Positions 1 through 64,000 of a stretch of DNA of 64,000 bases are shown here, piece after piece; position 1 is the first letter of the stretch, and every line of letters begins with the position of its first letter. The position numbers were made by a program, and so were the translations under genes. The stretch lies in assembly GCF_001921215.1 (NCBI RefSeq), contig NZ_MSIF01000001.1, positions 930,001 to 994,000 of the forward strand, given 5' to 3'. Under the pieces are notes generated by a model. It did no database searches and was not told where the DNA came from. It saw only the letters and a program-made list of their open reading frames with translations. The DNA comes from Actinophytocola xinjiangensis (lineage in GTDB: Bacteria; Actinomycetota; Actinomycetes; Mycobacteriales; Pseudonocardiaceae).

Positions 1-412
1 CGGTCGCCGGGCCGAAGCTGCCGTCGATGACCAGGGCGGAACGGAACTTGTTCAACTGGATCTGCGCGGCGCGGACCGCGTCGCCCGACGCGCCCTGCTT
101 CACCGTGATCACCAGACCGGTCCAGGTCTGCGGGCCGACGACGCCGTCGGCGGTGAAACCCTTCGACTGCTGGAACGCCACCACGGCGGCTTTCGTGGCC
201 GACCCGAAGTCGCTGTCGGGCGAGATCGTGCGGCCGTGGGCGCGCAGCAGGTACTGGGCGGTGGTCACGTTCGCGCCGGTGTTCCCGGTGCGGAGCACCG
301 GCCAGGACGGCGCCGCGCTGGCCGGTGTCGCGAGCCCGGCCAGCATCATCATGACCGCGCACAGCATCACAGCCAGGCGCGGGACCCCTCGTCGTGCGGG
401 CGTGTGGTTCAT
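1..412 (-). CDS. Secreted peptidoglycan-binding protein, C-terminus cut by window edge
   Basis: The ATG at 412 opens a reading frame that runs leftwards off the window, so only about 137 residues are visible. The first 35 or so residues form a signal peptide (MNHTPARRG start, hydrophobic core, ASAA cleavage region). Then come a complete PG_binding_1 repeat with the usual FQQ, GFTADGVVGPQTW pattern and the start of a second repeat ending in DGSFGPAT. These domains bind peptidoglycan outside the cell. It is closely related to the N-terminal half of the neighbour at 424-1386, whose stop lies only 11 nt upstream, so the two look like a co-transcribed duplicated pair. Whether this copy also carries a catalytic domain lies outside the window. 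Confidence 0.85.
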   Translation of the reverse strand, partial: MNHTPARRGVPRLAVMLCAVMMMLAGLATPASAAPSWPVLRTGNTGANVTTAQYLLRAHGRTISPDSDFGSATKAAVVAFQQSKGFTADGVVGPQTWTGLVITVKQGASGDAVRAAQIQLNKFRSALVIDGSFGPAT

Positions 413-423
413 GGTTGTCGACC

Positions 424-1386
424 TCATCCGATGCATCCGCTGGTGGGAAGGGAACCCGCGGCCGGCGGAGTGCTTCCGTCGTAGATCGCCAGCAGGTAGG
501 GCTGCGGGCACCGGTTGGCGCCGCCCGCGTAGATCTCGATGTGCAGGTGCGGGCCGGTGGAGTTGCCCGTGCTGCCGGACAGGCCGATCTGGTTGCCCGC
601 GGCGACCCTGGTGCCGGAACCGACGCCGTGGCTGGACAGGTGGCAGTACAGGTAGGACGCGCCGTCGTCGCCCGCCAGCGAGTAGCCCAGGCCGCAGCGG
701 CTGTTGTTGATCTGGTTGGCGACGCCGGAACGGACGGCGTAGAGCGGGGTTCCGGTGCCGACCGGCAGGTCCAGCGCCGGATAGTCGTGGTGCGGGGCCT
801 GGTAGTAACCCCGCGACAGCGAGCCGCGCGGGATCGGCAGCGAGTAGCCGCCACCGCCGCCACCGTTGCCGACGACGTACTGCCAGGTCTGCGGTCCGAT
901 GATGCCGTCGACCGCCAGTCCGTTGCTCGACTGGAACGACCGTGCCGCGGCGGCGGTCGCCGGTCCGAACGCGCCGTCCACGGCCAACCCGAAGCCGTGC
1001 TTGTTCAACGCGGTCTGCGCGGCGGCGACGGCCTGGTTGCTGTCGCCCTGGCGGACCGTGGCGATCAGCCCGCCCCAGGTCTGCTGGCCGATGATGCCGT
1101 CGGCGGTGAAGCCGCGGGCCTGCTGGAAGGCGACGACCGCGCCACGGGTCGCCGGTCCGAACGCGCCGTCCGGCGCGATGTCGTGCCCGTGGTGGCGTAA
1201 CAGGTACTGCGCCGTGGCGACGTCCGCCCCGGCCGATCCGGAGTTGAGCACCGGCCAACCCGGCGCCGCGGCGGCGGGCTGGCCGGCGCCCAACAGCATG
1301 GTCAGGGCCGCGCCGACGGCGACGAACGCCCTCAGTACGCGGCGGGTTGCTGACTTCTTTGCGACAGCAGGGATTCGTGGTTCCAA
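424..1386 (-). CDS. Secreted M23-type peptidase homologue with two peptidoglycan-binding domains
   Basis: 320 residues. Signal peptide about 1-41, PG_binding_1 repeats about 45-108 and 112-170 (both ending GIIGxQTW), a Gly-rich linker about 173-180, and a C-terminal LytM/M23 domain about 182-310. The M23 metal and catalytic motifs are present as the HHDYPALD variant (H199/H200, D206), a His in YLYCHL (H249) and the GPHLHIE motif (H280, H282). Members of this family cut peptide cross-links in the wall or bind it. The start is a TTG at 1386 preceded by GGGGAG. No ATG or GTG lies nearby that keeps the signal peptide. A GGTTACTTTTGG motif lies 33 nt upstream of the start and recurs before two other genes in the window. 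A shorter partner gene follows directly. Confidence 0.88.
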   Translation of the reverse strand: MEPRIPAVAKKSATRRVLRAFVAVGAALTMLLGAGQPAAAAPGWPVLNSGSAGADVATAQYLLRHHGHDIAPDGAFGPATRGAVVAFQQARGFTADGIIGQQTWGGLIATVRQGDSNQAVAAAQTALNKHGFGLAVDGAFGPATAAAARSFQSSNGLAVDGIIGPQTWQYVVGNGGGGGGYSLPIPRGSLSRGYYQAPHHDYPALDLPVGTGTPLYAVRSGVANQINNSRCGLGYSLAGDDGASYLYCHLSSHGVGSGTRVAAGNQIGLSGSTGNSTGPHLHIEIYAGGANRCPQPYLLAIYDGSTPPAAGSLPTSGCIG

Positions 1387-2843
<1,457 letters not shown>

Positions 2844-2936
2844 CCACGTGACGACAGGCCGGTTCGGCGAGGACGACCCGCCTGCGCGACCATGGAGCTC
2901 GAGCTTCGTGCGGATCTCGGCAGGCGAAGGGGCCCG

Positions 2937-3689
2937 ATGGCGACGATCAGCATGGACGACCCGGTCGCGGCCGCGGCGGTTCACGCGGTCCGCACCGGTG
3001 ACGTGGTCGCGTTGCGGGCACTCCTGGCCGAGGACCCCGAACTGGTGAGGACGAGACTGCGCGACACCGCCGACGACGGCACGGTGTGCACGCGCACGCT
3101 CCTGCACGTGGTCGCCGACTGGCCGGGCCACTGTCCCCACGGTGCGGCCACGGTCGTCGCGCTGGCGGAGGCGGGTGCGGACGTCGACGCCCGGTTCGAA
3201 GGCCCCCACCGCGAGACCCCACTGCACTGGGCGGCGAGCTGCGACGACGTCGCCGTCCTCGACGCGCTGCTCGACGCGGGCGCGAACATCGAGGCCCGTG
3301 GCGCGGTGATCGGCGACGGCACCCCACTGTCCGACGCGACGGCCTTCGCGCAGTGGAACGCGGCGTTCCGCCTGGTCGAGCGCGGTGCGGTGACCACACT
3401 GTTCACCGCGGCCATGCTCGGTCTGCTGGAGCGTGTCGCCGCGTTCTTCCCCCCGTCGGCGGCACCCGGCGCGGACGAGGTCGATGCCGCGTTCTGGGGT
3501 GCCTGCCACGGCGGCCGTCTGCCCACCGCCCGCTACCTCATCGAGCGTGGCGCCGACCTCAACCGGGTCGCCCCCTGGGAACCGCTGACCCCGCTCGACG
3601 CCGCCCGGCGCACCAGCCCGGAGGCCGACGACCTCATCCGCTGGCTGCGTGCCCTCGGCGCCAAACCCGCCGGGGAACTGGCGTCCTGA
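2937..3689 (+). CDS. Ankyrin-repeat protein
   Basis: 250 residues from the ATG at 2937, which follows a GAAGGGG box. An in-frame ATG at 2892 has no such site. Ankyrin signatures are visible: AVRTGDVVALRALLAEDPEL near the start, LAEAGADVDARF, ETPLHWAASCDDVAVLDALL, DAGANIEAR and, at the C-terminus, GGRLPTARYLIERGADLN followed by PLDAA. There is no signal peptide or membrane segment, so it is cytoplasmic. Ankyrin repeats mediate protein-protein contacts. The partner is unknown. The gene lies 93 nt after the esterase gene on the same strand and may share its transcript, although nothing links the functions. Confidence 0.85.
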   Translation: MATISMDDPVAAAAVHAVRTGDVVALRALLAEDPELVRTRLRDTADDGTVCTRTLLHVVADWPGHCPHGAATVVALAEAGADVDARFEGPHRETPLHWAASCDDVAVLDALLDAGANIEARGAVIGDGTPLSDATAFAQWNAAFRLVERGAVTTLFTAAMLGLLERVAAFFPPSAAPGADEVDAAFWGACHGGRLPTARYLIERGADLNRVAPWEPLTPLDAARRTSPEADDLIRWLRALGAKPAGELAS

Positions 3690-3760
3690 CCCCGGTCAGG
3701 CGCGCTTCACCAGCGGTGCCACCAACCGGTCCCACCGCGAGTCTCGACGCGGCGCGGGAG

Positions 3761-4330
3761 TCAGTGCGGCCGGGTGGGTAGGCGCAGGACCTCCGTGGGG
3801 GCGCTGAGCAGTCGCCGGGGCTGGTCGTGGGCGGTGCGTTCCCACCATCTGCCGTTGGGGTCGACGAACACGACCGTTGGGTAGTAGAGCGCCGTTGCCT
3901 CGTCGACGTCCGCGTCGGCGGGCCAGTGGATGGCGATCGGGGGTGTGGTCGCCGTCTGACCCGGTGCGATGGCGCCCAGGACGTAGGGCTCGGCCGAGCC
4001 GCCGATCGACCAGTCGGTGGAGCGGGTCGTGCCGAACCTGCCGGACACCGCGATGAGTCGGACGCTGGTCACCGGAAGGCTGCCGTAGTTGGTGTAGCTC
4101 AACGTCAGCCGTGGTGGATCCGACGTTCTGGCGCCGGACACGAACCGGGCGTGGGCCGCCTCGTTGTCCCGTCGTTCCGCGTCCCGGTAGCGGCCGTCCC
4201 GCACCGCGATCCACAGGGCGACGACGACCGCGAGCAGAGTTCCGGCCGCGCCGATCACCTGGCCCCAGGCCGCGAAGACGTCGGCGCCGACGGTGCCGAA
4301 GAACCACACCTGGGAGGTCGATTCACCCAC
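3761..4330 (-). CDS. Small membrane protein of unknown function
   Basis: 189 residues from a GTG at 4330. One clear membrane segment (about 23-43, VIGAAGTLLAVVVALWIAV) is followed by a charged RDGRYRDAERRDNE stretch and a soluble domain of about 140 residues with beta-type sequence (RLTLSYTNYGSLPV, VVFVDPNGRWWER). I recognise no family with certainty. The layout resembles the many actinobacterial single-pass proteins whose soluble part follows an N-terminal anchor. It lies 57 nt downstream of the subtilase gene on the same strand and could be its co-transcribed partner. The start region has no strong ribosome binding site. Confidence 0.6.
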   Translation of the reverse strand: MGESTSQVWFFGTVGADVFAAWGQVIGAAGTLLAVVVALWIAVRDGRYRDAERRDNEAAHARFVSGARTSDPPRLTLSYTNYGSLPVTSVRLIAVSGRFGTTRSTDWSIGGSAEPYVLGAIAPGQTATTPPIAIHWPADADVDEATALYYPTVVFVDPNGRWWERTAHDQPRRLLSAPTEVLRLPTRPH

Positions 4331-4387
4331 GACAGAAACACTGCCGGATTCGCCTGCCGGACCGCAACGGTGTCGGGAGGGTGGTCC

Positions 4388-7630
<3,243 letters not shown>

Positions 7631-7928
7631 CGAAAGAATCTATACTCGGCCAGGGCCGACAACAACGCCACATTCGGCCGTTGGCGTTGGTCCGTTCGAC
7701 GCCGCCGGCCGACTCGCCGGGGACGGCGCCGAACCAGGTGCGCTCGCTCCGGCATCGGAGATCGTGTAGGCTGGGCGTGGTCGTTGGTTTTGTGTGTTCG
7801 TGTTCTTGCGCACTCGCGAAACGTTGTAGCGGGTGTTCGCGTTTCTCCAGGTTGGTTGAAGCAGATCCCGTCGCAGACAACCGGGTTCGCCGTGATCGCG
7901 ACGAATCTCAACCTGTTGAGGAGAAATT
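7631..7928. other. Divergent spacer holding the long 5' leader of the cold-shock gene
   Basis: 298 nt without a gene. The right half is locally poor in G+C (GT-rich, 7780-7850) and probably carries the long leader typical of cspA-type mRNAs. A weak stem, GAAACG pairing with CGTTTC, lies in 7815-7845. A strong ribosome binding site, GAGGAG, sits at the end. No clear -35/-10 pair could be assigned for either gene. Confidence 0.45.
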
Positions 7929-8132
7929 ATGGCTCAGGGCGTCGTCAAGTGGTTCAACTCCGAGAAGGGCTTTGGTTTCATCGCCCCGGATGACGGTACC
8001 GCTGACGTGTTCGTGCACTACTCGGAGATCCAGGGCGGCGGCTTCAAGTCGCTCGAGGAGAACCAGCGTGTGCAGTTCGATGTTGGTCAGGGCCAGAAGG
8101 GCCCTCAGGCGACCGGCGTCACCGTCGTCTGA
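7929..8132 (+). CDS. Cold-shock protein, CspA family
   Basis: 67 residues, the usual length of the family. It starts [18 protein letters not shown] and contains both RNA-binding motifs, RNP1 (KGFGFI) and RNP2 (VFVHY). It ends in the TGVTVV strand that closes the five-stranded OB fold. These proteins bind single-stranded RNA and DNA, loosen mRNA structure and are often abundant. The start is fixed by GAGGAG 6 nt before the ATG. The gene has its own long leader and is followed by two strong hairpins, so it is transcribed alone. Actinomycetes carry several such genes, and which paralogue this is cannot be told. Confidence 0.96.
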
Positions 8133-8134
8133 TT

Positions 8135-8205
8135 CATGTCCGGCCCCTGGCCGGACATGGTCCACCTGCCGCCGGCAGGCCCGCTGACCGGGCCTGCCGG
8201 CTTTG
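8135..8205 (+). terminator. Tandem terminator hairpins after the cold-shock gene
   Basis: Hairpin one: an 11-bp perfect stem, CATGTCCGGCC (8135-8145) with its complement at 8149-8159 and a 3-nt loop. Hairpin two: a 13-bp perfect stem, 8171-8183 with 8189-8201 and a 5-nt loop, followed by a short T-run (CTTTGG). They begin 3 nt after the stop codon. Two strong stems in tandem suit a highly expressed gene. Confidence 0.85.
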
Positions 8206-8256
8206 GTGTGCCCAGGGCGAATCCCTTGTGCCCAAGTGGCGACGGACACAGTGGAC

Positions 8257-8294
8257 GGTTACCTTCGGTAGAAGTCTGATATCCGAAAGTAACC
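8257..8294. promoter_or_regulatory. Near-perfect 12-bp inverted repeat upstream of the I36-like gene
   Basis: Left arm GGTTACCTTCGG (8257-8268), right arm CCGAAAGTAACC (8283-8294), one mismatch, 14-nt spacer. It ends just before the GAGGAGGAG ribosome binding site of the gene at 8309. It could be an operator or an mRNA hairpin. The arm sequence recurs once each before the genes at 1386 (minus strand) and 12593. Confidence 0.65.
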
Positions 8295-8308
8295 ATGAGG
8301 AGGAGTCC

Positions 8309-8713
8309 ATGAGGACTTACCATCGCTGTGCGCTGGTGGCGGCGGTACTGACCGCCGTCGTTCCACTCGTCTCCAGCCCGGCCGCCGCGGCGCAGCCTGA
8401 CTGTGGTGAACGGGACTTCTGCCTGTTCGCCGGCCCGCGGCAGACCGGGCCGATCCTGTTCCAGCAGACGGTGACCGTGCACGAGGACTACGTCGAGCTG
8501 GTCAACGTCGAGGATGTCCAACCGCCGATCGATCCACGCTCGGCCAGGCTTCCAGGGTTGCCGGAAGGGCTGGCCTGCGTCGCCGTCCTCTACACCGAAC
8601 CGCATTACGGGGGCGACACCCAGGAGATCCCGTACGGTTACCCCCTCGACGTCGAGGCGCTGAGCGAACTGACCGGAGAGCAGGTCGGCACCATCGACGC
8701 CGACTGCGGCTGA
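8309..8713 (+). CDS. Small secreted protein resembling peptidase inhibitor family I36
   Basis: 134 residues. Signal peptide about 1-26 (MRTYHR start, VSSPAAAAQ cleavage region). The mature part starts with a Cys-containing DCGERDFCLFAG segment that matches the usual beginning of actinobacterial I36-like proteins. It continues with beta-rich sequence and further cysteines (ACVAVLYTE, DADCG at the end). The start is decided by GAGGAGGAG directly upstream of the ATG at 8309. An upstream in-frame ATG at 8228 would bury the signal peptide. I36 proteins such as SMI inhibit metallopeptidases. The similarity here is short, so inhibition is an inference and the protein may only share the fold. Confidence 0.7.
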   Translation: MRTYHRCALVAAVLTAVVPLVSSPAAAAQPDCGERDFCLFAGPRQTGPILFQQTVTVHEDYVELVNVEDVQPPIDPRSARLPGLPEGLACVAVLYTEPHYGGDTQEIPYGYPLDVEALSELTGEQVGTIDADCG

Positions 8714-8764
8714 CCTCGCGACCGGTTGGGAGAGGTGCTGGTTCCTCCGGGAGGAACTCCCGGC

Positions 8765-9634
8765 TCATGCTGACCAGGACGCCCTGATCGTGTCGGCGTT
8801 GTCGCGCAGGAAGTCGTCGAAGGTGTGGGCCGGGCGGCCGGTGAGGTCGGTGACCGCGGTCGTGGTCGGGGCGAGTCTGCCGGTCGCGACCTCGGTGAAC
8901 AGGGCGGCCACGTCCTCGGCGAACGAGGTGGGCAGGCCGAGTCCGGTGAGTCGCGTCGCGAAGGTGTGCGCGGGGAGGTCGACGTAGCGGATCTCCCTGC
9001 CCGCCACGGCGGAGAGTTTCGCCGCGATCTCGGTGTGCGTGAACGCTTCGGGGCCGGTGAGCACGAACGTCTCACCTGCCCGTGGCTCGCCGGTCAGGAG
9101 CGTGGCCGCGCAGGCCGCGATGTCCGCGCAGTCCACGTAGGACACGCGGCTGTCGCCGTAGGCGCCGAGGATGTCGCCGTGTTCGGTGAACACGGCGGCG
9201 CCGGTCAGGAAGTTCTGCATGAAGCCGCTCGGCGCCAGGACGCTCCAGTCCAGGCTGGACGCCTTGAGGTGCTGCTCGACCAGTCCGTGCGCGCCTTCGG
9301 CCAGCCTGCCGCCCACGCGCGCGTGCCAGACCGACAGCTTCACCACGTACCCGACCCCCGCCTCGACGGCGGCGTCGATCACCGTGCGCTGCTGGCCGAC
9401 CATGGGCTGCTCGCCGGCCGACGGTTGGGCGCCACCCGCGTTGAGGAACACCCGGTCGGCGCCTCTCAACGCGGCCGCCACCGCGGCGGGGTCGTCGAGG
9501 TCGCCGACCACGTACCGGCAGCCGAGCTCCTCACCCTTCACCGGGTCGCGCACGAACGCGGTGACGTCCGCGTCACGCAGCAGGTGGACGAGGTGGCGAC
9601 CGATGGTGCCGGACGCGCCGAAGACCAGGATCAT
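8765..9634 (-). CDS. NmrA-like NAD(P)-binding oxidoreductase
   Basis: 289 residues. The N-terminus has the Rossmann motif GASGTIG, followed by the cofactor-tail Arg (FVRDP) and VGDLDDPAAVAAALRGAD, the pattern of NmrA/atypical SDR proteins. There is no classical YxxxK pair in the usual place, which is common in this group (quinone reductase-like or redox-sensor proteins). It is cytoplasmic. The gene is divergent from a TetR regulator, with only 74 nt between the start codons, so it is the likely target of that regulator. A GGGAG box lies upstream of the ATG at 9634. The substrate is unknown. A quinone or NAD(P)H:acceptor role is typical for the group but unproven here. Confidence 0.85.
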   Translation of the reverse strand: MILVFGASGTIGRHLVHLLRDADVTAFVRDPVKGEELGCRYVVGDLDDPAAVAAALRGADRVFLNAGGAQPSAGEQPMVGQQRTVIDAAVEAGVGYVVKLSVWHARVGGRLAEGAHGLVEQHLKASSLDWSVLAPSGFMQNFLTGAAVFTEHGDILGAYGDSRVSYVDCADIAACAATLLTGEPRAGETFVLTGPEAFTHTEIAAKLSAVAGREIRYVDLPAHTFATRLTGLGLPTSFAEDVAALFTEVATGRLAPTTTAVTDLTGRPAHTFDDFLRDNADTIRASWSA

Positions 9635-9661
9635 CGCGTTCTCCCGTTAAGCTGAGGGTGG

Positions 9662-9680
9662 CTCGAGTAATTAAGTCGAG
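9662..9680. promoter_or_regulatory. Inverted repeat between the NmrA-like and TetR genes
   Basis: CTCGA (9662-9666) and TCGAG (9676-9680) flank an AT-rich GTAATTAAG core. Related half-sites (GAGGGTGGCTCG, CGAGGGTACCTCG) lie on both sides. Position and symmetry fit an operator of the adjacent TetR regulator. Confidence 0.5.
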
Positions 9681-9708
9681 GGTACCTCGGTTTATGTGGG
9701 AGGCGAAA

Positions 9709-10272
9709 GTGGGTCGTCGGCCGAGAGCGGACGCACGCCGCAACTACGACGCCCTGCTGGCGGAGGCGGACGCCACGTTCCGCGAGCAGGGCACCGGTGC
9801 GTCGCTGGAGGGCATCGCGCGGCGGGTGGGGGTGGCGATCGGCACGCTGTACGGCCACTTCCCGAACCGCAGAGCGCTGGTCGGCGCCCTGCTGCGGGAA
9901 CGGAACGAGGCACTGTTCGACGCGGGCGCTGCGCTGACGCAGGCACCGCCGGAGGAGGCACTGCGCCGCTGGGTCGACGTCGTGGTCGCCCACGCCGCCA
10001 GCTACCAGGGACTCGCCGAGCTGCTGGCGGACGGCGTCGACGACGAGGCCTCCGAACTCCACGCGTCCTGCGCGCGGATGACTGACATCGGGGAGCGGAT
10101 CGTCTCGCACGCGATCGGGTCCGGGGTGGTGCGACCGGACGTGACCGGCGCGGACGTGTTCGCGTTGATGAACGCGGCCGCCTGGACCCGCGAGCACACG
10201 TCCGAGGAACAGGCGGCGCGGCTCGTCTCCTACACGATCGACGGACTGCTCGTGCCACGTCGTTCCGCGTAG
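9709..10272 (+). CDS. TetR/AcrR-family transcriptional regulator
   Basis: 187 residues from a GTG at 9709 that has a perfect GGGAGG box 6 nt upstream. An ATG at 9694 and a longer frame exist but lack such a site. N-terminal helix-turn-helix: RRNYDALLAEADATF, then ASLEGIARRVGVAIGTLYGHFPNRRALV, the standard TetR_N pattern. The C-terminal ligand domain ends LVSYTIDGLL. It probably represses itself and the divergent NmrA-like oxidoreductase by binding the 9662-9680 region and is released by a small hydrophobic ligand. The ligand is unknown. Confidence 0.9.
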   Translation: MGRRPRADARRNYDALLAEADATFREQGTGASLEGIARRVGVAIGTLYGHFPNRRALVGALLRERNEALFDAGAALTQAPPEEALRRWVDVVVAHAASYQGLAELLADGVDDEASELHASCARMTDIGERIVSHAIGSGVVRPDVTGADVFALMNAAAWTREHTSEEQAARLVSYTIDGLLVPRRSA

Positions 10273-10276
10273 TGGG

Positions 10277-10292
10277 CGCCGGTTCACCGGCG
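10277..10292. terminator. Short hairpin at a convergent gene junction
   Basis: CGCCGG (10277-10282) pairs with CCGGCG (10287-10292) around a TTCA loop that contains the stop codon of the minus-strand gene. It is only 6 bp and has no T-run, so terminator strength is doubtful. Confidence 0.35.
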
Positions 10293-10778
10293 GTAGCGCG
10301 GGATGGGCTGGCCCGCGCCGGTGGTGATCAGCTCCGGCAGGCTCGTGGTGATGTAGAAGGTCCAGCCGCGGGAGCAGGCCTCGAAACAGGCGGACTCGGC
10401 CGCGGTGAGGCCGCTGTGGGTGAAGTGCAGCGTCGTGCCCCGCGCGTCGGTGGTGATGTCGAAGACGGCGGTGGTGTCGGTCCATTCGTGGTGGTCGTCG
10501 ACGAAGTCGAGGTAGGAGTCCACGCAGTGCCAGACCATCCGGCGGCCGGGGTCGACCTCGGTGAGCTGGAACCGGGCGAACCGGATGCCCGTCCTGGTCC
10601 GGGCGGCCTCGCCGGGGTACTGGCTGTCGTCGCTGAAGACGAACTCGTCGTGCAGGGCCGCCGAGTCGCCGATGAGGTTCTCGGTCCACCAGTCCCGGAC
10701 GTGGGTGATGGCGGCGAAGACCTCGTCCGGTGTCTGGTCGACGGTCGTGGTGGCGGTCAGGTGCTGGGTGTTCGACAT
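10284..10778 (-). CDS. SRPBCC (START/AHSA1-like) domain protein
   Basis: 164 residues from the ATG at 10778, which follows a GGGAGG box. The sequence shows the SRPBCC pattern: DQTPDEVFAAITHVRDWWTENLIG at the start, a central VDPGRRMVWHCVDSYL strand pair, and the long C-terminal helix SACFEACSRGWTFYITTSLPEL. These proteins have a deep hydrophobic pocket that binds a ligand. Many small ones lie next to ECF42-type sigma factors and YCII proteins, as here: the sigma gene ends 113 nt upstream on the same strand. The ligand is unknown. Confidence 0.88.
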   Translation of the reverse strand: MSNTQHLTATTTVDQTPDEVFAAITHVRDWWTENLIGDSAALHDEFVFSDDSQYPGEAARTRTGIRFARFQLTEVDPGRRMVWHCVDSYLDFVDDHHEWTDTTAVFDITTDARGTTLHFTHSGLTAAESACFEACSRGWTFYITTSLPELITTGAGQPIPRYRR

Positions 10779-10891
10779 CGTCTGCCTCCCTGTGTGGTGG
10801 GTTTCGCCCCACCGACGAAGGAGGCCGACCGGGATCGACAGCTTCGCGGGACAAACGTCGAAAAAGTTCGACGAAAGCACGTCGGTGCTGG

Positions 10892-12109
10892 TCAGAGGCT
10901 ATGAAGACGGCCCGTCAGGTAGCGGCGTTCGGCATCGGTCGGCGCCAGTTCCACCGCCTGTTCGTAGGCCGTGGCGGCCTCGGCGAGGCGGCCGGCCCGG
11001 CGGAGCAGGTCGGCCCGGGTCGCGGGCAGCAGGTAGTAGCCGTCGAGCGTGCCGTCCTCGGCGAGCCGGTCGACGAGCGCGAGACCGGCGGAGATGCCCT
11101 CGGCCATGGCGATCGCCACGGCGCGGTTGAGGTCCACCACGGGTGAGGGCGCCAGCCGCGTGAGTTCGGCGTAGAGAGCGGCGATCCGCGGCCAGTCGGT
11201 GGAGCTCGTGTCCGGCGCGGTGGCGTGACAGGCGGCGATCGCGGCCTGCACCTGATACGGACCGGAACGCCGCATGGCCAGCGCGTCGTCGAGCGACGCC
11301 AGGCCCTCGGCGATCAGCGCGCCGTCCCACCGGGACCGGTCCTGGTCCTCCAGGGTCACCAGCACGCCACCGTCGGTGCGACTCGCGCGACGGGACTCGA
11401 GCAACAACATCAACGCCAACAGGCCGCGCGCCTCGGGCTCGGTCGGCATCAGCCGGACGAGCACCCTGGCGAGATGGATCCCCTCGGCCGCCAGCGCCCG
11501 GCGTTCGTCCTGTTCGTCGTAGCCCTCGTTGAAGATCAGGTACAGCACCGCGAGAACGGCGGTCAGCCGCCGCGGCAGCAGTTCCGCCGGCGGCACCCGG
11601 TAGGGGATCCCGGCCTCGACGATCTTGCGTTTGGCGCGCACGAGGCGCTGGGCCATCGTCGGCTCGGCCGTCAGGAACGCCTTGGCGATCTCACCCGTGC
11701 TCAACCCCGCCACCGTGCGCAGCGTCAGCGCGACCCGGGCGGGGAACGGCAGCGCCGGATGGCAGCAGGTGAAGATCAGGCGCAACCGCTCGTCCGGAAT
11801 CTCCTCAACGGACGGTTCCAGGGGGTCCCGCTCCAGCACGCCGAGCTGCCGCAGCCGCGCCGAGCCGGTCGCGTCCCGCCGCAGCCGATCCCTCGCCCGG
11901 TTGCGCGCCGTGGTCGTCAGCCACGCACCCGGTCGATCCGGCACTCCGTCACGCGACCACGTCGCCATCGCCGCGGCGAACGCCTCCTGCGCGCAGTCCT
12001 CCGCCAGATCCCAGTCCCCGGTCAGCCCGATCAGTGTGGCGACCACCTGGCCCCACTCGCGCCGGTACGCCGCGTCGACCGCGGCCCGAACCTCCTGCGC
12101 CGCGGTCAT
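10892..12109 (-). CDS. ECF42-type RNA polymerase sigma factor with C-terminal helical extension
   Basis: 405 residues from the ATG at 12109. Sigma-70 region 2 occupies about 10-80 ([26 protein letters not shown] pattern) and region 4 about 110-165 ([19 protein letters not shown], then [10 protein letters not shown]). The remaining 240 residues are a helical, TPR-like extension ([39 protein letters not shown]), the hallmark of the ECF42 group, which has no anti-sigma factor. The start codon overlaps the stop of the YCII-domain gene as ATGA, so translation is coupled. In characterised relatives the extension is required for sigma activity and the YCII/DGPF genes are the target. An SRPBCC gene follows and probably belongs to the same regulon. 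Confidence 0.93.
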
Positions 12110-12441
12110 TCCCACACGGGGCGGACCTCGACACAACCCCGGCTCGCGTAGGGGTGCCGGGCCGCGAGCGCGAGCGCCTCGTCCAGGTCGGCGCAGTCGA
12201 CGATGTCGATGCCGCCGACGAAGTCCTTCGTCTCCGCGAACGGGCCGTCGGACACGAGCGTCTCCCCGTCACGAACCCGAACCGTCGTCGCATCCGCCAC
12301 CGGCCGCAGCCGCGCGCCACCGAGGGTGCCGCCCCGCCGGTCCACCTCCGCCGAATACGCCTGATGCGCCGGATCCGCCGCGATCTCCTCCGGGGAGGGC
12401 GACGTCTTCTCGTCGTCACAGATCAGGAACACGTACTTCAT
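12106..12441 (-). CDS. YCII-related (DGPF-type) protein
   Basis: 111 residues from the ATG at 12441. It shows the [11 protein letters not shown] start, the [14 protein letters not shown] signature that gives the DGPF subgroup its name, and the [10 protein letters not shown] segment of the YCII fold. Its stop codon overlaps the ATG of the sigma gene (ATGA), which is the standard arrangement for ECF42. YCII proteins are small dimeric ferredoxin-like folds. A catalytic role has been suggested for some members but is not established. The gene diverges from an MFS transporter with 151 nt between starts. Confidence 0.92.
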
Positions 12442-12543
12442 GGCCCCACTATGCCCGCGCCCCACGACTGCCGCCGAACCTGACCCGGCCCAGCCTCCGG
12501 GAACCGTCCACCCGTATTTCCCTGGAACGAGCGGCATGACCTC

Positions 12544-12567
12544 GGTAACTTTCGGTGCGGCGCACCG
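12544..12567 (+). promoter_or_regulatory. Motif plus perfect 7-bp palindrome upstream of the MFS gene
   Basis: GGTAACTTTCGG (12544-12555) matches the repeat arms at 8257-8294 in 11 of 12 positions. It overlaps the palindrome CGGTGCG, G, CGCACCG at 12553-12567. It sits 37 nt before the start at 12593 in the same orientation as the other copies. It is a likely regulator-binding or promoter element. Confidence 0.55.
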
Positions 12568-12592
12568 TGATCAGAACCTGGGGGGCCTGACC

Positions 12593-13879
12593 ATGTCCAC
12601 CGCCGAGGACGAGCGTGCACCCGGCACGCTGGGACTGCTGAGGGCGAACAGGTCGTTGCGCGCGTTGTTCACCGCGCGGGTGGTGTCCTACGCGGGCGAC
12701 TCGCTCAGCCTGGTCGCGCTCATGCTGTACGTGGCGAGCACGACCGGGCAGGGCCTGGCTGTCGCGCTGCTGCTGCTCGTTGGCGATTTCGTCCCGTCGC
12801 TGCTCGGCCCTGTCACCGGCGCCATCAGCGACCGGTTCGACCTGCGCCGCGTGATGATCGTCTGCGAGGTCGTGCAGGGCGGGCTGATGCTCGCCATCGC
12901 GCTTGCCCTGCCGCCGTTGCCGCTGCTGCTGGTCCTGGTGGGCGTGCGCGGTGTCGCGGGCCAGGTGTTCAAGCCCGCTTCCCGCTCGGCCATCCCGGCC
13001 ATGGTGGGGGAGCGTGACCTGGAGACCGCGAACTCCGCGATCGGCTTCGGCTCCCACTGTGCCGAGGCGTTCGGTCCGCTGGCGGCCGCCGCGTTGCTGC
13101 CGTTCATCGGCATCCAGGGCGTGCTGCTGGTCGACGCGGGGACGTTCCTGTTCTCCGCGGTGGTGCTGCTGGCCCTCGCGCCGCTGCCCCCGGCGACCGA
13201 ACCGGGAACCGGGCCGGGTGGCCTGCTCGCCATGGCGAAGGTGGGTCTGGGCTACATCCTGCGCACCAGGGCGGTGCGGATCATTTCGCTGGGTTTCTGC
13301 GCCGTGGTGATGTTCAACGGCGTGGACGACGTGGCGTTGGTGTTGCTGGCCAAGGACACCTTGCGGTCCGGGGACTCCTCGGTGGGTCTGCTGCTGGGTG
13401 CGGTCGGCATCGGCCTGCTGGTCGGGTATGCGCTGCTGACCCGCTACGGCGCCAGGTTGGCCATGCCAACACTGCTGGTGGGCGGGTTCCTGGTGTCCAG
13501 TGCGGGCAACTTCCTGACCGGTCTGGCCTGGTCGGTGACCGCGGCCTTCGTCGTGCAGGCGGTACGTGGTCTGGGGATCGCCGGCATGGACGTCGCCTCG
13601 TCGACCATGCTGGCGCGGATGGTGCCCGCTGGCATGCTCGGCAGGGTGTTCGGCAACCTGTACGGCGCGATCGGCGTCGCGGCCGCGGCGTCCTACGTCG
13701 GCGGCGGTCTGCTGCTGGACGCGACCAACGCTCCGGTCACGCTGATGATCGCCGGTGGTGGCGGTGTGCTGTTCACGTTGCTGGTGGCGTTCTCGCTACC
13801 CAGGGCGCTGCGCGGGCACATCGACCCGAAGCCCCAGCCTGATGCGGGAGCCGGGCCGTCCCCGGAAAAGCCCGCCTGA
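12593..13879 (+). CDS. Major facilitator superfamily transporter
   Basis: 428 residues from the ATG at 12593, behind GGGGGG. A much longer in-frame extension to 12440 is unlikely because it would cover the regulatory palindrome. Twelve hydrophobic segments can be traced. Between segments 2 and 3 the loop DRFDLRRVMIV matches the MFS loop signature (DRxxRRxxM). The protein resembles the DHA3-type exporters (MdtE/EntS/macrolide efflux group) that move drugs or siderophores out with protons. The N-terminus LGLLRANRSLRALFTARVVSYAGDSL fits that group. The substrate is unknown. It diverges from the YCII/ECF42 operon and might belong to that regulon. Confidence 0.9.
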   Translation: MSTAEDERAPGTLGLLRANRSLRALFTARVVSYAGDSLSLVALMLYVASTTGQGLAVALLLLVGDFVPSLLGPVTGAISDRFDLRRVMIVCEVVQGGLMLAIALALPPLPLLLVLVGVRGVAGQVFKPASRSAIPAMVGERDLETANSAIGFGSHCAEAFGPLAAAALLPFIGIQGVLLVDAGTFLFSAVVLLALAPLPPATEPGTGPGGLLAMAKVGLGYILRTRAVRIISLGFCAVVMFNGVDDVALVLLAKDTLRSGDSSVGLLLGAVGIGLLVGYALLTRYGARLAMPTLLVGGFLVSSAGNFLTGLAWSVTAAFVVQAVRGLGIAGMDVASSTMLARMVPAGMLGRVFGNLYGAIGVAAAASYVGGGLLLDATNAPVTLMIAGGGGVLFTLLVAFSLPRALRGHIDPKPQPDAGAGPSPEKPA

Positions 13880-14008
13880 CACACAAAACCGGACTTCCTG
13901 GACTCTTCCGGCGCGGCCCACCGGGTTGGTGCGTTCCTGTCCGGCGGTCGCCGCGACGTCGCTACCCTGACACCCGGTCAGCGACGGTCAGATGTGGGGG
14001 AGTGGCGG

Positions 14009-15199
14009 TTGTTCGGGATCATCCGGCCGTGCCAGCACCGGTTGTCACCGCGGTTACGGGAGTCGTGGTTGGCACACCTGTGCGGCCTGTGTCTTGCCCT
14101 GCGTGACGACCACGGCCAGTTCGCCCGCGCGGTGACCAACTACGACGGTCTCGTCCTCTCGGCGCTGAGCGAGGCGCAGTCCGCACACGTCAGCGGCCGG
14201 CGGACGGCGGGGCCGTGCCCCTTGCGCGGCATGCGGGCCGCCACCGTCGCCCACGGCGCCGCGCCGCGTCTGGCGGCGGCTGTGTCGCTGGTGCTGGCGT
14301 CGGCGAAGGTCAGTGACCACGTCGATGACCGCGACGGCGCGTTCGGCAGGCAACCGGTCGCCGGCGTGGCGCGCCGGGTGGCCACGCGATGGGCCCGGCA
14401 GGGTGCCGCCACCGGCGAGAGCGTCGGGCTCGACACGGCCGTGCTGCTGGACTCGGTGCTCCGGCAGACCGTGGTGGAGTCGACTGTGGACAGTGGGAGT
14501 TCGGTGCTGATGGCCACCGAGCCGACCGAGACGGCGACCGCCGAGGCGTTCGCGCACACGGCGGTGCTCGCCGGACGGCCCGGCAACACTGGCCCACTGC
14601 GTGAGGCGGGCCGGTTGTTCGGCCGGGTCGCGCACCTGGTGGACGCGGTCGAGGACCTGGCGCAGGACGAGCGACGCGGCGTGTGGAACCCCATCCGGGC
14701 GACCGGCACCGACCTCGGCGAGGTCCGGCGGCTGTGCGAGGACGCGGTCACCGGGGTCCGGTTGGCGCTGCGGGACGTGACGTTCACCGACCGGTCACTG
14801 GTGCACGCCCTGCTGGTGCACGAACTGGAACACGCGGTGAAGCACGCGTTCGGCGACGCCCACGGACATCAGCGGCCGCAGGGCCCGCCGCCGCCGGGGT
14901 CGCACCAGCCACCGTCCCCGGGCTGGCCCCCGCCACCCCCGGGCGGTCCCCCCAGGCCTGACGGGCCGAGGTGGGGCAGGCGACGCGGCACGCTCGCCGG
15001 GTGTGGCATGGCGACACTGATGTGCTGCTCCTGCCAGTACTGCTGCGCAGGCGAGTTCCACGATCCGTGGACCGGGGAGCCGAAGGAGGGCTGGTGCCGC
15101 AACTGCGACTGCTGTGATCCCTCCGGCTGCTGCGACTGCTGTGACTGCTGCGGCGACGACGGCGGTTGTTGCGGCTGTGACTGCTCGTGCGACTGCTGA
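14009..15199 (+). CDS. DUF5685-family protein with cysteine-rich tail
   Basis: About 396 residues from a TTG at 14009, preceded by GGGGGAG. An in-frame GTG lies at 13994. The first residues then read MFGIIRPCQHRL, which is how DUF5685 proteins begin. The N-terminal 280 residues are helical with conserved HLCGLCLALRDDHGQFAR. A Pro/Gly-rich linker (about 295-325) leads to a tail of about 66 residues containing 22 cysteines in CC, CxC and CxxC arrangements (NCDCC, CCDCCDCC, CGCDCSCDC). No membrane segment is seen. The function of the family is unknown. The tail looks like a metal- or cluster-binding segment. A TTA codon at 14054-14056 may put it under bldA-type control. Confidence 0.8.
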   Translation: MFGIIRPCQHRLSPRLRESWLAHLCGLCLALRDDHGQFARAVTNYDGLVLSALSEAQSAHVSGRRTAGPCPLRGMRAATVAHGAAPRLAAAVSLVLASAKVSDHVDDRDGAFGRQPVAGVARRVATRWARQGAATGESVGLDTAVLLDSVLRQTVVESTVDSGSSVLMATEPTETATAEAFAHTAVLAGRPGNTGPLREAGRLFGRVAHLVDAVEDLAQDERRGVWNPIRATGTDLGEVRRLCEDAVTGVRLALRDVTFTDRSLVHALLVHELEHAVKHAFGDAHGHQRPQGPPPPGSHQPPSPGWPPPPPGGPPRPDGPRWGRRRGTLAGCGMATLMCCSCQYCCAGEFHDPWTGEPKEGWCRNCDCCDPSGCCDCCDCCGDDGGCCGCDCSCDC

Positions 15200-15276
15200 T
15201 ACCCGGTTGGTTGCCCAGGCCCTGACTCAGCGAGGGTCGGCGGGCCGACACGCCCCGTCGCCTGCCACCGATCAGG

Positions 15277-15693
15277 TCACGGGTAGTAACCCTCGACGGG
15301 GATCTTCGCCTCCTCGTACAGATGAGGGCCGTCGGTCGGCACCGCGGGGAAGTCGCCCGCGGTACGCAGCTCGCCGAGTTGCTCGCCCGACAGGGCGAAG
15401 ACGACCTGCCCGATCCCGGACCGGGCCAGCGCGCCCGCGCACATGCCGCACGGTTCGCAGCTGGTGTACATGGTGGTGCTCGCCGCCGTCGCCTGGTCCA
15501 GGTTCCGCGCCGCCCAGCGGGCCACCTTCAGTTCGGGGTGCGCGCTGATGTCGTCGTCGGTGAGGGTGGTGTTGCGTTCCTCGACCAGCACCGAGCCGTC
15601 CGGACCGGCGAGCAGCGACCCGAACGGCGGGTTGCCGGCGGCGCGTGCCTCGGCGGCCAGCGCGATCGCCCGCCGCAGGTGTTCCGGGTTCAA
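15277..15693 (-). CDS. Nucleoside/tRNA-type cytidine deaminase-fold protein
   Basis: 138 residues from a TTG at 15693, chosen because AAGGAG lies 5 nt upstream and the codon overlaps the upstream gene's stop (TTGA). The zinc-binding deaminase signature is complete: AHPEL in place of HAE (His ligand, Glu proton shuttle) and TSCEPCGMCAGA (PCxxC ligands). The start, LRRAIALAAEARAAGNPPFGSLLAG, is the usual first helix and strand of nucleoside deaminases (guanine, cytosine or related bases). It is cytoplasmic. It is translationally coupled to an F420-type oxidoreductase, so both may act on one heterocyclic compound. The exact substrate is not predictable. Confidence 0.88.
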   Translation of the reverse strand: MNPEHLRRAIALAAEARAAGNPPFGSLLAGPDGSVLVEERNTTLTDDDISAHPELKVARWAARNLDQATAASTTMYTSCEPCGMCAGALARSGIGQVVFALSGEQLGELRTAGDFPAVPTDGPHLYEEAKIPVEGYYP

Positions 15694-16532
15694 CGGATCT
15701 CCTTCTCTCGCAACGTTTCTCGCACCGCGGCCAGCATGCGCCACGCCGTGTGCGGGTGCCGTGTCTCCTCGGGGTCTCCCGCGTACGGGTCGAGCACGAC
15801 GGCCTGGGCGCCGTCCGCACGGAGCTGTTCGAGGTCGCGGACTACCTGGTCGAGCGTGCCCTCGCCGAGTCGCCTGTCCTCCACGGGCTCATCGGTCAGC
15901 CGCAACAGGATGCGGGGCGCCAGGGCAGGCACCGGGCGGTCCTCGGCGGCGGCGATCCCCGTCAACCGGGCCAGGGACTCCCGCCAGCTGTCGGGGGTCT
16001 GGCGCAGTGGGTGCCAGGCGTCGCCGAGGTGGACCACGCGCCGCAGCGCGCGGTCGCTGTGCCCGCCGATCCAGATCGGGATGTCCCCGCTGCGGTAGCC
16101 CTCGTCCTGCCAGGCCTCGCGGACGGTCGTGATCAGCTCGTCGGTCAGCGCGCCACGGCGGTGGAACGGGACCCCGAGCGCCTCGAACTCCTGGCGGGCC
16201 CAGCCGACGCCAACGCCGAGCACGAGCCTGCCGCCGCTGAGGTCGTTCAGGTTCGCGGCCATCCTGGCGACGAGCAGCGGGTGCCGGTAGGGCGCGATCA
16301 GCACGGTCGTGCCGAGCGTGATCCGTTCGGTGACCCCGGCGAGCCAGGACAGCGTGGTGAACGGGTCGTAGAAGGGCGCCGGGTACTGCGCGGCCACGTC
16401 GGAGGTGATCGCCACATGGTCGGACACCATGAGCAGGTCGAACCCGAGGCCTTCCGCCGTCCGTGCCCAGTCGCGCAGCACGGCGGGACGGGTGCCTGGT
16501 CCGAAGTTGGGGACGTTCACGCCGATCAACAC
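15690..16532 (-). CDS. LLM-class F420-dependent oxidoreductase
   Basis: 280 residues from a GTG at 16532. The protein begins MLIGVNVPNFGPG, the first strand of the luciferase-like barrel. It continues with GFDLLMVSDHVAI, TTVLIAPYRHPLLVARMAANLNDLSGGRLVLGVGVGW and IPIWIGGHSDRALRR, which match the probable F420-dependent LLM family of actinobacteria. These enzymes pass hydride between F420 and a substrate. The stop codon overlaps the start of the deaminase gene (TTGA). It is divergent from an Lrp-type regulator and is its likely target. Confidence 0.9.
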   Translation of the reverse strand: MLIGVNVPNFGPGTRPAVLRDWARTAEGLGFDLLMVSDHVAITSDVAAQYPAPFYDPFTTLSWLAGVTERITLGTTVLIAPYRHPLLVARMAANLNDLSGGRLVLGVGVGWARQEFEALGVPFHRRGALTDELITTVREAWQDEGYRSGDIPIWIGGHSDRALRRVVHLGDAWHPLRQTPDSWRESLARLTGIAAAEDRPVPALAPRILLRLTDEPVEDRRLGEGTLDQVVRDLEQLRADGAQAVVLDPYAGDPEETRHPHTAWRMLAAVRETLREKEIR

Positions 16533-16575
16533 GTGCCCAACACTATGCCGGCGAGCGTCACGAAAGAAGAGACTG

Positions 16576-16605
16576 TCCACGGCGTCACGCGGTTCTCGCC
16601 GTGGA
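16576..16605. promoter_or_regulatory. Perfect 9-bp inverted repeat upstream of the Lrp-type gene
   Basis: TCCACGGCG (16576-16584) and CGCCGTGGA (16597-16605) are separated by 12 nt, between the divergent LLM and Lrp genes. A TAAACT box at 16614-16619 lies 6 nt before the regulator's ATG, which suggests a near-leaderless promoter covered at its -35 region by this repeat. It fits an autoregulatory Lrp operator. Confidence 0.6.
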
Positions 16606-16625
16606 TCTCCCGGTAAACTGGGGGA

Positions 16626-17090
16626 ATGACCGAGAGTCTCGACCCGACCGACTGGGCCATCCTCGCCGAGCTGCAGACGGACGGCCGCCTGGCGCTCACC
16701 GAGCTGGGCCGGCGGGTCAACCTGAGCGCCTCGGCCACGACCGAACGTGTCAGGCGGATGGAGGACGCCGGGATCATCACCGGGTACCGCGCCACCGTCG
16801 ACCTCGACAAGGTCGGGTTCGGGGTGCTGGCGCTCGTGCGCCTGAAGTACCCCGGCAACCAGCACCAGCCGCTGCACCGGCTGCTCACCGAACGTCCCGA
16901 GTTCCTGGAGTGCCTGCGCACCACCGGCGAGGACTGCTACACGGTCAAGGTCGCCGCCACCTCGATGCGGCACCTGGAGCGGATCGTCAACGACCTGACC
17001 TCCCTCGGCACCACCACGACCAACCTCGTCTACAGCCAGACCCTCCCGTACCGCGGCATCGGCGGACCACCGCCGGAGGAACCGACCTGA
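16626..17090 (+). CDS. Lrp/AsnC-family transcriptional regulator
   Basis: 154 residues, the normal size. N-terminal winged helix: LDPTDWAILAELQTDGRLALTELGRRVNLSASATTERVRRMEDAGIITGYRATVD. The C-terminal RAM ligand-binding domain follows, with GEDCYTVKVAATSMRHLERIVNDL and the GTTTTNLVYS strand. Lrp proteins form octamers or hexadecamers that respond to amino acids. It lies divergently from the F420 oxidoreductase/deaminase pair and has a 9-bp inverted repeat in the intergenic region, so local regulation of that pair is likely. The effector is unknown. Confidence 0.93.
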   Translation: MTESLDPTDWAILAELQTDGRLALTELGRRVNLSASATTERVRRMEDAGIITGYRATVDLDKVGFGVLALVRLKYPGNQHQPLHRLLTERPEFLECLRTTGEDCYTVKVAATSMRHLERIVNDLTSLGTTTTNLVYSQTLPYRGIGGPPPEEPT

Positions 17091-17110
17091 CGGCGGCCGG
17101 GGTCGGTACC

Positions 17111-17488
17111 TCAGCCGCCGTACGGTCGGGTGATGATCTCCAGGTTGTGCCCGTTCGGGTCGGTCCAGTACACGCCGCGGCCACCGTCGTTGTGGTTGAT
17201 CGTGCCCGGCCGGCTGTGGTGCGGGTCGGCCCAGTGGTCGAGCCGGCGTTCGGTGATCCGGCCGAAGATCGCGTCGAACTCGTCCTCGGTGACCAGGAAC
17301 GCGTAGTGCTGCTGCTGGATCGGCCCGTCGACCTCCATGACGTCGAGCGACACCCCGTTGGCGCACTGGACCACCAGGAACGGTCCGAACTCGGTCGGCT
17401 CGGGCAGGCCGAGCACATCGCTGAGGAACTCCGCGGTCTCCGTGCGCGAGCGCGCCGACACGATCGTGTGGTTGAGCTGGACCGGCAT
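17111..17488 (-). CDS. VOC-family (glyoxalase/bleomycin-resistance) protein
   Basis: 125 residues from the ATG at 17488. It starts MPVQLNHTIVSARS, has the central HYAFLVTEDEFDAIFGRI block and ends GGRGVYWTDPNGHNLEIITRPYGG, the classic C-terminal VOC signature with the metal-ligand Glu. Possible metal ligands are H7 and the E in LEIIT. The VOC fold covers dioxygenases, isomerases and antibiotic-binding proteins, and the reaction here is not predictable. It follows a SnoaL-like gene with a 2-nt gap, so the two are one operon opposite a TetR regulator. Confidence 0.9.
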   Translation of the reverse strand: MPVQLNHTIVSARSRTETAEFLSDVLGLPEPTEFGPFLVVQCANGVSLDVMEVDGPIQQQHYAFLVTEDEFDAIFGRITERRLDHWADPHHSRPGTINHNDGGRGVYWTDPNGHNLEIITRPYGG

Positions 17489-17490
17489 CG

Positions 17491-17898
17491 CTACCCCTCT
17501 GTTGTCCTGACGAAGGCCGGCTTCTCGCCTGGTGCGATGAGCGGGCCGCTGAACTGGACGTTGGCGATCACCCACCGGCTGTCCCGGCGCACGGCCACCA
17601 CCGCGACGCGGAAGGAGCCGCTGGACTCGTGCCCCATCGCGAAGGTCCGCTGTCGCTGGACGGCCTCGACGATCGCGGTGTCGCCGAAGGTCCGCACCCG
17701 CTGGTCGGACACGGTGAACTCCTCGTTCCTCAGCCCGTTGCGATGCCGCGCCGCCCACTGCTCACCGTCGAGCACGAAGCCCACCGGTCCGATACCGCGG
17801 AAATCCTCGTCGAGGATCTCGCCGTAGGCGTCGACGTCACCCGTTCGTTCCACCTCGGCCCAGCGCTGGACCAACTCGACGACAGCCTGCTCTCCCAT
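17491..17898 (-). CDS. SnoaL-like/NTF2-fold protein
   Basis: 135 residues. The cone-shaped NTF2 fold is suggested by VVELVQRWAEVERTGDVDAYGEILDEDFRGIGPVGFVLDGEQW, followed by the strand pair RVRTFGDTAIVEAVQRQRTF and SGSFRVAVVAVRRDSRWVIANVQFS. Such proteins are either small enzymes (isomerases, cyclases) or ligand binders. GGGAG lies 8 nt before the ATG at 17898. It is the first gene of a two-gene operon with the VOC protein and shares its control region with the divergent TetR regulator. Confidence 0.88.
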   Translation of the reverse strand: MGEQAVVELVQRWAEVERTGDVDAYGEILDEDFRGIGPVGFVLDGEQWAARHRNGLRNEEFTVSDQRVRTFGDTAIVEAVQRQRTFAMGHESSGSFRVAVVAVRRDSRWVIANVQFSGPLIAPGEKPAFVRTTEG

Positions 17899-17946
17899 GA
17901 TTCCACTCCCTCGTCCTCGTCGCCACGTTCTTGGTGTGACTCGATG

Positions 17947-17971
17947 TTTAGAGCCACTCTAAATTTAGAGT
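17947..17971. promoter_or_regulatory. TetR-type operator with three TTTAGAG half-sites
   Basis: TTTAGAG (17947-17953), 3 nt, CTCTAAA (17957-17963), then TTTAGAG (17964-17970). The last two halves form the perfect 16-bp palindrome ACTCTAAATTTAGAGT (17956-17971). It lies midway between the divergent SnoaL/VOC operon and the TetR gene. It is very AT-rich against the background and almost certainly regulatory. Confidence 0.8.
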
Positions 17972-18000
17972 CACCCTACGTCAACTGCTAGGCTCGGGTC

Positions 18001-18633
18001 ATGACGGAACTCGGGCTGCGGGAACGGAAGAAGCAGCAGACGCGCTCCCGGATCCGCGACGCGGCCATCCGACTGTTCGCCGAGCGCGGGTTCGACCAGG
18101 TGCGGGTGGCCGAGGTGGCCCGCGAGGCGGAGGTGTCGGAGGCGACGGTCTTCAACTACTTCGCCAGCAAGGAGGATCTCGTCCACGACGGCATGGCGGA
18201 CTTCGCCGACGGGCTCGTCGAGGCGCTGCGCCTCCGACCGGCCGGCGAGTCACTGCTGAGCGCGTTCCGTACCTACGTGTTGCGCCCCCACGGACTCGCC
18301 GAGGACGACCGGGCGGTCGCGCGAATCGCGACGGTCGCCCGGATCGTGGGGGACAGCCCGACGCTGCGGGCCCGCGAGCGGCAGGTGTTCGACCGGGCGA
18401 CCCGGGCGCTGGCCGAGCTGATCGCGACCGAGAACAACACCCGTGCGGACGACGTCGAGTCGTGGGTGATCGCGAACGCGCTGATGGGAGTGAACCGGGC
18501 ACTGAAGGAACTCGTCCACAGCCAGGCACTGGCGGGCCACAGCGGCAAGCGGATCGCCCAGGACGTGCTCGCCCAGGGCCGGCGAGCCCTGGACATTCTG
18601 GACGAGGGCCTGGCCCGCTACCGAACCGTGTGA
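18001..18633 (+). CDS. TetR/AcrR-family transcriptional regulator
   Basis: 210 residues. The N-terminus RERKKQQTRSRIRDAAIRLFAERGFDQVRVAEVAREAEVSEATVFNYFASKEDLV is a textbook TetR helix-turn-helix with the NYF recognition-helix end typical of the MftR/SCO1463-like group. The C-terminal ligand-binding half is helical and family-variable (TYVLRPHGLAEDDRAVARIA). The gene diverges from the SnoaL/VOC operon with a triple TTTAGAG operator 30 nt upstream of its start, so it should repress both. The ligand is unknown. Confidence 0.93.
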   Translation: MTELGLRERKKQQTRSRIRDAAIRLFAERGFDQVRVAEVAREAEVSEATVFNYFASKEDLVHDGMADFADGLVEALRLRPAGESLLSAFRTYVLRPHGLAEDDRAVARIATVARIVGDSPTLRARERQVFDRATRALAELIATENNTRADDVESWVIANALMGVNRALKELVHSQALAGHSGKRIAQDVLAQGRRALDILDEGLARYRTV

Positions 18634-18680
18634 CCCGCGGCCGGGGCCGGCCACCGCACGCGGTCAGCGGGGACCTTCCG

Positions 18681-18719
18681 GACCCGCCCCACCAACCGCG
18701 CGGGTTGGTGGGGCGGGTC
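18681..18719. terminator. Perfect 17-bp bidirectional terminator hairpin
   Basis: GACCCGCCCCACCAACC (18681-18697) pairs with its exact complement at 18703-18719 around a 5-nt loop. It lies between the convergent TetR gene (ends 18633) and the subtilase gene (ends 18723), so it can stop transcription from both sides. It has no T-run, which is usual for actinomycete I-shaped terminators. Confidence 0.85.
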
Positions 18720-18722
18720 AGG

Positions 18723-21700
18723 TCATGGCCGGGGGAACTGGGTGGTGGCGGAGACCGATCCGGGCGGGTAGCCGCCGGTCGAGACCGTCAGGTCGACGCG
18801 GTAGTCGCCGGCCGGCAGGTCGGTGAGGGGAACCTGTCGTTGGGCCCAGTCGACTCCGCCGCCGCGGACCTGCGCCCCCTCGGTGTCGTACACGCGCAGG
18901 ACGATCTCCTCCGGCTCGCCGGCCAGCCAGCTCAGGCGGGTGAGGTCGTCCAGGGCGTACGTGGCGGGTGGTGTGATACCGACGGTCGTCCCGCTACCGC
19001 GCAACGGCGTGCGTGCCATGACACTGAACGGGATCCCGTGGGCGTCGGTGACCGCCCAGGTGACCCCTTCGGGGGACGCGGTCAGTTCGGCCCGGGCCTT
19101 TCCGCCGTACCGCAGTCGGCCACGCTTCGAGAAGTCGACGGAACGGGTGTCCGACACCGCCAACCAGGAACGCTCGAAGCCCGCGACGACGTGCAGATGG
19201 CGGACCGAGTAGACCCCGGTGGACACCACCAGCCGCCCGGCGGGGAAGGCGAAACCGACGCCGTCCACCTCGGAATGACGGAGGTAGGTCCACGTTTCGT
19301 GGTTCTCGGAGACCTGGTCCACCGACAGGTCGGCCTCGGTCACCGAACCCCGGCCGAGGGAAACGGACACATCCCGCTCCACCCGCACCCGCTTGACCAG
19401 CAAGTATCCGGGCTCCGACCGTGTGGCGGCCCGGGTGACCACCATCGTGTACTCCCCGCTCCCGGTCTGGGTCTCCACGACGGCCACCCCGTCCCGCCCG
19501 GTGACGCCACCCGGCCGCGCGCTCCCGTCGTCCACGAACCGAACCGTGGCCCCCGGCAACGGCCGCCCACCGTGCACAGCGGACACGGCTACCCGGACAA
19601 CGGGCGGGCGAACCCGATACGACACGGCCATATCGCCAACCCGCACGTCATGCCCGCCAACACTCCCGGCCGGCACCACCCACCGAACCTCAGTCGCCGC
19701 ACCGGAAGCCAGTGACACCGACCGAACCTCCCGCGCCACACCATCGACGGTCAACGGCACGTCGTGCGAACCCTCGACCGCGCCGATGTTCGTCACCCTG
19801 GCGCGAACGGTCACCTCGTCACCGGCACGATCGACCGCCAGCTCCGACAGCACGAATCTGGCCGCCCGTTCGGCGGCCGGGAAGCGGTCCACCACGAACG
19901 CGTCCATCGTCCGGTTCCCGTCCCCGGCGACCAGATTCGACGCCGAGCTGTGCAACGCGACCATCCGCCCACCGGCCCCCACCACGGGCTCGATCGAGTC
20001 GCCGTCGGCTCCGTCCAGCACCAGGCTGGTCGTACCCTCGACCAGATCCCGGACGAACACGTCGGTGGCACCGTTGACATCCCCGTCGACCAGGTTCGGC
20101 GCCCCGCTGGAGAAGCCGACATGCCGCCCGTCCGCACTGACCGAACCGCCGACCGAACTTCCGTCGCCGGCCTCTCCCAGTGCCCCGGCCGAGACCAACA
20201 CCGTCCGACCGTCCCGTCGGTCATGGGCGAACACGTCGTAGGTCCCGTTGGTGTCCCCGGCGGCCAGGTTGGACATCAAACCGTGGAACGCCACCACGTT
20301 CCCGTCCTCACTGATCGACGGCGACTGTGCCTCGTGGTCGCCCTGCGTGCCGTCGGAGGCCACCGACACCAGACTCGTCGTCCCGGCGACCAGATCCCGC
20401 ACGAACACGTCCGTCCACCCGTTCTCGTCCCCGTCGACCAGATTCGTCGCGCCGCTGGCGAAAACCAGGAACCGGCCGTCACCACTCAGGTCAGGCGTCT
20501 GCGCGTAACGATCGGACTGACCTCCGGCGCCCAACGAGCCCAGCGCCAGCGTCCCGGCGGCGACGTCGTAGACGAAGACGTCTCCGACCCCGTTGACGTC
20601 CCCCGCCACCAGATCACTGGCCCAGCTGCTGAACGCGACGAACCGCCCGTCCGCGCTGACGACCGGATCCGACGACATCCCGTTCGGGGTGGCGCCCGCC
20701 GGGGTCTGGGAAAGCCGCACGGTCGAACCGGTCTCCCGGTCGTGCAGGAAGACATCGCCCGACGTCCCGGAATCCCCGGCGACGAGGTTGCTCGCGCTGC
20801 TCTCGAACGCCACGAACCGCCCGTCGCCACTGACCGACGGGTTCGACGAGAACCTGTCGCCCTGCGTGCCGTCCGACGCGACCGACACCAGACCGGTGAC
20901 CCCGGTCCGGCGGTCCCGGACGAACACGTCCTGCTGCCCGTTGACGTCGCCGGCGACGATGTTGCCCGCGTAGGAGTCGAACGCCACGAACCGCCCGTCG
21001 GCGCTCATGTCCGGCCTACCGGACGAACTGTCCGAGTCCTCACCCGACACCCCGACCGACGTCCGCTCAACCAGGGCCGGTGACCGCAGTTCGACAGCGA
21101 CGGCCGCGGTTCGACGATCGGTGACGGTGACCGAAACCGGGTCACTGCCGGGCAGGCCGGCCGACGACACCAGCATCACGTGCCTGCCCGGCGGCACCCG
21201 GTCCACCTGGTACCGCCCGTCCTGCCCGGTCACCACGCGCGGCCCACCGAGCACCGTCACGGTCGCGCCCGGGACCCCACGGCCGTCGAAGGTCACCGTG
21301 CCCGAGATCGCGCCGGCCGCCGTCCCGGCCAGTCGGACATCCGCCTCGCCGACGCCGTCGGCCGGGACCGTGACCCGCACGCTCCTGTCCTCGTACGTGC
21401 TGGCGGACACCGTGAGCGTGTGCCTGCCGGCCGACAGCGGCAGCCGGTAGCGTCCGCGTTCGTCGGTGGTCGTGACCTGTCCGGTCGCGGCGTTGGACAC
21501 CGACGCGCCCGGTACCCCGCGCCCGCCGGAGGTCACCGTGCCGGAGGCCGCGCTGGCGCCGGCGACCGCCCGCACCGCCGCGAAACCGTCGATCCGGCCG
21601 GCGCCGATCCGCTCGTTGGGCCGCGCGGCGCCGTGGGCCTCGGTGAACACCGCGGTGTCCCGCAGCGCCGCCATGGCGTCCTCCACGGTCAACCCCGGCA

Positions 21701-22979
21701 CCGCCGAACGCATCAACGCCACCACTCCGGTGACGTGCGGTGTGGCCATCGACGTGCCGGACCTCGTCTCGTACCCCCCGCCGGGCGCGGCCGACAGCAC
21801 CGCGTCCCCGGGCGCGGTCACGTCCGGCTTGACGTAGGACTCCGGCCAGTCGGCCGGCGCCCCGGACCACGACCGGCGCGACACCACCCCGCCGCACGAC
21901 CACCACGGCACCGTCTCGTCCCGCCCGGTCGCGCCCACGCCGAACGCGTCGAAGACGTTGCCCGGGCTGGTGGTCCCACCCGGCTCGCACTCGTTGCCGA
22001 TGGAGAAGGAGGGAAACGCCCCGCTGGCCCGGATCGCCCTGGCGACGTCCACGGTCTCCGGCAGGTATCCCCGCACCCCGATCGACATGTTCACCACGTT
22101 CGCGGGCGCCCCGGCCGGCGTGCCGTCCCAGGTGAAGGGAGCGATCGACCACTGCATGCCGCCGAGCACCTGCGCCCACGTGCCCTCCCCGCCGGGCAGC
22201 ACCTGGGCGTGCATGAGCCGCGCACCTGGCGCGACCCCGATGGCGGTCCCCGACGACGCCCCACCGACGATCGTGCCGGACACGTGCGTGCCGTGGCCGT
22301 CGTCGTCACTCGGCCTGGTACGACCGGGATTCCCGTTGCCGTCGAACCAGATCCACCCGCCAGGGTAGGTCGGGTCGGCCGGGTCGTCGGTGACCATCCG
22401 CCCGGCGAGGTCCGGGTGCCGCATGTCGACGCCGGTGTCCAGCACCGCGACCCGCACCCCGGCGCCGTCGACTCCCAGCTCGTCCCACACCCGGTCGGCC
22501 CGCACCCGGTCGATGCCCCACGTGTGGTCGCCGACCGTCAGGCCCTCGGCGGCCGCGGTGTCCCGCACGCTGCGCACGGTGCTGTTCAACGCCAGCTCCG
22601 CCACGCCCGGAACCCGGGACAGCGCCCCGAGCGCGGTCGCGGCGCCGGTCTCGGGCAGCTCGACCACGAGCGCGTTGGTGATCCACAGCGAGCCTCGGAC
22701 GTTCACCCCGGCCGGCAGCGCCGCCCGCACGGCCGGCTGGGTCCGCTCGGCGACCCGCTTCAGCTCCGCCACCACCGCGTCGTGATCTCCCGCCAGCGGC
22801 GCCAGGTTCGCGGCCTCGTCGAGCACCACGATCGCCGACACCGGCGCGCCGCCCTCGCGCACCGCCTCCGACAACTCCTGGCGGACCAGCACGGTGGCTT
22901 CGTCGGGTTCGGCCGCTGCCGGCGTGCCCAGCAGCGGGGCGACCAACACGACCAGCACCCCAGCGACGATCGATCTCAT
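18723..22979 (-). CDS. Secreted S8 subtilase with seven-bladed propeller
   Basis: 1418 residues from the ATG at 22979, which has GAGGG 6 nt upstream. An ATG at 22994 overlaps the previous stop. Signal peptide 1-23, prosegment to about 150, S8 domain about 170-455 with D181 (AVLDTGVD), H229 (DGHGTHVSG) and S410 (SGTSMATPH). Two carboxypeptidase-regulatory-like beta domains follow (about 465-625). Then come seven repeats of a DGRFVAF, NLVAGD, DVFVRD unit (about 640-1030) that make one complete propeller, most blades holding a DxNGxxD loop suited to calcium. A CARDB-like domain and a long beta-rich C-terminus complete the chain. It is the second gene of a tandem pair. The N- and C-terminal parts closely resemble the upstream gene and the centre differs. 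Confidence 0.92.
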   Translation of the reverse strand: MRSIVAGVLVVLVAPLLGTPAAAEPDEATVLVRQELSEAVREGGAPVSAIVVLDEAANLAPLAGDHDAVVAELKRVAERTQPAVRAALPAGVNVRGSLWITNALVVELPETGAATALGALSRVPGVAELALNSTVRSVRDTAAAEGLTVGDHTWGIDRVRADRVWDELGVDGAGVRVAVLDTGVDMRHPDLAGRMVTDDPADPTYPGGWIWFDGNGNPGRTRPSDDDGHGTHVSGTIVGGASSGTAIGVAPGARLMHAQVLPGGEGTWAQVLGGMQWSIAPFTWDGTPAGAPANVVNMSIGVRGYLPETVDVARAIRASGAFPSFSIGNECEPGGTTSPGNVFDAFGVGATGRDETVPWWSCGGVVSRRSWSGAPADWPESYVKPDVTAPGDAVLSAAPGGGYETRSGTSMATPHVTGVVALMRSAVPGLTVEDAMAALRDTAVFTEAHGAARPNERIGAGRIDGFAAVRAVAGASAASGTVTSGGRGVPGASVSNAATGQVTTTDERGRYRLPLSAGRHTLTVSASTYEDRSVRVTVPADGVGEADVRLAGTAAGAISGTVTFDGRGVPGATVTVLGGPRVVTGQDGRYQVDRVPPGRHVMLVSSAGLPGSDPVSVTVTDRRTAAVAVELRSPALVERTSVGVSGEDSDSSSGRPDMSADGRFVAFDSYAGNIVAGDVNGQQDVFVRDRRTGVTGLVSVASDGTQGDRFSSNPSVSGDGRFVAFESSASNLVAGDSGTSGDVFLHDRETGSTVRLSQTPAGATPNGMSSDPVVSADGRFVAFSSWASDLVAGDVNGVGDVFVYDVAAGTLALGSLGAGGQSDRYAQTPDLSGDGRFLVFASGATNLVDGDENGWTDVFVRDLVAGTTSLVSVASDGTQGDHEAQSPSISEDGNVVAFHGLMSNLAAGDTNGTYDVFAHDRRDGRTVLVSAGALGEAGDGSSVGGSVSADGRHVGFSSGAPNLVDGDVNGATDVFVRDLVEGTTSLVLDGADGDSIEPVVGAGGRMVALHSSASNLVAGDGNRTMDAFVVDRFPAAERAARFVLSELAVDRAGDEVTVRARVTNIGAVEGSHDVPLTVDGVAREVRSVSLASGAATEVRWVVPAGSVGGHDVRVGDMAVSYRVRPPVVRVAVSAVHGGRPLPGATVRFVDDGSARPGGVTGRDGVAVVETQTGSGEYTMVVTRAATRSEPGYLLVKRVRVERDVSVSLGRGSVTEADLSVDQVSENHETWTYLRHSEVDGVGFAFPAGRLVVSTGVYSVRHLHVVAGFERSWLAVSDTRSVDFSKRGRLRYGGKARAELTASPEGVTWAVTDAHGIPFSVMARTPLRGSGTTVGITPPATYALDDLTRLSWLAGEPEEIVLRVYDTEGAQVRGGGVDWAQRQVPLTDLPAGDYRVDLTVSTGGYPPGSVSATTQFPRP

Positions 22980-22990
22980 GGCTTTCCCTC

Positions 22991-25900
22991 TCATGCCGGC
23001 CGAACCGACCTCGACGCGACGATCTCGCCCGGCAGGTACCCGCCGGTCACCGCGCGCACCTCGACCCGGTAGTCGCCTCTGACCCGCCCGAGCGCGACGC
23101 CGAAGTTTCCGCCGGGCCACCCGAGCCCGGCGCCGTGGACCTGATCGCCTTGGCGGTCGTACACGCGCACCACCACTTCCGTGGCGTGCGGCGCGGTCCC
23201 GCCGACCACGGCCGGCAGGTCCTCCAGCGACACCACGGGCAGCGTCGCCAGCGGCCGCAGGTCCGTGCGGGCCAGCAGCGTGAACGGGTTCCCGTGCCCG
23301 TCGGTGACCGACCAGGTCCCCGACAGCTGGCCGGCCCTGGTCAGCGAGGCGCTGACCGTCGCCCGCGCCGCACCGCCGTAGGAGCGCGTGTAGGTGCCGG
23401 GTGTGGTGAGGTCCGCCCGCGCGATGGCCGACACGCCCCACGTGTCCCGCTCCGGACTGGTCAGCGCGTGCAGGTGCCGTAGCTCGTACCGCCCGGCCGT
23501 GGCCACGACGGTGCCGGAACCGAACGGGAACGCCCACGGGCCGGTCAGTTCGCCGCGCAGGTAGGTCCACGCCTGGTGCCCGCCGCCGACGTCGTCCGCG
23601 GTGAGGGCGAACACCGACAGCGGTTCGGTTCCCAGGGTCAGCGCCGTGTCCCGCGCGATCCGCAGCTTCTTCGTCAGCAGGTAGGCCCGCGAGTCGGTCC
23701 CGGTCGGCGCGCGGCGCACCACCACGGTGTACTCGGCGTCCGCCGCGGTCGTCTCGAACGTGGCCGTGCCGGCGGAGTCCGTGAGACCAGCGGAGGTGAG
23801 CCCGCCCTGGCCGACCAGCTCGACGGTGGCGCCGGCGAGCGGACCATCCACCGTGGACGCGGTGAGGCTCACCGTGGGCGCCCGCACCCGGAACGAGCCG
23901 GTCAGCGACTCCACCGCCAGCTGGTAGGTGCCGAGCTCCTGCCTGGCGATCGTCCAGGTCACCGTGGTCGACTCGCCGGCGGCCAGGTGCAGCGGCTGTC
24001 CCGGTTCGGCGACCCCGTCGACGGAGAGCACCGCGGTGTGGTCACCGGCCCGCGCGCCGATGTTGGTCCACGTGACGCTCGCCGTGACCGGTTGCCCGGC
24101 GAGGGCCGTGTCCGCGTCGACGCGCAGGTTCGATGGCACGAACCTCGCCCGGTCCGGATCCGGGGCCCGCCCGGCCCAGGTGAGCGCGTTGCGGAACACC
24201 GTGCCGGCGTCCTCGGTCCAGTTCTTCGGCGAGGTGTAGGTCGACGCGCCGTGCATCGACAGCAGCACGTGCCGGTTGTTCGGCCGCTCCTGAACGCCGA
24301 TGCCCCGCCCGAGCACCCCGGTGTCGGTGCGCGCGGCGTCGGCGATCGTGGTCCGGCCCTCGCCGGTGTAGCCGTCGAACCAGGCGTGGTCGGTGTAGAA
24401 GCTGGTGTTGTCGAACACGATGTCCTCGCCGACCGCGAAACCCTCCACCACCGGGTGCGGCGCCGTGACCCGGTAGGCCAGCGCGGGCACCGACGGGTCC
24501 GAGTCGCGGCCGCGGGTCGCCGGGTTGTGCAGGTACTCGTTCAACAACGCGATCCCGTTGCCGCTGGTCTGCCACGTGTCGAGGAAGACCACGCCGATCC
24601 CGGCCGCGTCGGTGGCCGCCAGGAACTCGGCGAACCGCGCGGCGCCGGGGGAGCCGGGCCGGTTCACCACGATCGCGTCATACCTGGTGACGTCCGCGTC
24701 CCAGCGGATCGCCTCGTTGGGGATGCCGTGCGCGTCGAGGTAGGCGCCGATGGTGGCCGGGTAGGAGCTGGGGACCGACCCGAGCACGCCGACCACCGGC
24801 GGCGGCACGGGGATCGTGAGGTCCACGGTGGCGACCGCGCCGCCGTCGACGGTGACGCGGACCGGCTCGGGCGCCGGGTAGCCGGGCAGGCTGGCGGTGA
24901 GGTCGTAGCCACCGGCCGGCACGGCGGGGAACCGGAAGGTGCCGTCGGTTCCGGTCGTCGTGCGCAGGGGGGTGTCGTCGAGTTCGACGGTCACGCCGGG
25001 CACCCCGTGCCCGGACGCCGCGAACACGACCGTGCCGGACACCTCGCCCACCGGCGCCACCCGCAGCGCCACGTCGTGCCGGGCGAAGGACTCCGCCGTG
25101 ACCTCGACGTCGGCGGTGACGGTGGTGTAGCCGAAGTTCGCGACGACGATCTCGTGCGTGCCGGGAGCGGCGCGCAGGCGGTAGCCGCCGTCGGGGCCGG
25201 TCGTGGTCGTGGTGCCGGCGGTGCGGTCGGCCACGGTGAGGCCGGCGAGCGGCGCGCCGGTCGCGGCGTTGGTGACGGTTCCGGTGACGCCGCTGCCGAA
25301 CGCCACCGGCGCGACCGCGCGGTAGGCGTTGATCCGGCCGTGGCCGTAGCGGGTGTTCGGCCGCTGCTCGCCGTACCGGTCGTCGAAGAAACTGCTGTCT
25401 CGCAGCACCTCCAGCACCTGCGCGGGGGTCAGCTCCGGCGCGGCCTGGCGCAGCAGCGCCACCGTGCCGGCCACGTGCGGCGAGGCCATCGACGTTCCGG
25501 TGGCCTCGCCGTACAACCCGCCCGGCACGGTCGAGAGCACGTCGGTGCCCGGTGCGGACACGTCCGGCGTGATCCAGGTTTCTGGCCAGTCGGCCGGCGG
25601 AGCGGCGAACGCGGACTTCTGCGCGACACCGCCGCTCGAACTGTCGTTGACGTCGTCGGTGACCGTCGTGTTGCCGACCGCGATGTTGTCGAAGATGTTG
25701 CCGGGACTGCCGTGGCAGCCGTCGCCGCAGTTGCCGCTGGACGCGACGACGACCGTGCCGGCGAGGTAGGCGTTGCGCGAGGGCGTCACCAGTTCCTCGG
25801 CGTAGCCGCCGTACTGGGGCCCGAGCGACATGTTGATCACGTCGGCCGGTTCGCCCGCCGGGGCGCCCTGGTTGTCGAACGGCGCCAGCGCCCACTGCAT

Positions 25901-26758
25901 GCCGGCGGCGACCTGGCTGAACGTGCCTTCCCCTCCGGCGAGCACCAGTCCGTGCATCATCGTCGCGCCGGGGGCGACGCCGATCCGCACGCCGCTGGCC
26001 GCGCCGCCGTGGATCGTGCCGGAGACGTGGGTGCCGTGGTCGGCCGAGTCGTGGGGGAGGGTGGCGAGCGGGTTGCCGTTCTGGTCGAACTCGATCCAGC
26101 CACCGGGGTGGGTGGGGTCGGCGGGGTCGGTGGTGGCGAGTTTGCCGGCCAGGTCGGGGTGGGTGGCGTCCACCCCGGTGTCCAGGGTGGCCACCCGGAC
26201 GCCGGTGCCGTCGATGCCGAGTTCGTCGGCGACCCTGGTCGCCTCGATGCGGTCAAGGCCCCACGTCCGGTCCTCGACGGTGGCCCCGGCGGTCGGTCCC
26301 TGGTCGGCCTGGCCGTCGTCGACGAGCTTCATCGTGAAGTTGGCGATCACCCGGTCGACGCCGGGGAGCCCGGCGAGCCCGTCGAGGGTCTCCTGGCCGC
26401 CGCCGAACTCGACGAGCAGCATGTTCTGCAGCCAGAAGGAGTTGAGCACGGTGGCCGCCGGCAGCCGGCGCAGCGCGCGGAGGACCGTGGCCTGCGTGGT
26501 GGCCGCGGTGCGCTTCAGGTCCCCGACGACCCGCGCGTGGCCCGATCCGCGTGGGCTCGTGCTGTCGAGAACGAGCAGTGCCTGGACCGGACCGGTGTGG
26601 CGCGCGGTGACCTGGCTGGTGAGCCTGGGGTCGATCTCCGCCCGCTCCGGCGGCGCGGCGTTCGCGACCGCGGGGAGTAGCGCCATGATCACGGACAGGA
26701 CGGAGGTGAGCACGGCGGTGGCCAACCGCCAGGTCAACAGCCGGGTTTCGCTGCGCAC
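22991..26758 (-). CDS. Secreted S8 subtilase with GATase-like insert
   Basis: 1255 residues from a GTG at 26758 with no strong ribosome site. Signal peptide about 1-35, prosegment to about 160, S8 domain about 180-480 with D193 (ATLDTGVD), H241 (ADHGTHVSG) and S423 (TGTSMASPH). Two carboxypeptidase-regulatory-like domains (about 485-570 and 572-652) precede an alpha/beta segment at about 655-865 (YDAIVVNRPG, GIGVVFLDTWQ) that looks like a ThuA/GATase-type domain. A CARDB-like domain about 874-965 and a C-terminal region to 1255 resemble those of the next gene. The stop is followed within 15 nt by the start of the second subtilase, so both are one operon and probably arose by duplication with exchange of the middle domain. 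Confidence 0.92.
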   Translation of the reverse strand: MRSETRLLTWRLATAVLTSVLSVIMALLPAVANAAPPERAEIDPRLTSQVTARHTGPVQALLVLDSTSPRGSGHARVVGDLKRTAATTQATVLRALRRLPAATVLNSFWLQNMLLVEFGGGQETLDGLAGLPGVDRVIANFTMKLVDDGQADQGPTAGATVEDRTWGLDRIEATRVADELGIDGTGVRVATLDTGVDATHPDLAGKLATTDPADPTHPGGWIEFDQNGNPLATLPHDSADHGTHVSGTIHGGAASGVRIGVAPGATMMHGLVLAGGEGTFSQVAAGMQWALAPFDNQGAPAGEPADVINMSLGPQYGGYAEELVTPSRNAYLAGTVVVASSGNCGDGCHGSPGNIFDNIAVGNTTVTDDVNDSSSGGVAQKSAFAAPPADWPETWITPDVSAPGTDVLSTVPGGLYGEATGTSMASPHVAGTVALLRQAAPELTPAQVLEVLRDSSFFDDRYGEQRPNTRYGHGRINAYRAVAPVAFGSGVTGTVTNAATGAPLAGLTVADRTAGTTTTTGPDGGYRLRAAPGTHEIVVANFGYTTVTADVEVTAESFARHDVALRVAPVGEVSGTVVFAASGHGVPGVTVELDDTPLRTTTGTDGTFRFPAVPAGGYDLTASLPGYPAPEPVRVTVDGGAVATVDLTIPVPPPVVGVLGSVPSSYPATIGAYLDAHGIPNEAIRWDADVTRYDAIVVNRPGSPGAARFAEFLAATDAAGIGVVFLDTWQTSGNGIALLNEYLHNPATRGRDSDPSVPALAYRVTAPHPVVEGFAVGEDIVFDNTSFYTDHAWFDGYTGEGRTTIADAARTDTGVLGRGIGVQERPNNRHVLLSMHGASTYTSPKNWTEDAGTVFRNALTWAGRAPDPDRARFVPSNLRVDADTALAGQPVTASVTWTNIGARAGDHTAVLSVDGVAEPGQPLHLAAGESTTVTWTIARQELGTYQLAVESLTGSFRVRAPTVSLTASTVDGPLAGATVELVGQGGLTSAGLTDSAGTATFETTAADAEYTVVVRRAPTGTDSRAYLLTKKLRIARDTALTLGTEPLSVFALTADDVGGGHQAWTYLRGELTGPWAFPFGSGTVVATAGRYELRHLHALTSPERDTWGVSAIARADLTTPGTYTRSYGGAARATVSASLTRAGQLSGTWSVTDGHGNPFTLLARTDLRPLATLPVVSLEDLPAVVGGTAPHATEVVVRVYDRQGDQVHGAGLGWPGGNFGVALGRVRGDYRVEVRAVTGGYLPGEIVASRSVRPA

Positions 26759-27116
26759 GCGTGGACGCTATGAACACATGGAGTGTGCGCTCAAGATCTA
26801 TGTGATGTCCGGATCCCGACACTGTCGGGGATACGACATCCCGGCGTTCGCCTCCCGTACCCCCTGCGGACGTGCGCGACCGCCGTCGGCGTCCGCTGCT
26901 CGCGGCCTCGTCGGTGAGGCCGGCGAGCGGCATCGACAGCGGCGCCGCGCACCCGCTCACCCGACAGCTCCTGTCGTTCGGCGATTTCGGCACGCCTGGC
27001 CGTGGGCCAGATTGTTTCTGGCGATTTCCGCCGGCAGCTGCCAATTCCGTGAATATCCCAGTTGGACTCTTCGGGAAATCGTTGCGGTGTGGGAAAAAAG
27101 TCGTAACATGGGATGA
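26759..27116. promoter_or_regulatory. Divergent intergenic region with leaderless P450 promoter
   Basis: 358 nt without a supported gene. The right end has TTGCGG (27082-27087), a 16-nt spacer and TAACAT (27104-27109), placing the start point at or next to the ATG at 27117, 7 nt beyond the -10 box. That fits a leaderless transcript. An interrupted palindrome CCGACA, C, TGTCGG lies at 26816-26828 near the subtilase start and may be an operator. Nothing else stands out. Confidence 0.55.
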
Positions 27117-28319
27117 ATGACCGGTGTCCCCGAGTTCTTGACCGAACGGGCGCCCGCAAGCCCGTTCGACCCAGCGCCGACATTGCGCCCTGACCACGAG
27201 GCCGGTCCGTTACGACGGGTCAGGCTGTGGGACGGAAGCACGCCGTGGCTGGTCACCAGCCATGTGCACCAGCGCGCGTTGCTGGCCGATCCGAGAGTCA
27301 GCACGCGGATCGACAGCCCTGGTTTCCCCAATTTCGTCGAGGGTTTCAGCGATGCGGGGTTGAGTTTCCTGATGATGGACGACCCCGAGCACAACCGGTT
27401 GCGGCGGATGGTGATCTCACCGTTCACCGTCCGGCGGGTGGAGTCGATGCGTGCCAGGGTGCGGGAAATCGTCGACGAGGCGCTCACCACGATGCTCGCC
27501 GGCCAGAAACCCGCGGACCTCGTGGAGGGGTTCGCCCTGCCCGTGCCGTCGCTGGTGATCTGTGAGCTGCTCGGCGTGCCCTACGTCGATCACGACTTCT
27601 TCCAGTCCAACAGCCGAACGTTCATCCACCGGGAGTCCTCGACCGAGCAGCGGGAGTCGGCCATCACCGCGCTCGCCGGGTATCTGGACGACCTGATCGG
27701 TGAGCGGATCGCGAAACCGGGTGAGGATCTGTTGTCCGGCTTGGCCAAACGGGTCAGCTCGGCGGAGCTGACCCGGACGGAGGCGGCCGAGATCGGCGTC
27801 CTGATGCTGATCGGCGGGCACGAGACGACCGCCAACATGATCGCCCTCGGCACCCTCGCCCTGCTGCGCGATCCCGAGCAGCTGGCCCTGCTGCGCGACC
27901 GCGAGCACCCGGACGACTCGGCGGTGGTCGCCTCGGCCGTGGAGGAGCTGCTGCGCTACCTCTCAATCGTCCACAATGGACGGCGTCGCGCGGCGGTGGC
28001 GGACATCGAGATCGCCGGGCGGACCATTCGGGCGGGCGAGGGCATCATCCTGGTCCACGAGGTCGGCAACCGGGACCCGGAGGTGTTCGCCGACCCCGAG
28101 CGTCTCGACCTGCGGCGTGACGCCCACGGTCACCTCGCTTTCGGGTTCGGGGTGCACCAGTGCATCGGCCAGCCGCTGGCCCGGCTGGAGCTGCAGGTGG
28201 TGTTCGCCACGCTGTTCCGCCGGATCCCCACCCTCGCCCTGGCCACCGAACTCGACCGGATCCCGTTCAAGCACGACGGTTTCATCTACGGGGTCTACGA
28301 ACTGCCCGTCACGTGGTGA
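27117..28319 (+). CDS. Cytochrome P450
   Basis: 400 residues. The I-helix oxygen motif GGHETT, the K-helix ExxR (EELLR) and the heme signature FGFGVHQCIGQPLARLEL with Cys349 are all present, and the length is standard for soluble bacterial class I P450s of the CYP105/107 kind. It needs a ferredoxin and reductase. None is adjacent (a ferredoxin gene lies at 50448-50675, in another cluster). It has its own probably leaderless promoter. A TTA codon at 27210-27212 (residue 32) suggests bldA-dependent translation, common for genes of specialised metabolism. The substrate is unknown, and nothing in the neighbourhood points to a biosynthetic pathway for it. Confidence 0.95.
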   Translation: MTGVPEFLTERAPASPFDPAPTLRPDHEAGPLRRVRLWDGSTPWLVTSHVHQRALLADPRVSTRIDSPGFPNFVEGFSDAGLSFLMMDDPEHNRLRRMVISPFTVRRVESMRARVREIVDEALTTMLAGQKPADLVEGFALPVPSLVICELLGVPYVDHDFFQSNSRTFIHRESSTEQRESAITALAGYLDDLIGERIAKPGEDLLSGLAKRVSSAELTRTEAAEIGVLMLIGGHETTANMIALGTLALLRDPEQLALLRDREHPDDSAVVASAVEELLRYLSIVHNGRRRAAVADIEIAGRTIRAGEGIILVHEVGNRDPEVFADPERLDLRRDAHGHLAFGFGVHQCIGQPLARLELQVVFATLFRRIPTLALATELDRIPFKHDGFIYGVYELPVTW

Positions 28320-28409
28320 ACCCGGCCACGCCGCCTGCCGGAATTCCGTCGAAGGACCCGGCACGGCTGCGTGAACGGGCGGCTGACCAACCTTTCCCGG
28401 GCACCGACG

Positions 28410-30659
28410 TCATGCCTGGCCGGTGGGTGTCGTCAACAGTTTCTCCGGGGTGATGGGGAGGTCGCGGACCCGGATTCCGGTGGCGTGGTGAACGGCGTTG
28501 GCCACGGCGGCGGCGGAGCCGACGGTGCCGAGTTCGCCGAGCCCTCGGGCGCCCAACGGGGAGAAGTTCGTGTCGGGATGGTCGAGGAACACCACGTCGA
28601 CGTCGGGGACGTCGGCGTTGACCGGGACGAGGTAGTCGGCGAAGTTGGCGTTGGCGATCCGACCGGTGTCCGGCTCGACGTGGGCCGACTCGAACAGGGC
28701 CGGGCCGATGCCCCAGACGACGCCGCCGACGATCTGGTTGCGGGCGGTTTTCTCGTTGACGATCGTGCCCGCGTCCACGACCGTGGTCATCCTGGACACG
28801 CGTATCTCGCCGGTGAGCCGGTGCACCCGGACCTCGCAGAAGTGTGCGGCGTGGGAGGCGAACGCGTAGGACGGCGGCGTGACCGGGCCGCTGGTCGTCG
28901 TGGCGCCGACGTCGGTGCCGCCGGTCGTCGTGAGCAGGTCGCCGAAGCCGATCGTCGTGGCGCCGTCGGTGAGGTCGCCGGCCGTGTACCGCACGCCGTC
29001 GCGGCCGTGCAGGGGCGAGCGGGGCTCGGTGACCGCGTGGTTGATCAGTTCCTCGACGGCGTCGGCGGCCGCGTCGCGGACCACCGGGGCGACGGTCGCC
29101 GTTGCCGCGGAGCCCTGGGCGCCGTAGACGGCGTCCGGACCGACGGGGAGCCGGGAGTCGCCGATCAGCGGTCTGATCCGGTCCACCGGGATGCCGAGGC
29201 TGTCGGTGCCCATGATGGCCAGGACGGTCCGCATCCCGGTCCCCAGGTCGGCGGTAGAGGTGGCGACGGCCGCGGTGCCGTCGGGCCGGAACGACACCCG
29301 GACGGCGGTGAAGGCCCGTGAGGCGTTGAGCACGGCGCCGGCCATGCCCGTCCCGACGAGCCAGCCGCCGGTGGCGAGGGTCGAGCGGGGGGCCGGGTTC
29401 CGCGTGTCCCAGCCGAACCGTCGTGCGCCGAGCCGGTAGCACTCGATGAGGTGTTTGTTCGAGTACGGCAGCCGCGTGGCGGGATCTGGGGACAGGGTGT
29501 GGGTGAGGTGGTTCCTGGTCCGCAGCTCGATCGGGTCGAGGCCGAGTTCGATCGCCAGCTCGTCCATCGCGCACTCGATGGCGAACGAGCCCGTCTCCTC
29601 GCCCGGCGCGCGCAGGATGGTGGTGGTCGGAACATTCAGTCCGGTCGTGACCCGCAGGCTGACGTGCAGGTTCTCGGTGGCGTAGGCCTTCATCGTCAGA
29701 CGGGTGCCGGGGTCCTCACCGATCGCCTGCGTGACCGACAGGTGCCGGATCGCGTTGAGCGTGCCGTCCGCGCTCGACCCGAGGGTCACCGTCTGGTGCG
29801 CCGCGGACCGGTGCCCGGTCGTGGTGTGCAGCTGTTCCCGGGTGGGCACGACCTTGACCGGTCGGCCCAGTCTTCTGGCGGCCGCGGCGGCCAGGTACGT
29901 CGGGCCCCAGGTGAAGGCCTTCCCGCCGAAGCCGCCGCCCACGTGCGGGTTGACGACGTGCACGTGGTCGGCCGGCACGGCGAAGGCCTGGGCCAACTCG
30001 ATGGCGTGGGCGGCCGGGGCCTGGGTGGTGCTGTGGATGGTGAGCCGGTCACCGTCCCAGGTGGCCACCGCGGCGTGTGGCTCCAGTGCGTTGTGGTGGC
30101 GTGCCGGGTGGGTGTACGTGGCGGTGACCGTGACCGGGCTCGCGGCGAGCGCGGCGTCGATGGACGGCACACCGTCGGCGAGGATGGTGATCGGCAGGCC
30201 CATCGGCAGCGGGGTCGGCTCCGGCACGACGGCGTCGTCGACGTTGTCGCGGAACGAGGCGTTCGCCGGTCGACGCTCGTAGTCCACTGTGATCAGTGCG
30301 GCGGCGTCGCGGGCCTGCTCGGGGGTTTCGGCGATGACGAGCCCGACGATCTGGCCGTGGTAGCGCACCTCGTGGTCGCTGAGCGGGCGTCGGGTCTCGC
30401 TGAAGTAGAAGGCCACGCCGGGCGGCACGCCGTGCAGTGGCAGGGGGTTGTCCGGGGTGTAGATCTCCAGCACACCGGTGTGGTCGCGCGCCGCGCCGGT
30501 GTCCATCGACCGGATGGTGCCGTTGCCGATCGTGGCGAGGACGAGGTGGCCGTGCACGAGTCCGGTAGGGCTCTCGTCGCCGGCGTACCTCGCCGCACCG
30601 GTGACCTTGTCGGGGCCGTCGACCCGGTTGAGCGTGCTGCCGATGGGGGAGTTGGTCAT
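28410..30659 (-). CDS. Molybdopterin-binding subunit of a PaoC/XdhA-type oxidoreductase
   Basis: 749 residues from the ATG at 30659, which overlaps the FAD-subunit stop (ATGA). It begins RVDGPDKVTGAARYAGD, as large subunits of the xanthine/aldehyde oxidase family do. It has GGGFGGKAF in the cofactor-binding region, the LRAPGEETGSFAIECAMDEL segment, and GARGLGELG near the C-terminus, which holds the catalytic Glu. The length and motifs match the periplasmic aldehyde oxidoreductase PaoC (YagR) of enteric bacteria. It binds the molybdenum cofactor that hydroxylates the substrate. The subunit has no signal peptide, so it is exported with the Tat-tagged Fe-S subunit. The substrate (aldehyde, purine or aromatic compound) is not certain. 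No XdhC/MocA-type maturation gene is visible here. Confidence 0.93.
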   Translation of the reverse strand: MTNSPIGSTLNRVDGPDKVTGAARYAGDESPTGLVHGHLVLATIGNGTIRSMDTGAARDHTGVLEIYTPDNPLPLHGVPPGVAFYFSETRRPLSDHEVRYHGQIVGLVIAETPEQARDAAALITVDYERRPANASFRDNVDDAVVPEPTPLPMGLPITILADGVPSIDAALAASPVTVTATYTHPARHHNALEPHAAVATWDGDRLTIHSTTQAPAAHAIELAQAFAVPADHVHVVNPHVGGGFGGKAFTWGPTYLAAAAARRLGRPVKVVPTREQLHTTTGHRSAAHQTVTLGSSADGTLNAIRHLSVTQAIGEDPGTRLTMKAYATENLHVSLRVTTGLNVPTTTILRAPGEETGSFAIECAMDELAIELGLDPIELRTRNHLTHTLSPDPATRLPYSNKHLIECYRLGARRFGWDTRNPAPRSTLATGGWLVGTGMAGAVLNASRAFTAVRVSFRPDGTAAVATSTADLGTGMRTVLAIMGTDSLGIPVDRIRPLIGDSRLPVGPDAVYGAQGSAATATVAPVVRDAAADAVEELINHAVTEPRSPLHGRDGVRYTAGDLTDGATTIGFGDLLTTTGGTDVGATTTSGPVTPPSYAFASHAAHFCEVRVHRLTGEIRVSRMTTVVDAGTIVNEKTARNQIVGGVVWGIGPALFESAHVEPDTGRIANANFADYLVPVNADVPDVDVVFLDHPDTNFSPLGARGLGELGTVGSAAAVANAVHHATGIRVRDLPITPEKLLTTPTGQA

Positions 30660-31633
30660 GGTCGACCTGCCAGGGTGAGGAGTGCTCGGACGATGGTGCG
30701 GCGGAGGAGTTCGGGTTTGAACCCGTTGTGCGACAGCGGTGTCGCGTCGTCGGCGGCGTGGGTGACGGCGGCTTTGACGGTGTCGGCCCGCAGCGGTCGG
30801 CTCCTGAGCGCGTCCTCCACGGCGGGCAGCCGCCACGGTTTCGTGCCGACCCCGCCCGCGGCGAGGCGCACGTCGGCGATGGTGTCGCCCCGCAGGTCGA
30901 CCGCCGCGGCCACCGACGTCAGCGCGAACTCGTAGGGCCGGCGGTCGCGGACCTTGACATAGGTGGAGCGGCGAGCCCAGCTCAGCGGTGGCACGGTGAC
31001 CCCGGCGAGGAGTTCGCCGGGCCGCAACCGGTTCTCCAGATGGGGTGTGTCGCCTGGGAGGAGGTAGAAGTCGGCGAGCCGGACGGCGCGTTCGCCGGCG
31101 CGGTCGCGGAGCAGCACCGAGGCGTCGAGGGCGACCAGCGCCACGGCCAGATCGCTGGGATGAGTGGCCACACAGGACTCACTGGTGCCCAGGACCGCGT
31201 GCGCCCGGTTGTAGCCGGTGATCGCGGCGCAGCCGCTGCCCGGCGTGCGTTTGTTGCACGCCGTGGCGGGATCGCGGAAGTAGCCGCACCGGGTGCGCTG
31301 CAACACGTTGCCGCCGATGCTGGCCATGTTCCGCAGCTGTGGTGACGCGCTGTGCAGCAGCGCCTGGGAGATCACCGGATAGCGGGCGGTGACCAGGCGG
31401 TGGGCGGCGACGTCGCTCATCCGGGCCAGCGCCCCGACATGCAGTCCGGTGTGGTCGTGGCGGATGTCCCGCAGAGGCAGGGTGTCGATGTTGAGGACCG
31501 CGGCGGGGGACATCACCTCGAGCTTCATCAGGTCGACCAGGGTGGTGCCGCCGGCCAGGTAGGCGCTGTCCGCACCAGCGCCGGCGAGGGCCTCCTCGAC
31601 CGTGCTGGCACTGGCGTAGGTGAACGGGCGCAT
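30656..31633 (-). CDS. FAD-binding subunit of the molybdo-oxidoreductase (PaoB/YagS type)
   Basis: 325 residues from the ATG at 31633, whose A is shared with the stop of the Fe-S gene (TGATG). The N-terminus MRPFTYASASTVEEALAG and GGTTLVDLMKLEVM give the FAD pyrophosphate-binding motif. The SIGGNVLQRTRCGYFRD segment with the CNKRTPGSGCAAI cysteines matches the extra [4Fe-4S] loop of PaoB-type subunits. It passes electrons from the Fe-S subunit to its final acceptor. It overlaps both neighbours, so the three genes are made as one unit. The large gap to the maturation proteins means cofactor insertion must be supplied from elsewhere. Confidence 0.92.
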   Translation of the reverse strand: MRPFTYASASTVEEALAGAGADSAYLAGGTTLVDLMKLEVMSPAAVLNIDTLPLRDIRHDHTGLHVGALARMSDVAAHRLVTARYPVISQALLHSASPQLRNMASIGGNVLQRTRCGYFRDPATACNKRTPGSGCAAITGYNRAHAVLGTSESCVATHPSDLAVALVALDASVLLRDRAGERAVRLADFYLLPGDTPHLENRLRPGELLAGVTVPPLSWARRSTYVKVRDRRPYEFALTSVAAAVDLRGDTIADVRLAAGGVGTKPWRLPAVEDALRSRPLRADTVKAAVTHAADDATPLSHNGFKPELLRRTIVRALLTLAGRP

Positions 31634-32232
31634 CAGCGGCCACCGCCCTGTTTCACCGCGGCGACGATGGTCGGGTAGGCCGCGCAGCGGCAGAGGTTGC
31701 CGGACATGAACTCGCGGATCTCCTCGTCCGAACCGGTGTGCCCCTCGCGGACGACGGCCACGGCGGACATGACCTGACCGGGGGTGCAGAAACCGCACTG
31801 CAGCGCGTCACAGTCGACGAAGGCCTGTTGCATCGGATGCGGTCGGTCCCCGTCGGCCAGGCCCTCGATGGTGGTGACCGGTCGGTTCGGCACGCTCGCC
31901 GCCAGTGTCAGGCAGGACAGGACCCGTCGACCGTCCACGTGAACCGTGCACGCACCGCACTGTCCGCGATCGCACCCCTTCTTGGTCCCGGTCAGCTCCA
32001 GCCGCTCGCGCAGCGTGTCCAGCAACGTCGCCCGGGGATCCACCCGCAGCCGGTGCGTTCCCCCGTTCACCCGCAGCGTCACCTCGACCGGGCCGGCGCC
32101 GGGCGGGGCCGCCACGGGGGTCGTGGCGCCGGCGGGCACCGCGCCCCCCGCCACCGTCACCGCCGCCGACACGGCCGCCGACCGGGCGAGGAAACCGCGC
32201 CGGGACACCTCGGATTCCGTCGAATCTTCCAT
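31633..32232 (-). CDS. Tat-exported 2Fe-2S subunit of the molybdo-oxidoreductase (PaoA/YagT type)
   Basis: 199 residues from an ATG at 32232 (a TTG two codons upstream is also possible). A twin-arginine signal SRRGFLARS lies near residue 11, followed by a hydrophobic AAVSAAVTVAGGAVPA stretch. The plant-type [2Fe-2S] site is CDRGQCGACTVHVDG plus a later Cys (SCLTLA). The second cluster motif CGFCTPGQ and CRC (SGNLCRCAAYP) follows. It therefore carries the whole complex out of the cytoplasm via Tat, as in E. coli PaoABC. A probable -10 box TAGCGT lies 7 nt before the start, so the mRNA is likely leaderless. It is the first gene of the operon. Confidence 0.92.
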   Translation of the reverse strand: MEDSTESEVSRRGFLARSAAVSAAVTVAGGAVPAGATTPVAAPPGAGPVEVTLRVNGGTHRLRVDPRATLLDTLRERLELTGTKKGCDRGQCGACTVHVDGRRVLSCLTLAASVPNRPVTTIEGLADGDRPHPMQQAFVDCDALQCGFCTPGQVMSAVAVVREGHTGSDEEIREFMSGNLCRCAAYPTIVAAVKQGGGR

Positions 32233-32239
32233 GGCCAAG

Positions 32240-32358
32240 ACGCTAGGAACTCCCGGGTTCCGCGCACATCTGGCCCGCGCACTAATCGAGCTAGTTCCCT
32301 GGAACTAGGCGGGTTAGTGCGCGCGCTCGATGTGCGCGCGGAGCGGACTTCCTAGCGT
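32240..32358. promoter_or_regulatory. Symmetric bidirectional promoter/operator of two divergent operons
   Basis: Four nested arm pairs share a centre near 32299.5: ACGCTAGGAA with TTCCTAGCGT (32240-32249, 32349-32358, 0.5 nt off), CGCGCACATC with GATGTGCGCG (32261-32270, 32329-32338), CGCGCACTAA with TTAGTGCGCG (32276-32285, 32314-32323), and CTAGTTCC with GGAACTAG (32291-32298, 32301-32308). In each direction TAGCGT lies 7 nt before a start codon, fitting a -10 box of a leaderless mRNA, with GATGTG about 18-19 nt further upstream as a -35-like box. The start codons at 32232 and 32366 are both 67 nt from the centre. The inner palindromes are candidate regulator sites, perhaps for the response regulator of the rightward operon. 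Confidence 0.85.
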
Positions 32359-32365
32359 TCTCGGC

Positions 32366-33691
32366 GTGCTCACCCGGTTGTTCGCTCCCGTTCTCGTCGC
32401 CGTTCTCGTGGCCGCCTCGGTACTGGCGTGGCCTCGATCGGCCTCGGCGCACGGCGTCGGTGACACCACCGAGGTGCGGCTGGCGCAGACGATCGCCGGT
32501 ACCGAACTGACCGTGGTGATCCGGCAGGTCGTGCGGGTTCCGGGACCGCTGCGGATCGACGTGGTCGCCTACCACCCGGTGCGCGATCTGACGATCGCCG
32601 TGCGCGTCGGTCAGGAGTCGGACACCGTCCGCCTCCTGCCCGGTCGGGCCGGCAGCCACCCGCTCGTGCTGGGCGTGGACGAGGTCGGGCCGCACGAACT
32701 GCGGCTGCACGCCGGCGGTGAGCTGTCGGTGCTGCCGTTCCGCGTGCTGGTCCCACGCGCGGCACCGTGGGAACGCCTGGTTCACGGCGGTTTCGCCGGT
32801 GCGGCGGCCCTGCTGCTCGGCGCGCTGCTGGCAGCGGCCACGGCTCGCCGGGCCCCCGCGGTGCTGCTGGGCGGCGGAGCGGGGGCCGCCATGGTGATGG
32901 CCCTGACCGTCGCCCTGCTCTCCGCGCGGTTCCCCCCTGCCCAGCCGGACGGCGCGCTCCCGACCGCGCCGGGGGGTCCGCTGGGGCGTCCCTACGTGCA
33001 GGCGAGGATCGCCACCACACCGGCCACGCCGGTCGTGGGCGGACGGTTCACCGTGCGGCTGGACCTGGTCGACGGCTCGACCGGGCGACCCGTCGACGAT
33101 CTGGTCCTGCACCACGCCGCACTGGCCCATCTGGTGGTGACCAGCCCCGACGGCGAGTTCTTCCGGCACGTGCACCCGACGCGGACCGTGGCGGGGCGGC
33201 TGGCCGTCGGGCTGACGGTCGACCGGCCAGGCCGCTACCTGGTGTCCGCCGAGGTCGAGCGGGTCGAGTCGGGCGGCCAGTTGGTGTCCGGCGAGTTCAC
33301 CGTCACCGGCCCGCCTCTCCCGCGACAGCTCCGGGACGAGGCCGTCCCCGCCACGGTGCGGCTCGGAAGTCCGGTCGCCGGCCGGCCGACCACCATCGAG
33401 CTCGACGCCGGCCGCGACGACCTGCAGCGCTGGCTCGGGATGGCCGGCCACCTGATCGTGCGCGACGAGGAAGGCGGTTTCCTCGGTCACGTCCACGAAG
33501 CGGGCTCGATGGCGACGGATCCGGGCCGGCAGGAGGCGGACGAGACCGTCGCCGACCACGGGCCGACGCTGCGGTTCACCTTCACCTTCCCGGAACCGGG
33601 TCGCTACCTCGCGTGGGCGCAGTACGTCCGGGACTACCGGATCGTCACCGTGCCGTTCGTCGTCACCGTCGGGACGGAGGACGCGCGATGA
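32366..33691 (+). CDS. Membrane-anchored envelope protein with His-rich domains
   Basis: 441 residues from a GTG at 32366. A longer frame from 32330 would start inside the promoter repeat. Signal peptide about 1-29 (ASVLAWPRSASAHG), an extracytoplasmic beta domain to about 135, two membrane helices about 140-190 and two further beta domains in the C-terminal half. Each of these contains a His pair: HLVVTSPDGEFFRHVHP and HLIVRDEEGGFLGHVHE. This GHLVV...HVHP pattern recurs in secreted proteins thought to handle copper. I recognise no named family over the whole length. It is the first gene of the six-gene operon that ends with a two-component system. A role in metal or envelope sensing is inferred, not shown. 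Confidence 0.7.
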   Translation: MLTRLFAPVLVAVLVAASVLAWPRSASAHGVGDTTEVRLAQTIAGTELTVVIRQVVRVPGPLRIDVVAYHPVRDLTIAVRVGQESDTVRLLPGRAGSHPLVLGVDEVGPHELRLHAGGELSVLPFRVLVPRAAPWERLVHGGFAGAAALLLGALLAAATARRAPAVLLGGGAGAAMVMALTVALLSARFPPAQPDGALPTAPGGPLGRPYVQARIATTPATPVVGGRFTVRLDLVDGSTGRPVDDLVLHHAALAHLVVTSPDGEFFRHVHPTRTVAGRLAVGLTVDRPGRYLVSAEVERVESGGQLVSGEFTVTGPPLPRQLRDEAVPATVRLGSPVAGRPTTIELDAGRDDLQRWLGMAGHLIVRDEEGGFLGHVHEAGSMATDPGRQEADETVADHGPTLRFTFTFPEPGRYLAWAQYVRDYRIVTVPFVVTVGTEDAR

Positions 33692-34080
33692 GACGGTCGG
33701 TCACCGCGCTGGCCGTGCTCGTGGCCGCCGGATGCGCGGCGGGCGCGGGGCCGGAACGACTCACCGGCGACGGGGAGCACTACTCGCTCACCGTCACGCT
33801 CAGCAGCGCGAGTACCGGCGTCGTCGACGCCGAGATCCACGTCGAGAACGGGCCGGCCGAGACGGTGTCGCTCTCGGCCGCGATGCCCCACATGGGCCAC
33901 GCCATGCCGGAGATCTCCGCGCGGCCACAGGGATCGGGGCGCTTCCTCGCCCACGGCGAGCTGTTCGCCATGACCGGCGTGTGGGAGCTCGCGATCCGGG
34001 TCGAGGGGGAGACCGGCGGCGACACCGTCACCGAGACCATCACCGTCCGGGTACCGGTCGGGGAACAGGAGACATCATGA
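33688..34080 (+). CDS. Lipoprotein with YtkA/FixH-like domain
   Basis: 130 residues, overlapping the previous gene as ATGA. A lipobox-like LVAAGCAAG near residue 15 gives a lipid-anchored Cys16. The remaining domain is a small beta sandwich with SLSAAMPHMGHAMPEIS and RFLAHGELFAMTGVWELAIRV, the pattern of YtkA/FixH-like domains with a Met/His-rich loop that could hold Cu(I). The stop overlaps the next start (ATGA). The protein may deliver metal to, or sense it for, the membrane protein that follows. Confidence 0.75.
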   Translation: MRRSVTALAVLVAAGCAAGAGPERLTGDGEHYSLTVTLSSASTGVVDAEIHVENGPAETVSLSAAMPHMGHAMPEISARPQGSGRFLAHGELFAMTGVWELAIRVEGETGGDTVTETITVRVPVGEQETS

Positions 34081-35141
34081 CCACCACCCAGTCCACCGCC
34101 GCCCGCCCACGGCGGGAGGTGATCGGCGCTTGGGTGCTGCTGGCTGGCTACGTCACCCTGCTGTGCGGCCTGATGTGGGACGCGCAGTGGCACAACGACG
34201 TCGGACCGGACAACTTCTTCACCGCGCCGCACCTGCTGCTGTACTCCGGAACCACGATGATGGGTCTCGCCTGCCTGACGGTGGTCCTGCTCACCACCCG
34301 GAGTGCGCCTGACCGCCCGGCGGTGACCGTGTTCGGGTTCTTCCGCGCGCCCCTGCCGTTCCTCGTCGGTGGCATCGGAGCGTCCGGGAACCTGGCCTAC
34401 GGGGCGGCCGACCTGTGGTGGCACGACGTCTACGGCTTCGACATCGCGCTGGGCACCACCCCGTCGCACGTCGGGCTGGTGCTGTCCATCTTCCTCGAAC
34501 TGGTGGGCGTGGTGATGGCGTTCGCGGCGTCGGTGCGCACCCGTTCCGAGAGATGGGGGTTCGTCGCGGCGTGCGCGGTCGCCGCCATGGGCTCGACCCA
34601 GCTGGCCAGCTCGTTGTCCGAGCCGGTGTCCGCGATCGTGCCGAGCGTGGCGCCGAGCGCACTGATCATCGGCGCGGAGGGCGCGCTGATCCTCGGTCTG
34701 GCCGCCGGGGTGCTGCGCAGTTCCCGCTGGCTGGTCGCGAGCGGACTGGTCTTCGTCGCCCTGCAGGGCTTCCTTGTCCTGTTCTCGCCGGCCGCCACCC
34801 GTTGGTACGCCGACGCGATCGGGCAGCCGATGCGCGACTACGCCACCAACCTGTCCCCGGCCCTGCTCCTGCCGGTGACCTTCCCGGTCGCCGCCCTGCT
34901 CGCCGCCGGTGCGGTGCGCTACGCCCGCCGGCGACCCGTGCACCGGCAGCACGTGATGGCGGTGCTCGGCGGGCTGGTCAGTGTGACCATGTCGGTCCTG
35001 TACCTCGTCGTGGCGGCGGCGGACGCGAACGTGGTCGTCACGCTGGTGGCGACCGCCGTGCTCGGCGCCGTGACCGGCTGGGCGGGATGGCGGCTGGCCG
35101 GCTCCGTCGGCGCCGCGCGGCTCGCGGAGGGAGCGGCATGA
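34077..35141 (+). CDS. Polytopic membrane protein, about ten helices
   Basis: 354 residues from the ATG at 34077, with AGGAG upstream, overlapping the lipoprotein stop. Ten hydrophobic segments can be counted. The loops carry the conserved-looking MWDAQWHNDVGPDNFFTAPHLLLYSG, YGAADLWWHDVYGFDIALGTTPSH and SPAATRWYADAI. The His, Trp and Asp residues at the helix ends are reminiscent of metal- or heme-handling membrane proteins, but no family is recognised. It is coupled to its neighbours by 4-nt overlaps. A transport or sensing role for the operon is an inference. Confidence 0.65.
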   Translation: MTTTQSTAARPRREVIGAWVLLAGYVTLLCGLMWDAQWHNDVGPDNFFTAPHLLLYSGTTMMGLACLTVVLLTTRSAPDRPAVTVFGFFRAPLPFLVGGIGASGNLAYGAADLWWHDVYGFDIALGTTPSHVGLVLSIFLELVGVVMAFAASVRTRSERWGFVAACAVAAMGSTQLASSLSEPVSAIVPSVAPSALIIGAEGALILGLAAGVLRSSRWLVASGLVFVALQGFLVLFSPAATRWYADAIGQPMRDYATNLSPALLLPVTFPVAALLAAGAVRYARRRPVHRQHVMAVLGGLVSVTMSVLYLVVAAADANVVVTLVATAVLGAVTGWAGWRLAGSVGAARLAEGAA

Positions 35142-35686
35142 GGCGCGCACTGGTGGTTGCCGTCCTGCTGACGCTGGTCGGCGCGGTCCCGGCCACGGCG
35201 GCGCCGGACCCGGTGGACGTCGTGCACAGCGAGACCGTCGCGCTCGGGGCCTCGACGCTGACCGTGTCGTTCGACCACTGGCCGATACAGTCGAGTCGTT
35301 CGATGGACTTCCTGTTCGAACCCGCCGGCGGGATCGGGGACCGCAGCGGCCTGCTGCGGGTGATCGCGCCCTCCGGCGAGGTCGGGATCCGGGCCATCGG
35401 CCTGGAGAGGCGGGGCGATGACATCGTGTTGCCCCGGCATCCACGGGACCGGGACCGGTGGGGCCTGGACGTGGTGGCGCTGCCGGAGGAGGGGATGTGG
35501 CGATTCGAGTTCACCGTGGACGGTCCGGACGGCCGGCGGACCGGTGTCCTGCCGCTGGAGGTCGGCCCGGCACCGGGGCCGCCGCTGGCGCTGAGCTGGA
35601 CGCTGGCGATGGGGCCGTGGGTGGTCGGGGCGGCCCTGCTGGTGACGTTCGGTTGGCTTCGCCGCACCCGGCGGCGGAGTGGCTGA
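35138..35686 (+). CDS. Single-pass envelope protein with N-terminal signal
   Basis: 182 residues, starting ATGA-overlapped with the previous gene and with GGAGGGAG upstream. Signal peptide about 1-21 (VGAVPATAAP), a beta-type extracytoplasmic domain (VSFDHWPIQSSRSMDFLFEPAGGIG, FEFTVDGPDGRRTGVLPLEV), and a C-terminal helix of about 20 residues (LAMGPWVVGAALLVTFGWL) followed by a basic tail. The topology resembles a CopC/YtkA-like anchored domain, without clear copper ligands. It overlaps the histidine kinase gene by about 34 nt, so they are co-translated. It could be the input for the kinase, which is an inference. Confidence 0.7.
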   Translation: MRRALVVAVLLTLVGAVPATAAPDPVDVVHSETVALGASTLTVSFDHWPIQSSRSMDFLFEPAGGIGDRSGLLRVIAPSGEVGIRAIGLERRGDDIVLPRHPRDRDRWGLDVVALPEEGMWRFEFTVDGPDGRRTGVLPLEVGPAPGPPLALSWTLAMGPWVVGAALLVTFGWLRRTRRRSG

Positions 35687-36798
35687 GCGACGGTCTGCTC
35701 GTCCTGCTCCCGTGCCTGGTCGCCTGGGTGGTCACCGTTGCCGGCGGCGCCTCCGGGACGGACTGGCGGCTGTTCGCGCTGGCGTTCGCGCAGTCACTCG
35801 CCCTGGCGTGCTGCCGGCGGTTCCCGTTGGCCGTGCTGGTCGTGGTCACCGGCATCGAACTGGTGCTCGCGGTCTCCGGCCAGCCGATCTTCGTCGCGGT
35901 CGTGGTGGCCGTGTCCGGTCTGGGAGCCAGGGGCACGGCACGACAGCAGCGGATCGGCGTCGCGTTCGGACTCGGTGTGCTGGTGCTGATCCTGCTGCGC
36001 GGCCTGCTCACCAAGGACACCAACCTGCTCGTCGACGGGCTGGCGTTCGTCGTCGTCACGGTGATCTTCCTCGGGTTCTGGCTGATCGGCCGGCTCGGCG
36101 CGGGCCAACGCCGGCGGATCCGTGACCTGCACACCTACACCCGCCACCTCGAGGCCGAACGTGAGCTGGCCGCCGAACGGGAACGCGCGTTGCTGGCCAG
36201 GGAACTCCACGACATCCTCAACCACTCGGTCACCGCGATGGTGCTGGATGCCGACGCGGCCGTCGACAGCGGTGACAGCGCCGACGCGCGGGCCACGCTG
36301 CGGCGGGTGGCGGCGACCGGCCGGGACTCGCTGTCCGAGTTGCGCCGCCTCCTCGGCGTGTTGCGCAAGGCGCCGCCGGGCGCCGACCACGACCCGCTGG
36401 TCGTGCCTCCTCGGCTGGCGCAGCTCGACGACCTGGTCGCGTCGCTGCCCGAGGGTGGGCCACGGGTCCGGTTGGAGCGCCACGGCGACGTGCGGGTGCT
36501 CGCCGCCAGCAGCGAACTGGCCGCCTACCGGGTCGTGCAGGAGTCGCTGACGAACGTGGCCAAGCACGCCGGCCAGGTCGACGTGGCGGTGTCGTTGACC
36601 TACTCGCCGGAAGGCCTGGCCGTGCGCGTCGTCAACGCCCCCGGTCCCGGGACGTCGGCCGCCAGGGACTCCGGGGGACTGGGTCTGGTCGGCATGCGGG
36701 AACGCGTCGAGCTCGTCGGCGGGACGTTCGAGGCGGGCCGGTGCCCGGACGGCGGCTTCGCGCTGACCGCGTTCCTGCCGGCGCGGAGCACCTCGTGA
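35653..36798 (+). CDS. NarL-type two-component sensor histidine kinase
   Basis: About 381 residues. The start is uncertain because the frame overlaps the preceding gene, and I use the TTG at 35653 (MASPHPAAEWLSDG). Four to five membrane helices form the first 150 residues without a large extracellular domain. The cytoplasmic part has a HisKA_3 dimerisation helix with ARELHDILNHSVTAMVL (phospho-His in ELHD) and an HATPase with the N-box VVQESLTNVAKHAG and the GLGLVGMRERVELVGG motif. It phosphorylates the regulator encoded next, with which it overlaps as GTGA. The signal is likely membrane-borne, perhaps from the envelope proteins of the same operon. Confidence 0.9.
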   Translation: MASPHPAAEWLSDGLLVLLPCLVAWVVTVAGGASGTDWRLFALAFAQSLALACCRRFPLAVLVVVTGIELVLAVSGQPIFVAVVVAVSGLGARGTARQQRIGVAFGLGVLVLILLRGLLTKDTNLLVDGLAFVVVTVIFLGFWLIGRLGAGQRRRIRDLHTYTRHLEAERELAAERERALLARELHDILNHSVTAMVLDADAAVDSGDSADARATLRRVAATGRDSLSELRRLLGVLRKAPPGADHDPLVVPPRLAQLDDLVASLPEGGPRVRLERHGDVRVLAASSELAAYRVVQESLTNVAKHAGQVDVAVSLTYSPEGLAVRVVNAPGPGTSAARDSGGLGLVGMRERVELVGGTFEAGRCPDGGFALTAFLPARSTS

Positions 36799-37463
36799 GC
36801 CAGGTCCGGGTCGTGGTGTGCGACGACGAGCAACTGCTCCGCGAGGCCCTGACCAAGCTCGTCAACGCCGCCCCGGACCTGCGTGTCGTCGCGGCGGCGG
36901 CCAACGGGCAACAGGCGGTGTCGGCCGTCGACGAGCACCGGCCCGACGTGGTGCTGCTGGACATCCGGATGCCGGTGATGGACGGGATCGAGGCCACCCG
37001 TCGGATCGTCGCCCGCACGTCCGCGCAGCGGCGGACCAGGGTGCTGATCCTCACCACCTACGACCTGGACAGTTATGTGCACGCCGCGCTGCAGGCCGGT
37101 GCGAGCGGGTTCCTGCTCAAGGATGCGCCGAGTGAACGGTTGCGGGACGGCATTCGCGTCGTCGCCGCCGGGCAGGCGGTGCTCGCGCCCGAGGCGACGA
37201 GCCGGATGATCGAGTCGTTCCGCGCCGGACTGCCCACCGCCGAGGACCTGGTGCTGCTACGCGCGCTGCGGGCGCTCACCGCCCGCGAACGGGAGATCTG
37301 CGAACTCGTCGCGAGTGGACTGTCCAATGACGACATAGCGGACCGGCTCACGATCAGCCGTTACACCGTGAAGGTCCACGTCTCCAGCATTCTGACGAAA
37401 CTCGGGGTCGCGGACCGCGTCCAGGTCGTCCTCACCTGGTCCCGCCTCGGCAACCATCTGTGA
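36795..37463 (+). CDS. NarL/LuxR-type response regulator
   Basis: 222 residues from a GTG at 36795. Receiver domain with acidic D10/D11, phospho-acceptor Asp56 in VVLLDIRMP, Thr in LTTYD and Lys in LLKD. The C-terminal LuxR-type helix-turn-helix follows in LTAREREICELVASGLSNDDIADRLTISRYTVKVHVSSILTKLGV. It is a cytoplasmic DNA-binding regulator controlled by the kinase. It is the last gene of the six-gene operon, and its 3' end forms one arm of a 15-bp terminator. Such regulators usually bind paired inverted half-sites. The symmetric 32240-32358 region is therefore the natural target to test. Confidence 0.95.
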   Translation: MSQVRVVVCDDEQLLREALTKLVNAAPDLRVVAAAANGQQAVSAVDEHRPDVVLLDIRMPVMDGIEATRRIVARTSAQRRTRVLILTTYDLDSYVHAALQAGASGFLLKDAPSERLRDGIRVVAAGQAVLAPEATSRMIESFRAGLPTAEDLVLLRALRALTAREREICELVASGLSNDDIADRLTISRYTVKVHVSSILTKLGVADRVQVVLTWSRLGNHL

Positions 37464-37477
37464 GGCGGGACCAGGTG
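37433..37477. terminator. 15-bp perfect hairpin overlapping the regulator's 3' end
   Basis: CACCTGGTCCCGCCT (37433-37447) pairs with AGGCGGGACCAGGTG (37463-37477), with a 15-nt loop. The left arm is coding sequence and the right arm starts at the last base of the stop codon. It lies between convergent genes and serves both directions. Confidence 0.85.
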
Positions 37478-37484
37478 GAGGTGC

Positions 37485-38090
37485 TCAGCAGCGGGTGCTG
37501 CTCCGGACGGCCTTCTTCTGGCCGAGGCTGATGGTGACGCCCTCGACGGTGGGGCTGGTGTCGATGGCTCCGCCGGCGGTGATCTGCTCGTAGTGCAGGT
37601 GTGGTGCGTAGTTCCCGCCGCTGGCGCCGACGGTCCCGAGCTTGGCGCCCCGGGTGACCGACAGCGAGCCGCCGGGACCTCGGACCATGGTGGCGAGGTG
37701 GGCGTAGCGGGTCCGGGTGCCGTCCCCGTGGGTGACGACGACGTACCGGCCGTAGGCCATGGTCCCGACGTCGCCGTCGGCCGCCGCGAGGGTGGAGTAG
37801 AACCGCGCGGTGCCACCCGCGGTGGCGCGCACCGTCTCACCGCCGACGGCGTCGCCGCCGTGACTCTGCCAGTCGATGGACCCGGAGGGGCTGTGCCCGG
37901 GCGACCAGTTGTTGGCGTAGAAGGTCTTGCCGCAGTTGAACGGGCTCTTGTGGGTGGCGAGGACGCCGACGTCCTGACCACCCGGCCCACTGGCCAACGC
38001 CGGTGATCCACCGACGCCCCAGAGAACACTCAGCGCCACCGCCACCGTCACGACCGACCTGCGCCCGCGGAACACCGTTGTCGCCGACAT
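37485..38090 (-). CDS. Secreted M23/LytM-like peptidase
   Basis: 201 residues from the ATG at 38090 (a TTG precedes it). AGAGGG lies 7 nt upstream. The signal peptide ends near residue 34 (GGSPALASG). The M23 elements are GHSPSGSIDW, the RYVVVTHGDGTRTRYAHLATM strand with its His, and PHLHYEQI, the second metal/catalytic motif. A Gly-rich GASGGNYA loop precedes the last motif. It probably binds zinc and cuts peptidoglycan or peptide bonds in the wall, but one domain alone is short. The gene ends in a terminator shared with the two-component operon. Confidence 0.85.
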   Translation of the reverse strand: MSATTVFRGRRSVVTVAVALSVLWGVGGSPALASGPGGQDVGVLATHKSPFNCGKTFYANNWSPGHSPSGSIDWQSHGGDAVGGETVRATAGGTARFYSTLAAADGDVGTMAYGRYVVVTHGDGTRTRYAHLATMVRGPGGSLSVTRGAKLGTVGASGGNYAPHLHYEQITAGGAIDTSPTVEGVTISLGQKKAVRSSTRC

Positions 38091-38236
38091 CAACGCGCCC
38101 TCTTTCCTCTCGCCGAACCCGGCGAGGTTGCTGGGTGTCAGCCCAGCATTATCCCTTGGCCGCCAGGAAATGAGTACTTTCCGACCGCGACGTCGTTCCG
38201 TGGCACGTCAGGTCGACCGCGCCCGTCCGGGCAGGG

Positions 38237-38923
38237 TCAGCGTGGGATCCCGGCCAGATCGGCCATCAGGGCCATGTGGTGGTCGAAGTACTCGGCACGC
38301 GCCTCGAACATGATGTCCAGGCGCCCGAAACACTCGAAGCTGATCAGTCCGAACAGATGGGTCCACCCGATGAACACGCGGTCGAGTCGCTCCTCCGGCA
38401 GGTCACGCTGCTGCTGTTGATCGATCAGTCGGCGCAGGTCCGTGCGAACGCGTTCGGGAACTGCCGTCGGTACCGGCTCCAGTCGTTCCGCGCCGTCGAC
38501 GAGGATGTCCACGAGCAGCAGGACCACCCTGGTCGCCGGCGCGACGGTGTCGTTCGGCGCGGCGTAACCGGGCACCGGGTTGCCGTAGAGCAGGCCGTAC
38601 TCGGCCGGATGTGCGAGCGCCCACGTGCGGACGGCGTTGCAGACGGCGAGCCATCGGCCACGCAGGTCGTCGCGTGGGACAGCCGCTTGGGCGTCGGCCG
38701 CCGCCGTGCCCAGTGCCTCGTACCCATCGATGATCAACGCGGTGATCAGCGCGTCGCGGCTCGGGAAGTACCGGTACAGGGCGGACGCGACGATGCCCAT
38801 GTCCCTGGCCACCGCACGCAGGGACAGGTTCCCGCCGTCCACGGCCAGTCGCCGACGCGCGACTTCCTTGATCTCCAGGCTCATCTCGGAGCGGACGCGG
38901 GCACGCAACGAACCAGCTGACAT
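38237..38923 (-). CDS. TetR-family regulator (WHG/TetR_C_13-like)
   Basis: 228 residues from the ATG at 38923. N-terminal DNA-binding domain: LEIKEVARRRLAVDGGNLSLRAVARDMGIVASALYRYFPSRDALITALI. The C-terminal part with RWLAVCNAVRTWALAHPAEYGLLYGNPVPGYAAP matches the WHG-type ligand domain. It is divergent from an NAD-dependent epimerase-like gene, and the 135-nt spacer holds two exact 15-bp inverted copies of a candidate operator around a good promoter. It therefore probably represses itself and the epimerase gene. Confidence 0.9.
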   Translation of the reverse strand: MSAGSLRARVRSEMSLEIKEVARRRLAVDGGNLSLRAVARDMGIVASALYRYFPSRDALITALIIDGYEALGTAAADAQAAVPRDDLRGRWLAVCNAVRTWALAHPAEYGLLYGNPVPGYAAPNDTVAPATRVVLLLVDILVDGAERLEPVPTAVPERVRTDLRRLIDQQQQRDLPEERLDRVFIGWTHLFGLISFECFGRLDIMFEARAEYFDHHMALMADLAGIPR

Positions 38924-38963
38924 GCCCACAGTGTCGCACAGGTCCGAGAACACCTGAAGCGAA

Positions 38964-39033
38964 CGAGAACGGTGTTCTTGACCTCAGGTCCACGGGACGA
39001 GTACGGTGCACTCATCAGAGAACACCGTTCTCG
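38964..39033. promoter_or_regulatory. Promoter bracketed by two identical TetR operators
   Basis: CGAGAACGGTGTTCT (38964-38978) and its exact complement AGAACACCGTTCTCG (39019-39033) are two inverted 15-bp sites, each itself a palindrome of AGAAC and GTTCT with a 3-nt centre. Between them lies TTGACC (38978-38983), 18 nt, TACGGT (39002-39007), a good -35/-10 pair driving the gene at 39059. Repressor on both sites would bury the promoter. Confidence 0.8.
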
Positions 39034-39058
39034 CGACCACGGTAAAGGATGGGTTCGC

Positions 39059-39991
39059 ATGTCACTTCACGTCGTCGTCGGGGCTGGCCCGGTCGGCTTG
39101 GCCACCGCACAGCTGCTCGCCGGCCGAGGCGAGCACGTCCGCCTGCTCACCCGCGGCGGCCGGGGCCCGGACCAGCCCGGCATAGACCGCATCGCCGCGG
39201 ACGCGACCGACCCCGTCACCCTCGCCAGGCACGCCCACGGCGCCGTCGCCCTGTACAGCTGCGGCGGCCCGGCCTACCACCGCTGGTCCACCGACTGGCC
39301 GCCGCTGGGCGCCGCCCTCATCCGCGCCGCGGAGACCAGCGGCGCGGTGCTCGTCACGACGGGCAACCTCTACGCCTACGGCCAGGTCGACGCCCCGATG
39401 ACCGAGCGGCTACCGGCGCGCCCCAACACCGTGAAGGGCCAGGTGCGGGCCGCGCTGTGGGCCGACGCACTGGCCGCCCACCAGGCCGGACGCATCCGCA
39501 CCGCCGAGGTTCGCGGGTCGGACTACCTCGGCGCGGGCGCGGTCTCCCCGTTCACCGTCATGGTCCTGCCCAAGGTGCTCGCCGGCCGCCGCGCTTCCGT
39601 CCCGGCCGACCTGGACGCACCGCACAGCTGGACCCACGTCGCGGACGTGGCACGCACCCTGGTCGCCGTCCCGGCCGACGCCAACGCCTGGGGCCGGCCA
39701 TGGCACGTACCCACCGCGCCGCCCCAATCCATCCGCGCCCTCGCCACCCGCTCCGCCGAACTCGCCGGCGCCCCGCCGGCCCGCGTGACCACCATGCCCG
39801 CCTACGCACTCCGCCTCGCCGGACTCGTCAACCCGGCCGCGCGGGAGATGACGGAAATGCAGTACCAGTTGCGACGACCCTTCGTCCTCGACTCGTCCGC
39901 CGCCACCGCCGCGTTCGGCATAGAACCGACCGCGACCGACGACGCCCTCCGCGAGACCATCCAGGCCTCTTCCGCACCCACCGTCGACTGA
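39059..39991 (+). CDS. NAD(P)-dependent epimerase/dehydratase-like protein
   Basis: 310 residues from the ATG at 39059. Rossmann start LHVVVGAGPVGLATAQLLAGRGEHVRLLTR, then a VALYSCGGPAYHRW region and a GNLYAYGQ segment at the place of the SDR catalytic Ser/Tyr pair. SWTHVADVARTL near residue 200 is typical of extended SDRs. Its catalytic Tyr-Lys pair is not obvious, so it may belong to the atypical epimerase-like group. It is regulated by the divergent TetR protein and probably works on, or protects against, that protein's ligand. Confidence 0.82.
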   Translation: MSLHVVVGAGPVGLATAQLLAGRGEHVRLLTRGGRGPDQPGIDRIAADATDPVTLARHAHGAVALYSCGGPAYHRWSTDWPPLGAALIRAAETSGAVLVTTGNLYAYGQVDAPMTERLPARPNTVKGQVRAALWADALAAHQAGRIRTAEVRGSDYLGAGAVSPFTVMVLPKVLAGRRASVPADLDAPHSWTHVADVARTLVAVPADANAWGRPWHVPTAPPQSIRALATRSAELAGAPPARVTTMPAYALRLAGLVNPAAREMTEMQYQLRRPFVLDSSAATAAFGIEPTATDDALRETIQASSAPTVD

Positions 39992-40002
39992 CAGCGGCTC
40001 GG

Positions 40003-42132
40003 CTATCTCGGTGGCGTCATCACCACCTGGGGATGGGCTCTGAGGTGGCGTTGGAGTTGGGTGTGGCGGAACTGGTAGACGGCGCCTGTTTGACGGAGTG
40101 CTCCACGGTCGCAGGCGTCCTGGACGAACCCGATCAGTCTCCAGGGCAGTTTGCGGTTCAGGGGCAGCCAGATTCGTGCGAGGGCGAACCACTGGCCCCA
40201 GGCGGTCAGGCTCAGTCCGTAGCAGAGCCCGCCGGCGAACGCGGCCTCCAGCCCGATCGCCAGTCCCGTTTCCACGCTGCGCAGTGGGGTCGCGGCGAAA
40301 CTCACGGCCACGCCGCTGACGAGCCCGAACACCAGTGCCCACACGAGCATGTGGACGAGCAGGATGGTGCGGTTCGCGGTCAGGAGGTCGGTGGGGCTGC
40401 CGGTGTCGTTGATGTTGATGGGGGATTCCAGCCAGGTCACCGTCCCGAGCACCAGCCCGGCTCCCAGGCCGACCAGCAGCGGAAACTCGACCAGCGAGCG
40501 CAGCAACCCGCTGCTGGTGAGACCGTCGTCGAGACCGAACAGCTCGTTGACCAGGAGCTCGTCGATCAGTACGACGAGCACTCCGAACAGGCAGCCGCCG
40601 GCGACCCCGAGCTTGAGCCGGGTGGTGAGCCGGGCCCCGAGTTGTCGCGGGCCCCGGGTGAGCCGAATGCGGATCGGTGCGGGCTTCAGCACGCGGCGGC
40701 GGTCGGCGAACCAGTAGGTCAGACCGAACACCAGTCCGCCGACCAGTCCGTGGAGCACACCGACCACGAGCCCTCGGCGTACGGCGAAGTCGAGCCCGTG
40801 CGTGGTGGCGATCAGGTCGATCGGGATGTTGCCCAGGCCCGTGACGACCAGGAAGATCAGTCCGGTCATCACCCCGACCACCAGGGTGCGCGACCTCCGG
40901 CTCAGCGTGCTGCCCAGTTCCCACCAGGCCAGGTCGGGGGTGGCGAGGCGATCCAGATGCGTGGCCAGGAAGCTCAGCCAGCGCTGTGCCTGCTCGGGAT
41001 TCCAGTGCCGCGACCGCCTGGGGCTCAGCGCGCCCGGCCGCGCGCCGTAGGCCGACGGGATGAGGTTGCCGACCAGGTGGGACTCGATGTCGGCGGCGGT
41101 ACGGAACCGTGTGCCGTCCAGCAGGACGGTGGGGTCGCGGCTCGGTTCGTCGCTGTAGACGGTGCGGGCGAGGGCGACCATGAGCGGAGTGGCCAGCGCC
41201 TCGACGAGGTTGGCGGTCGTCGGGCTGCCCGGGATGGTGCCGAGTCGCTCGAAGACGGGATCCCAGCTGGTGGTGACCCGGCTGGTGGCGGCCAGCTTGG
41301 GACTGGCCAGCCGCAGGTAGCTGGTCACGTCGTCCAGCGCGAGATCCGTCAGCTCGATCACGGCTGCCCGGTGCACCCCCCGCGTTCCGTTCACGGCGGT
41401 GGCGTACTCCCGTGGGCGGCTGGTGAGGACGAGGGGGAGGTCGGCCTCGGCCAGTACCCGCAGCGCGGTCGGGCGGAGCCCGTCGGCGATCTCGTCGAAC
41501 CCGTCCAGAACGGGCAGGATCCACCCGGCTCCGACCAGTTCGGCACCCAGCGCTCTGCGCTCGGAGCCGATCTCCGCGAGCCAGGGGTGATCACGAATCA
41601 GCTGACCGAGTAGCCAGTCCTCCAGGGGCACATCGGGTTTCCACGAGCCGAGGCTGACGACGACAGGAACCCGCGCGTCCGGGACGCGGGTGGCCAGCAG
41701 GTCCACGGCCAGTTGGACAGCGAGCACGGTCTTGCCCGAGCCGGCGCGGCCCAGCACCACCAGGCGCCGTGCCGGGATCTCGCGGTAGACCTCGGCGATC
41801 TGGTCCAGGCCACCACCCAACTCGAGCGGGCCGGCCGCTCGACCGCGCAGGATGTTCTCCCGGTGATCGGTCAGCAGTTCCGCCGCCGCCTGCCACCGCA
41901 GCCGCAGCGGGCGCGGGTCGTGGATCCGACGCCGGCGTCGTTCGTCCCGCCAGAACTCGAACTCCTCCTTGGCGAGCCGACGGGCTGGTTCCGCCAACCG
42001 GTGTGTCTGCGCCGCCGCCAGAGTGACCGCGACCGGGCCCTGGATGTCGCGGCTCTGGATGACGACCCCGGACACGGTGCCGGATGCCCGGTTTCCCTGA
42101 TCTGGTGTGTCGCCCGCGTCGCTGTCCGTCAA
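40003..42132 (-). CDS. NACHT-domain NTPase with C-terminal membrane domain
   Basis: 709 residues from a TTG at 42132 with GGGG upstream. The N-terminal SGTVSGVVIQSRDIQGPVAV motif is the type placed before NACHT domains in actinobacteria. The NACHT domain spans about 115-370, with Walker A VVLGRAGSGKTVLA near residue 128 and Walker B ILPVLDGFDEIA. About 250 residues then follow with roughly six hydrophobic helices in the C-terminal half, and the chain ends in a soluble RHTQLQRHLRAHP tail. No nuclease or protease effector is seen. Such proteins act as STAND-like switches in signalling or phage defence. Here the output looks membrane-bound. A surface protein gene lies 33 nt upstream on the same strand. 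Confidence 0.88.
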   Translation of the reverse strand: MTDSDAGDTPDQGNRASGTVSGVVIQSRDIQGPVAVTLAAAQTHRLAEPARRLAKEEFEFWRDERRRRRIHDPRPLRLRWQAAAELLTDHRENILRGRAAGPLELGGGLDQIAEVYREIPARRLVVLGRAGSGKTVLAVQLAVDLLATRVPDARVPVVVSLGSWKPDVPLEDWLLGQLIRDHPWLAEIGSERRALGAELVGAGWILPVLDGFDEIADGLRPTALRVLAEADLPLVLTSRPREYATAVNGTRGVHRAAVIELTDLALDDVTSYLRLASPKLAATSRVTTSWDPVFERLGTIPGSPTTANLVEALATPLMVALARTVYSDEPSRDPTVLLDGTRFRTAADIESHLVGNLIPSAYGARPGALSPRRSRHWNPEQAQRWLSFLATHLDRLATPDLAWWELGSTLSRRSRTLVVGVMTGLIFLVVTGLGNIPIDLIATTHGLDFAVRRGLVVGVLHGLVGGLVFGLTYWFADRRRVLKPAPIRIRLTRGPRQLGARLTTRLKLGVAGGCLFGVLVVLIDELLVNELFGLDDGLTSSGLLRSLVEFPLLVGLGAGLVLGTVTWLESPININDTGSPTDLLTANRTILLVHMLVWALVFGLVSGVAVSFAATPLRSVETGLAIGLEAAFAGGLCYGLSLTAWGQWFALARIWLPLNRKLPWRLIGFVQDACDRGALRQTGAVYQFRHTQLQRHLRAHPQVVMTPPR

Positions 42133-42165
42133 CCGTCAACCCCGAGGTGCATCGATGGGTCTCCG

Positions 42166-43164
42166 TCACGTTCCGCGCTGGCGCTGGCGCCACCACCACA
42201 GACCTGCGAGCGCCGCTGCCACCACGGCCAGGATACCGGCTCCGATCAACCACCAGCGCCCCTGCGCGAGGGCGGTGGATGCCGTGTTGGCGATCTGTGC
42301 CGACATGTCGCCGGCGGTCGGCGGGGCGGACGTCGACGGGGTGGTTGCGGCCGGGGCGGGTGACGGTCCGACCGTGCCGGGTGGGGTCGTTGCGACTGTG
42401 CCCGGTTGGGCCGGATCTCCACCGGCGGTGGGGGAGGCCGTCCGGCCCGGGGTTCCCGGAGTGGGTGGGGTCCCTGCTGTCGGGGAGCCTGGGGTGATCA
42501 CGAACGAGAAGACGACCGTGTCCTGCCCGGGATCGAGCGTGCAGGTCAAGGTGACCTCACCGACGGTTGGGTCGCCGTCGGCGTCCTTCGGCACGAGACG
42601 CATGGTCATCGTGTCGCCGGCCGTGATCGAGGCGGGCCCCGGCTGCCGGAACTCGTGTCGCGACGCCGTTCCGGTCGCCCGGATGGTCATCGGTCCTGAC
42701 GGCGGGGCGTCGGTCCGCGCGACGGTCAGGGGCAACGCGACGTCGATGTTCCCTTCGGGAGCGTGCACCACACCTGGCGCGTGCACGGTTCCCTCGACGG
42801 TCGCCGCGCGGACGGCGGCCAGCGCCATGGTGACGTTGGGGCCGACCGTTGCCACGGCGTCGACGGAGAAGGCCGGTGTGAGCTGATCAACCACCATCGA
42901 ACTCGGCGCGTTCCAGGTCAACCGCACGGTCATCGGCTGGCCGGGCCACGGTGGCAGCACGCACGTGTAGCGCAATTCTCCGCCGAGCGAATCCGCCGCG
43001 GCGGTCCCCGGCCCGCCTGTGTGCCCAAGGGCGGTGACCGCCAGCGCCACCAGCGTGCTCCCCAGTCGCATCACGAGTCGGCGGGTCCATTCGCCGCCGC
43101 CTCTCCGTGAGCCGGGTGACGCGACGGACTCGTCGTCGGAAACAGAGACGTTGTTGTCGTTCAT
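42166..43164 (-). CDS. DUF6801-like secreted, membrane-anchored surface protein
   Basis: 332 residues. A cytoplasmic, acidic start (MNDNNVSVSDDES), a signal-type helix about 30-55, then two similar beta domains (LRYTCVLPPWPGQPMTVRLTWNAPS at the start, GEVTLTCTLDPGQDTVVFSF at the end) with paired cysteines as in DUF6801-type proteins. A Thr/Pro-rich linker of about 75 residues, one C-terminal transmembrane helix (WWLIGAGILAVVAAALAGLWW) and a basic tail anchor it. The linker is long enough to span the wall. The NACHT NTPase gene follows at 33 nt and is probably co-transcribed. The function is unknown. Coupling an external domain to a NACHT switch is an inference. Confidence 0.75.
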   Translation of the reverse strand: MNDNNVSVSDDESVASPGSRRGGGEWTRRLVMRLGSTLVALAVTALGHTGGPGTAAADSLGGELRYTCVLPPWPGQPMTVRLTWNAPSSMVVDQLTPAFSVDAVATVGPNVTMALAAVRAATVEGTVHAPGVVHAPEGNIDVALPLTVARTDAPPSGPMTIRATGTASRHEFRQPGPASITAGDTMTMRLVPKDADGDPTVGEVTLTCTLDPGQDTVVFSFVITPGSPTAGTPPTPGTPGRTASPTAGGDPAQPGTVATTPPGTVGPSPAPAATTPSTSAPPTAGDMSAQIANTASTALAQGRWWLIGAGILAVVAAALAGLWWWRQRQRGT

Positions 43165-43713
43165 CGGATTTTACCTGTCGACGTCAGGAATCTCTCCGGC
43201 GTCCCGATCGCTGGCAGATCATCCGCGCGCCAACCGAAGTGCGAGTTGGTGGTTCGGGTGAACTCGTTCGGTCCGGCCCCCATGTGCGACCTCCGGTCCG
43301 TCCGTCCGGCATGCCACGCGGCGCGCCGGGAAATCGTGCAGCCCCGCAGTCTTGCCAACCTGGTTGGCAACTTGCTCCACATTGATGAAAACATTCAGAA
43401 AAGATCATTTCTACCCCGGGTAAACCACAATACAATATCCCGGCGCGCGAGGCCGGTTCACCGTGGCAATCACAATGCCAGATCACCAGCGCTGGTCAGG
43501 TCTTCCTTGCCTGATCCCGACACCGGATGATCGGCGAGACAGTCGACCACGCGGGGCCGTTGACGCTCCCGGGGGACCCGTCACGGTGCTCGGCCTGGCC
43601 CGCCTCGACCGACCACGCGCCAGGGAACTTGGCGTCGCACAACGGACCCGTGATCGGCTGGCCGGTGACGATCTCGACCGTGGCGCGTGGTGGTGCTCGG
43701 GGACCACGATGAT
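43165..43713. other. Long intergenic region with AT-rich patch and perfect palindrome
   Basis: About 550 nt with no supported gene, between divergent operons. It contains the palindrome TTGCCAACC, T, GGTTGGCAA (43352-43370), followed by an AT-rich stretch 43378-43440 that ends in TACAATATCC, so this is the likely promoter area of the DUF6801/NACHT operon. A further repeat CACGATGA (43705-43712) and TCATCGTG (43726-43733) flanks the PHO-box-like block. No RNA gene was recognised. Confidence 0.5.
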
Positions 43714-43745
43714 GTTAACTCGTGTTCATCGTGCGTTCACGTTCG
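43714..43745 (+). promoter_or_regulatory. PHO-box-like direct repeats before the PhoX-type gene
   Basis: Three GTT(A/C)A repeats at 10-11 nt spacing: GTTAACTCGTG (43714), GTTCATCGTGC (43724) and GTTCACGTTCG (43735). Their period and GTTCA core resemble the 11-nt direct repeat units bound by PhoP in streptomycetes. They end 23 nt before the TTG start at 43768, next to the GAGGAG ribosome site. Confidence 0.65.
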
Positions 43746-43767
43746 TCCGATCGCCTGAGGAGACGTC

Positions 43768-45144
43768 TTGACATCGTCGCGCCGTCAGTTCCTGAGCCGT
43801 GCCGCGGGTGCCGTTGTGGTCGCCGGATCCGTCGAGGCGCTGTTCGCAGCGCAGCCGGCGGCGGGGGCCTCCGGGCCGCCGGCCGGGTATGGGCCGCTGA
43901 TCCCGGACCCCGACGGGATCCTGGATCTGCCGCGCGGCTTCCGCTACACGATCCTGTCTCGTGAGGGAACCGTGCGGCCGGACGGTCTGCCGGTGCCGAG
44001 CCGGTTCGACGGCATGGGTGCGTTCCCCGGTCGCCGGGCGGGCTCCCGGCTGGTCCGTAACCATGAGTGCTCGCCGACGTCGCGGATCACGGTGCAGGCG
44101 CCACCGGAGCGGACCTACGACCCGGCCGGTGGCGGTGGTACCAGCACCCTGGTGGTCGACGGGCACGGCAGGCCCGAGTCCGAGCACATCAGCCTCGGCG
44201 GCACCGCCATCAACTGCTCCGGCGGCATCACGCCGTGGCACACGTGGCTGACCTGTGAGGAGACCGAGGACAAGGCCGGCACCAGGGGCTACACGAAGGA
44301 CCACGGCTTCATCTTCGAGGTCGACCCGAACGACGACCGGCACAACGAGAATCCGACGCCGCTGACCGCGATGGGCAGGTTCCAGCACGAGGCTGTCGCG
44401 GTCGACCCGCACACCGGTGTCGTCTACGAGACCGAGGACGCGTTCGTCGCGCCGCTGGGCAGTTTCTACCGTTTCCTGCCGGAGCGTCCCGGCGGCGGCT
44501 GGGGGAGTCTGCGTGCGGGCGGCGAACTGCAGGCGTTACACGTGCCTGATCTGCCCGACCTGTCGGTGGTGCAGGAAGCGGGGGAGGTGTTCGGCGGGGC
44601 CGAGTGGATGACCGTGCCCGACCCGTTGGCCACCACCGAGTCCGTCCGGTCGCAGGACTACCCGAAGCCGATCACGGGTGGCTACAAGATCGAGGGTGCC
44701 TGGTGGGGTGAGCGGGACCGGTGCGTGTACTTCGTCTCGTCGTTCGCCCGCACCGAGCTCGGACCCGCGAAGAACCACGACGGCCAGGTCTGGAAGTACG
44801 ATCCTCGGCGCCGGACGCTGCGGCTCGAGGTGATCTTCACCCGGCCGACGCCCGCACCCGAGAACCCGGAGTTCGACGCACCGGACAACATCTGCATGTC
44901 GCCCTACGGCGGCCTGATGATGTGTGAGGACGGCGTCGGTGACGCGTACATGCTCGGGACGACGCGCGACGGCGAGGTGTTCCACTTCGCCCGTAACCGG
45001 GTGAACAACGGCACTGCTGAGGATCCCGCGTACGGTGAGTTGGCCGGGGTGGGGTTCTCCGCCGACGGGCGGACGATGTTCTTCAACATCTATGACCCCG
45101 GCATCACGTTCGCTGTCACTGGTCCGTGGAACCGTCGCCACTAG
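43768..45144 (+). CDS. phoX: Tat-exported PhoX/DUF839-family phosphatase
   Basis: 458 residues from a TTG at 43768 with GAGGAG 5 nt upstream. The twin-arginine signal SRRQFLSRAAG is followed by a hydrophobic AVVVAGSVEALFA core. PhoX signatures present are RLVRNHEC, TWLTCEETED, FIFEVDP, FQHEAVAVDP and YETED, which bind the calcium/iron cofactor in characterised enzymes. It should be a secreted phosphatase that frees inorganic phosphate from organic phosphates. PHO-box-like repeats upstream fit induction under phosphate starvation by PhoR-PhoP. A TTA codon at 44536-44538 (codon 257) suggests an additional developmental control. A DUF839 protein of other function remains possible. Confidence 0.9.
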   Translation: MTSSRRQFLSRAAGAVVVAGSVEALFAAQPAAGASGPPAGYGPLIPDPDGILDLPRGFRYTILSREGTVRPDGLPVPSRFDGMGAFPGRRAGSRLVRNHECSPTSRITVQAPPERTYDPAGGGGTSTLVVDGHGRPESEHISLGGTAINCSGGITPWHTWLTCEETEDKAGTRGYTKDHGFIFEVDPNDDRHNENPTPLTAMGRFQHEAVAVDPHTGVVYETEDAFVAPLGSFYRFLPERPGGGWGSLRAGGELQALHVPDLPDLSVVQEAGEVFGGAEWMTVPDPLATTESVRSQDYPKPITGGYKIEGAWWGERDRCVYFVSSFARTELGPAKNHDGQVWKYDPRRRTLRLEVIFTRPTPAPENPEFDAPDNICMSPYGGLMMCEDGVGDAYMLGTTRDGEVFHFARNRVNNGTAEDPAYGELAGVGFSADGRTMFFNIYDPGITFAVTGPWNRRH

Positions 45145-45162
45145 CGAGCCGGGCGGCGACCT

Positions 45163-45232
45163 GCCCCGTGCCGACGCGTCGAACGCATCGTCGACCACGG
45201 GGCGGGCGCCGTCATCCCGGACCACCGGGATG
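45163..45232. terminator. Two hairpins at the convergent PhoX/MmcQ junction
   Basis: First stem: GCCCCGTG (45163-45170) with CACGGGGC (45196-45203). Second: CATCCCGG (45213-45220) with CCGGGATG (45225-45232), with an ACCA loop. The second overlaps the last codons of the MmcQ-type gene. Both stems are perfect, and convergent transcription is likely to end here. Confidence 0.7.
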
Positions 45233-45571
45233 GGTGAGGTCGTAGGCGCGGGAGACCTTCTGGGGGACCACCATCCGCCACGCGTCCACGACGAACTCGC
45301 GGGCCTCGGTCGGGTCCAGTGCGGCGAGCCCGGCGTGGACCCAGTTGAACCGCATGTCCGACTGCGACGGCAGCTGGAACTTCTCCGGCTCGCTGGCGAC
45401 GAGCGCGGCACGCTCCTCCTTCGGGAAGGCGAACCCCATCACCGCCTCGTCGAGGGAGAACGCGACGTAGACGATCTGCCTGACCCGGAACTTCAACCGG
45501 CCGCGTACGTGGACCGGATAGGAGCGCTCGAGATCCGAGCCCAGCGCGAGAACATCCTCGATCACCGCCAT
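45212..45571 (-). CDS. MmcQ/YjbR-family protein
   Basis: 119 residues from the ATG at 45571, which shares its A with the stop of the TetR gene (TGATG). GGAGGAGG lies upstream and a GTG one codon before is possible. The YjbR/MmcQ fold is suggested by LKFRVRQIVYVAFSLDEAVMGFAFPKEERAAL, DMRFNWVHAGLAALD and FVVDAWRMVVPQKVSRAYDL. These small proteins have a double-wing DNA-binding-like fold of unclear role. The stop is inside a terminator hairpin. It is probably co-regulated with the TetR protein. Confidence 0.85.
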   Translation of the reverse strand: MAVIEDVLALGSDLERSYPVHVRGRLKFRVRQIVYVAFSLDEAVMGFAFPKEERAALVASEPEKFQLPSQSDMRFNWVHAGLAALDPTEAREFVVDAWRMVVPQKVSRAYDLTHPGGPG

Positions 45572-46137
45572 CACGCACCTCCTCCGCCGAGGACGAGGGC
45601 CGCCAGGTCCCGCGCGGCGCGCGCGGGCTGCCGCTCGTCCTGGGTCGCTCCCATCACCAGGGTGCCCTCGATCAGCAGGTGCAGCTGGTTGGCCGCGCGC
45701 TCGGGGTCGGCGTGGTCCATCTCCTCCAGCTCCCGTATCAGGCGCTCGCGAAGCCGTCGGCGGAACGCCTCGGTCTCGGCATGGGCGGGATGGTCGGGAT
45801 CGTCGAGGGCGACGTCACTGGCGAAGTAGCGGCAGCCGCGGAAGTCGTCGTTCGCGATGAGTTCGTCGAGCCGGTCGAAGAGGCCGAGTAGTCGCTCGCG
45901 CGGTTCGTCCTCGGCGGCCAGGGCGGCGTCGTACCACGCGAGGTCCTCCTCGGCCGCGCGGTGCAGGACCGCCGCCACCAGTCCGTCCTTGCCGCCGAAG
46001 TGCTCGTAGAGCGACCTGCGGGCGACCTTCGCCTCCTTCAGGAGCGCGTCGACGCCGACGGCGACGCCGCGCGCATAGAAGAGGTGCTGACCGGCGGTGA
46101 GCAGTCGCTCGCGCGGCCCCGGGCTCGGTCTTGTCAT
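45571..46137 (-). CDS. TetR-family transcriptional regulator
   Basis: 188 residues. Helix-turn-helix region: RERLLTAGQHLFYARGVAVGVDALLKEAKVARRSLYEHFGGKDGLVAAVL. The C-terminal half is helical with ERANQLHLLIEG-like features (PERAANQLHLLIEGTLV). It diverges from the SnoaL/hydrolase pair, with two tandem 16-bp near-identical sites overlapping the promoter in between, and it is translationally coupled to the MmcQ-type gene. It is likely a repressor of both sides. Confidence 0.92.
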   Translation of the reverse strand: MTRPSPGPRERLLTAGQHLFYARGVAVGVDALLKEAKVARRSLYEHFGGKDGLVAAVLHRAAEEDLAWYDAALAAEDEPRERLLGLFDRLDELIANDDFRGCRYFASDVALDDPDHPAHAETEAFRRRLRERLIRELEEMDHADPERAANQLHLLIEGTLVMGATQDERQPARAARDLAALVLGGGGA

Positions 46138-46155
46138 CGCTGCGTCCTTCCCCGA

Positions 46156-46205
46156 TTGACAGTAGATCGACCAGTCTATATCGTCCAGATAGACCGATCA
46201 TTCTA
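46156..46205 (+). promoter_or_regulatory. Promoter covered by two tandem TetR-type sites
   Basis: TTGACA (46156-46161), 17-nt spacer, TATCGT (46179-46184). TAGATCGACCAGTCTA (46163-46178) and TAGACCGATCATTCTA (46190-46205) are two TAGA/TCTA-bounded direct repeats with 13 of 16 identical bases, 27 nt apart, one between the -35 and -10 boxes and one just after. They are strong candidates for the operator of the adjacent regulator. Confidence 0.78.
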
Positions 46206-46223
46206 CTTGAAGGACGAAGTGCG

Positions 46224-46610
46224 ATGACCACCACTCGGAGCACGGCCGACACGATCGCTCGCTTCAACCGGGCGTTCCAGGAACGGGATGCCACCCTCCT
46301 CATGGACCTGATCGCCCCCGACTGCGTCATGGAGAGCGTCCAGCCGGCTCCCAACGGCACCCGCTACGAGGGCTATGACGCTTCGTTCGGCTCGTGGAAG
46401 GCGCTCATCGACGACACCGCCAGCCACTTCGAGGTCGAGGACGTCCACTCCGGTGACGGGTGGGCGCTCATCCGCTGGCGCTACGTGTGGGGTCCCGGCG
46501 TCGACGACTCCGTCCGTGGCGTGAACGTCATGCGGGTCGTCGACGGCAGGATCGTCGAGGCCGCCGGCTATTCGAAGACCGCGCCGGTCGTCGCCGCCCT
46601 GGGCAGCTGA
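46224..46610 (+). CDS. SnoaL/NTF2-like protein
   Basis: 128 residues from the ATG at 46224. The NTF2-like pattern is MTTTRSTADTIARFNRAFQERDATLLMDLIAPDCVME, SFGSWKALIDDTASHFEVEDV and VRGVNVMRVVDGRIVEAAGYSK. It is small and cytoplasmic, a ligand-binding or cyclase/isomerase-like fold. It is the first gene after a promoter held by two TetR-type sites. The next gene follows after 8 nt, so they form one transcript under the divergent TetR regulator. Confidence 0.88.
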   Translation: MTTTRSTADTIARFNRAFQERDATLLMDLIAPDCVMESVQPAPNGTRYEGYDASFGSWKALIDDTASHFEVEDVHSGDGWALIRWRYVWGPGVDDSVRGVNVMRVVDGRIVEAAGYSKTAPVVAALGS

Positions 46611-46618
46611 CCGTCCCG

Positions 46619-47461
46619 ATGGCCACCATCAACGCCAACGAGGTCGCCCTGGGCATCGAGTCCTTCGGTGACGACGACGCACCACTTGTTCTGCTCGTGG
46701 GCGGAACGACGATGCTCTCCTGGCCCGACGCGCTGTGCGAACGCCTCGCCACCCACGGACGTCGCGTGGTGCGCTACGACCTGCGGGACAGCGGCGAGTC
46801 GACGACGGTGGACCCGGCAGCGCCCACCTACACCCTGCGCGACCTCGCCGCGGACGCCGTGGCCCTCGTCGACGCACTCGGCGGCGTGCCCGCGCACCTC
46901 GCCGGGATCGGTGTCGGTGGGATGGTCGCCCAAGTCGCCGCGCTCGACCATCCCGCCGCGTTCTCGGCGCTCACCCTGGTCGGCACGCGCGCGGTCGCGC
47001 CCGGCAAGCCCGACGCCGACCTCCCCGACCACGACCCGACGATGATGAAACGCCTGTTCGCGCATCCGATGCCGGACTGGACCGACCGCGCGGCAGTGGC
47101 GGAGTTCGCCGCCACCCGCGCGGAGATCCGCGGCGACGATCCCGTCGCCGCACGCGCGATCGCCGCGCGCATCTGGGACCGCACACCCGGCACCGCGCCC
47201 GCGACCCAGCTGGCCAACCAGCTCAACATGGTCTTCGCCAGGCTCAACTGCGCACCCCGCTGGCGCGAACGCCTACCCGAGATCGAGATCCCCACGCTCG
47301 TCGTTCACGGCCGCCGGGACCCGTTCTTCCCCGTCGGCAACGGCGCGGCGATCGCGCGCGAGATCTCCGGAGCACGGCTGCTCGTCCTTGAGGAAGCGTC
47401 CACCGCGATCCCCGATGCCGCGGCCGGCGAGGTCGCCGAGGCAATGGTCACGGTGGGGTAG
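46619..47461 (+). CDS. Alpha/beta-hydrolase homologue lacking catalytic Ser and His
   Basis: 280 residues from the ATG at 46619. The alpha/beta fold is clear: oxyanion region VLLVGGTTML, a YDLRDSGEST turn, and the DPFFP segment with D234 in HGRRDPFFP. However, the nucleophile elbow reads GIGVGG (G98 where a Ser is expected in GxSxG). The position of the catalytic His before the IPD end is Thr/Ala (EEASTAIPD, T262). Only the Asp remains, so hydrolysis is unlikely by the usual mechanism. It is probably a ligand-binding or structural homologue. It lies 8 nt after the SnoaL gene in the same TetR-controlled operon. It may be an isomerase- or haloperoxidase-like relative. Confidence 0.82.
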   Translation: MATINANEVALGIESFGDDDAPLVLLVGGTTMLSWPDALCERLATHGRRVVRYDLRDSGESTTVDPAAPTYTLRDLAADAVALVDALGGVPAHLAGIGVGGMVAQVAALDHPAAFSALTLVGTRAVAPGKPDADLPDHDPTMMKRLFAHPMPDWTDRAAVAEFAATRAEIRGDDPVAARAIAARIWDRTPGTAPATQLANQLNMVFARLNCAPRWRERLPEIEIPTLVVHGRRDPFFPVGNGAAIAREISGARLLVLEEASTAIPDAAAGEVAEAMVTVG

Positions 47462-47513
47462 CGGACGGCGCGTGCCGCACGGGAATGGCGATGGGTGGTG
47501 CCCGAGTTGCCGC

Positions 47514-48068
47514 TCAGGGCTGCTCGACAGTCTCCCGCCGTGCCATCTCGGTGAACGCGGCCTCCAGGTAACCGCGTAGTGGGCGGCCGCGCACGGACAG
47601 CAGGTCGGCGAGGAGGACGACGGCGTGCTGGGTGACCGAGGCTGCCGACGGTCGAGGTGGGACGGCGTCCCACGGGTCGTCCGGCTCCGGCGGCCGTTCC
47701 TCCCCGGTGCGGGAGTCCGGCGGGCTGTCCGGATGGATCCCGAGCGCGCCGCTGAGGACGACGACCATCACTCCTGGGTCGACGCCGGGGAACCACGGCG
47801 CCGCCGTCCGGGCACCGCGGCCGATGATCTCGCGGAGGTCGTCGCCGTCCACCCCGTCGGGGAGTACCTCCTCCAGCAGCAGTCGAACGGTGTCGCCGAG
47901 GATGACGCGCGTGTGCTCGGGGTCGGCGAGCAGGAGGCGGTCGCAGGCATCGTCGAACGCGGTGGGGTCGCCGGCCCGCGTGGCCGCGATCGCGTCGGTC
48001 GTGGCCGACGCGATCGCCCGCGCGGCCGGCGGCAGGTCGGCGAGCGTGAGCCGTGGTCCGGGTGCCAT
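47514..48068 (-). CDS. Hypothetical protein
   Basis: 184 residues from the ATG at 48068. It is rich in helices, with a Pro/Glu-rich centre (PPDSRTGEERPPEPDDPWDAVPP), no signal peptide, no membrane helix and no family I can name. The N-terminal half contains LADPEHTRVILGDTVRLLLEEVLP, and a GVMVVVLSGALGI strand follows it. The C-terminal QHAVVLLADLLSVRGRPLRGYLEAAFTEMARR is strongly helical. It sits alone between hydrolase genes on the opposite strand. The codon use is typical for the genome, so the gene is probably real. Confidence 0.55.
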   Translation of the reverse strand: MAPGPRLTLADLPPAARAIASATTDAIAATRAGDPTAFDDACDRLLLADPEHTRVILGDTVRLLLEEVLPDGVDGDDLREIIGRGARTAAPWFPGVDPGVMVVVLSGALGIHPDSPPDSRTGEERPPEPDDPWDAVPPRPSAASVTQHAVVLLADLLSVRGRPLRGYLEAAFTEMARRETVEQP

Positions 48069-48262
48069 GCCAGGAACGCTACCGCCGACCCTGCCCGGCT
48101 CCGGAGGGGGCGGACAGGTGTCCTCCAGCGAGTCCTCGCCCAGTCAACTCGATCCGCGGAGCTGGGCGTCCGGTGTCAGCTCGTGGCGAAACCGCTCGCC
48201 GGTGGCGCGGTGGAGGTCGATGATCAGCGGGAACGCCTGCGCTGCCTACCGAGGGGACACCT

Positions 48263-49069
48263 GTGACCGAGCCGGTACCGACGATCGAGACCGGGGTCGC
48301 TGCCGGCGTGCCCTACGTGCTGCGTGGCCCGTCGACCCCGGGGTCGGACGCGCCGGCGGTTGTCGCATGGCACCTGCTTGACGCGCCCCGTACCCCGGAG
48401 GCGTTCGCGGCCGCGCTTCCGCTCGCGGGGTTTGACGGGTGGCGGGTCTATCTGGGTCTGCCGATGTCCGGTGCGCGGTCGCTCCAGCCCGAGGAGATCG
48501 CGCGCCGTGTCGTGGCTGACCCGTTCCTGGAGGTACACGATCCGCTGAACACCCAGGCTGTCGCCGAGTTCCCCGCGGCCTGGGACCACCTGCGCGCGGT
48601 CCACGGTGTCGGGTCGGGGCCGGTCGGGTTGCTGGGCGGCTCGGCGGGCGGCGGTGTGGCTGGTGCGGTGGCTCTGTCGGGCGCCGTCGACGTCGCCGCT
48701 CTGGTGCTGGTCAACGCCCTGGTCAGCGCACGGGCCGCGCAGCCGATCCTGGAGCAGCTGCTGGGCCGGCCCTACACGTGGTCACCGGCCGCCGAGACAG
48801 CGGCCGACCGGATGGACCTGGTGGCCCGCGCGCCCGAGTTCGGCGACACGCCCGTCCGTCTGATCGTCGGCGCCGACGACCATCCCGACGCGATCATCGC
48901 GCCCGCACGCGAACTCGCCGCCGCTCTCCCGGCCGGTGACCTGGTCGAGATCCCCGGGCTCGCCCACCCGCTCGCCGACGAGCCCGGCCTCGCGCCCGCA
49001 CCCCAGTGGGAACTCACACGCGAGGTCGACCGCCTCGCGAGCGAGTGGCTCACACGCCACCTGGCCTGA
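48263..49069 (+). CDS. Alpha/beta hydrolase of the dienelactone/prolyl-oligopeptidase type
   Basis: 268 residues from a GTG at 48263 with GAGGGG upstream. The catalytic triad is intact: GGSAGG with the nucleophile Ser near residue 133, the acid in VGADDHPD, and the His in PGLAHPLAD near the C-terminus. It is cytoplasmic, as no signal is visible. The family covers lactonases, esterases and peptidases, so the substrate cannot be named. It has a spacer of nearly 200 nt before it, in which I see no clear promoter. Confidence 0.8.
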   Translation: MTEPVPTIETGVAAGVPYVLRGPSTPGSDAPAVVAWHLLDAPRTPEAFAAALPLAGFDGWRVYLGLPMSGARSLQPEEIARRVVADPFLEVHDPLNTQAVAEFPAAWDHLRAVHGVGSGPVGLLGGSAGGGVAGAVALSGAVDVAALVLVNALVSARAAQPILEQLLGRPYTWSPAAETAADRMDLVARAPEFGDTPVRLIVGADDHPDAIIAPARELAAALPAGDLVEIPGLAHPLADEPGLAPAPQWELTREVDRLASEWLTRHLA

Positions 49070-49184
49070 CAACCGCTCAGGCCGCGCGAAGGCGACATCG
49101 GTGTGTGCCGCGACAGAGCAGGGAGGAGGGTCCTCCAGGCGCGGGTCGCTGGCTTTCGCGGGCCGTTTCTCCGGGCTGTGCGCC

Positions 49185-50441
49185 TCACGGGGCCGTGGCG
49201 AGGTGTTCCGGCCGGGGGAGGGTGCGCATCCGTCGGGTGAGGGTCGGGATCGCCGCGGCGGTGGACAGCACACCCATCGCCGCGAAGACCCAGGTCGCGC
49301 CGGCCAGATCGAAGATCAGGCCGACGCCCAGGATCCCCAACGGCGTGGAGAACAGGGAGACGAACATCGCCAGGCCGAGGACCCTGCCCTGCAGCCAGTC
49401 GGGGATCAGGACCGCGACATAGGCGTAGAACAGGGCGTTCACCGCCGGCGCCCGGGCGAACACACACGCCACGACCACGCCCAGCGTCACGGTGCCGGGC
49501 AGCACCATCAGCGCGACCGTGGCGGCCGGGCCGAGCCACGCCGCGATCGCGAACACCGCCGAGGGACTGAGCCGGCGGACCACCCAGGACGCGACCAACG
49601 CGCCGGCCAGGCCACCCGCGCCCGCGATCGCGAGCATCACGCCGATCGTGGGTTCGGTCGCGCCCCGGTCCCTGGCGGTGGCGATCAGCGCGATGAACGT
49701 GCCGGTGTGGTTGAACGCCATGTTCGACCCGACCACCCACAGCAGCCACAGGAAGATGATCGGTTGTGCCCGGATGGCACGGTAGCCCGCCAGCGCGTTG
49801 CCCGACTCGTCGTGCCCGCGGACGGTTCGGGCCTGCTGCATCGGGCGGGTGACGAACAGCAGCGCCACGGTGGACAGCACGAACAGGACCGCGCTGGCCA
49901 GGAACGGTACCGCCCGGCCGAGGGCGAACAGGGAACCGCCGATCGGTGAGCCGAGGGTCATGGCGGCGTGCGGCCGGATCTGGTTCTGGGCGGTCGCCCG
50001 GGTCAGTTGGCTCGGCGGCACCAGGTGTTTCACCGCCGCCAGTGCCGCCGGATTCGCGATGCCCACACACACCGCCGAACCGACCGCGGTGACGAAGACG
50101 GTCAGTGTTCCCGCGTGTCCGGTGGCGATGAGCACGCACAGCGCCAGCAGCAGGGCGGCTCGGGTGAGATCACATCCGATCAGCGTGAGCCGCCGGTCGC
50201 GGCGGTCCGCGAGCCACCCGCCCAGAATGGCGGTCAGACCGGCGGCGACCATCTGGGCCGCCCCCACGGTCGCCGAGAACGTGACCGAACCGGTGGTCGC
50301 GAGAATGAGCAGGGGATACGCGACCTCGGTCGCTTCCTTGCTGACCGAGGAAAGGAACTGGTTGATCCAGAGTGATTGGAAGTCGCGGTTTCGGAGCAAT
50401 GTGACATCGCGTTCGGAAATGCCTCGAAGGTTGTTCGACAT
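49185..50441 (-). CDS. MFS exporter, EntS-like
   Basis: 418 residues, twelve hydrophobic segments. The loop between segments 2 and 3 reads DRRDRRLTLIGCD, and a second MFS loop follows half way. It resembles the EntS/enterobactin exporter branch of DHA3-type transporters. It starts 6 nt after the ferredoxin gene (stop at 50448, ATG at 50441) and is part of the left flank of the NRPS/PKS cluster, so it may export the product or a precursor. The substrate is not predictable from the sequence. Confidence 0.88.
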   Translation of the reverse strand: MSNNLRGISERDVTLLRNRDFQSLWINQFLSSVSKEATEVAYPLLILATTGSVTFSATVGAAQMVAAGLTAILGGWLADRRDRRLTLIGCDLTRAALLLALCVLIATGHAGTLTVFVTAVGSAVCVGIANPAALAAVKHLVPPSQLTRATAQNQIRPHAAMTLGSPIGGSLFALGRAVPFLASAVLFVLSTVALLFVTRPMQQARTVRGHDESGNALAGYRAIRAQPIIFLWLLWVVGSNMAFNHTGTFIALIATARDRGATEPTIGVMLAIAGAGGLAGALVASWVVRRLSPSAVFAIAAWLGPAATVALMVLPGTVTLGVVVACVFARAPAVNALFYAYVAVLIPDWLQGRVLGLAMFVSLFSTPLGILGVGLIFDLAGATWVFAAMGVLSTAAAIPTLTRRMRTLPRPEHLATAP

Positions 50442-50447
50442 GAATTA

Positions 50448-50675
50448 TCAGTCGACTGGCGCGACAACTGATCTGGTAGCCGCGTCGCGTACGAGTATTG
50501 CCTCGGCGGGGCAGATCTCGGCGGCCTCGGCGACGGTCGCCGTGGGGTCGATCATGTCCGACACCGGCCGGGAGCGACCGGCGGTGAGCCGAAAATGTTC
50601 CGGTGCCAGGCCGGTACACAGCCCTGAACCCAGACATTTATCACTTACTTCCACCTGCCAGTGATCATTGTTCAT
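50448..50675 (-). CDS. 3Fe-4S-type ferredoxin
   Basis: 75 residues. The start WQVEVSDKCLGSGLC, with Cys14 and Cys20, and ICPAEAI, with the last Cys, give the CxxxxxC plus CP pattern of small P450-partner ferredoxins. It probably carries one [3Fe-4S] cluster in the cytoplasm. It usually serves a P450 or other monooxygenase, and the nearest P450 in this window lies 22 kb away at 27117. The partner may instead lie beyond the right edge, inside the biosynthetic cluster. It is co-transcribed with the MFS exporter. Confidence 0.9.
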   Translation of the reverse strand: MNNDHWQVEVSDKCLGSGLCTGLAPEHFRLTAGRSRPVSDMIDPTATVAEAAEICPAEAILVRDAATRSVVAPVD

Positions 50676-50724
50676 GGCTGCCCCAGACTCTCCGTTGGCA
50701 TCTATTGACCAACTAATAGCACAT

Positions 50725-50764
50725 CGAGGGGTGTCTTGACACCTCGTGACCTCATTGCTAACGT
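50725..50764 (+). promoter_or_regulatory. SARP gene promoter with inverted repeat
   Basis: TTGACA (50736-50741), 17 nt, TAACGT (50759-50764), a strong consensus promoter in an AT-rich patch. CGAGG, GG, TGTC (50725-50735) and GACACCTCG (50738-50746) form an imperfect inverted repeat overlapping the -35 box, possibly the binding site of an autoregulator. Confidence 0.72.
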
Positions 50765-50848
50765 GGTCGACGGTCAGCCATGAATGCTGGACCGCTGGGG
50801 AGTGAATTATTTTCGGCGATGTGCCGCGCCGTCGAAACTGGGGTTTTA

Positions 50849-52702
50849 GTGGTAGCTGATATAGGTGTTCTCGGAACTGTGCGCATTTCCGGCGACCGGG
50901 GTGAGACCGACCTGACCGGTCGGCTTCCCGGCTCGGTCCTGCGCGTCCTCGCGCTGCTGGCCGACACCGTCGTGCCGGTCGACCAACTGCTCGCGGGTAT
51001 CTACGTCGGGGCGCCGCCACCCACGGCGGCCGCTCAGCTCCAGGCGCACATCTCCCGGCTGCGCAAGGCCCTCGGGCCCAGTCGGTCGGTGCTGGAGACG
51101 GTCGGCAGAGGCTACCGGCTACGCCCGGTGCCCGGGCTCGCCGCGATCGACGTGGTCGACTTCCGCACCCTGTGCGAGGAGGGCTTTGCCGCCAGCCAGC
51201 GTGGCGAGGCCGCGGTCGCGGTGCTCTGCCTGCAGCGCGCCCTGGCCAAATGGGGCGATCTGTCCCTCCCCGACCCTGTCGCCGCGGGTGCCGACGTGCC
51301 CTGCAACCGGCTCTGCCAACTGCGGACGCTCGCGCTGGAAACCCTCGCCGAGGAACAGGCCCTGCTCGGCGAGCCCACCCAGGCGTTGCCGGATCTGGCC
51401 GAGGCCGCGACCGCCGATCCCAGCGACGAGCGGCTGCGGCGCTCGCTGATCCTCGCGCACTACCGCGCCGGTCAGCAGAGTCAGGCGCTGCGCGAGTACG
51501 AAGACCTGCGCCGTACCCTCGACGCGGAACTTGGCGTCGACCCGGTGCCCGCGCTGCAACGACTTCAGCAGCAGATCCTCCGGCACGATCCCGCGCTGCT
51601 GGCCGTCGCTCCGGCGGAGGACGTGCGCGTGGAGGTGCCCAGACAGCTGCCGCCAGGACAGACCGGCCTGGTCGACCGACGAACCCTGTTCGCCGAGGTC
51701 CGCAACGTGCTCACGACGCAGGCCGGGTGCGACGACGGCCGCCACGCCCGTGTCGTCGTGCTGACCGGCCCCGGTGGATTCGGCAAGACCACGGTGGCCG
51801 AGCGGATCGCCCACGAACTGGCCGACAGCCACCCGGATGGGCACCTGGTGGCCGACCTCGGTGGCCGCACCGGGCATCCCGTTCCGCCGGAGCGGGTCCT
51901 CGCGCGGTTCCTGACCGACCTCGGAGTGCCGGCCGAGGACGTCCCGCCGGGGCTGGAGGCCCGGGCGGCGCGGTTCCGCTCTCGCACCTCGGGCCGCCGG
52001 CTGCTGTTCCTGCTCGACGACGCGGCGGCCTCCGCGCAGGTGACCTGCCTGCTGCCCGCGGCGGCGACCTGCACGGTGCTGATCACCTCGCGCAGGCGTC
52101 TGACCGATCTGCGGCTCGTCGCCGCCCACGTCTGCGTCGGGCCGATGGACCACGACGAGGGCGTGACGCTGCTCGCCGGGCGCGTCGGCGCGCCGAGGCT
52201 CGCCGCCGAGCCCGAACCGGCGCGGACACTCGTGCGCCTGTGCGGGGGGTCCCCGCTCGCGCTGGACACCGTCGGTCGGCGCATGGCCGACCGACGGCAC
52301 TGGCGCGTGGCGCACGTGACCACCCGGTTGCGCGCCACCGGGACCCGGCTCGATTTCCTGGAGATCGACGGACGAGGCGTGCGCGACGTGTTCTGGGTCG
52401 CCTACCGGGGACTGGACGCCGCCGCGCGGTCGTTCTTCCACACGATCTGCCTGGCCGATCGCTCCGACCTCACGGTCCAGGACGCGGCGGCGCTGGCCGG
52501 CCTGCCGCAGGCGAACGCCCACGACCTGCTGGAACGGCTGGTGGACGCGCACCTGCTGGTCGCGGACGGGCCCAGCGCCGACCACTACCGATGCGATCCG
52601 CTGGCCACCGCGTTCGGCTACGAGCGCGGAGCCTCGGCCAACTCTCCCGGCGACGACCCCCGGCTGGCCGGGATCAGATCGGTCCATTCCCGGGCCACAT
52701 AG
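50849..52702 (+). CDS. AfsR/SARP-family transcriptional activator
   Basis: About 617 residues from a GTG at 50849 with GGGG upstream. In-frame ATGs at 50780 and 50819 are possible (see finding). The N-terminal OmpR-like winged helix of SARPs (VLGTVRISGDRGETDLTGRLPGSVLRVLALLADTVVPVDQLLAGIYVG) is followed by the BTAD helical domain (about 95-245). An NB-ARC/STAND part then has Walker A TGPGGFGKTTVA and LLFLLDDAA. The AfsR C-terminal TPR array is missing, so it is a medium-length SARP-NB-ARC protein. Such proteins recruit RNA polymerase to cluster promoters. It is the likely activator of the NRPS/PKS genes to its right. Its 3' end overlaps the convergent MbtH gene by 85 nt. Confidence 0.93.
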   Translation: MVADIGVLGTVRISGDRGETDLTGRLPGSVLRVLALLADTVVPVDQLLAGIYVGAPPPTAAAQLQAHISRLRKALGPSRSVLETVGRGYRLRPVPGLAAIDVVDFRTLCEEGFAASQRGEAAVAVLCLQRALAKWGDLSLPDPVAAGADVPCNRLCQLRTLALETLAEEQALLGEPTQALPDLAEAATADPSDERLRRSLILAHYRAGQQSQALREYEDLRRTLDAELGVDPVPALQRLQQQILRHDPALLAVAPAEDVRVEVPRQLPPGQTGLVDRRTLFAEVRNVLTTQAGCDDGRHARVVVLTGPGGFGKTTVAERIAHELADSHPDGHLVADLGGRTGHPVPPERVLARFLTDLGVPAEDVPPGLEARAARFRSRTSGRRLLFLLDDAAASAQVTCLLPAAATCTVLITSRRRLTDLRLVAAHVCVGPMDHDEGVTLLAGRVGAPRLAAEPEPARTLVRLCGGSPLALDTVGRRMADRRHWRVAHVTTRLRATGTRLDFLEIDGRGVRDVFWVAYRGLDAAARSFFHTICLADRSDLTVQDAAALAGLPQANAHDLLERLVDAHLLVADGPSADHYRCDPLATAFGYERGASANSPGDDPRLAGIRSVHSRAT

Positions 52703-52842
52703 TCCAGGCACTCCTGCCGCCCGCCTGCCCACACCGTCGACCAGCCGGCGGGAACGTCCACGACCGCCGGCCACAGGGAGAACTGTCCGTCGTCGTTCCG
52801 CAGCGCGAGAAAATGACCGTCGGGATCGTCCAGAACATTCAT
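52618..52842 (-). CDS. MbtH-family protein
   Basis: 74 residues. The MbtH signatures are present: FSLWPAVVDVPAGW with the Trp pair, and ECLDYVAREWTDLIPAS replacing the usual CLdYIxxxWtDmRPxSL. The start is fixed by AAGGA 8 nt before the ATG at 52842. MbtH proteins bind the A domains of NRPSs and make them soluble or active, so it should serve the NRPSs of this cluster. The gene follows the SDR gene by 28 nt, and its last 85 nt overlap the end of the SARP gene on the other strand. Confidence 0.95.
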   Translation of the reverse strand: MNVLDDPDGHFLALRNDDGQFSLWPAVVDVPAGWSTVWAGGRQECLDYVAREWTDLIPASRGSSPGELAEAPRS

Positions 52843-52870
52843 GAGAATTCCTTCGTCGTCGTCGTGGGAG

Positions 52871-53572
52871 TTACAGCGGGGACGGCTGTGGGCGAATTGT
52901 CATGGTGTTCACGTCCACGCCGTGCGGCTGGTTGATCGCGAACACGATCGCTTCCGCGATGTTCTCCACCGGCATGATCGCGCGATCCGGCGGGCCGCCG
53001 CCGGCGTCGAAGAAATTGGTCATGGTGGCGCCGGGGTTGATCAGGGTGACGCCGACACCGTCGTCGGTCACCGCCCGCCGCGTGTTCTCCGCCATCCCCG
53101 TCACGGCCCACTTCGTCGCGCCGTAGATGTTGCCGGGGCTGTGCACCACGCCGGCGACCGAGCCGACCAGCACGATTCGGCCCCTGGTCCGCTTGAGGGC
53201 GGCCAGCGCGGCCCTGATGAGCAGGGCGGGTCCGAGCACGTTGGTGAGCACCATGTCCCGCCAGCCGTCCGGATCGCCGGTCATGATGTCGTCGAAGGTC
53301 GCGTAGCCCGCGTTGGCGACCGCGGTGTCGAGCCGGCCGAACCGCTCGACCGTGGTGGCGACCGCGGCGGACACCGCGTCCCAGTCAGCGGCGTCGCCGG
53401 GCAGCGTCAGCAGTTCGGCCGGATTTCCGACGGAGGCCGCGAAGTCGTCGAGTCGCTGCTTGCCCCGACCGGTCACGGTCACCCGGAATCCCTGCCTCAG
53501 CAGGCTTTTCGCCGTCGCCGCACCCACCCCGCTGCCGCCACCGGTGATCAGGGCCACGGGTGAATCGGACAT
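52871..53572 (-). CDS. Short-chain dehydrogenase/reductase
   Basis: 233 residues from the ATG at 53572, with GGGGAG upstream. The classical SDR pattern is complete: cofactor motif TGGGSGVGAATA, NAG (VANAGYATF), catalytic Ser in LVGSVAG and YGATK with Tyr-x-x-x-Lys, then the PG motif. The substrate is unknown. In this setting it may reduce a keto or hydroxyl group of the product or form a building block. It is the first gene of the SDR-MbtH operon, which diverges from the NRPS gene. A probable -10 (TATACT at 53611-53616 read on the minus strand) lies upstream. Confidence 0.92.
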   Translation of the reverse strand: MSDSPVALITGGGSGVGAATAKSLLRQGFRVTVTGRGKQRLDDFAASVGNPAELLTLPGDAADWDAVSAAVATTVERFGRLDTAVANAGYATFDDIMTGDPDGWRDMVLTNVLGPALLIRAALAALKRTRGRIVLVGSVAGVVHSPGNIYGATKWAVTGMAENTRRAVTDDGVGVTLINPGATMTNFFDAGGGPPDRAIMPVENIAEAIVFAINQPHGVDVNTMTIRPQPSPL

Positions 53573-53715
53573 TCTGCTGCTCCCCACTGTGGTTTGTCAG
53601 GTCGGCCCGCAGTATAACGAAGCAGCGTCATATCGGCGTCATAGGATGATCATAGGACGGCCTCTTAATGTGTCATCGATGATGTCCTGACCGACCTCGT
53701 GGTTGGTATGCCGAA
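53573..53715. promoter_or_regulatory. Divergent SDR/NRPS spacer
   Basis: 143 nt, locally AT-rich. It contains the palindrome TCATCGATGA (53673-53682), the palindrome ATGATCAT, repeats of ATAGGA, and TATACT (minus strand, 53611-53616) as a possible -10 for the SDR gene. It is a natural site for the cluster activator but no SARP direct repeats were clearly seen. Confidence 0.45.
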
Positions 53716-56700
53716 ATGGGGAACTCGTCCGTGGACAGCGTTTTTCGTGCACTGTCGGCAGCACAGCTGGAAATATGGTCCGCGATGCGATCCGGCGGTG
53801 ACCGCCGCCGATTCGCGATGGCCTGCGCGGTCGAGATCCAAGGTCGGGTGAATCCCGAACAGCTCGCTGAGGCGCTGCGCCAGGTGGTCGCCGAGGCACC
53901 CGGCCTGCACACCCGGATCCGCCCGGCCGAGACCGGGCCGGGACGGTTGGCGGTGTCGACCGACGACTGGCGGCCGGTCCTGGTGGACGTCAGCCCCGAA
54001 CCGGATCCCGAGGCCGCGACCCAGGCCTGGATCGCCCGTCGGCAGCGCCAGCCCTTCGACCCCGCGAAGGGACCGCTGGTCGACGTGGCGCTGATCCGGC
54101 TGTCCGGCCGGCGGTGGACGGTCTACCTCGGGTACCACCACCTCGTGCTCGACCCAGCGGGGGCGGACCTGGTGGTCCGCCGGTGCGCGCGGGTCTACGC
54201 CGCGTTGGCGGCCGGCGAACCGGTCAGCGGCAGCCCGTTCGGCGCGGAGAACGATCCCGTCGAACTTCCGGGCACACCGGCGGTGGACTGGCTGGCCGAC
54301 CCACCTCGGGCCGTGGCGCTCGCCGACGGCGCCGACGTGCCGGGTGCCGAGGGGACCGGGCGGTCGGCGCTGGACCGGCCACCGGCGGACGCCGGATCGC
54401 CCGGCCTGCTCACCGCCGTGCTGGCCGCCTACGTGGCGCGGATGCGCGACGTGGACGACGTGCTGGTCGGGGTGGCCCTCGGCGGCCGGAACACGCCGTT
54501 CGACAAGCTCGTGCCGGCGACGATGGAACGGACGGCCCCGGTGCCGCTGCGGCTGTCCGGCACGGTGACCTGGGCGGAGACCATCGCGGAGGCCACCACC
54601 CGGATCCAGGAGCTGCGGCTGCACCGGGACACCCGGTGGGCCGAGGTGTGGCGGGCCGCGACCGGCCGGGACGGCGGGATGTACACGGTCCCGGCCGTCA
54701 AACTCCGCCAGGTCGGCGGTCCGCTCCTCCTCGGGGACTGCCACGCCCTCGTGCGGCACCTGCGGACCGCGGCGACCGACGACATCGCGCTGTGCGGGCA
54801 GATCGGTACCGACGGCAGCCTCGAGTTCGGTGTCGAGGCGTCGCCGTGGCGGGTGAGCGGAACCGTGCTGGACGATCACCGCGACCGGCTGGCCGCGCTG
54901 CTCGCCGACGCGCTCGCCCATCCGGACCGACCGGTGCTCGACGCCCCGCTGCTGACCGCGCGGGACCGGGACCGGACGCGGCGCTGGCAGGGCAGGACCG
55001 TCGAGGTGCCCGAGGTGACCGTCCCCGAGCTGTTCGCCCGGCAGGTGGCCGCGGACCCCGACGCGATCGCCGTCGAACAGGGCGACGTCGAGCTGACCTA
55101 CGGGGAACTGGACGCACGGGCGGCCCGACTGGCCGGCGCCCTGGGCGAGCGGGGCGTCGCCCCCGGAGCCCGGCTCGGTGTTCTCCAGCGCCGCTCGATC
55201 GACCTCGTGGTGACGCTGCTCGCGATCGCCAGGGCGGGAGCGGTCGCCGTGCCGCTGGACCGGAGGTCACCGGTGGCCAGGCTGCGCGCGATGCTCTCGG
55301 GCGTCGGCGCTACGCTGCTGCTGGTCGATGAGTCCACGGCCGGCCACGAGGTCACCGGCGACCAGGACGTCCTCGTCGTGACCGGGGACCGGCCGGAACG
55401 GCCGGCGACGGTCGCGACCGGCGCGCACGACCCCGGTGCGCCGCTCTACGTCATGCACACGTCGGGATCCACCGGGCGGCCCAAGGGCGTGGTCGCCACC
55501 CACCGCAACGTGGTCGCCTTCGCCCTGGACTCCGCGTGGCGGGCTCCGGCCCACCGCGCGGTGCTGTTCCACTCCTCGCACGCGTTCGACGCCGCCACCT
55601 ACGAGATGTGGATGCCGCTGCTGACCGGTGGTCGCGTGGTCGTGGCCGAGGCGGACCTCGACGCGGTGTCGCTGCGCGGGCTCGCGGGCGGTGGCCGGAT
55701 CACCGCGATGTTCCTGACCACCGGGCTGTTCAACGCGCTCGCCGAGGGCGACCCCGGGTGCTTCGCCGGACTGCGCGAGGTGTGGACCGGCGGCAACGTG
55801 ACCTCGCCCCAGGCCGTGGCCAGGGTCGCGCGGGCGTGCCCGGACCTGGTGCTGCACAACGTCTACGGCCCGACGGAGGCCACGACGTTCGCCACCTTCC
55901 ACCGGGTGGCCCACGCAAGACCCGACGCGGCGTTGCCGATCGGCGCACCCATGGACAACACCCTGGTCCACGTGCTCGACCGCCGGCTCCGTCCGCTGCC
56001 GCCCGGAGCGACCGGCACCCTGCACGTCGGCGGCGCCGGGGTGGCGGCGGGCTACGACGGCCAGCCGGAGCTCACCAGGGAACGCTTCCTGCCCGACCCG
56101 TCCGGGGGACCGGGCTCGGTCATGTACGACACCGGGGACCTGGCGCGCTGGGACGAGAACGGCGAGCTGACCTTCCACGGCCGCGCCGACGACCAGGTCA
56201 AGATCCACGGGTTCCGGATCGAGCCGGGGGAGATCGAGGCAGTGCTCGCCACGCACCCCTCCGTGTCCCAGGCGGTCGTGCTCGCCCAGGTGTTCGCCGA
56301 CGCGGGCGGCCGGATCGAGGGGTTCGTCGTGCCCGCTGATCCCGGCGGCCCGCCGGAGGAACGGTCGCTGCGCGAGTACCTCGCGCAACGGCTGGCCGAC
56401 TACATGGTGCCCGAGCGGATCACCGTGATCAGCGAGGTGCCGCTCACCCCCAACGGGAAGATCGACCACGCCCGGCTCGCGTCCCGGGCCCTTCCACTCC
56501 CGGCGACGGCCCCCTCGGACACCGAACGCGTGCTGGCGCAGCTGTGGGCCGATCTGCTCGACGTCACCGACGTCCCCAGGGACGGCTCGTTCTGGAAGCT
56601 CGGCGGACACTCGCTGCTGGGCGTCAAGCTCATCCAGCGCATCCGCCGGCGGTTCGACGTCGAACTCCGGCTGCGCGACCTGTTCGGCAATCCTCGCCTG

Positions 56701-58398
56701 GCCGACCTGGCCGGGGTCGTGGACGCCGCTCTCGGCGCGCGGGAGCGGCCCGCCGAACGGGAGCGGGTCGAGCTGGCGGCGTCGAGCTTCCAGCAGCGGA
56801 TCTGGCTCGCCCAGCAGCTGAGCACCGAACCAGCGCTCTACCACGTGCCACTGGTCTGGCGCCTGAACGGCCGGCTCGACCCGGGCCGGCTCGCCGCCGC
56901 CGCAGCCCTGGTCGTCGCCCGGCACGAGGTGCTGCACACAACGTTCGTCAGCCGGGACGGCGCGCTGCGGCAGGTGATCGGTGCGCCGTGGGCGCCCGAG
57001 GTGCGCCACGAGCACGCCGAGGACGACGCCACGCTCGCCGGTCTGCTGCGCGATGAGGCCGAGCGTCCGTTCGACCTCACCGCCGGGCCTCTGCTGCGCC
57101 TCGGCATCGTCGGGACACCCTCGGGTGACGTGCTCACCCTCACCGTCCACCACATCGTCTTCGACGTCACCTCGGCCGGGATCCTGCTGGCCGAGCTGGA
57201 TCACCACTACCGCGACGGCCACGCCGACCTTCCGCCCGCGACCGGCTACCGGGCGCTGCTCCAGGCCCAGCCGGTGGTCGACGACACAGCCCTGCGTCGG
57301 CGGGTCGAGACGCTGCGCGGTGCGCCGCACCGGCTCGCGGTCCCGCCGCCGGAGGTGGCCCGCCCGCACCGCGTCGTGCCGTTCGCCCTGCCCGACCATC
57401 TCGTGCCCCGCCTGCGCGCGGTGCAGGAGGAGAACGGGATGTCCTGGTTCATGGTGGCCTCGGCGGCCCTCGCCGGGGTGCTGCACCGGTGGACCGGCGA
57501 CACCGACGTGACCTTCGGCTTCCCCACCGACCTGCGTGCCGACGACCTCGCCGGGGTCGTCGGCCCCTGCCTCAACATGGTGGTGGTGCGCTCGCGGTGC
57601 GACCAGGCGACGACGGTCGCCGACCTGCTCGCCGCGACCAGGGACGGTGTGCTGGAGGCGATCGACGACCGGCACGTGCCCTTCGAGTCCGTCGTCGACG
57701 CGCTGAACCCGCCCCGGGAGGCGGGAGCGGTGCCCTACCTCGACGTCGCCGTCGGGCCGGAGGTGCGCGCCGCCACACCGCCGGTGCTCGGCGGCCACCC
57801 GCTCACCCCGATGGCCACGGCGCCGGCGAGCACGGTCGGCAAGTTCACCGTGATCCTGTCGCTCACCTCGGACGGCGACCGGCTCACCGGCTTGGTGTCC
57901 TACCGCGGCGACCGGGTGGCGGCCCCGGTGGGCGACCGCCTGCCCGATCTGCTGGTGACGATGCTCGAGGTCCTGCTGACCGACCGGGACCGTCGGGTGG
58001 CGACCGTGGAACTGGACCTGCCGGCGCCTGGTGGTCCGGCGCGGCGGGCGCCGGAGACCGTCGCCTCGGCGCCGAACGACACCGGGGACCTCGAAACCCG
58101 GGTGGCGGCGATCTGGTCGTCGGTGCTCGCCGTGGAACGGGTCGGCTCGCTGGACAACTTCTTCGACCTGGGCGGCAACTCACTGAAGCTGGTCGCCCTG
58201 CACGCCAGGCTGTGCAACGAGTTCGACCTCGAACTCCCGCTGCAACGGCTGTTCGAGAACGCGACGGTCCGGGGCATGGCGGGCTTCCTCGCCGATGGCC
58301 GGGACCGGGAACCCGTGTCGGTCGGTGCGCGGACCGAGGCGGGTGACCGGGGCGCCGCCCGCCGGGCACACCTGCGTCGCGCGGCGAGGGGACGCTGA
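53716..58398 (+). CDS. Non-ribosomal peptide synthetase, C-A-T-C-T
   Basis: 1560 residues from the ATG at 53716 (a GTG at 53731 has GGGGA 8 nt upstream and may be the true start). First C domain to about 420 with YHHLVLDP (H142 active). A domain about 430-930: A3 loop around 582 (HTSGSTGRPKG), pocket residues from D625 (FDAATYEMW), catalytic K915. Carrier domain Ser966 (GGHSLLG). Second C domain about 1010-1440 with VHHIVFDV (H1146). Second carrier Ser1489 (GGNSLKL). No second A domain is present. Read by eye, the pocket is D-A-Y-F-W-G-V-T-F, near branched-aliphatic (Val/Ile-like) codes, but this is not decisive. The stop overlaps the PKS start (TGATG). Confidence 0.93.
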   Translation: MGNSSVDSVFRALSAAQLEIWSAMRSGGDRRRFAMACAVEIQGRVNPEQLAEALRQVVAEAPGLHTRIRPAETGPGRLAVSTDDWRPVLVDVSPEPDPEAATQAWIARRQRQPFDPAKGPLVDVALIRLSGRRWTVYLGYHHLVLDPAGADLVVRRCARVYAALAAGEPVSGSPFGAENDPVELPGTPAVDWLADPPRAVALADGADVPGAEGTGRSALDRPPADAGSPGLLTAVLAAYVARMRDVDDVLVGVALGGRNTPFDKLVPATMERTAPVPLRLSGTVTWAETIAEATTRIQELRLHRDTRWAEVWRAATGRDGGMYTVPAVKLRQVGGPLLLGDCHALVRHLRTAATDDIALCGQIGTDGSLEFGVEASPWRVSGTVLDDHRDRLAALLADALAHPDRPVLDAPLLTARDRDRTRRWQGRTVEVPEVTVPELFARQVAADPDAIAVEQGDVELTYGELDARAARLAGALGERGVAPGARLGVLQRRSIDLVVTLLAIARAGAVAVPLDRRSPVARLRAMLSGVGATLLLVDESTAGHEVTGDQDVLVVTGDRPERPATVATGAHDPGAPLYVMHTSGSTGRPKGVVATHRNVVAFALDSAWRAPAHRAVLFHSSHAFDAATYEMWMPLLTGGRVVVAEADLDAVSLRGLAGGGRITAMFLTTGLFNALAEGDPGCFAGLREVWTGGNVTSPQAVARVARACPDLVLHNVYGPTEATTFATFHRVAHARPDAALPIGAPMDNTLVHVLDRRLRPLPPGATGTLHVGGAGVAAGYDGQPELTRERFLPDPSGGPGSVMYDTGDLARWDENGELTFHGRADDQVKIHGFRIEPGEIEAVLATHPSVSQAVVLAQVFADAGGRIEGFVVPADPGGPPEERSLREYLAQRLADYMVPERITVISEVPLTPNGKIDHARLASRALPLPATAPSDTERVLAQLWADLLDVTDVPRDGSFWKLGGHSLLGVKLIQRIRRRFDVELRLRDLFGNPRLADLAGVVDAALGARERPAERERVELAASSFQQRIWLAQQLSTEPALYHVPLVWRLNGRLDPGRLAAAAALVVARHEVLHTTFVSRDGALRQVIGAPWAPEVRHEHAEDDATLAGLLRDEAERPFDLTAGPLLRLGIVGTPSGDVLTLTVHHIVFDVTSAGILLAELDHHYRDGHADLPPATGYRALLQAQPVVDDTALRRRVETLRGAPHRLAVPPPEVARPHRVVPFALPDHLVPRLRAVQEENGMSWFMVASAALAGVLHRWTGDTDVTFGFPTDLRADDLAGVVGPCLNMVVVRSRCDQATTVADLLAATRDGVLEAIDDRHVPFESVVDALNPPREAGAVPYLDVAVGPEVRAATPPVLGGHPLTPMATAPASTVGKFTVILSLTSDGDRLTGLVSYRGDRVAAPVGDRLPDLLVTMLEVLLTDRDRRVATVELDLPAPGGPARRAPETVASAPNDTGDLETRVAAIWSSVLAVERVGSLDNFFDLGGNSLKLVALHARLCNEFDLELPLQRLFENATVRGMAGFLADGRDREPVSVGARTEAGDRGAARRAHLRRAARGR

Positions 58399-61300
58399 TG
58401 GCGGCGGTGGAGAGCTCGGTCGCGATCGTCGGCATGGCCTGCCGGTTCCCCGGTGCCGGCACGGTCGACGCGTACTGGGCGATGATCCGCGACGGCGTCG
58501 AGGGCATCAGCCGGTTCGACCGGGACGGGCTGGTGGCCGAGGGCGCCGACCCCGAGCAGGTGCACCGGCCGGACTTCGTGCCGGCCAAGGGCGTCATCGC
58601 GGACCCGCTGCGGTTCGACTGGGGCTTCTTCGGCTACAGCCGGGCCGAGGCGGCCACGATCGACCCGCAGCACCGCATCTTCCTGGAGTGTGCGACCTCC
58701 GCACTCGACGACGCCGGGATCGACCCCACCCGCTTCCCCGGCTGGATCGGTGTCTACGGCGGCGCCGACCGGGGTCTGTCCTACGACCCGTACGACGGCG
58801 AGCTGAACCCGCTGCAGGCGGTGATCCACCGCGAGAAGGACTTCCTCACCTCGCGGGTCGCGTACAAGCTCGGTCTGCGCGGCCCGGCCATCACCGTGCA
58901 GACGGCGTGCTCGACCTCGCTGACCGCCGTGCACCTCGCCGTGCAGAGCCTGCTGTGCCACGAGTGTGACGCGGCGCTCGCGGGCGGGGTCTGCGCGTCA
59001 CCGCACGGGCAGCGCGGCTACCTGTACCAGGACGGCGGTGTGCTCTCGCCCGACGGGCACTGCCGGCCCTTCGACGAGCGTTCGGCCGGCACCGTGCCGA
59101 GCGAGGGTGTCGGTGTGGTGGTGCTCAAGCGGCTCGCGGACGCCCAACGCGACGGTGATCGGATCGCGGCGGTCCTCGTCGGCTCCGCGGTGAACAACGA
59201 CGGCGGCGAGAAGGTCGGTTACGTCGCCCCGTCCATCCCCGGCCAGCGGGACGCGGTGCTGCTGGCGCAGAAGGTCGCCGACGTCGACCCGGCCGACATC
59301 GACTACGTCGAGGCGCACGGCACCGGCACCCGCCTCGGTGACCCCGTCGAGGTGGCGGCCCTGACCGACGCGTTCGGCGGCGCCACCGGCCGGACCGGCT
59401 GGTGTCGGCTGGGCGCGGTGAAGAGCAACATCGGGCACACCAGCACGGCGTCCGGGGTCGCCGGGCTGATCAAGACCGCGCTGATGCTCGAACACCGGGA
59501 ACTCGCGCCGACCTTGCACTACGGCAGCCCGAACCCGCTGCTGTCCCTCGACGAGACCCCGTTCGCGGTGTGCGACCGGCGCGGCCCGTGGCCGGACCGG
59601 GGCGTCCCGCTCGCGTCGGTCAGCTCGTTCGGTGCCGGCGGGACCAACGCCCACGTCGTCATGGAGGGCCCGCCCCTGCGCTCCCGGCCGGCAGGGCGGG
59701 CCGCCAGCGTCGTGCTCGGTCTGTCGGCCGCCTCGCCGCGGGCCCTGACCCGGCTGCGGGCTGAGGTCGCGCAGGCACTCGCCGCCGGCGACGCGCCGGA
59801 ACCGCCGTCGGTGGCCCGCACGCTCGCCGGGCGCCGGCGGTTCGGCCACCGGGTCTCGGTCGTGGTGGCGGACCGGGACGAGGCCGTGCGCCAGCTCGAA
59901 CAGGACCAGGGGCCGGTCGAGGCGACCGGACTGGGCACGGTCGCGTTCCTCCTGCCCGGTTACGGTGTTCTCCGGCATGCGGCCGGTGAGCACGCCCACG
60001 CACTGCTGCCGGGGTTTCGCGCGGCCTTCGACGAGCTGCGCGCCTCGGTACTGGAGCGGTGCGCCACCGACCTGGCGCCGGTGATCGAGCCGGGCCGGGC
60101 GGAGTGGTTCGACGACACGGCCAACCAGCAGTTGGGCCTGTTCGCCCTCGGCTACGCGCTGGGCCGCCAGCTGGCGGAGTGGGGCATCACCCCGGCGGCC
60201 ATGCTGGGCAACAGCATCGGCGAGTTCGCCGCCGCCGCGCTCGCGGGGGTGTGGTCACCAGCGGACGCCGCGTACCTGGTCCATCGGCGTGGCAAGGCGA
60301 TCGAGGCGACCGCGCCGGGCCTGATGGCCGCCGTCAGCGCGGACGCGGACCTGGTCCGCGCCCGGCTCGCCGGGCACCCGGGCGTGAGCGTCGCCGTGGA
60401 GGGCACCGGCGGCGTCGTGATCTCCGGTCCGCTGGCGCCGATGGAGCAGGTGCTCGGCGGGGACGCCCTCGCCGGGCTGGACGTGCGGCGGCTGAACCTG
60501 CGCCAGGCGGGGCACTGTGCGGCCATGGACCCGGCCGCCGCCGCGCTGGGCGAGGCGCTGGCCGCGCTGCCGACTGGTCGGCCGTCGGTGCCGCTGGTCT
60601 CGAACACGACGGGCGGGTGGGCCGATCCCGGCGCGGTGGGGACCCCGCGGTACTGGACCGAGCAGCTCCGCCGGCCGGTACGACTCGCCGCCGGGGTCGC
60701 GACGCTGTTCGCCGGCGGCTGCGACACGTTCCTCGAACTGGGCCCCGGCTCGTCCATGATCGGTTCGCTGCGCGGCCACGCCGACTGGGACCCCCGGCGG
60801 CTGGCGGTGCCGCTGCTCGGCCGGCCGGAGGACGGTGCGGCTGGCGTGCTGCGCGCGGTGGGCACGCTGTGGGACCACGGGGTCGACGACGCGCTGGACA
60901 CTCTTGCCGGGGCCGGGCCGGACGCGCCGCCGCGCTGCTCGCTGCCACCGCACCCGTTCGACGATCGCGCGCCCGAGAACGGCACACCGGTAGTGGCCGC
61001 GAGGTCCGCGACGGTGCCGCGCACCGGGGGTCCAGTGCGCGGCGTGGTGGACGAGCTCTGGTGCGCCACCCTCGGCGTCACGTCCCCCGCCGCCGGTGAT
61101 CACTTCTTCGCCCTCGGCGGCGAGTCGCTGATGGCGGTGCAACTGGTGGCCCGGCTGCGGGAACGCGCGGGACTGCGCCTGTCGGTGACCGAGTTCGTCG
61201 CCGACCCCACCTACGGGCACCTGCTGCGATTGTCCGAACAGGCCCCGGAGCACGCCCGGGTGGTCGCACTCAACACCGGCGGCGAGGCCACCCCGCTGTT

Positions 61301-61955
61301 CCTCGCGGCCGACGCCGCCGACAACGGGTTGAGTTACCGCGCGCTGGCCGAGCAGTTCGGTGACCGGCGGGTGTACGCGCTCGAGCCACTGTCCACCGCG
61401 GAGCGGATCGAGGAGGTGGCCGCGCACAACGTCGACGCGATGGTGCGTGCCCAGCCGGCCGGGCCCTACGTGGTCGGTGGCTGGTCGTTCGGTGCGGTGG
61501 TCGCCCACGAGATGGCCCGCGTGCTCGACGAGCGCGGCGAGAAGGTCGACCTGCTGGTGTGTCTGGACGCCCACGTGCCGGGCCGGCCAGGCCGGCCGGT
61601 CGGCCGCGATCCCGAGTTCCTGCGCGGCCAGGCGCGGCTGTGGCTGAACACCCGGCTGGGCACCGGTGCCGCCGGCCGGCAGGCCAGGGCCAACCCGGAC
61701 CTGCGCCGGCTCATCGCGGCCAAGACGCGGCTGCTCACCCGGTACCGGCCGCGGCCGGTGCCCTGCCCGGCGGCGGTGTTCAAGGTGGGCGTGGACGAGC
61801 GCGCGGCCGCCAGGCTCGCGGTCCGGTTGCGGGCGTTCTACCCGGCGGGCGCCGACGTGCGCCCGGTGCCCGGGGATCACTGGTCGATGCTCGCGCCGCC
61901 GGGGGTCGTGGATCTTGCCAGCGTCGTGCGCGACGTGCTCGCCGAGCGAGGGTGA
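58398..61955 (+). CDS. Polyketide synthase module, KS-AT-T-TE
   Basis: 1185 residues. KS about 8-430 with the full triad: C171 (TACSTSL), H307 (EAHGTGT), H347 (KSNIGHT). AT about 510-800 with nucleophile S606 in GNSIGE (usually GHSxGE) and H706 in AGHCAAM, while the first AT motif reads PGYGVL instead of PGQGSQ. Carrier domain Ser910 (GGESLMA). Thioesterase about 955-1185 with GGWSFG (S1030), CLDAH and GDHWSML. No KR, DH or ER domain is present, so the extended ketide stays unreduced unless the nearby SDR acts. It extends the peptide from the NRPS by one unit, and the TE releases or transfers the chain. The unusual AT may have altered specificity. Confidence 0.93.
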   Translation: MAAVESSVAIVGMACRFPGAGTVDAYWAMIRDGVEGISRFDRDGLVAEGADPEQVHRPDFVPAKGVIADPLRFDWGFFGYSRAEAATIDPQHRIFLECATSALDDAGIDPTRFPGWIGVYGGADRGLSYDPYDGELNPLQAVIHREKDFLTSRVAYKLGLRGPAITVQTACSTSLTAVHLAVQSLLCHECDAALAGGVCASPHGQRGYLYQDGGVLSPDGHCRPFDERSAGTVPSEGVGVVVLKRLADAQRDGDRIAAVLVGSAVNNDGGEKVGYVAPSIPGQRDAVLLAQKVADVDPADIDYVEAHGTGTRLGDPVEVAALTDAFGGATGRTGWCRLGAVKSNIGHTSTASGVAGLIKTALMLEHRELAPTLHYGSPNPLLSLDETPFAVCDRRGPWPDRGVPLASVSSFGAGGTNAHVVMEGPPLRSRPAGRAASVVLGLSAASPRALTRLRAEVAQALAAGDAPEPPSVARTLAGRRRFGHRVSVVVADRDEAVRQLEQDQGPVEATGLGTVAFLLPGYGVLRHAAGEHAHALLPGFRAAFDELRASVLERCATDLAPVIEPGRAEWFDDTANQQLGLFALGYALGRQLAEWGITPAAMLGNSIGEFAAAALAGVWSPADAAYLVHRRGKAIEATAPGLMAAVSADADLVRARLAGHPGVSVAVEGTGGVVISGPLAPMEQVLGGDALAGLDVRRLNLRQAGHCAAMDPAAAALGEALAALPTGRPSVPLVSNTTGGWADPGAVGTPRYWTEQLRRPVRLAAGVATLFAGGCDTFLELGPGSSMIGSLRGHADWDPRRLAVPLLGRPEDGAAGVLRAVGTLWDHGVDDALDTLAGAGPDAPPRCSLPPHPFDDRAPENGTPVVAARSATVPRTGGPVRGVVDELWCATLGVTSPAAGDHFFALGGESLMAVQLVARLRERAGLRLSVTEFVADPTYGHLLRLSEQAPEHARVVALNTGGEATPLFLAADAADNGLSYRALAEQFGDRRVYALEPLSTAERIEEVAAHNVDAMVRAQPAGPYVVGGWSFGAVVAHEMARVLDERGEKVDLLVCLDAHVPGRPGRPVGRDPEFLRGQARLWLNTRLGTGAAGRQARANPDLRRLIAAKTRLLTRYRPRPVPCPAAVFKVGVDERAAARLAVRLRAFYPAGADVRPVPGDHWSMLAPPGVVDLASVVRDVLAERG

Positions 61956-61964
61956 GGAGCGTCC

Positions 61965-64000
61965 GTGCGCAACATCCTGATCTGTCTGCCCTACGGCGGT
62001 GCCGGCGCGTCCGCCTTCCATGCGTGGCACGCGCTCGTCCCGCCGGGGGTCCTGGTCCTGCCGGTGGTGTTGCCCGGCCGGGAGGAGAGGTTCGACGAGC
62101 CGCCGCTGACCACCGTCGGCGCGGCGGTCGCCGACATCGCCGGTCAGCTGGCGGGGGAGCTGCGCGGCGGGGACCGCGTCGTGGTGTTCGGCCACAGCCT
62201 CGGCGCCGTGCTGGCCGACGAACTCGCGCACACCCTGACCAGAACATCCACTGTGGACGTTCTGGCGGTGGTCGTCAGCGGGTCGCCGGATCCCTGGCAC
62301 GGCCGCACCGAACGAGCCACCGGCCTGCCCGACGACGAGTTCCTGGCGGCGCTGACCCGGATCGTGGGCTACACGCACCCCGCGCTGGCCGACCAGGACG
62401 TACGCGAACTGGTGCTGCCGGTGTTGCGGGCCGACATCGCGATGCACGAGAACCACCGCCCCACCCACCACGATCCGCTGGACGTGCCCGTCACGGCCGT
62501 ACGCGGCCGGGACGACCAGCTGGTCAGCGCGGCCGCGACCGAGGGATGGGCCGCGGCGACCACCTCGGCGTTCGACACCGTCGAGGTCGACGGCGGCCAC
62601 ATGTACCTCGTGGACGACCCCGGCCCGCTGGTGGCGTTGATCGCGGCGCGGTTCCCGACCACCGTGGACGCCACGTTCCGGGCGGTGGCCAGGGCGCGGC
62701 CGGACGCCACCGCGCTGGTGTGCGGCGACGACGTGCTGACCTACCGCGCACTCGACGCGCGCACCGACCGGTTCGCCGCCGCCCTGCGCGCGTCCGGCGC
62801 CCGGCCGGGAGACCGCGTCGCGGTCTGCCTCGCGCGGTCGACCGACCTGGTGTGCGTGCTGGTCGCCGTGCTCAAGGCGGGCGGCGTGTACGTGCCCATG
62901 GATCCGGCCAACCCGACCGCACGCCTGCGGTACCTCGTCGAGGACGCCGCCCCTCGCCTGGTCGTCACCGACCGGGACGACTTCCCGGCCGCCAGGGTGC
63001 TGCGGCCGGCCGACCTGGACACCGGCCACGGCGCACCCGGCGACCCTGGGACCACGGGAGACAGTCCCGCCTACGTCATCCACACCTCGGGGTCGACCGG
63101 CCGGCCCAAGGGTGTCGTGGTGGCGCACCGCAACGTCCTCGCGCTGCTCGCCGGCACCACCGGCGACTTCGCCCTCACCGTGACCGACACGTGGACGATG
63201 TTCCACTCCAGTGCGTTCGACTTCTCCGTCTGGGAGATGTGGGGCGCGTTGCTCACCGGCGCCCGGCTGGTCGTCGTTCCCTACTGGGTCTCCCGCTCAC
63301 CTGGGGAGTTCCACCGGCTGCTGGCCGTCGAGCGGGTGACCGTGCTGTGCCAGACGCCCTCGGCGTTCGCGCAGCTGCTCCACGCCGACCGGCGCGGCGA
63401 GGCGGAGCTGTCGGTGCGGTTGCTGATCTTCGGCGGCGAACCCCTGGACACCCGGATACTGCTCGACTGGTTCGACCGCCACCCGGAGGAGCACTGTCGG
63501 GTGGTCAACATGTACGGCATCACCGAGACCACCGTCCACGTCACCGCACAGACCCTCACCCGCCGGTCCGCCGCCGCCGGCACGCGGTCGGTCGGCCGGC
63601 CGCTCCCCGGCTGGACCGTGTCACTGCGCGACGAGCACGGCGCCCCGGTCCCCGACGGTGCTACCGGGGAGATCCACGTCGGCGGGGCCGGTGTCGCACT
63701 GGGCTACCTCGACCGGCCGGAGCTGACCGCCGCCCGGTTCCTGACCGGCCAGGACGGCGACCGTGTCTACCGCAGCGGCGACGCGGGCCGGTTCCTCCCG
63801 GACGGGCGACTCGAACACCTCGGCCGGCTCGACGGACAGGTCAAGATCCGGGGCTACCGGATCGAGCTGGACGAGATCCGCAACGTCCTGCTGGAGGACC
63901 CGGACGTCACGGCGGCCGCGGTGGTCGTCGGCGGCCGGCCGGGCGACCCGGCGACGGCTCGGCTCGACGCCTACGTCGTGTGCCGCGACCGGTCCGACGA
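61965..64000 (+). CDS. Thioesterase-adenylation fusion protein, C-terminus cut by window edge
   Basis: 678 residues visible from a GTG at 61965 with GAGGAG 6 nt upstream. The reading frame is open to the edge. The first 225 residues are a type II (GrsT-like) thioesterase: LICLPYGGAGASAF, FGHSLG with Ser78, and GGHMYLVD with His212. An A domain follows (about 230 onward) with HTSGSTGRPKG and FDFSVWEMW. By eye the pocket reads D-F-W-C-I-G-M-V-H, one change from the known threonine code. The chain continues into the C-terminal A subdomain. It follows the PKS by 9 nt. It may load the carrier of the A-less C-T module in trans, or continue into another module beyond the edge. Confidence 0.9.
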   Translation, partial: MRNILICLPYGGAGASAFHAWHALVPPGVLVLPVVLPGREERFDEPPLTTVGAAVADIAGQLAGELRGGDRVVVFGHSLGAVLADELAHTLTRTSTVDVLAVVVSGSPDPWHGRTERATGLPDDEFLAALTRIVGYTHPALADQDVRELVLPVLRADIAMHENHRPTHHDPLDVPVTAVRGRDDQLVSAAATEGWAAATTSAFDTVEVDGGHMYLVDDPGPLVALIAARFPTTVDATFRAVARARPDATALVCGDDVLTYRALDARTDRFAAALRASGARPGDRVAVCLARSTDLVCVLVAVLKAGGVYVPMDPANPTARLRYLVEDAAPRLVVTDRDDFPAARVLRPADLDTGHGAPGDPGTTGDSPAYVIHTSGSTGRPKGVVVAHRNVLALLAGTTGDFALTVTDTWTMFHSSAFDFSVWEMWGALLTGARLVVVPYWVSRSPGEFHRLLAVERVTVLCQTPSAFAQLLHADRRGEAELSVRLLIFGGEPLDTRILLDWFDRHPEEHCRVVNMYGITETTVHVTAQTLTRRSAAAGTRSVGRPLPGWTVSLRDEHGAPVPDGATGEIHVGGAGVALGYLDRPELTAARFLTGQDGDRVYRSGDAGRFLPDGRLEHLGRLDGQVKIRGYRIELDEIRNVLLEDPDVTAAAVVVGGRPGDPATARLDAYVVCRDRSD

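Follow-up and report, generated by a model that had tools for sequence, protein, structure and literature searches.

The 64-kb window, that is, the whole stretch of DNA that was analysed, contains two divergently oriented operons with a mirror-symmetric promoter region (32240-32358) between them. The sensor operon, on the plus strand, consists of six genes. The first, p441 (32366-33691), has a leaderless-looking GTG start and encodes a membrane-anchored Ig-like protein of 441 amino acids, and it is followed by p131 (33688-34080), a small protein whose similarity to YtkA is weak and below the cut-off (E = 0.021), p355 (34077-35141), a hydrophobic, membrane-type protein, p183 (35138-35686), which has a signal-like N-terminus and a hydrophobic C-terminal stretch, a sensor histidine kinase with HisKA_3, HATPase_c and DUF7134 domains (35680-36798, the start position being approximate), and lastly a LuxR-type response regulator of the NarL/FixJ kind (36795-37463). 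The 441-amino-acid family, which has invariant histidines, had no match in Pfam or NCBIfam. The structural model of p441 (mean pLDDT 87.2) comprises an Ig-like domain, two membrane-type helices and then more Ig-like domains, and the 50 matches listed from the PDB were Ig-like sandwiches or large proteins with TM-scores of at most 0.33, so that the structure points to no function for p441. The operon on the minus strand encodes a molybdo-oxidoreductase. Its first gene (31633-32232), with a leaderless-looking ATG start, encodes a PaoA-like [2Fe-2S] subunit whose Tat-signal-like N-terminus contains the motif SRRGFL; the FAD subunit (30656-31639) and a PaoC-like molybdopterin subunit (28410-30659; the listed open reading frame extends to 30836, and 30659 is the likely start) follow.

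The promoter region is built from four nested pairs of inverted arms. The innermost arms, CTAGTTCC (32291-32298) and GGAACTAG (32301-32308), form with the CT between them a central palindrome, in which we delimited the shared operator O1 (32292-32307), TAGTTCC-CT-GGAACTA, a 7-2-7 palindrome proposed as the site of a NarL-type response regulator. The next pair, CGCGCACTAA (32276-32285) and TTAGTGCGCG (32314-32323), constitutes O2. On the plus strand O2 is an upstream element centred near -48, assigned by its aligned position and reading GTCAGTGCC in many orthologs, and its mirror copy on the minus strand was recognized from the inverted repeat, the alignment and a matrix; O2 is possibly a second, weaker regulator site. 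Further out, CACATC (32265-32270) and GATGTG (32329-32334) provide each direction with a -35-like box that reads GATGTG on its own strand, the promoter family having mainly GATGTG or TATGTG at this position. The outermost arms, ACGCTA (32240-32245) and TAGCGT (32353-32358), are the -10 boxes of the minus and the plus promoter, respectively, so that each strand has its own box (32240-32245 and 32353-32358) and no single -10 element serves both. The common centre claimed for the four pairs in a preliminary description of this DNA was confirmed, three of them being centred at 32299.5 and the ACGCTA/TAGCGT pair at 32299.0. The equality of the two arms, which had also been claimed, holds for the distance from TAGCGT to the start codon, which is 7 nt both for the GTG at 32366 (plus strand) and for the ATG at 32232 (minus strand), but not for the distance from the operator centre to the -10 box, which is 53 nt on the plus side and 54 nt on the minus side and hence unequal by 1 nt. 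Both arms have a TAnnnT -10 box about 12 nt ahead of the start codon, as leaderless promoters do, and both promoters look leaderless, with predicted transcripts that would begin at the start codons.

The symmetry stands out from the rest of the window. An inverted-repeat search reported arms of 38 nt that are 82% complementary and 2 nt apart, as well as outer arms of 14 nt that are 93% complementary. Only two inverted repeats of at least 30 nt were reported in the 64 kb at a maximum distance of 150, and the promoter region is the longer one; the other, at 1243-1294, has overlapping arms that are 87% complementary. Position 32299.5 was the top ungapped dyad centre in the window, with 37 of 60 positions paired (mean 17.8, standard deviation 3.9), and 34 paired positions were reached at five further centres. 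When the two halves were aligned with gaps after exclusion of the operator, the z value was 11.5, and none of 1000 mononucleotide shuffles gave an alignment as good. This result, together with the O1-free matrix test described below, strongly disfavours chance as the origin of the dyad, and a chance dyad was rejected on these two grounds and on the dyad ranking. A search of a plasmid collection with positions 32190-32410 gave no match.

The preliminary description had proposed that the region be aligned across relatives, and this alignment bears on the plus half. When a genome collection was searched with a profile of the 441-amino-acid family, 92 relatives were confirmed, and the best 80 were retained as loci. 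In 21 of these 80 the operon includes a response regulator whose identity to that of the window exceeds 60%, and a match to the kinase is present as well in 20 of the 21 (the exception being L114). O1 with 0-3 mismatches was found ahead of the first gene in all 21 regulator-bearing loci. Among the 59 loci without the regulator gene, O1 was present in one (L092), a perfect copy on a contig that ends inside the operon, which we counted as the 22nd ortholog promoter; it was not found within 4 mismatches in the remaining 58, for one of which (L168) the contig starts inside the gene and the scan covered 40 nt only. According to our script, every one of the 22 ortholog promoters has a TAnnnT box at a distance of 52-54 nt from the O1 centre, and in 20 of them this -10 box is separated from the start codon by 6-7 nt; in the other two (L089 and L118) the script picked an earlier in-frame codon, and by eye an ATG is found 6 and 8 nt, respectively, past the box. 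Two further loci that are not among the 22 (L064 and L069) have the same architecture. The record titles assign the 22 promoters to Plantactinospora, Virgisporangium, Kribbella, Saccharothrix, Kibdelosporangium, Microtetraspora, Thermocatellispora, Nonomuraea, [Actinomadura] parvosata and, in one doubtful case, Rhodococcus. The record in question (L093/L063, JOAA01000034.1) is titled Rhodococcus rhodnii NRRL B-16535, and the strain name is probably wrong. The plus promoter is thus best explained as an ancestral promoter conserved in actinobacteria. With O1 and the -10 box of the plus half recurring in 21 of 21 regulator-bearing loci, the earlier proposal that the boxes are real promoter elements gained support; the proposal that both mRNAs look leaderless gained it from the spacing between box and start codon in the orthologs. 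A pattern search for the start region in 21 genomes of the order returned the window's own locus only and adds little.

Other relatives of p441 have other upstream sequences. A paralogous group without a response regulator (L135-L138, L140-L144 and L154) has an inverted repeat of the GTGACTGAT / ATCAGTCAC type just ahead of the likely start, with arms that differ from locus to locus, and apparently answers to a different regulator. Second operon copies in Kibdelosporangium-type genomes (L070-L073, also L094, L102 and L110) are without O1 upstream of p441 but have motifs of the TTTAGTACTAC / CTTAAGTAGTAC and CGCATGACTCG / CGCAGGATTCG types in common before a leaderless-looking start. In Saccharothrix sp. 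ALI-22-I (L074/L163), the p441 homolog matches piecewise, as if decaying, and no O1 was found upstream of it.

To score the two arms independently of the operator, a matrix was made from the upstream element, the -35-like box and the -10 box of 20 promoters of other species, L089 and L118 being omitted because of an indel. On both strands of the window this O1-free matrix gave the plus arm 35.3, the minus arm 34.2 and the third best position 12.1, and over some 3.18 million positions of the examined loci, which are redundant and include the training loci, nothing listed outside the p441 promoters and the minus arm scored higher than 21.0. The matrix recovered L089 with a score of 38.5; L118 was missing from the matches listed above 18 bits, even though its locus includes both O1 and the operon. 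The claim that the minus half is a further member of the promoter family was thus supported, and the sequences speak strongly for a pair of matching promoters. The mirror itself was peculiar to the window among the promoters compared. A convincing mirrored half was found in none of the 24 other promoters tested (z of at most 2.9 in 22 of them, -0.4 in L064 and 1.8 in L069); among the 22, a mild mirror similarity was seen in L117, L139 and L100, with z values of 2.7-2.9 that 14-24 of 1000 shuffles equalled and that may be inflated by GC-rich flanks, because the shuffles preserve base content only.

The oxidoreductase genes were found in none of the 80 loci within the flanks examined. The promoter was absent from the gene start of all 29 relatives of the Fe-S gene that were inspected; the best matrix score near them, 19.5, fell about 1.35 kb ahead of the gene in L008, and 4 of the 29 had O1 at the weakest level allowed, 4 mismatches, never at the gene start. 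From 29 upstream open reading frames next to these relatives, ten were picked by eye and four were run against Pfam, of which three belonged to the TetR family and one to the MarR family.

The two arms share 55 of 76 aligned columns. This identity alone is no proof of a recent duplication, since orthologs from different groups, compared in pairs, agree at as many as 62 of 76 columns (mean 48.4). The arms were sisters in the trees of both FastTree (support 0.871) and IQ-TREE (UFBoot 76), but a tree that pairs the plus arm with the Plantactinospora promoter L089 was not rejected by the AU test (p = 0.246), and the minus arm is nearer to L089 (58 of 76 columns) than to the plus arm. There is good support for an origin of the minus arm by copying within the promoter family. 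For these reasons, the derivation of both promoters from one inverted and duplicated unit, as proposed in the preliminary description, stands as far as the copying is concerned, whereas an inverted duplication in place, about O1, is likely but unproven. The same architecture could also have been reached if recombination or horizontal transfer had delivered a second copy of the family, which then became linked head to head with the first at the operator; the proximity of the minus arm to L089 and the AU result would speak for this. The distribution of the family is patchy as well, suggesting horizontal spread: among 6 genomes of the genus, a close p441 ortholog was found in the window's own genome only. 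However, no second good O1 was found in the source genome, the arms are sisters in both trees, and the exact centring on O1 would be expected from copying by inversion in place. We therefore regard an imported copy as rather unlikely.

With regard to how an inverted duplication in place could have come about, template switching is documented at quasipalindromes in E. coli, where it makes imperfect inverted repeats more perfect (PMC7202029). By analogy, such switching could both create and homogenise arms like those described here. A specific course of events, which we put forward tentatively and at somewhat less than even odds, is that a template switch during replication at O1 copied the half-promoter, with its upstream element, -35 and -10 boxes and start position, into the opposite direction, that this one event gave the neighbouring operon a full regulated promoter, and that a single dimer now activates both sides. 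One copying event would be enough to supply the neighbour with a complete promoter, since the start position is part of a leaderless promoter. Among the titles and abstract openings listed from an open-access library for the terms searched, there was no report in which inverted duplication about an operator had given rise to two divergent promoters.

The preliminary description had named the regulator encoded at 36795 as a candidate for binding the inner arms, and it is the best candidate to bind O1, because O1 travels with the regulator gene and has the geometry of a NarL-type operator, two inverted 7-base elements with 2 bases between them. The protein has a receiver domain (Response_reg, 4.7e-28) and a LuxR-type helix-turn-helix (GerE, 8.9e-19), as NarL/FixJ regulators do; the NCBIfam equivalog for NarL scored 157.9 bits, below its cut-off of 250, yet was the best of 124 models. 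In an alignment with 7 orthologs its identity to them is 76-79%, and the DNA-binding helix is nearly invariant in the 8 sequences; the solved relatives of the protein include VraR, NarL and DesR. O1 is close to unique in the genomes searched. In the source genome two O1 sites were found with at most 2 mismatches, namely the perfect one in the promoter and one with two mismatches at 12515-12530 of the window, while the reversed control gave six. In the genus of genome G032, the variant TAGTTCYCNRGCACTA occurs once each, at the p441 promoter, in 5 of 8 genomes and is absent from the other 3, which are also without a close p441 ortholog; its reversed control had one match in one genome. Across the class, the exact O1 palindrome, a search for which would miss imperfect copies, was present in 1 of 394 sampled genomes, the window's own, and its reversed control in 2. 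As O1 is near-unique, the idea of a global regulator with many sites is unsupported.

O1 could also serve repression, or be the site of some other regulator, the symmetry then reflecting joint repression of the two operons. Repressors often bind palindromes that separate divergent promoters, and O1 may be read in the same way. On the other hand, the position of O1, about 59-75 nt ahead of each start codon, places it outside the core promoter and within the range over which a NarL site activates. If transcription begins at the first base of the start codons, its centre is at -66.5 on the plus side and at -67.5 on the minus side. Many activator-dependent promoters have a -35 sequence far from TTGACA, and this is also true of the -35-like box here. 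A regulator encoded elsewhere is opposed by the distribution of O1 among the loci with the regulator gene (21 of 21) and those without it (not found in 58 of 59). Repression, or another regulator, thus seems clearly unlikely.

Another explanation for the likeness of the arms is convergence, in which both promoters would have evolved independently, without copying, under selection for the regulator and the polymerase. It accounts for the fact that the best-conserved boxes are those expected to be functional and that the stretches between the boxes differ between the arms. However, 55 shared columns were reached in only 20 of 20000 pairs drawn independently from the weighted ortholog profile, and in 46 of 20000 when the plus arm was fixed. 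Furthermore, two states common to both arms occur in none of the 22 orthologs. With the plus arm fixed, 0.25 such shared rare states would be expected (426 of 20000 draws reached 2), and with both arms drawn freely 0.59 (2329 of 20000 reached 2), so that this excess is modest. It is also improbable that O2, the -35-like box and the -10 box would arise de novo in register, and we give convergence little credence. That the palindrome works in a folded form, as a cruciform or an RNA hairpin such as a terminator, is hardly credible and was rejected for the terminator or hairpin: the 119 nt fold strongly as single-strand DNA (z = -6.6), but both predicted transcripts start outside the palindrome, no T run adjoins it, and the elements are preserved in the ortholog promoters, where no convincing mirrored half accompanies them.

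Taken together, we consider it about two-thirds probable that a NarL-family regulator acting at O1 activates two mirror-image leaderless promoters, of which the minus one is an inverted copy. We infer from the sequences that a phosphorylated dimer of the regulator, produced from the last gene of the plus operon, would bind the 7-2-7 palindrome TAGTTCC-nn-GGAACTA and, from about -66.5 (plus) and -67.5 (minus), contact RNA polymerase in both directions, thereby activating, rather than repressing, two leaderless transcripts from one O1, which would start at the start codons and be co-expressed. The plus transcript would be that of the regulator's own sensor operon. The minus transcript would be that of the operon for a Tat-exported, Pao-like molybdo-oxidoreductase. 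Positive autoregulation together with joint activation of the exported enzyme is the most likely working model. The minus promoter would be a further, inverted copy of the plus promoter, most likely generated by inverted duplication about O1, and through this copy the oxidoreductase operon would have come under the control of the two-component system. Divergent promoters with a common regulator are frequent; the acquisition of the second promoter is seldom visible. Here, more than 20 actinobacterial loci retain the one-sided arrangement and one genome was seen to have the two-sided one, which may offer a before-and-after view of a regulon gaining an operon. In addition, a dedicated candidate operator is defined for a two-component operon of six genes, the first of which encodes a protein of no described family.

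The proposed arrangement resembles several known systems in part. Like PaoABC, the minus operon encodes an Fe-S subunit with a Tat-type N-terminus, an FAD subunit and a Mo subunit, and PaoA and PaoC were the best NCBIfam models for two of its subunits; unlike PaoABC, it scored below the equivalog cut-offs (215.6 of 322 bits for PaoA and 567 of 1180 bits for PaoC) and adjoins a two-component-type promoter, and some relatives of the oxidoreductase have a divergent TetR or MarR gene instead. As for NarL itself, its consensus heptamer differs in sequence from the heptamer of O1. The geometry is similar: according to PMC9314961, most NarL sites are inverted repeats with the 7-2-7 layout, and one site at -66.5, about 55 nt upstream of the -10 element (53-54 nt for O1), is enough to induce an ogt derivative. 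Both cases thus combine a NarL-family regulator with a 7-2-7 repeat in single-site promoters, but O1 is a predicted single site between two mirrored leaderless-looking promoters. Leaderless actinobacterial promoters have TAnnnT about 12 bp ahead of the start codon (PMC3160421, PMC3898074), and on both strands of the window the first base of TAGCGT lies 13 nt ahead of it; the difference is that the window has two such promoters, mirrored about one operator and furnished with a conserved -35-like box and an upstream element. Finally, in the bidirectional promoters of Warman, Grainger and colleagues (PMC12825309), symmetry of the promoter DNA also leads to divergent transcription, and both directions use one -10 element, whereas the window has two complete promoters with separate -10 boxes and 107 nt between them.
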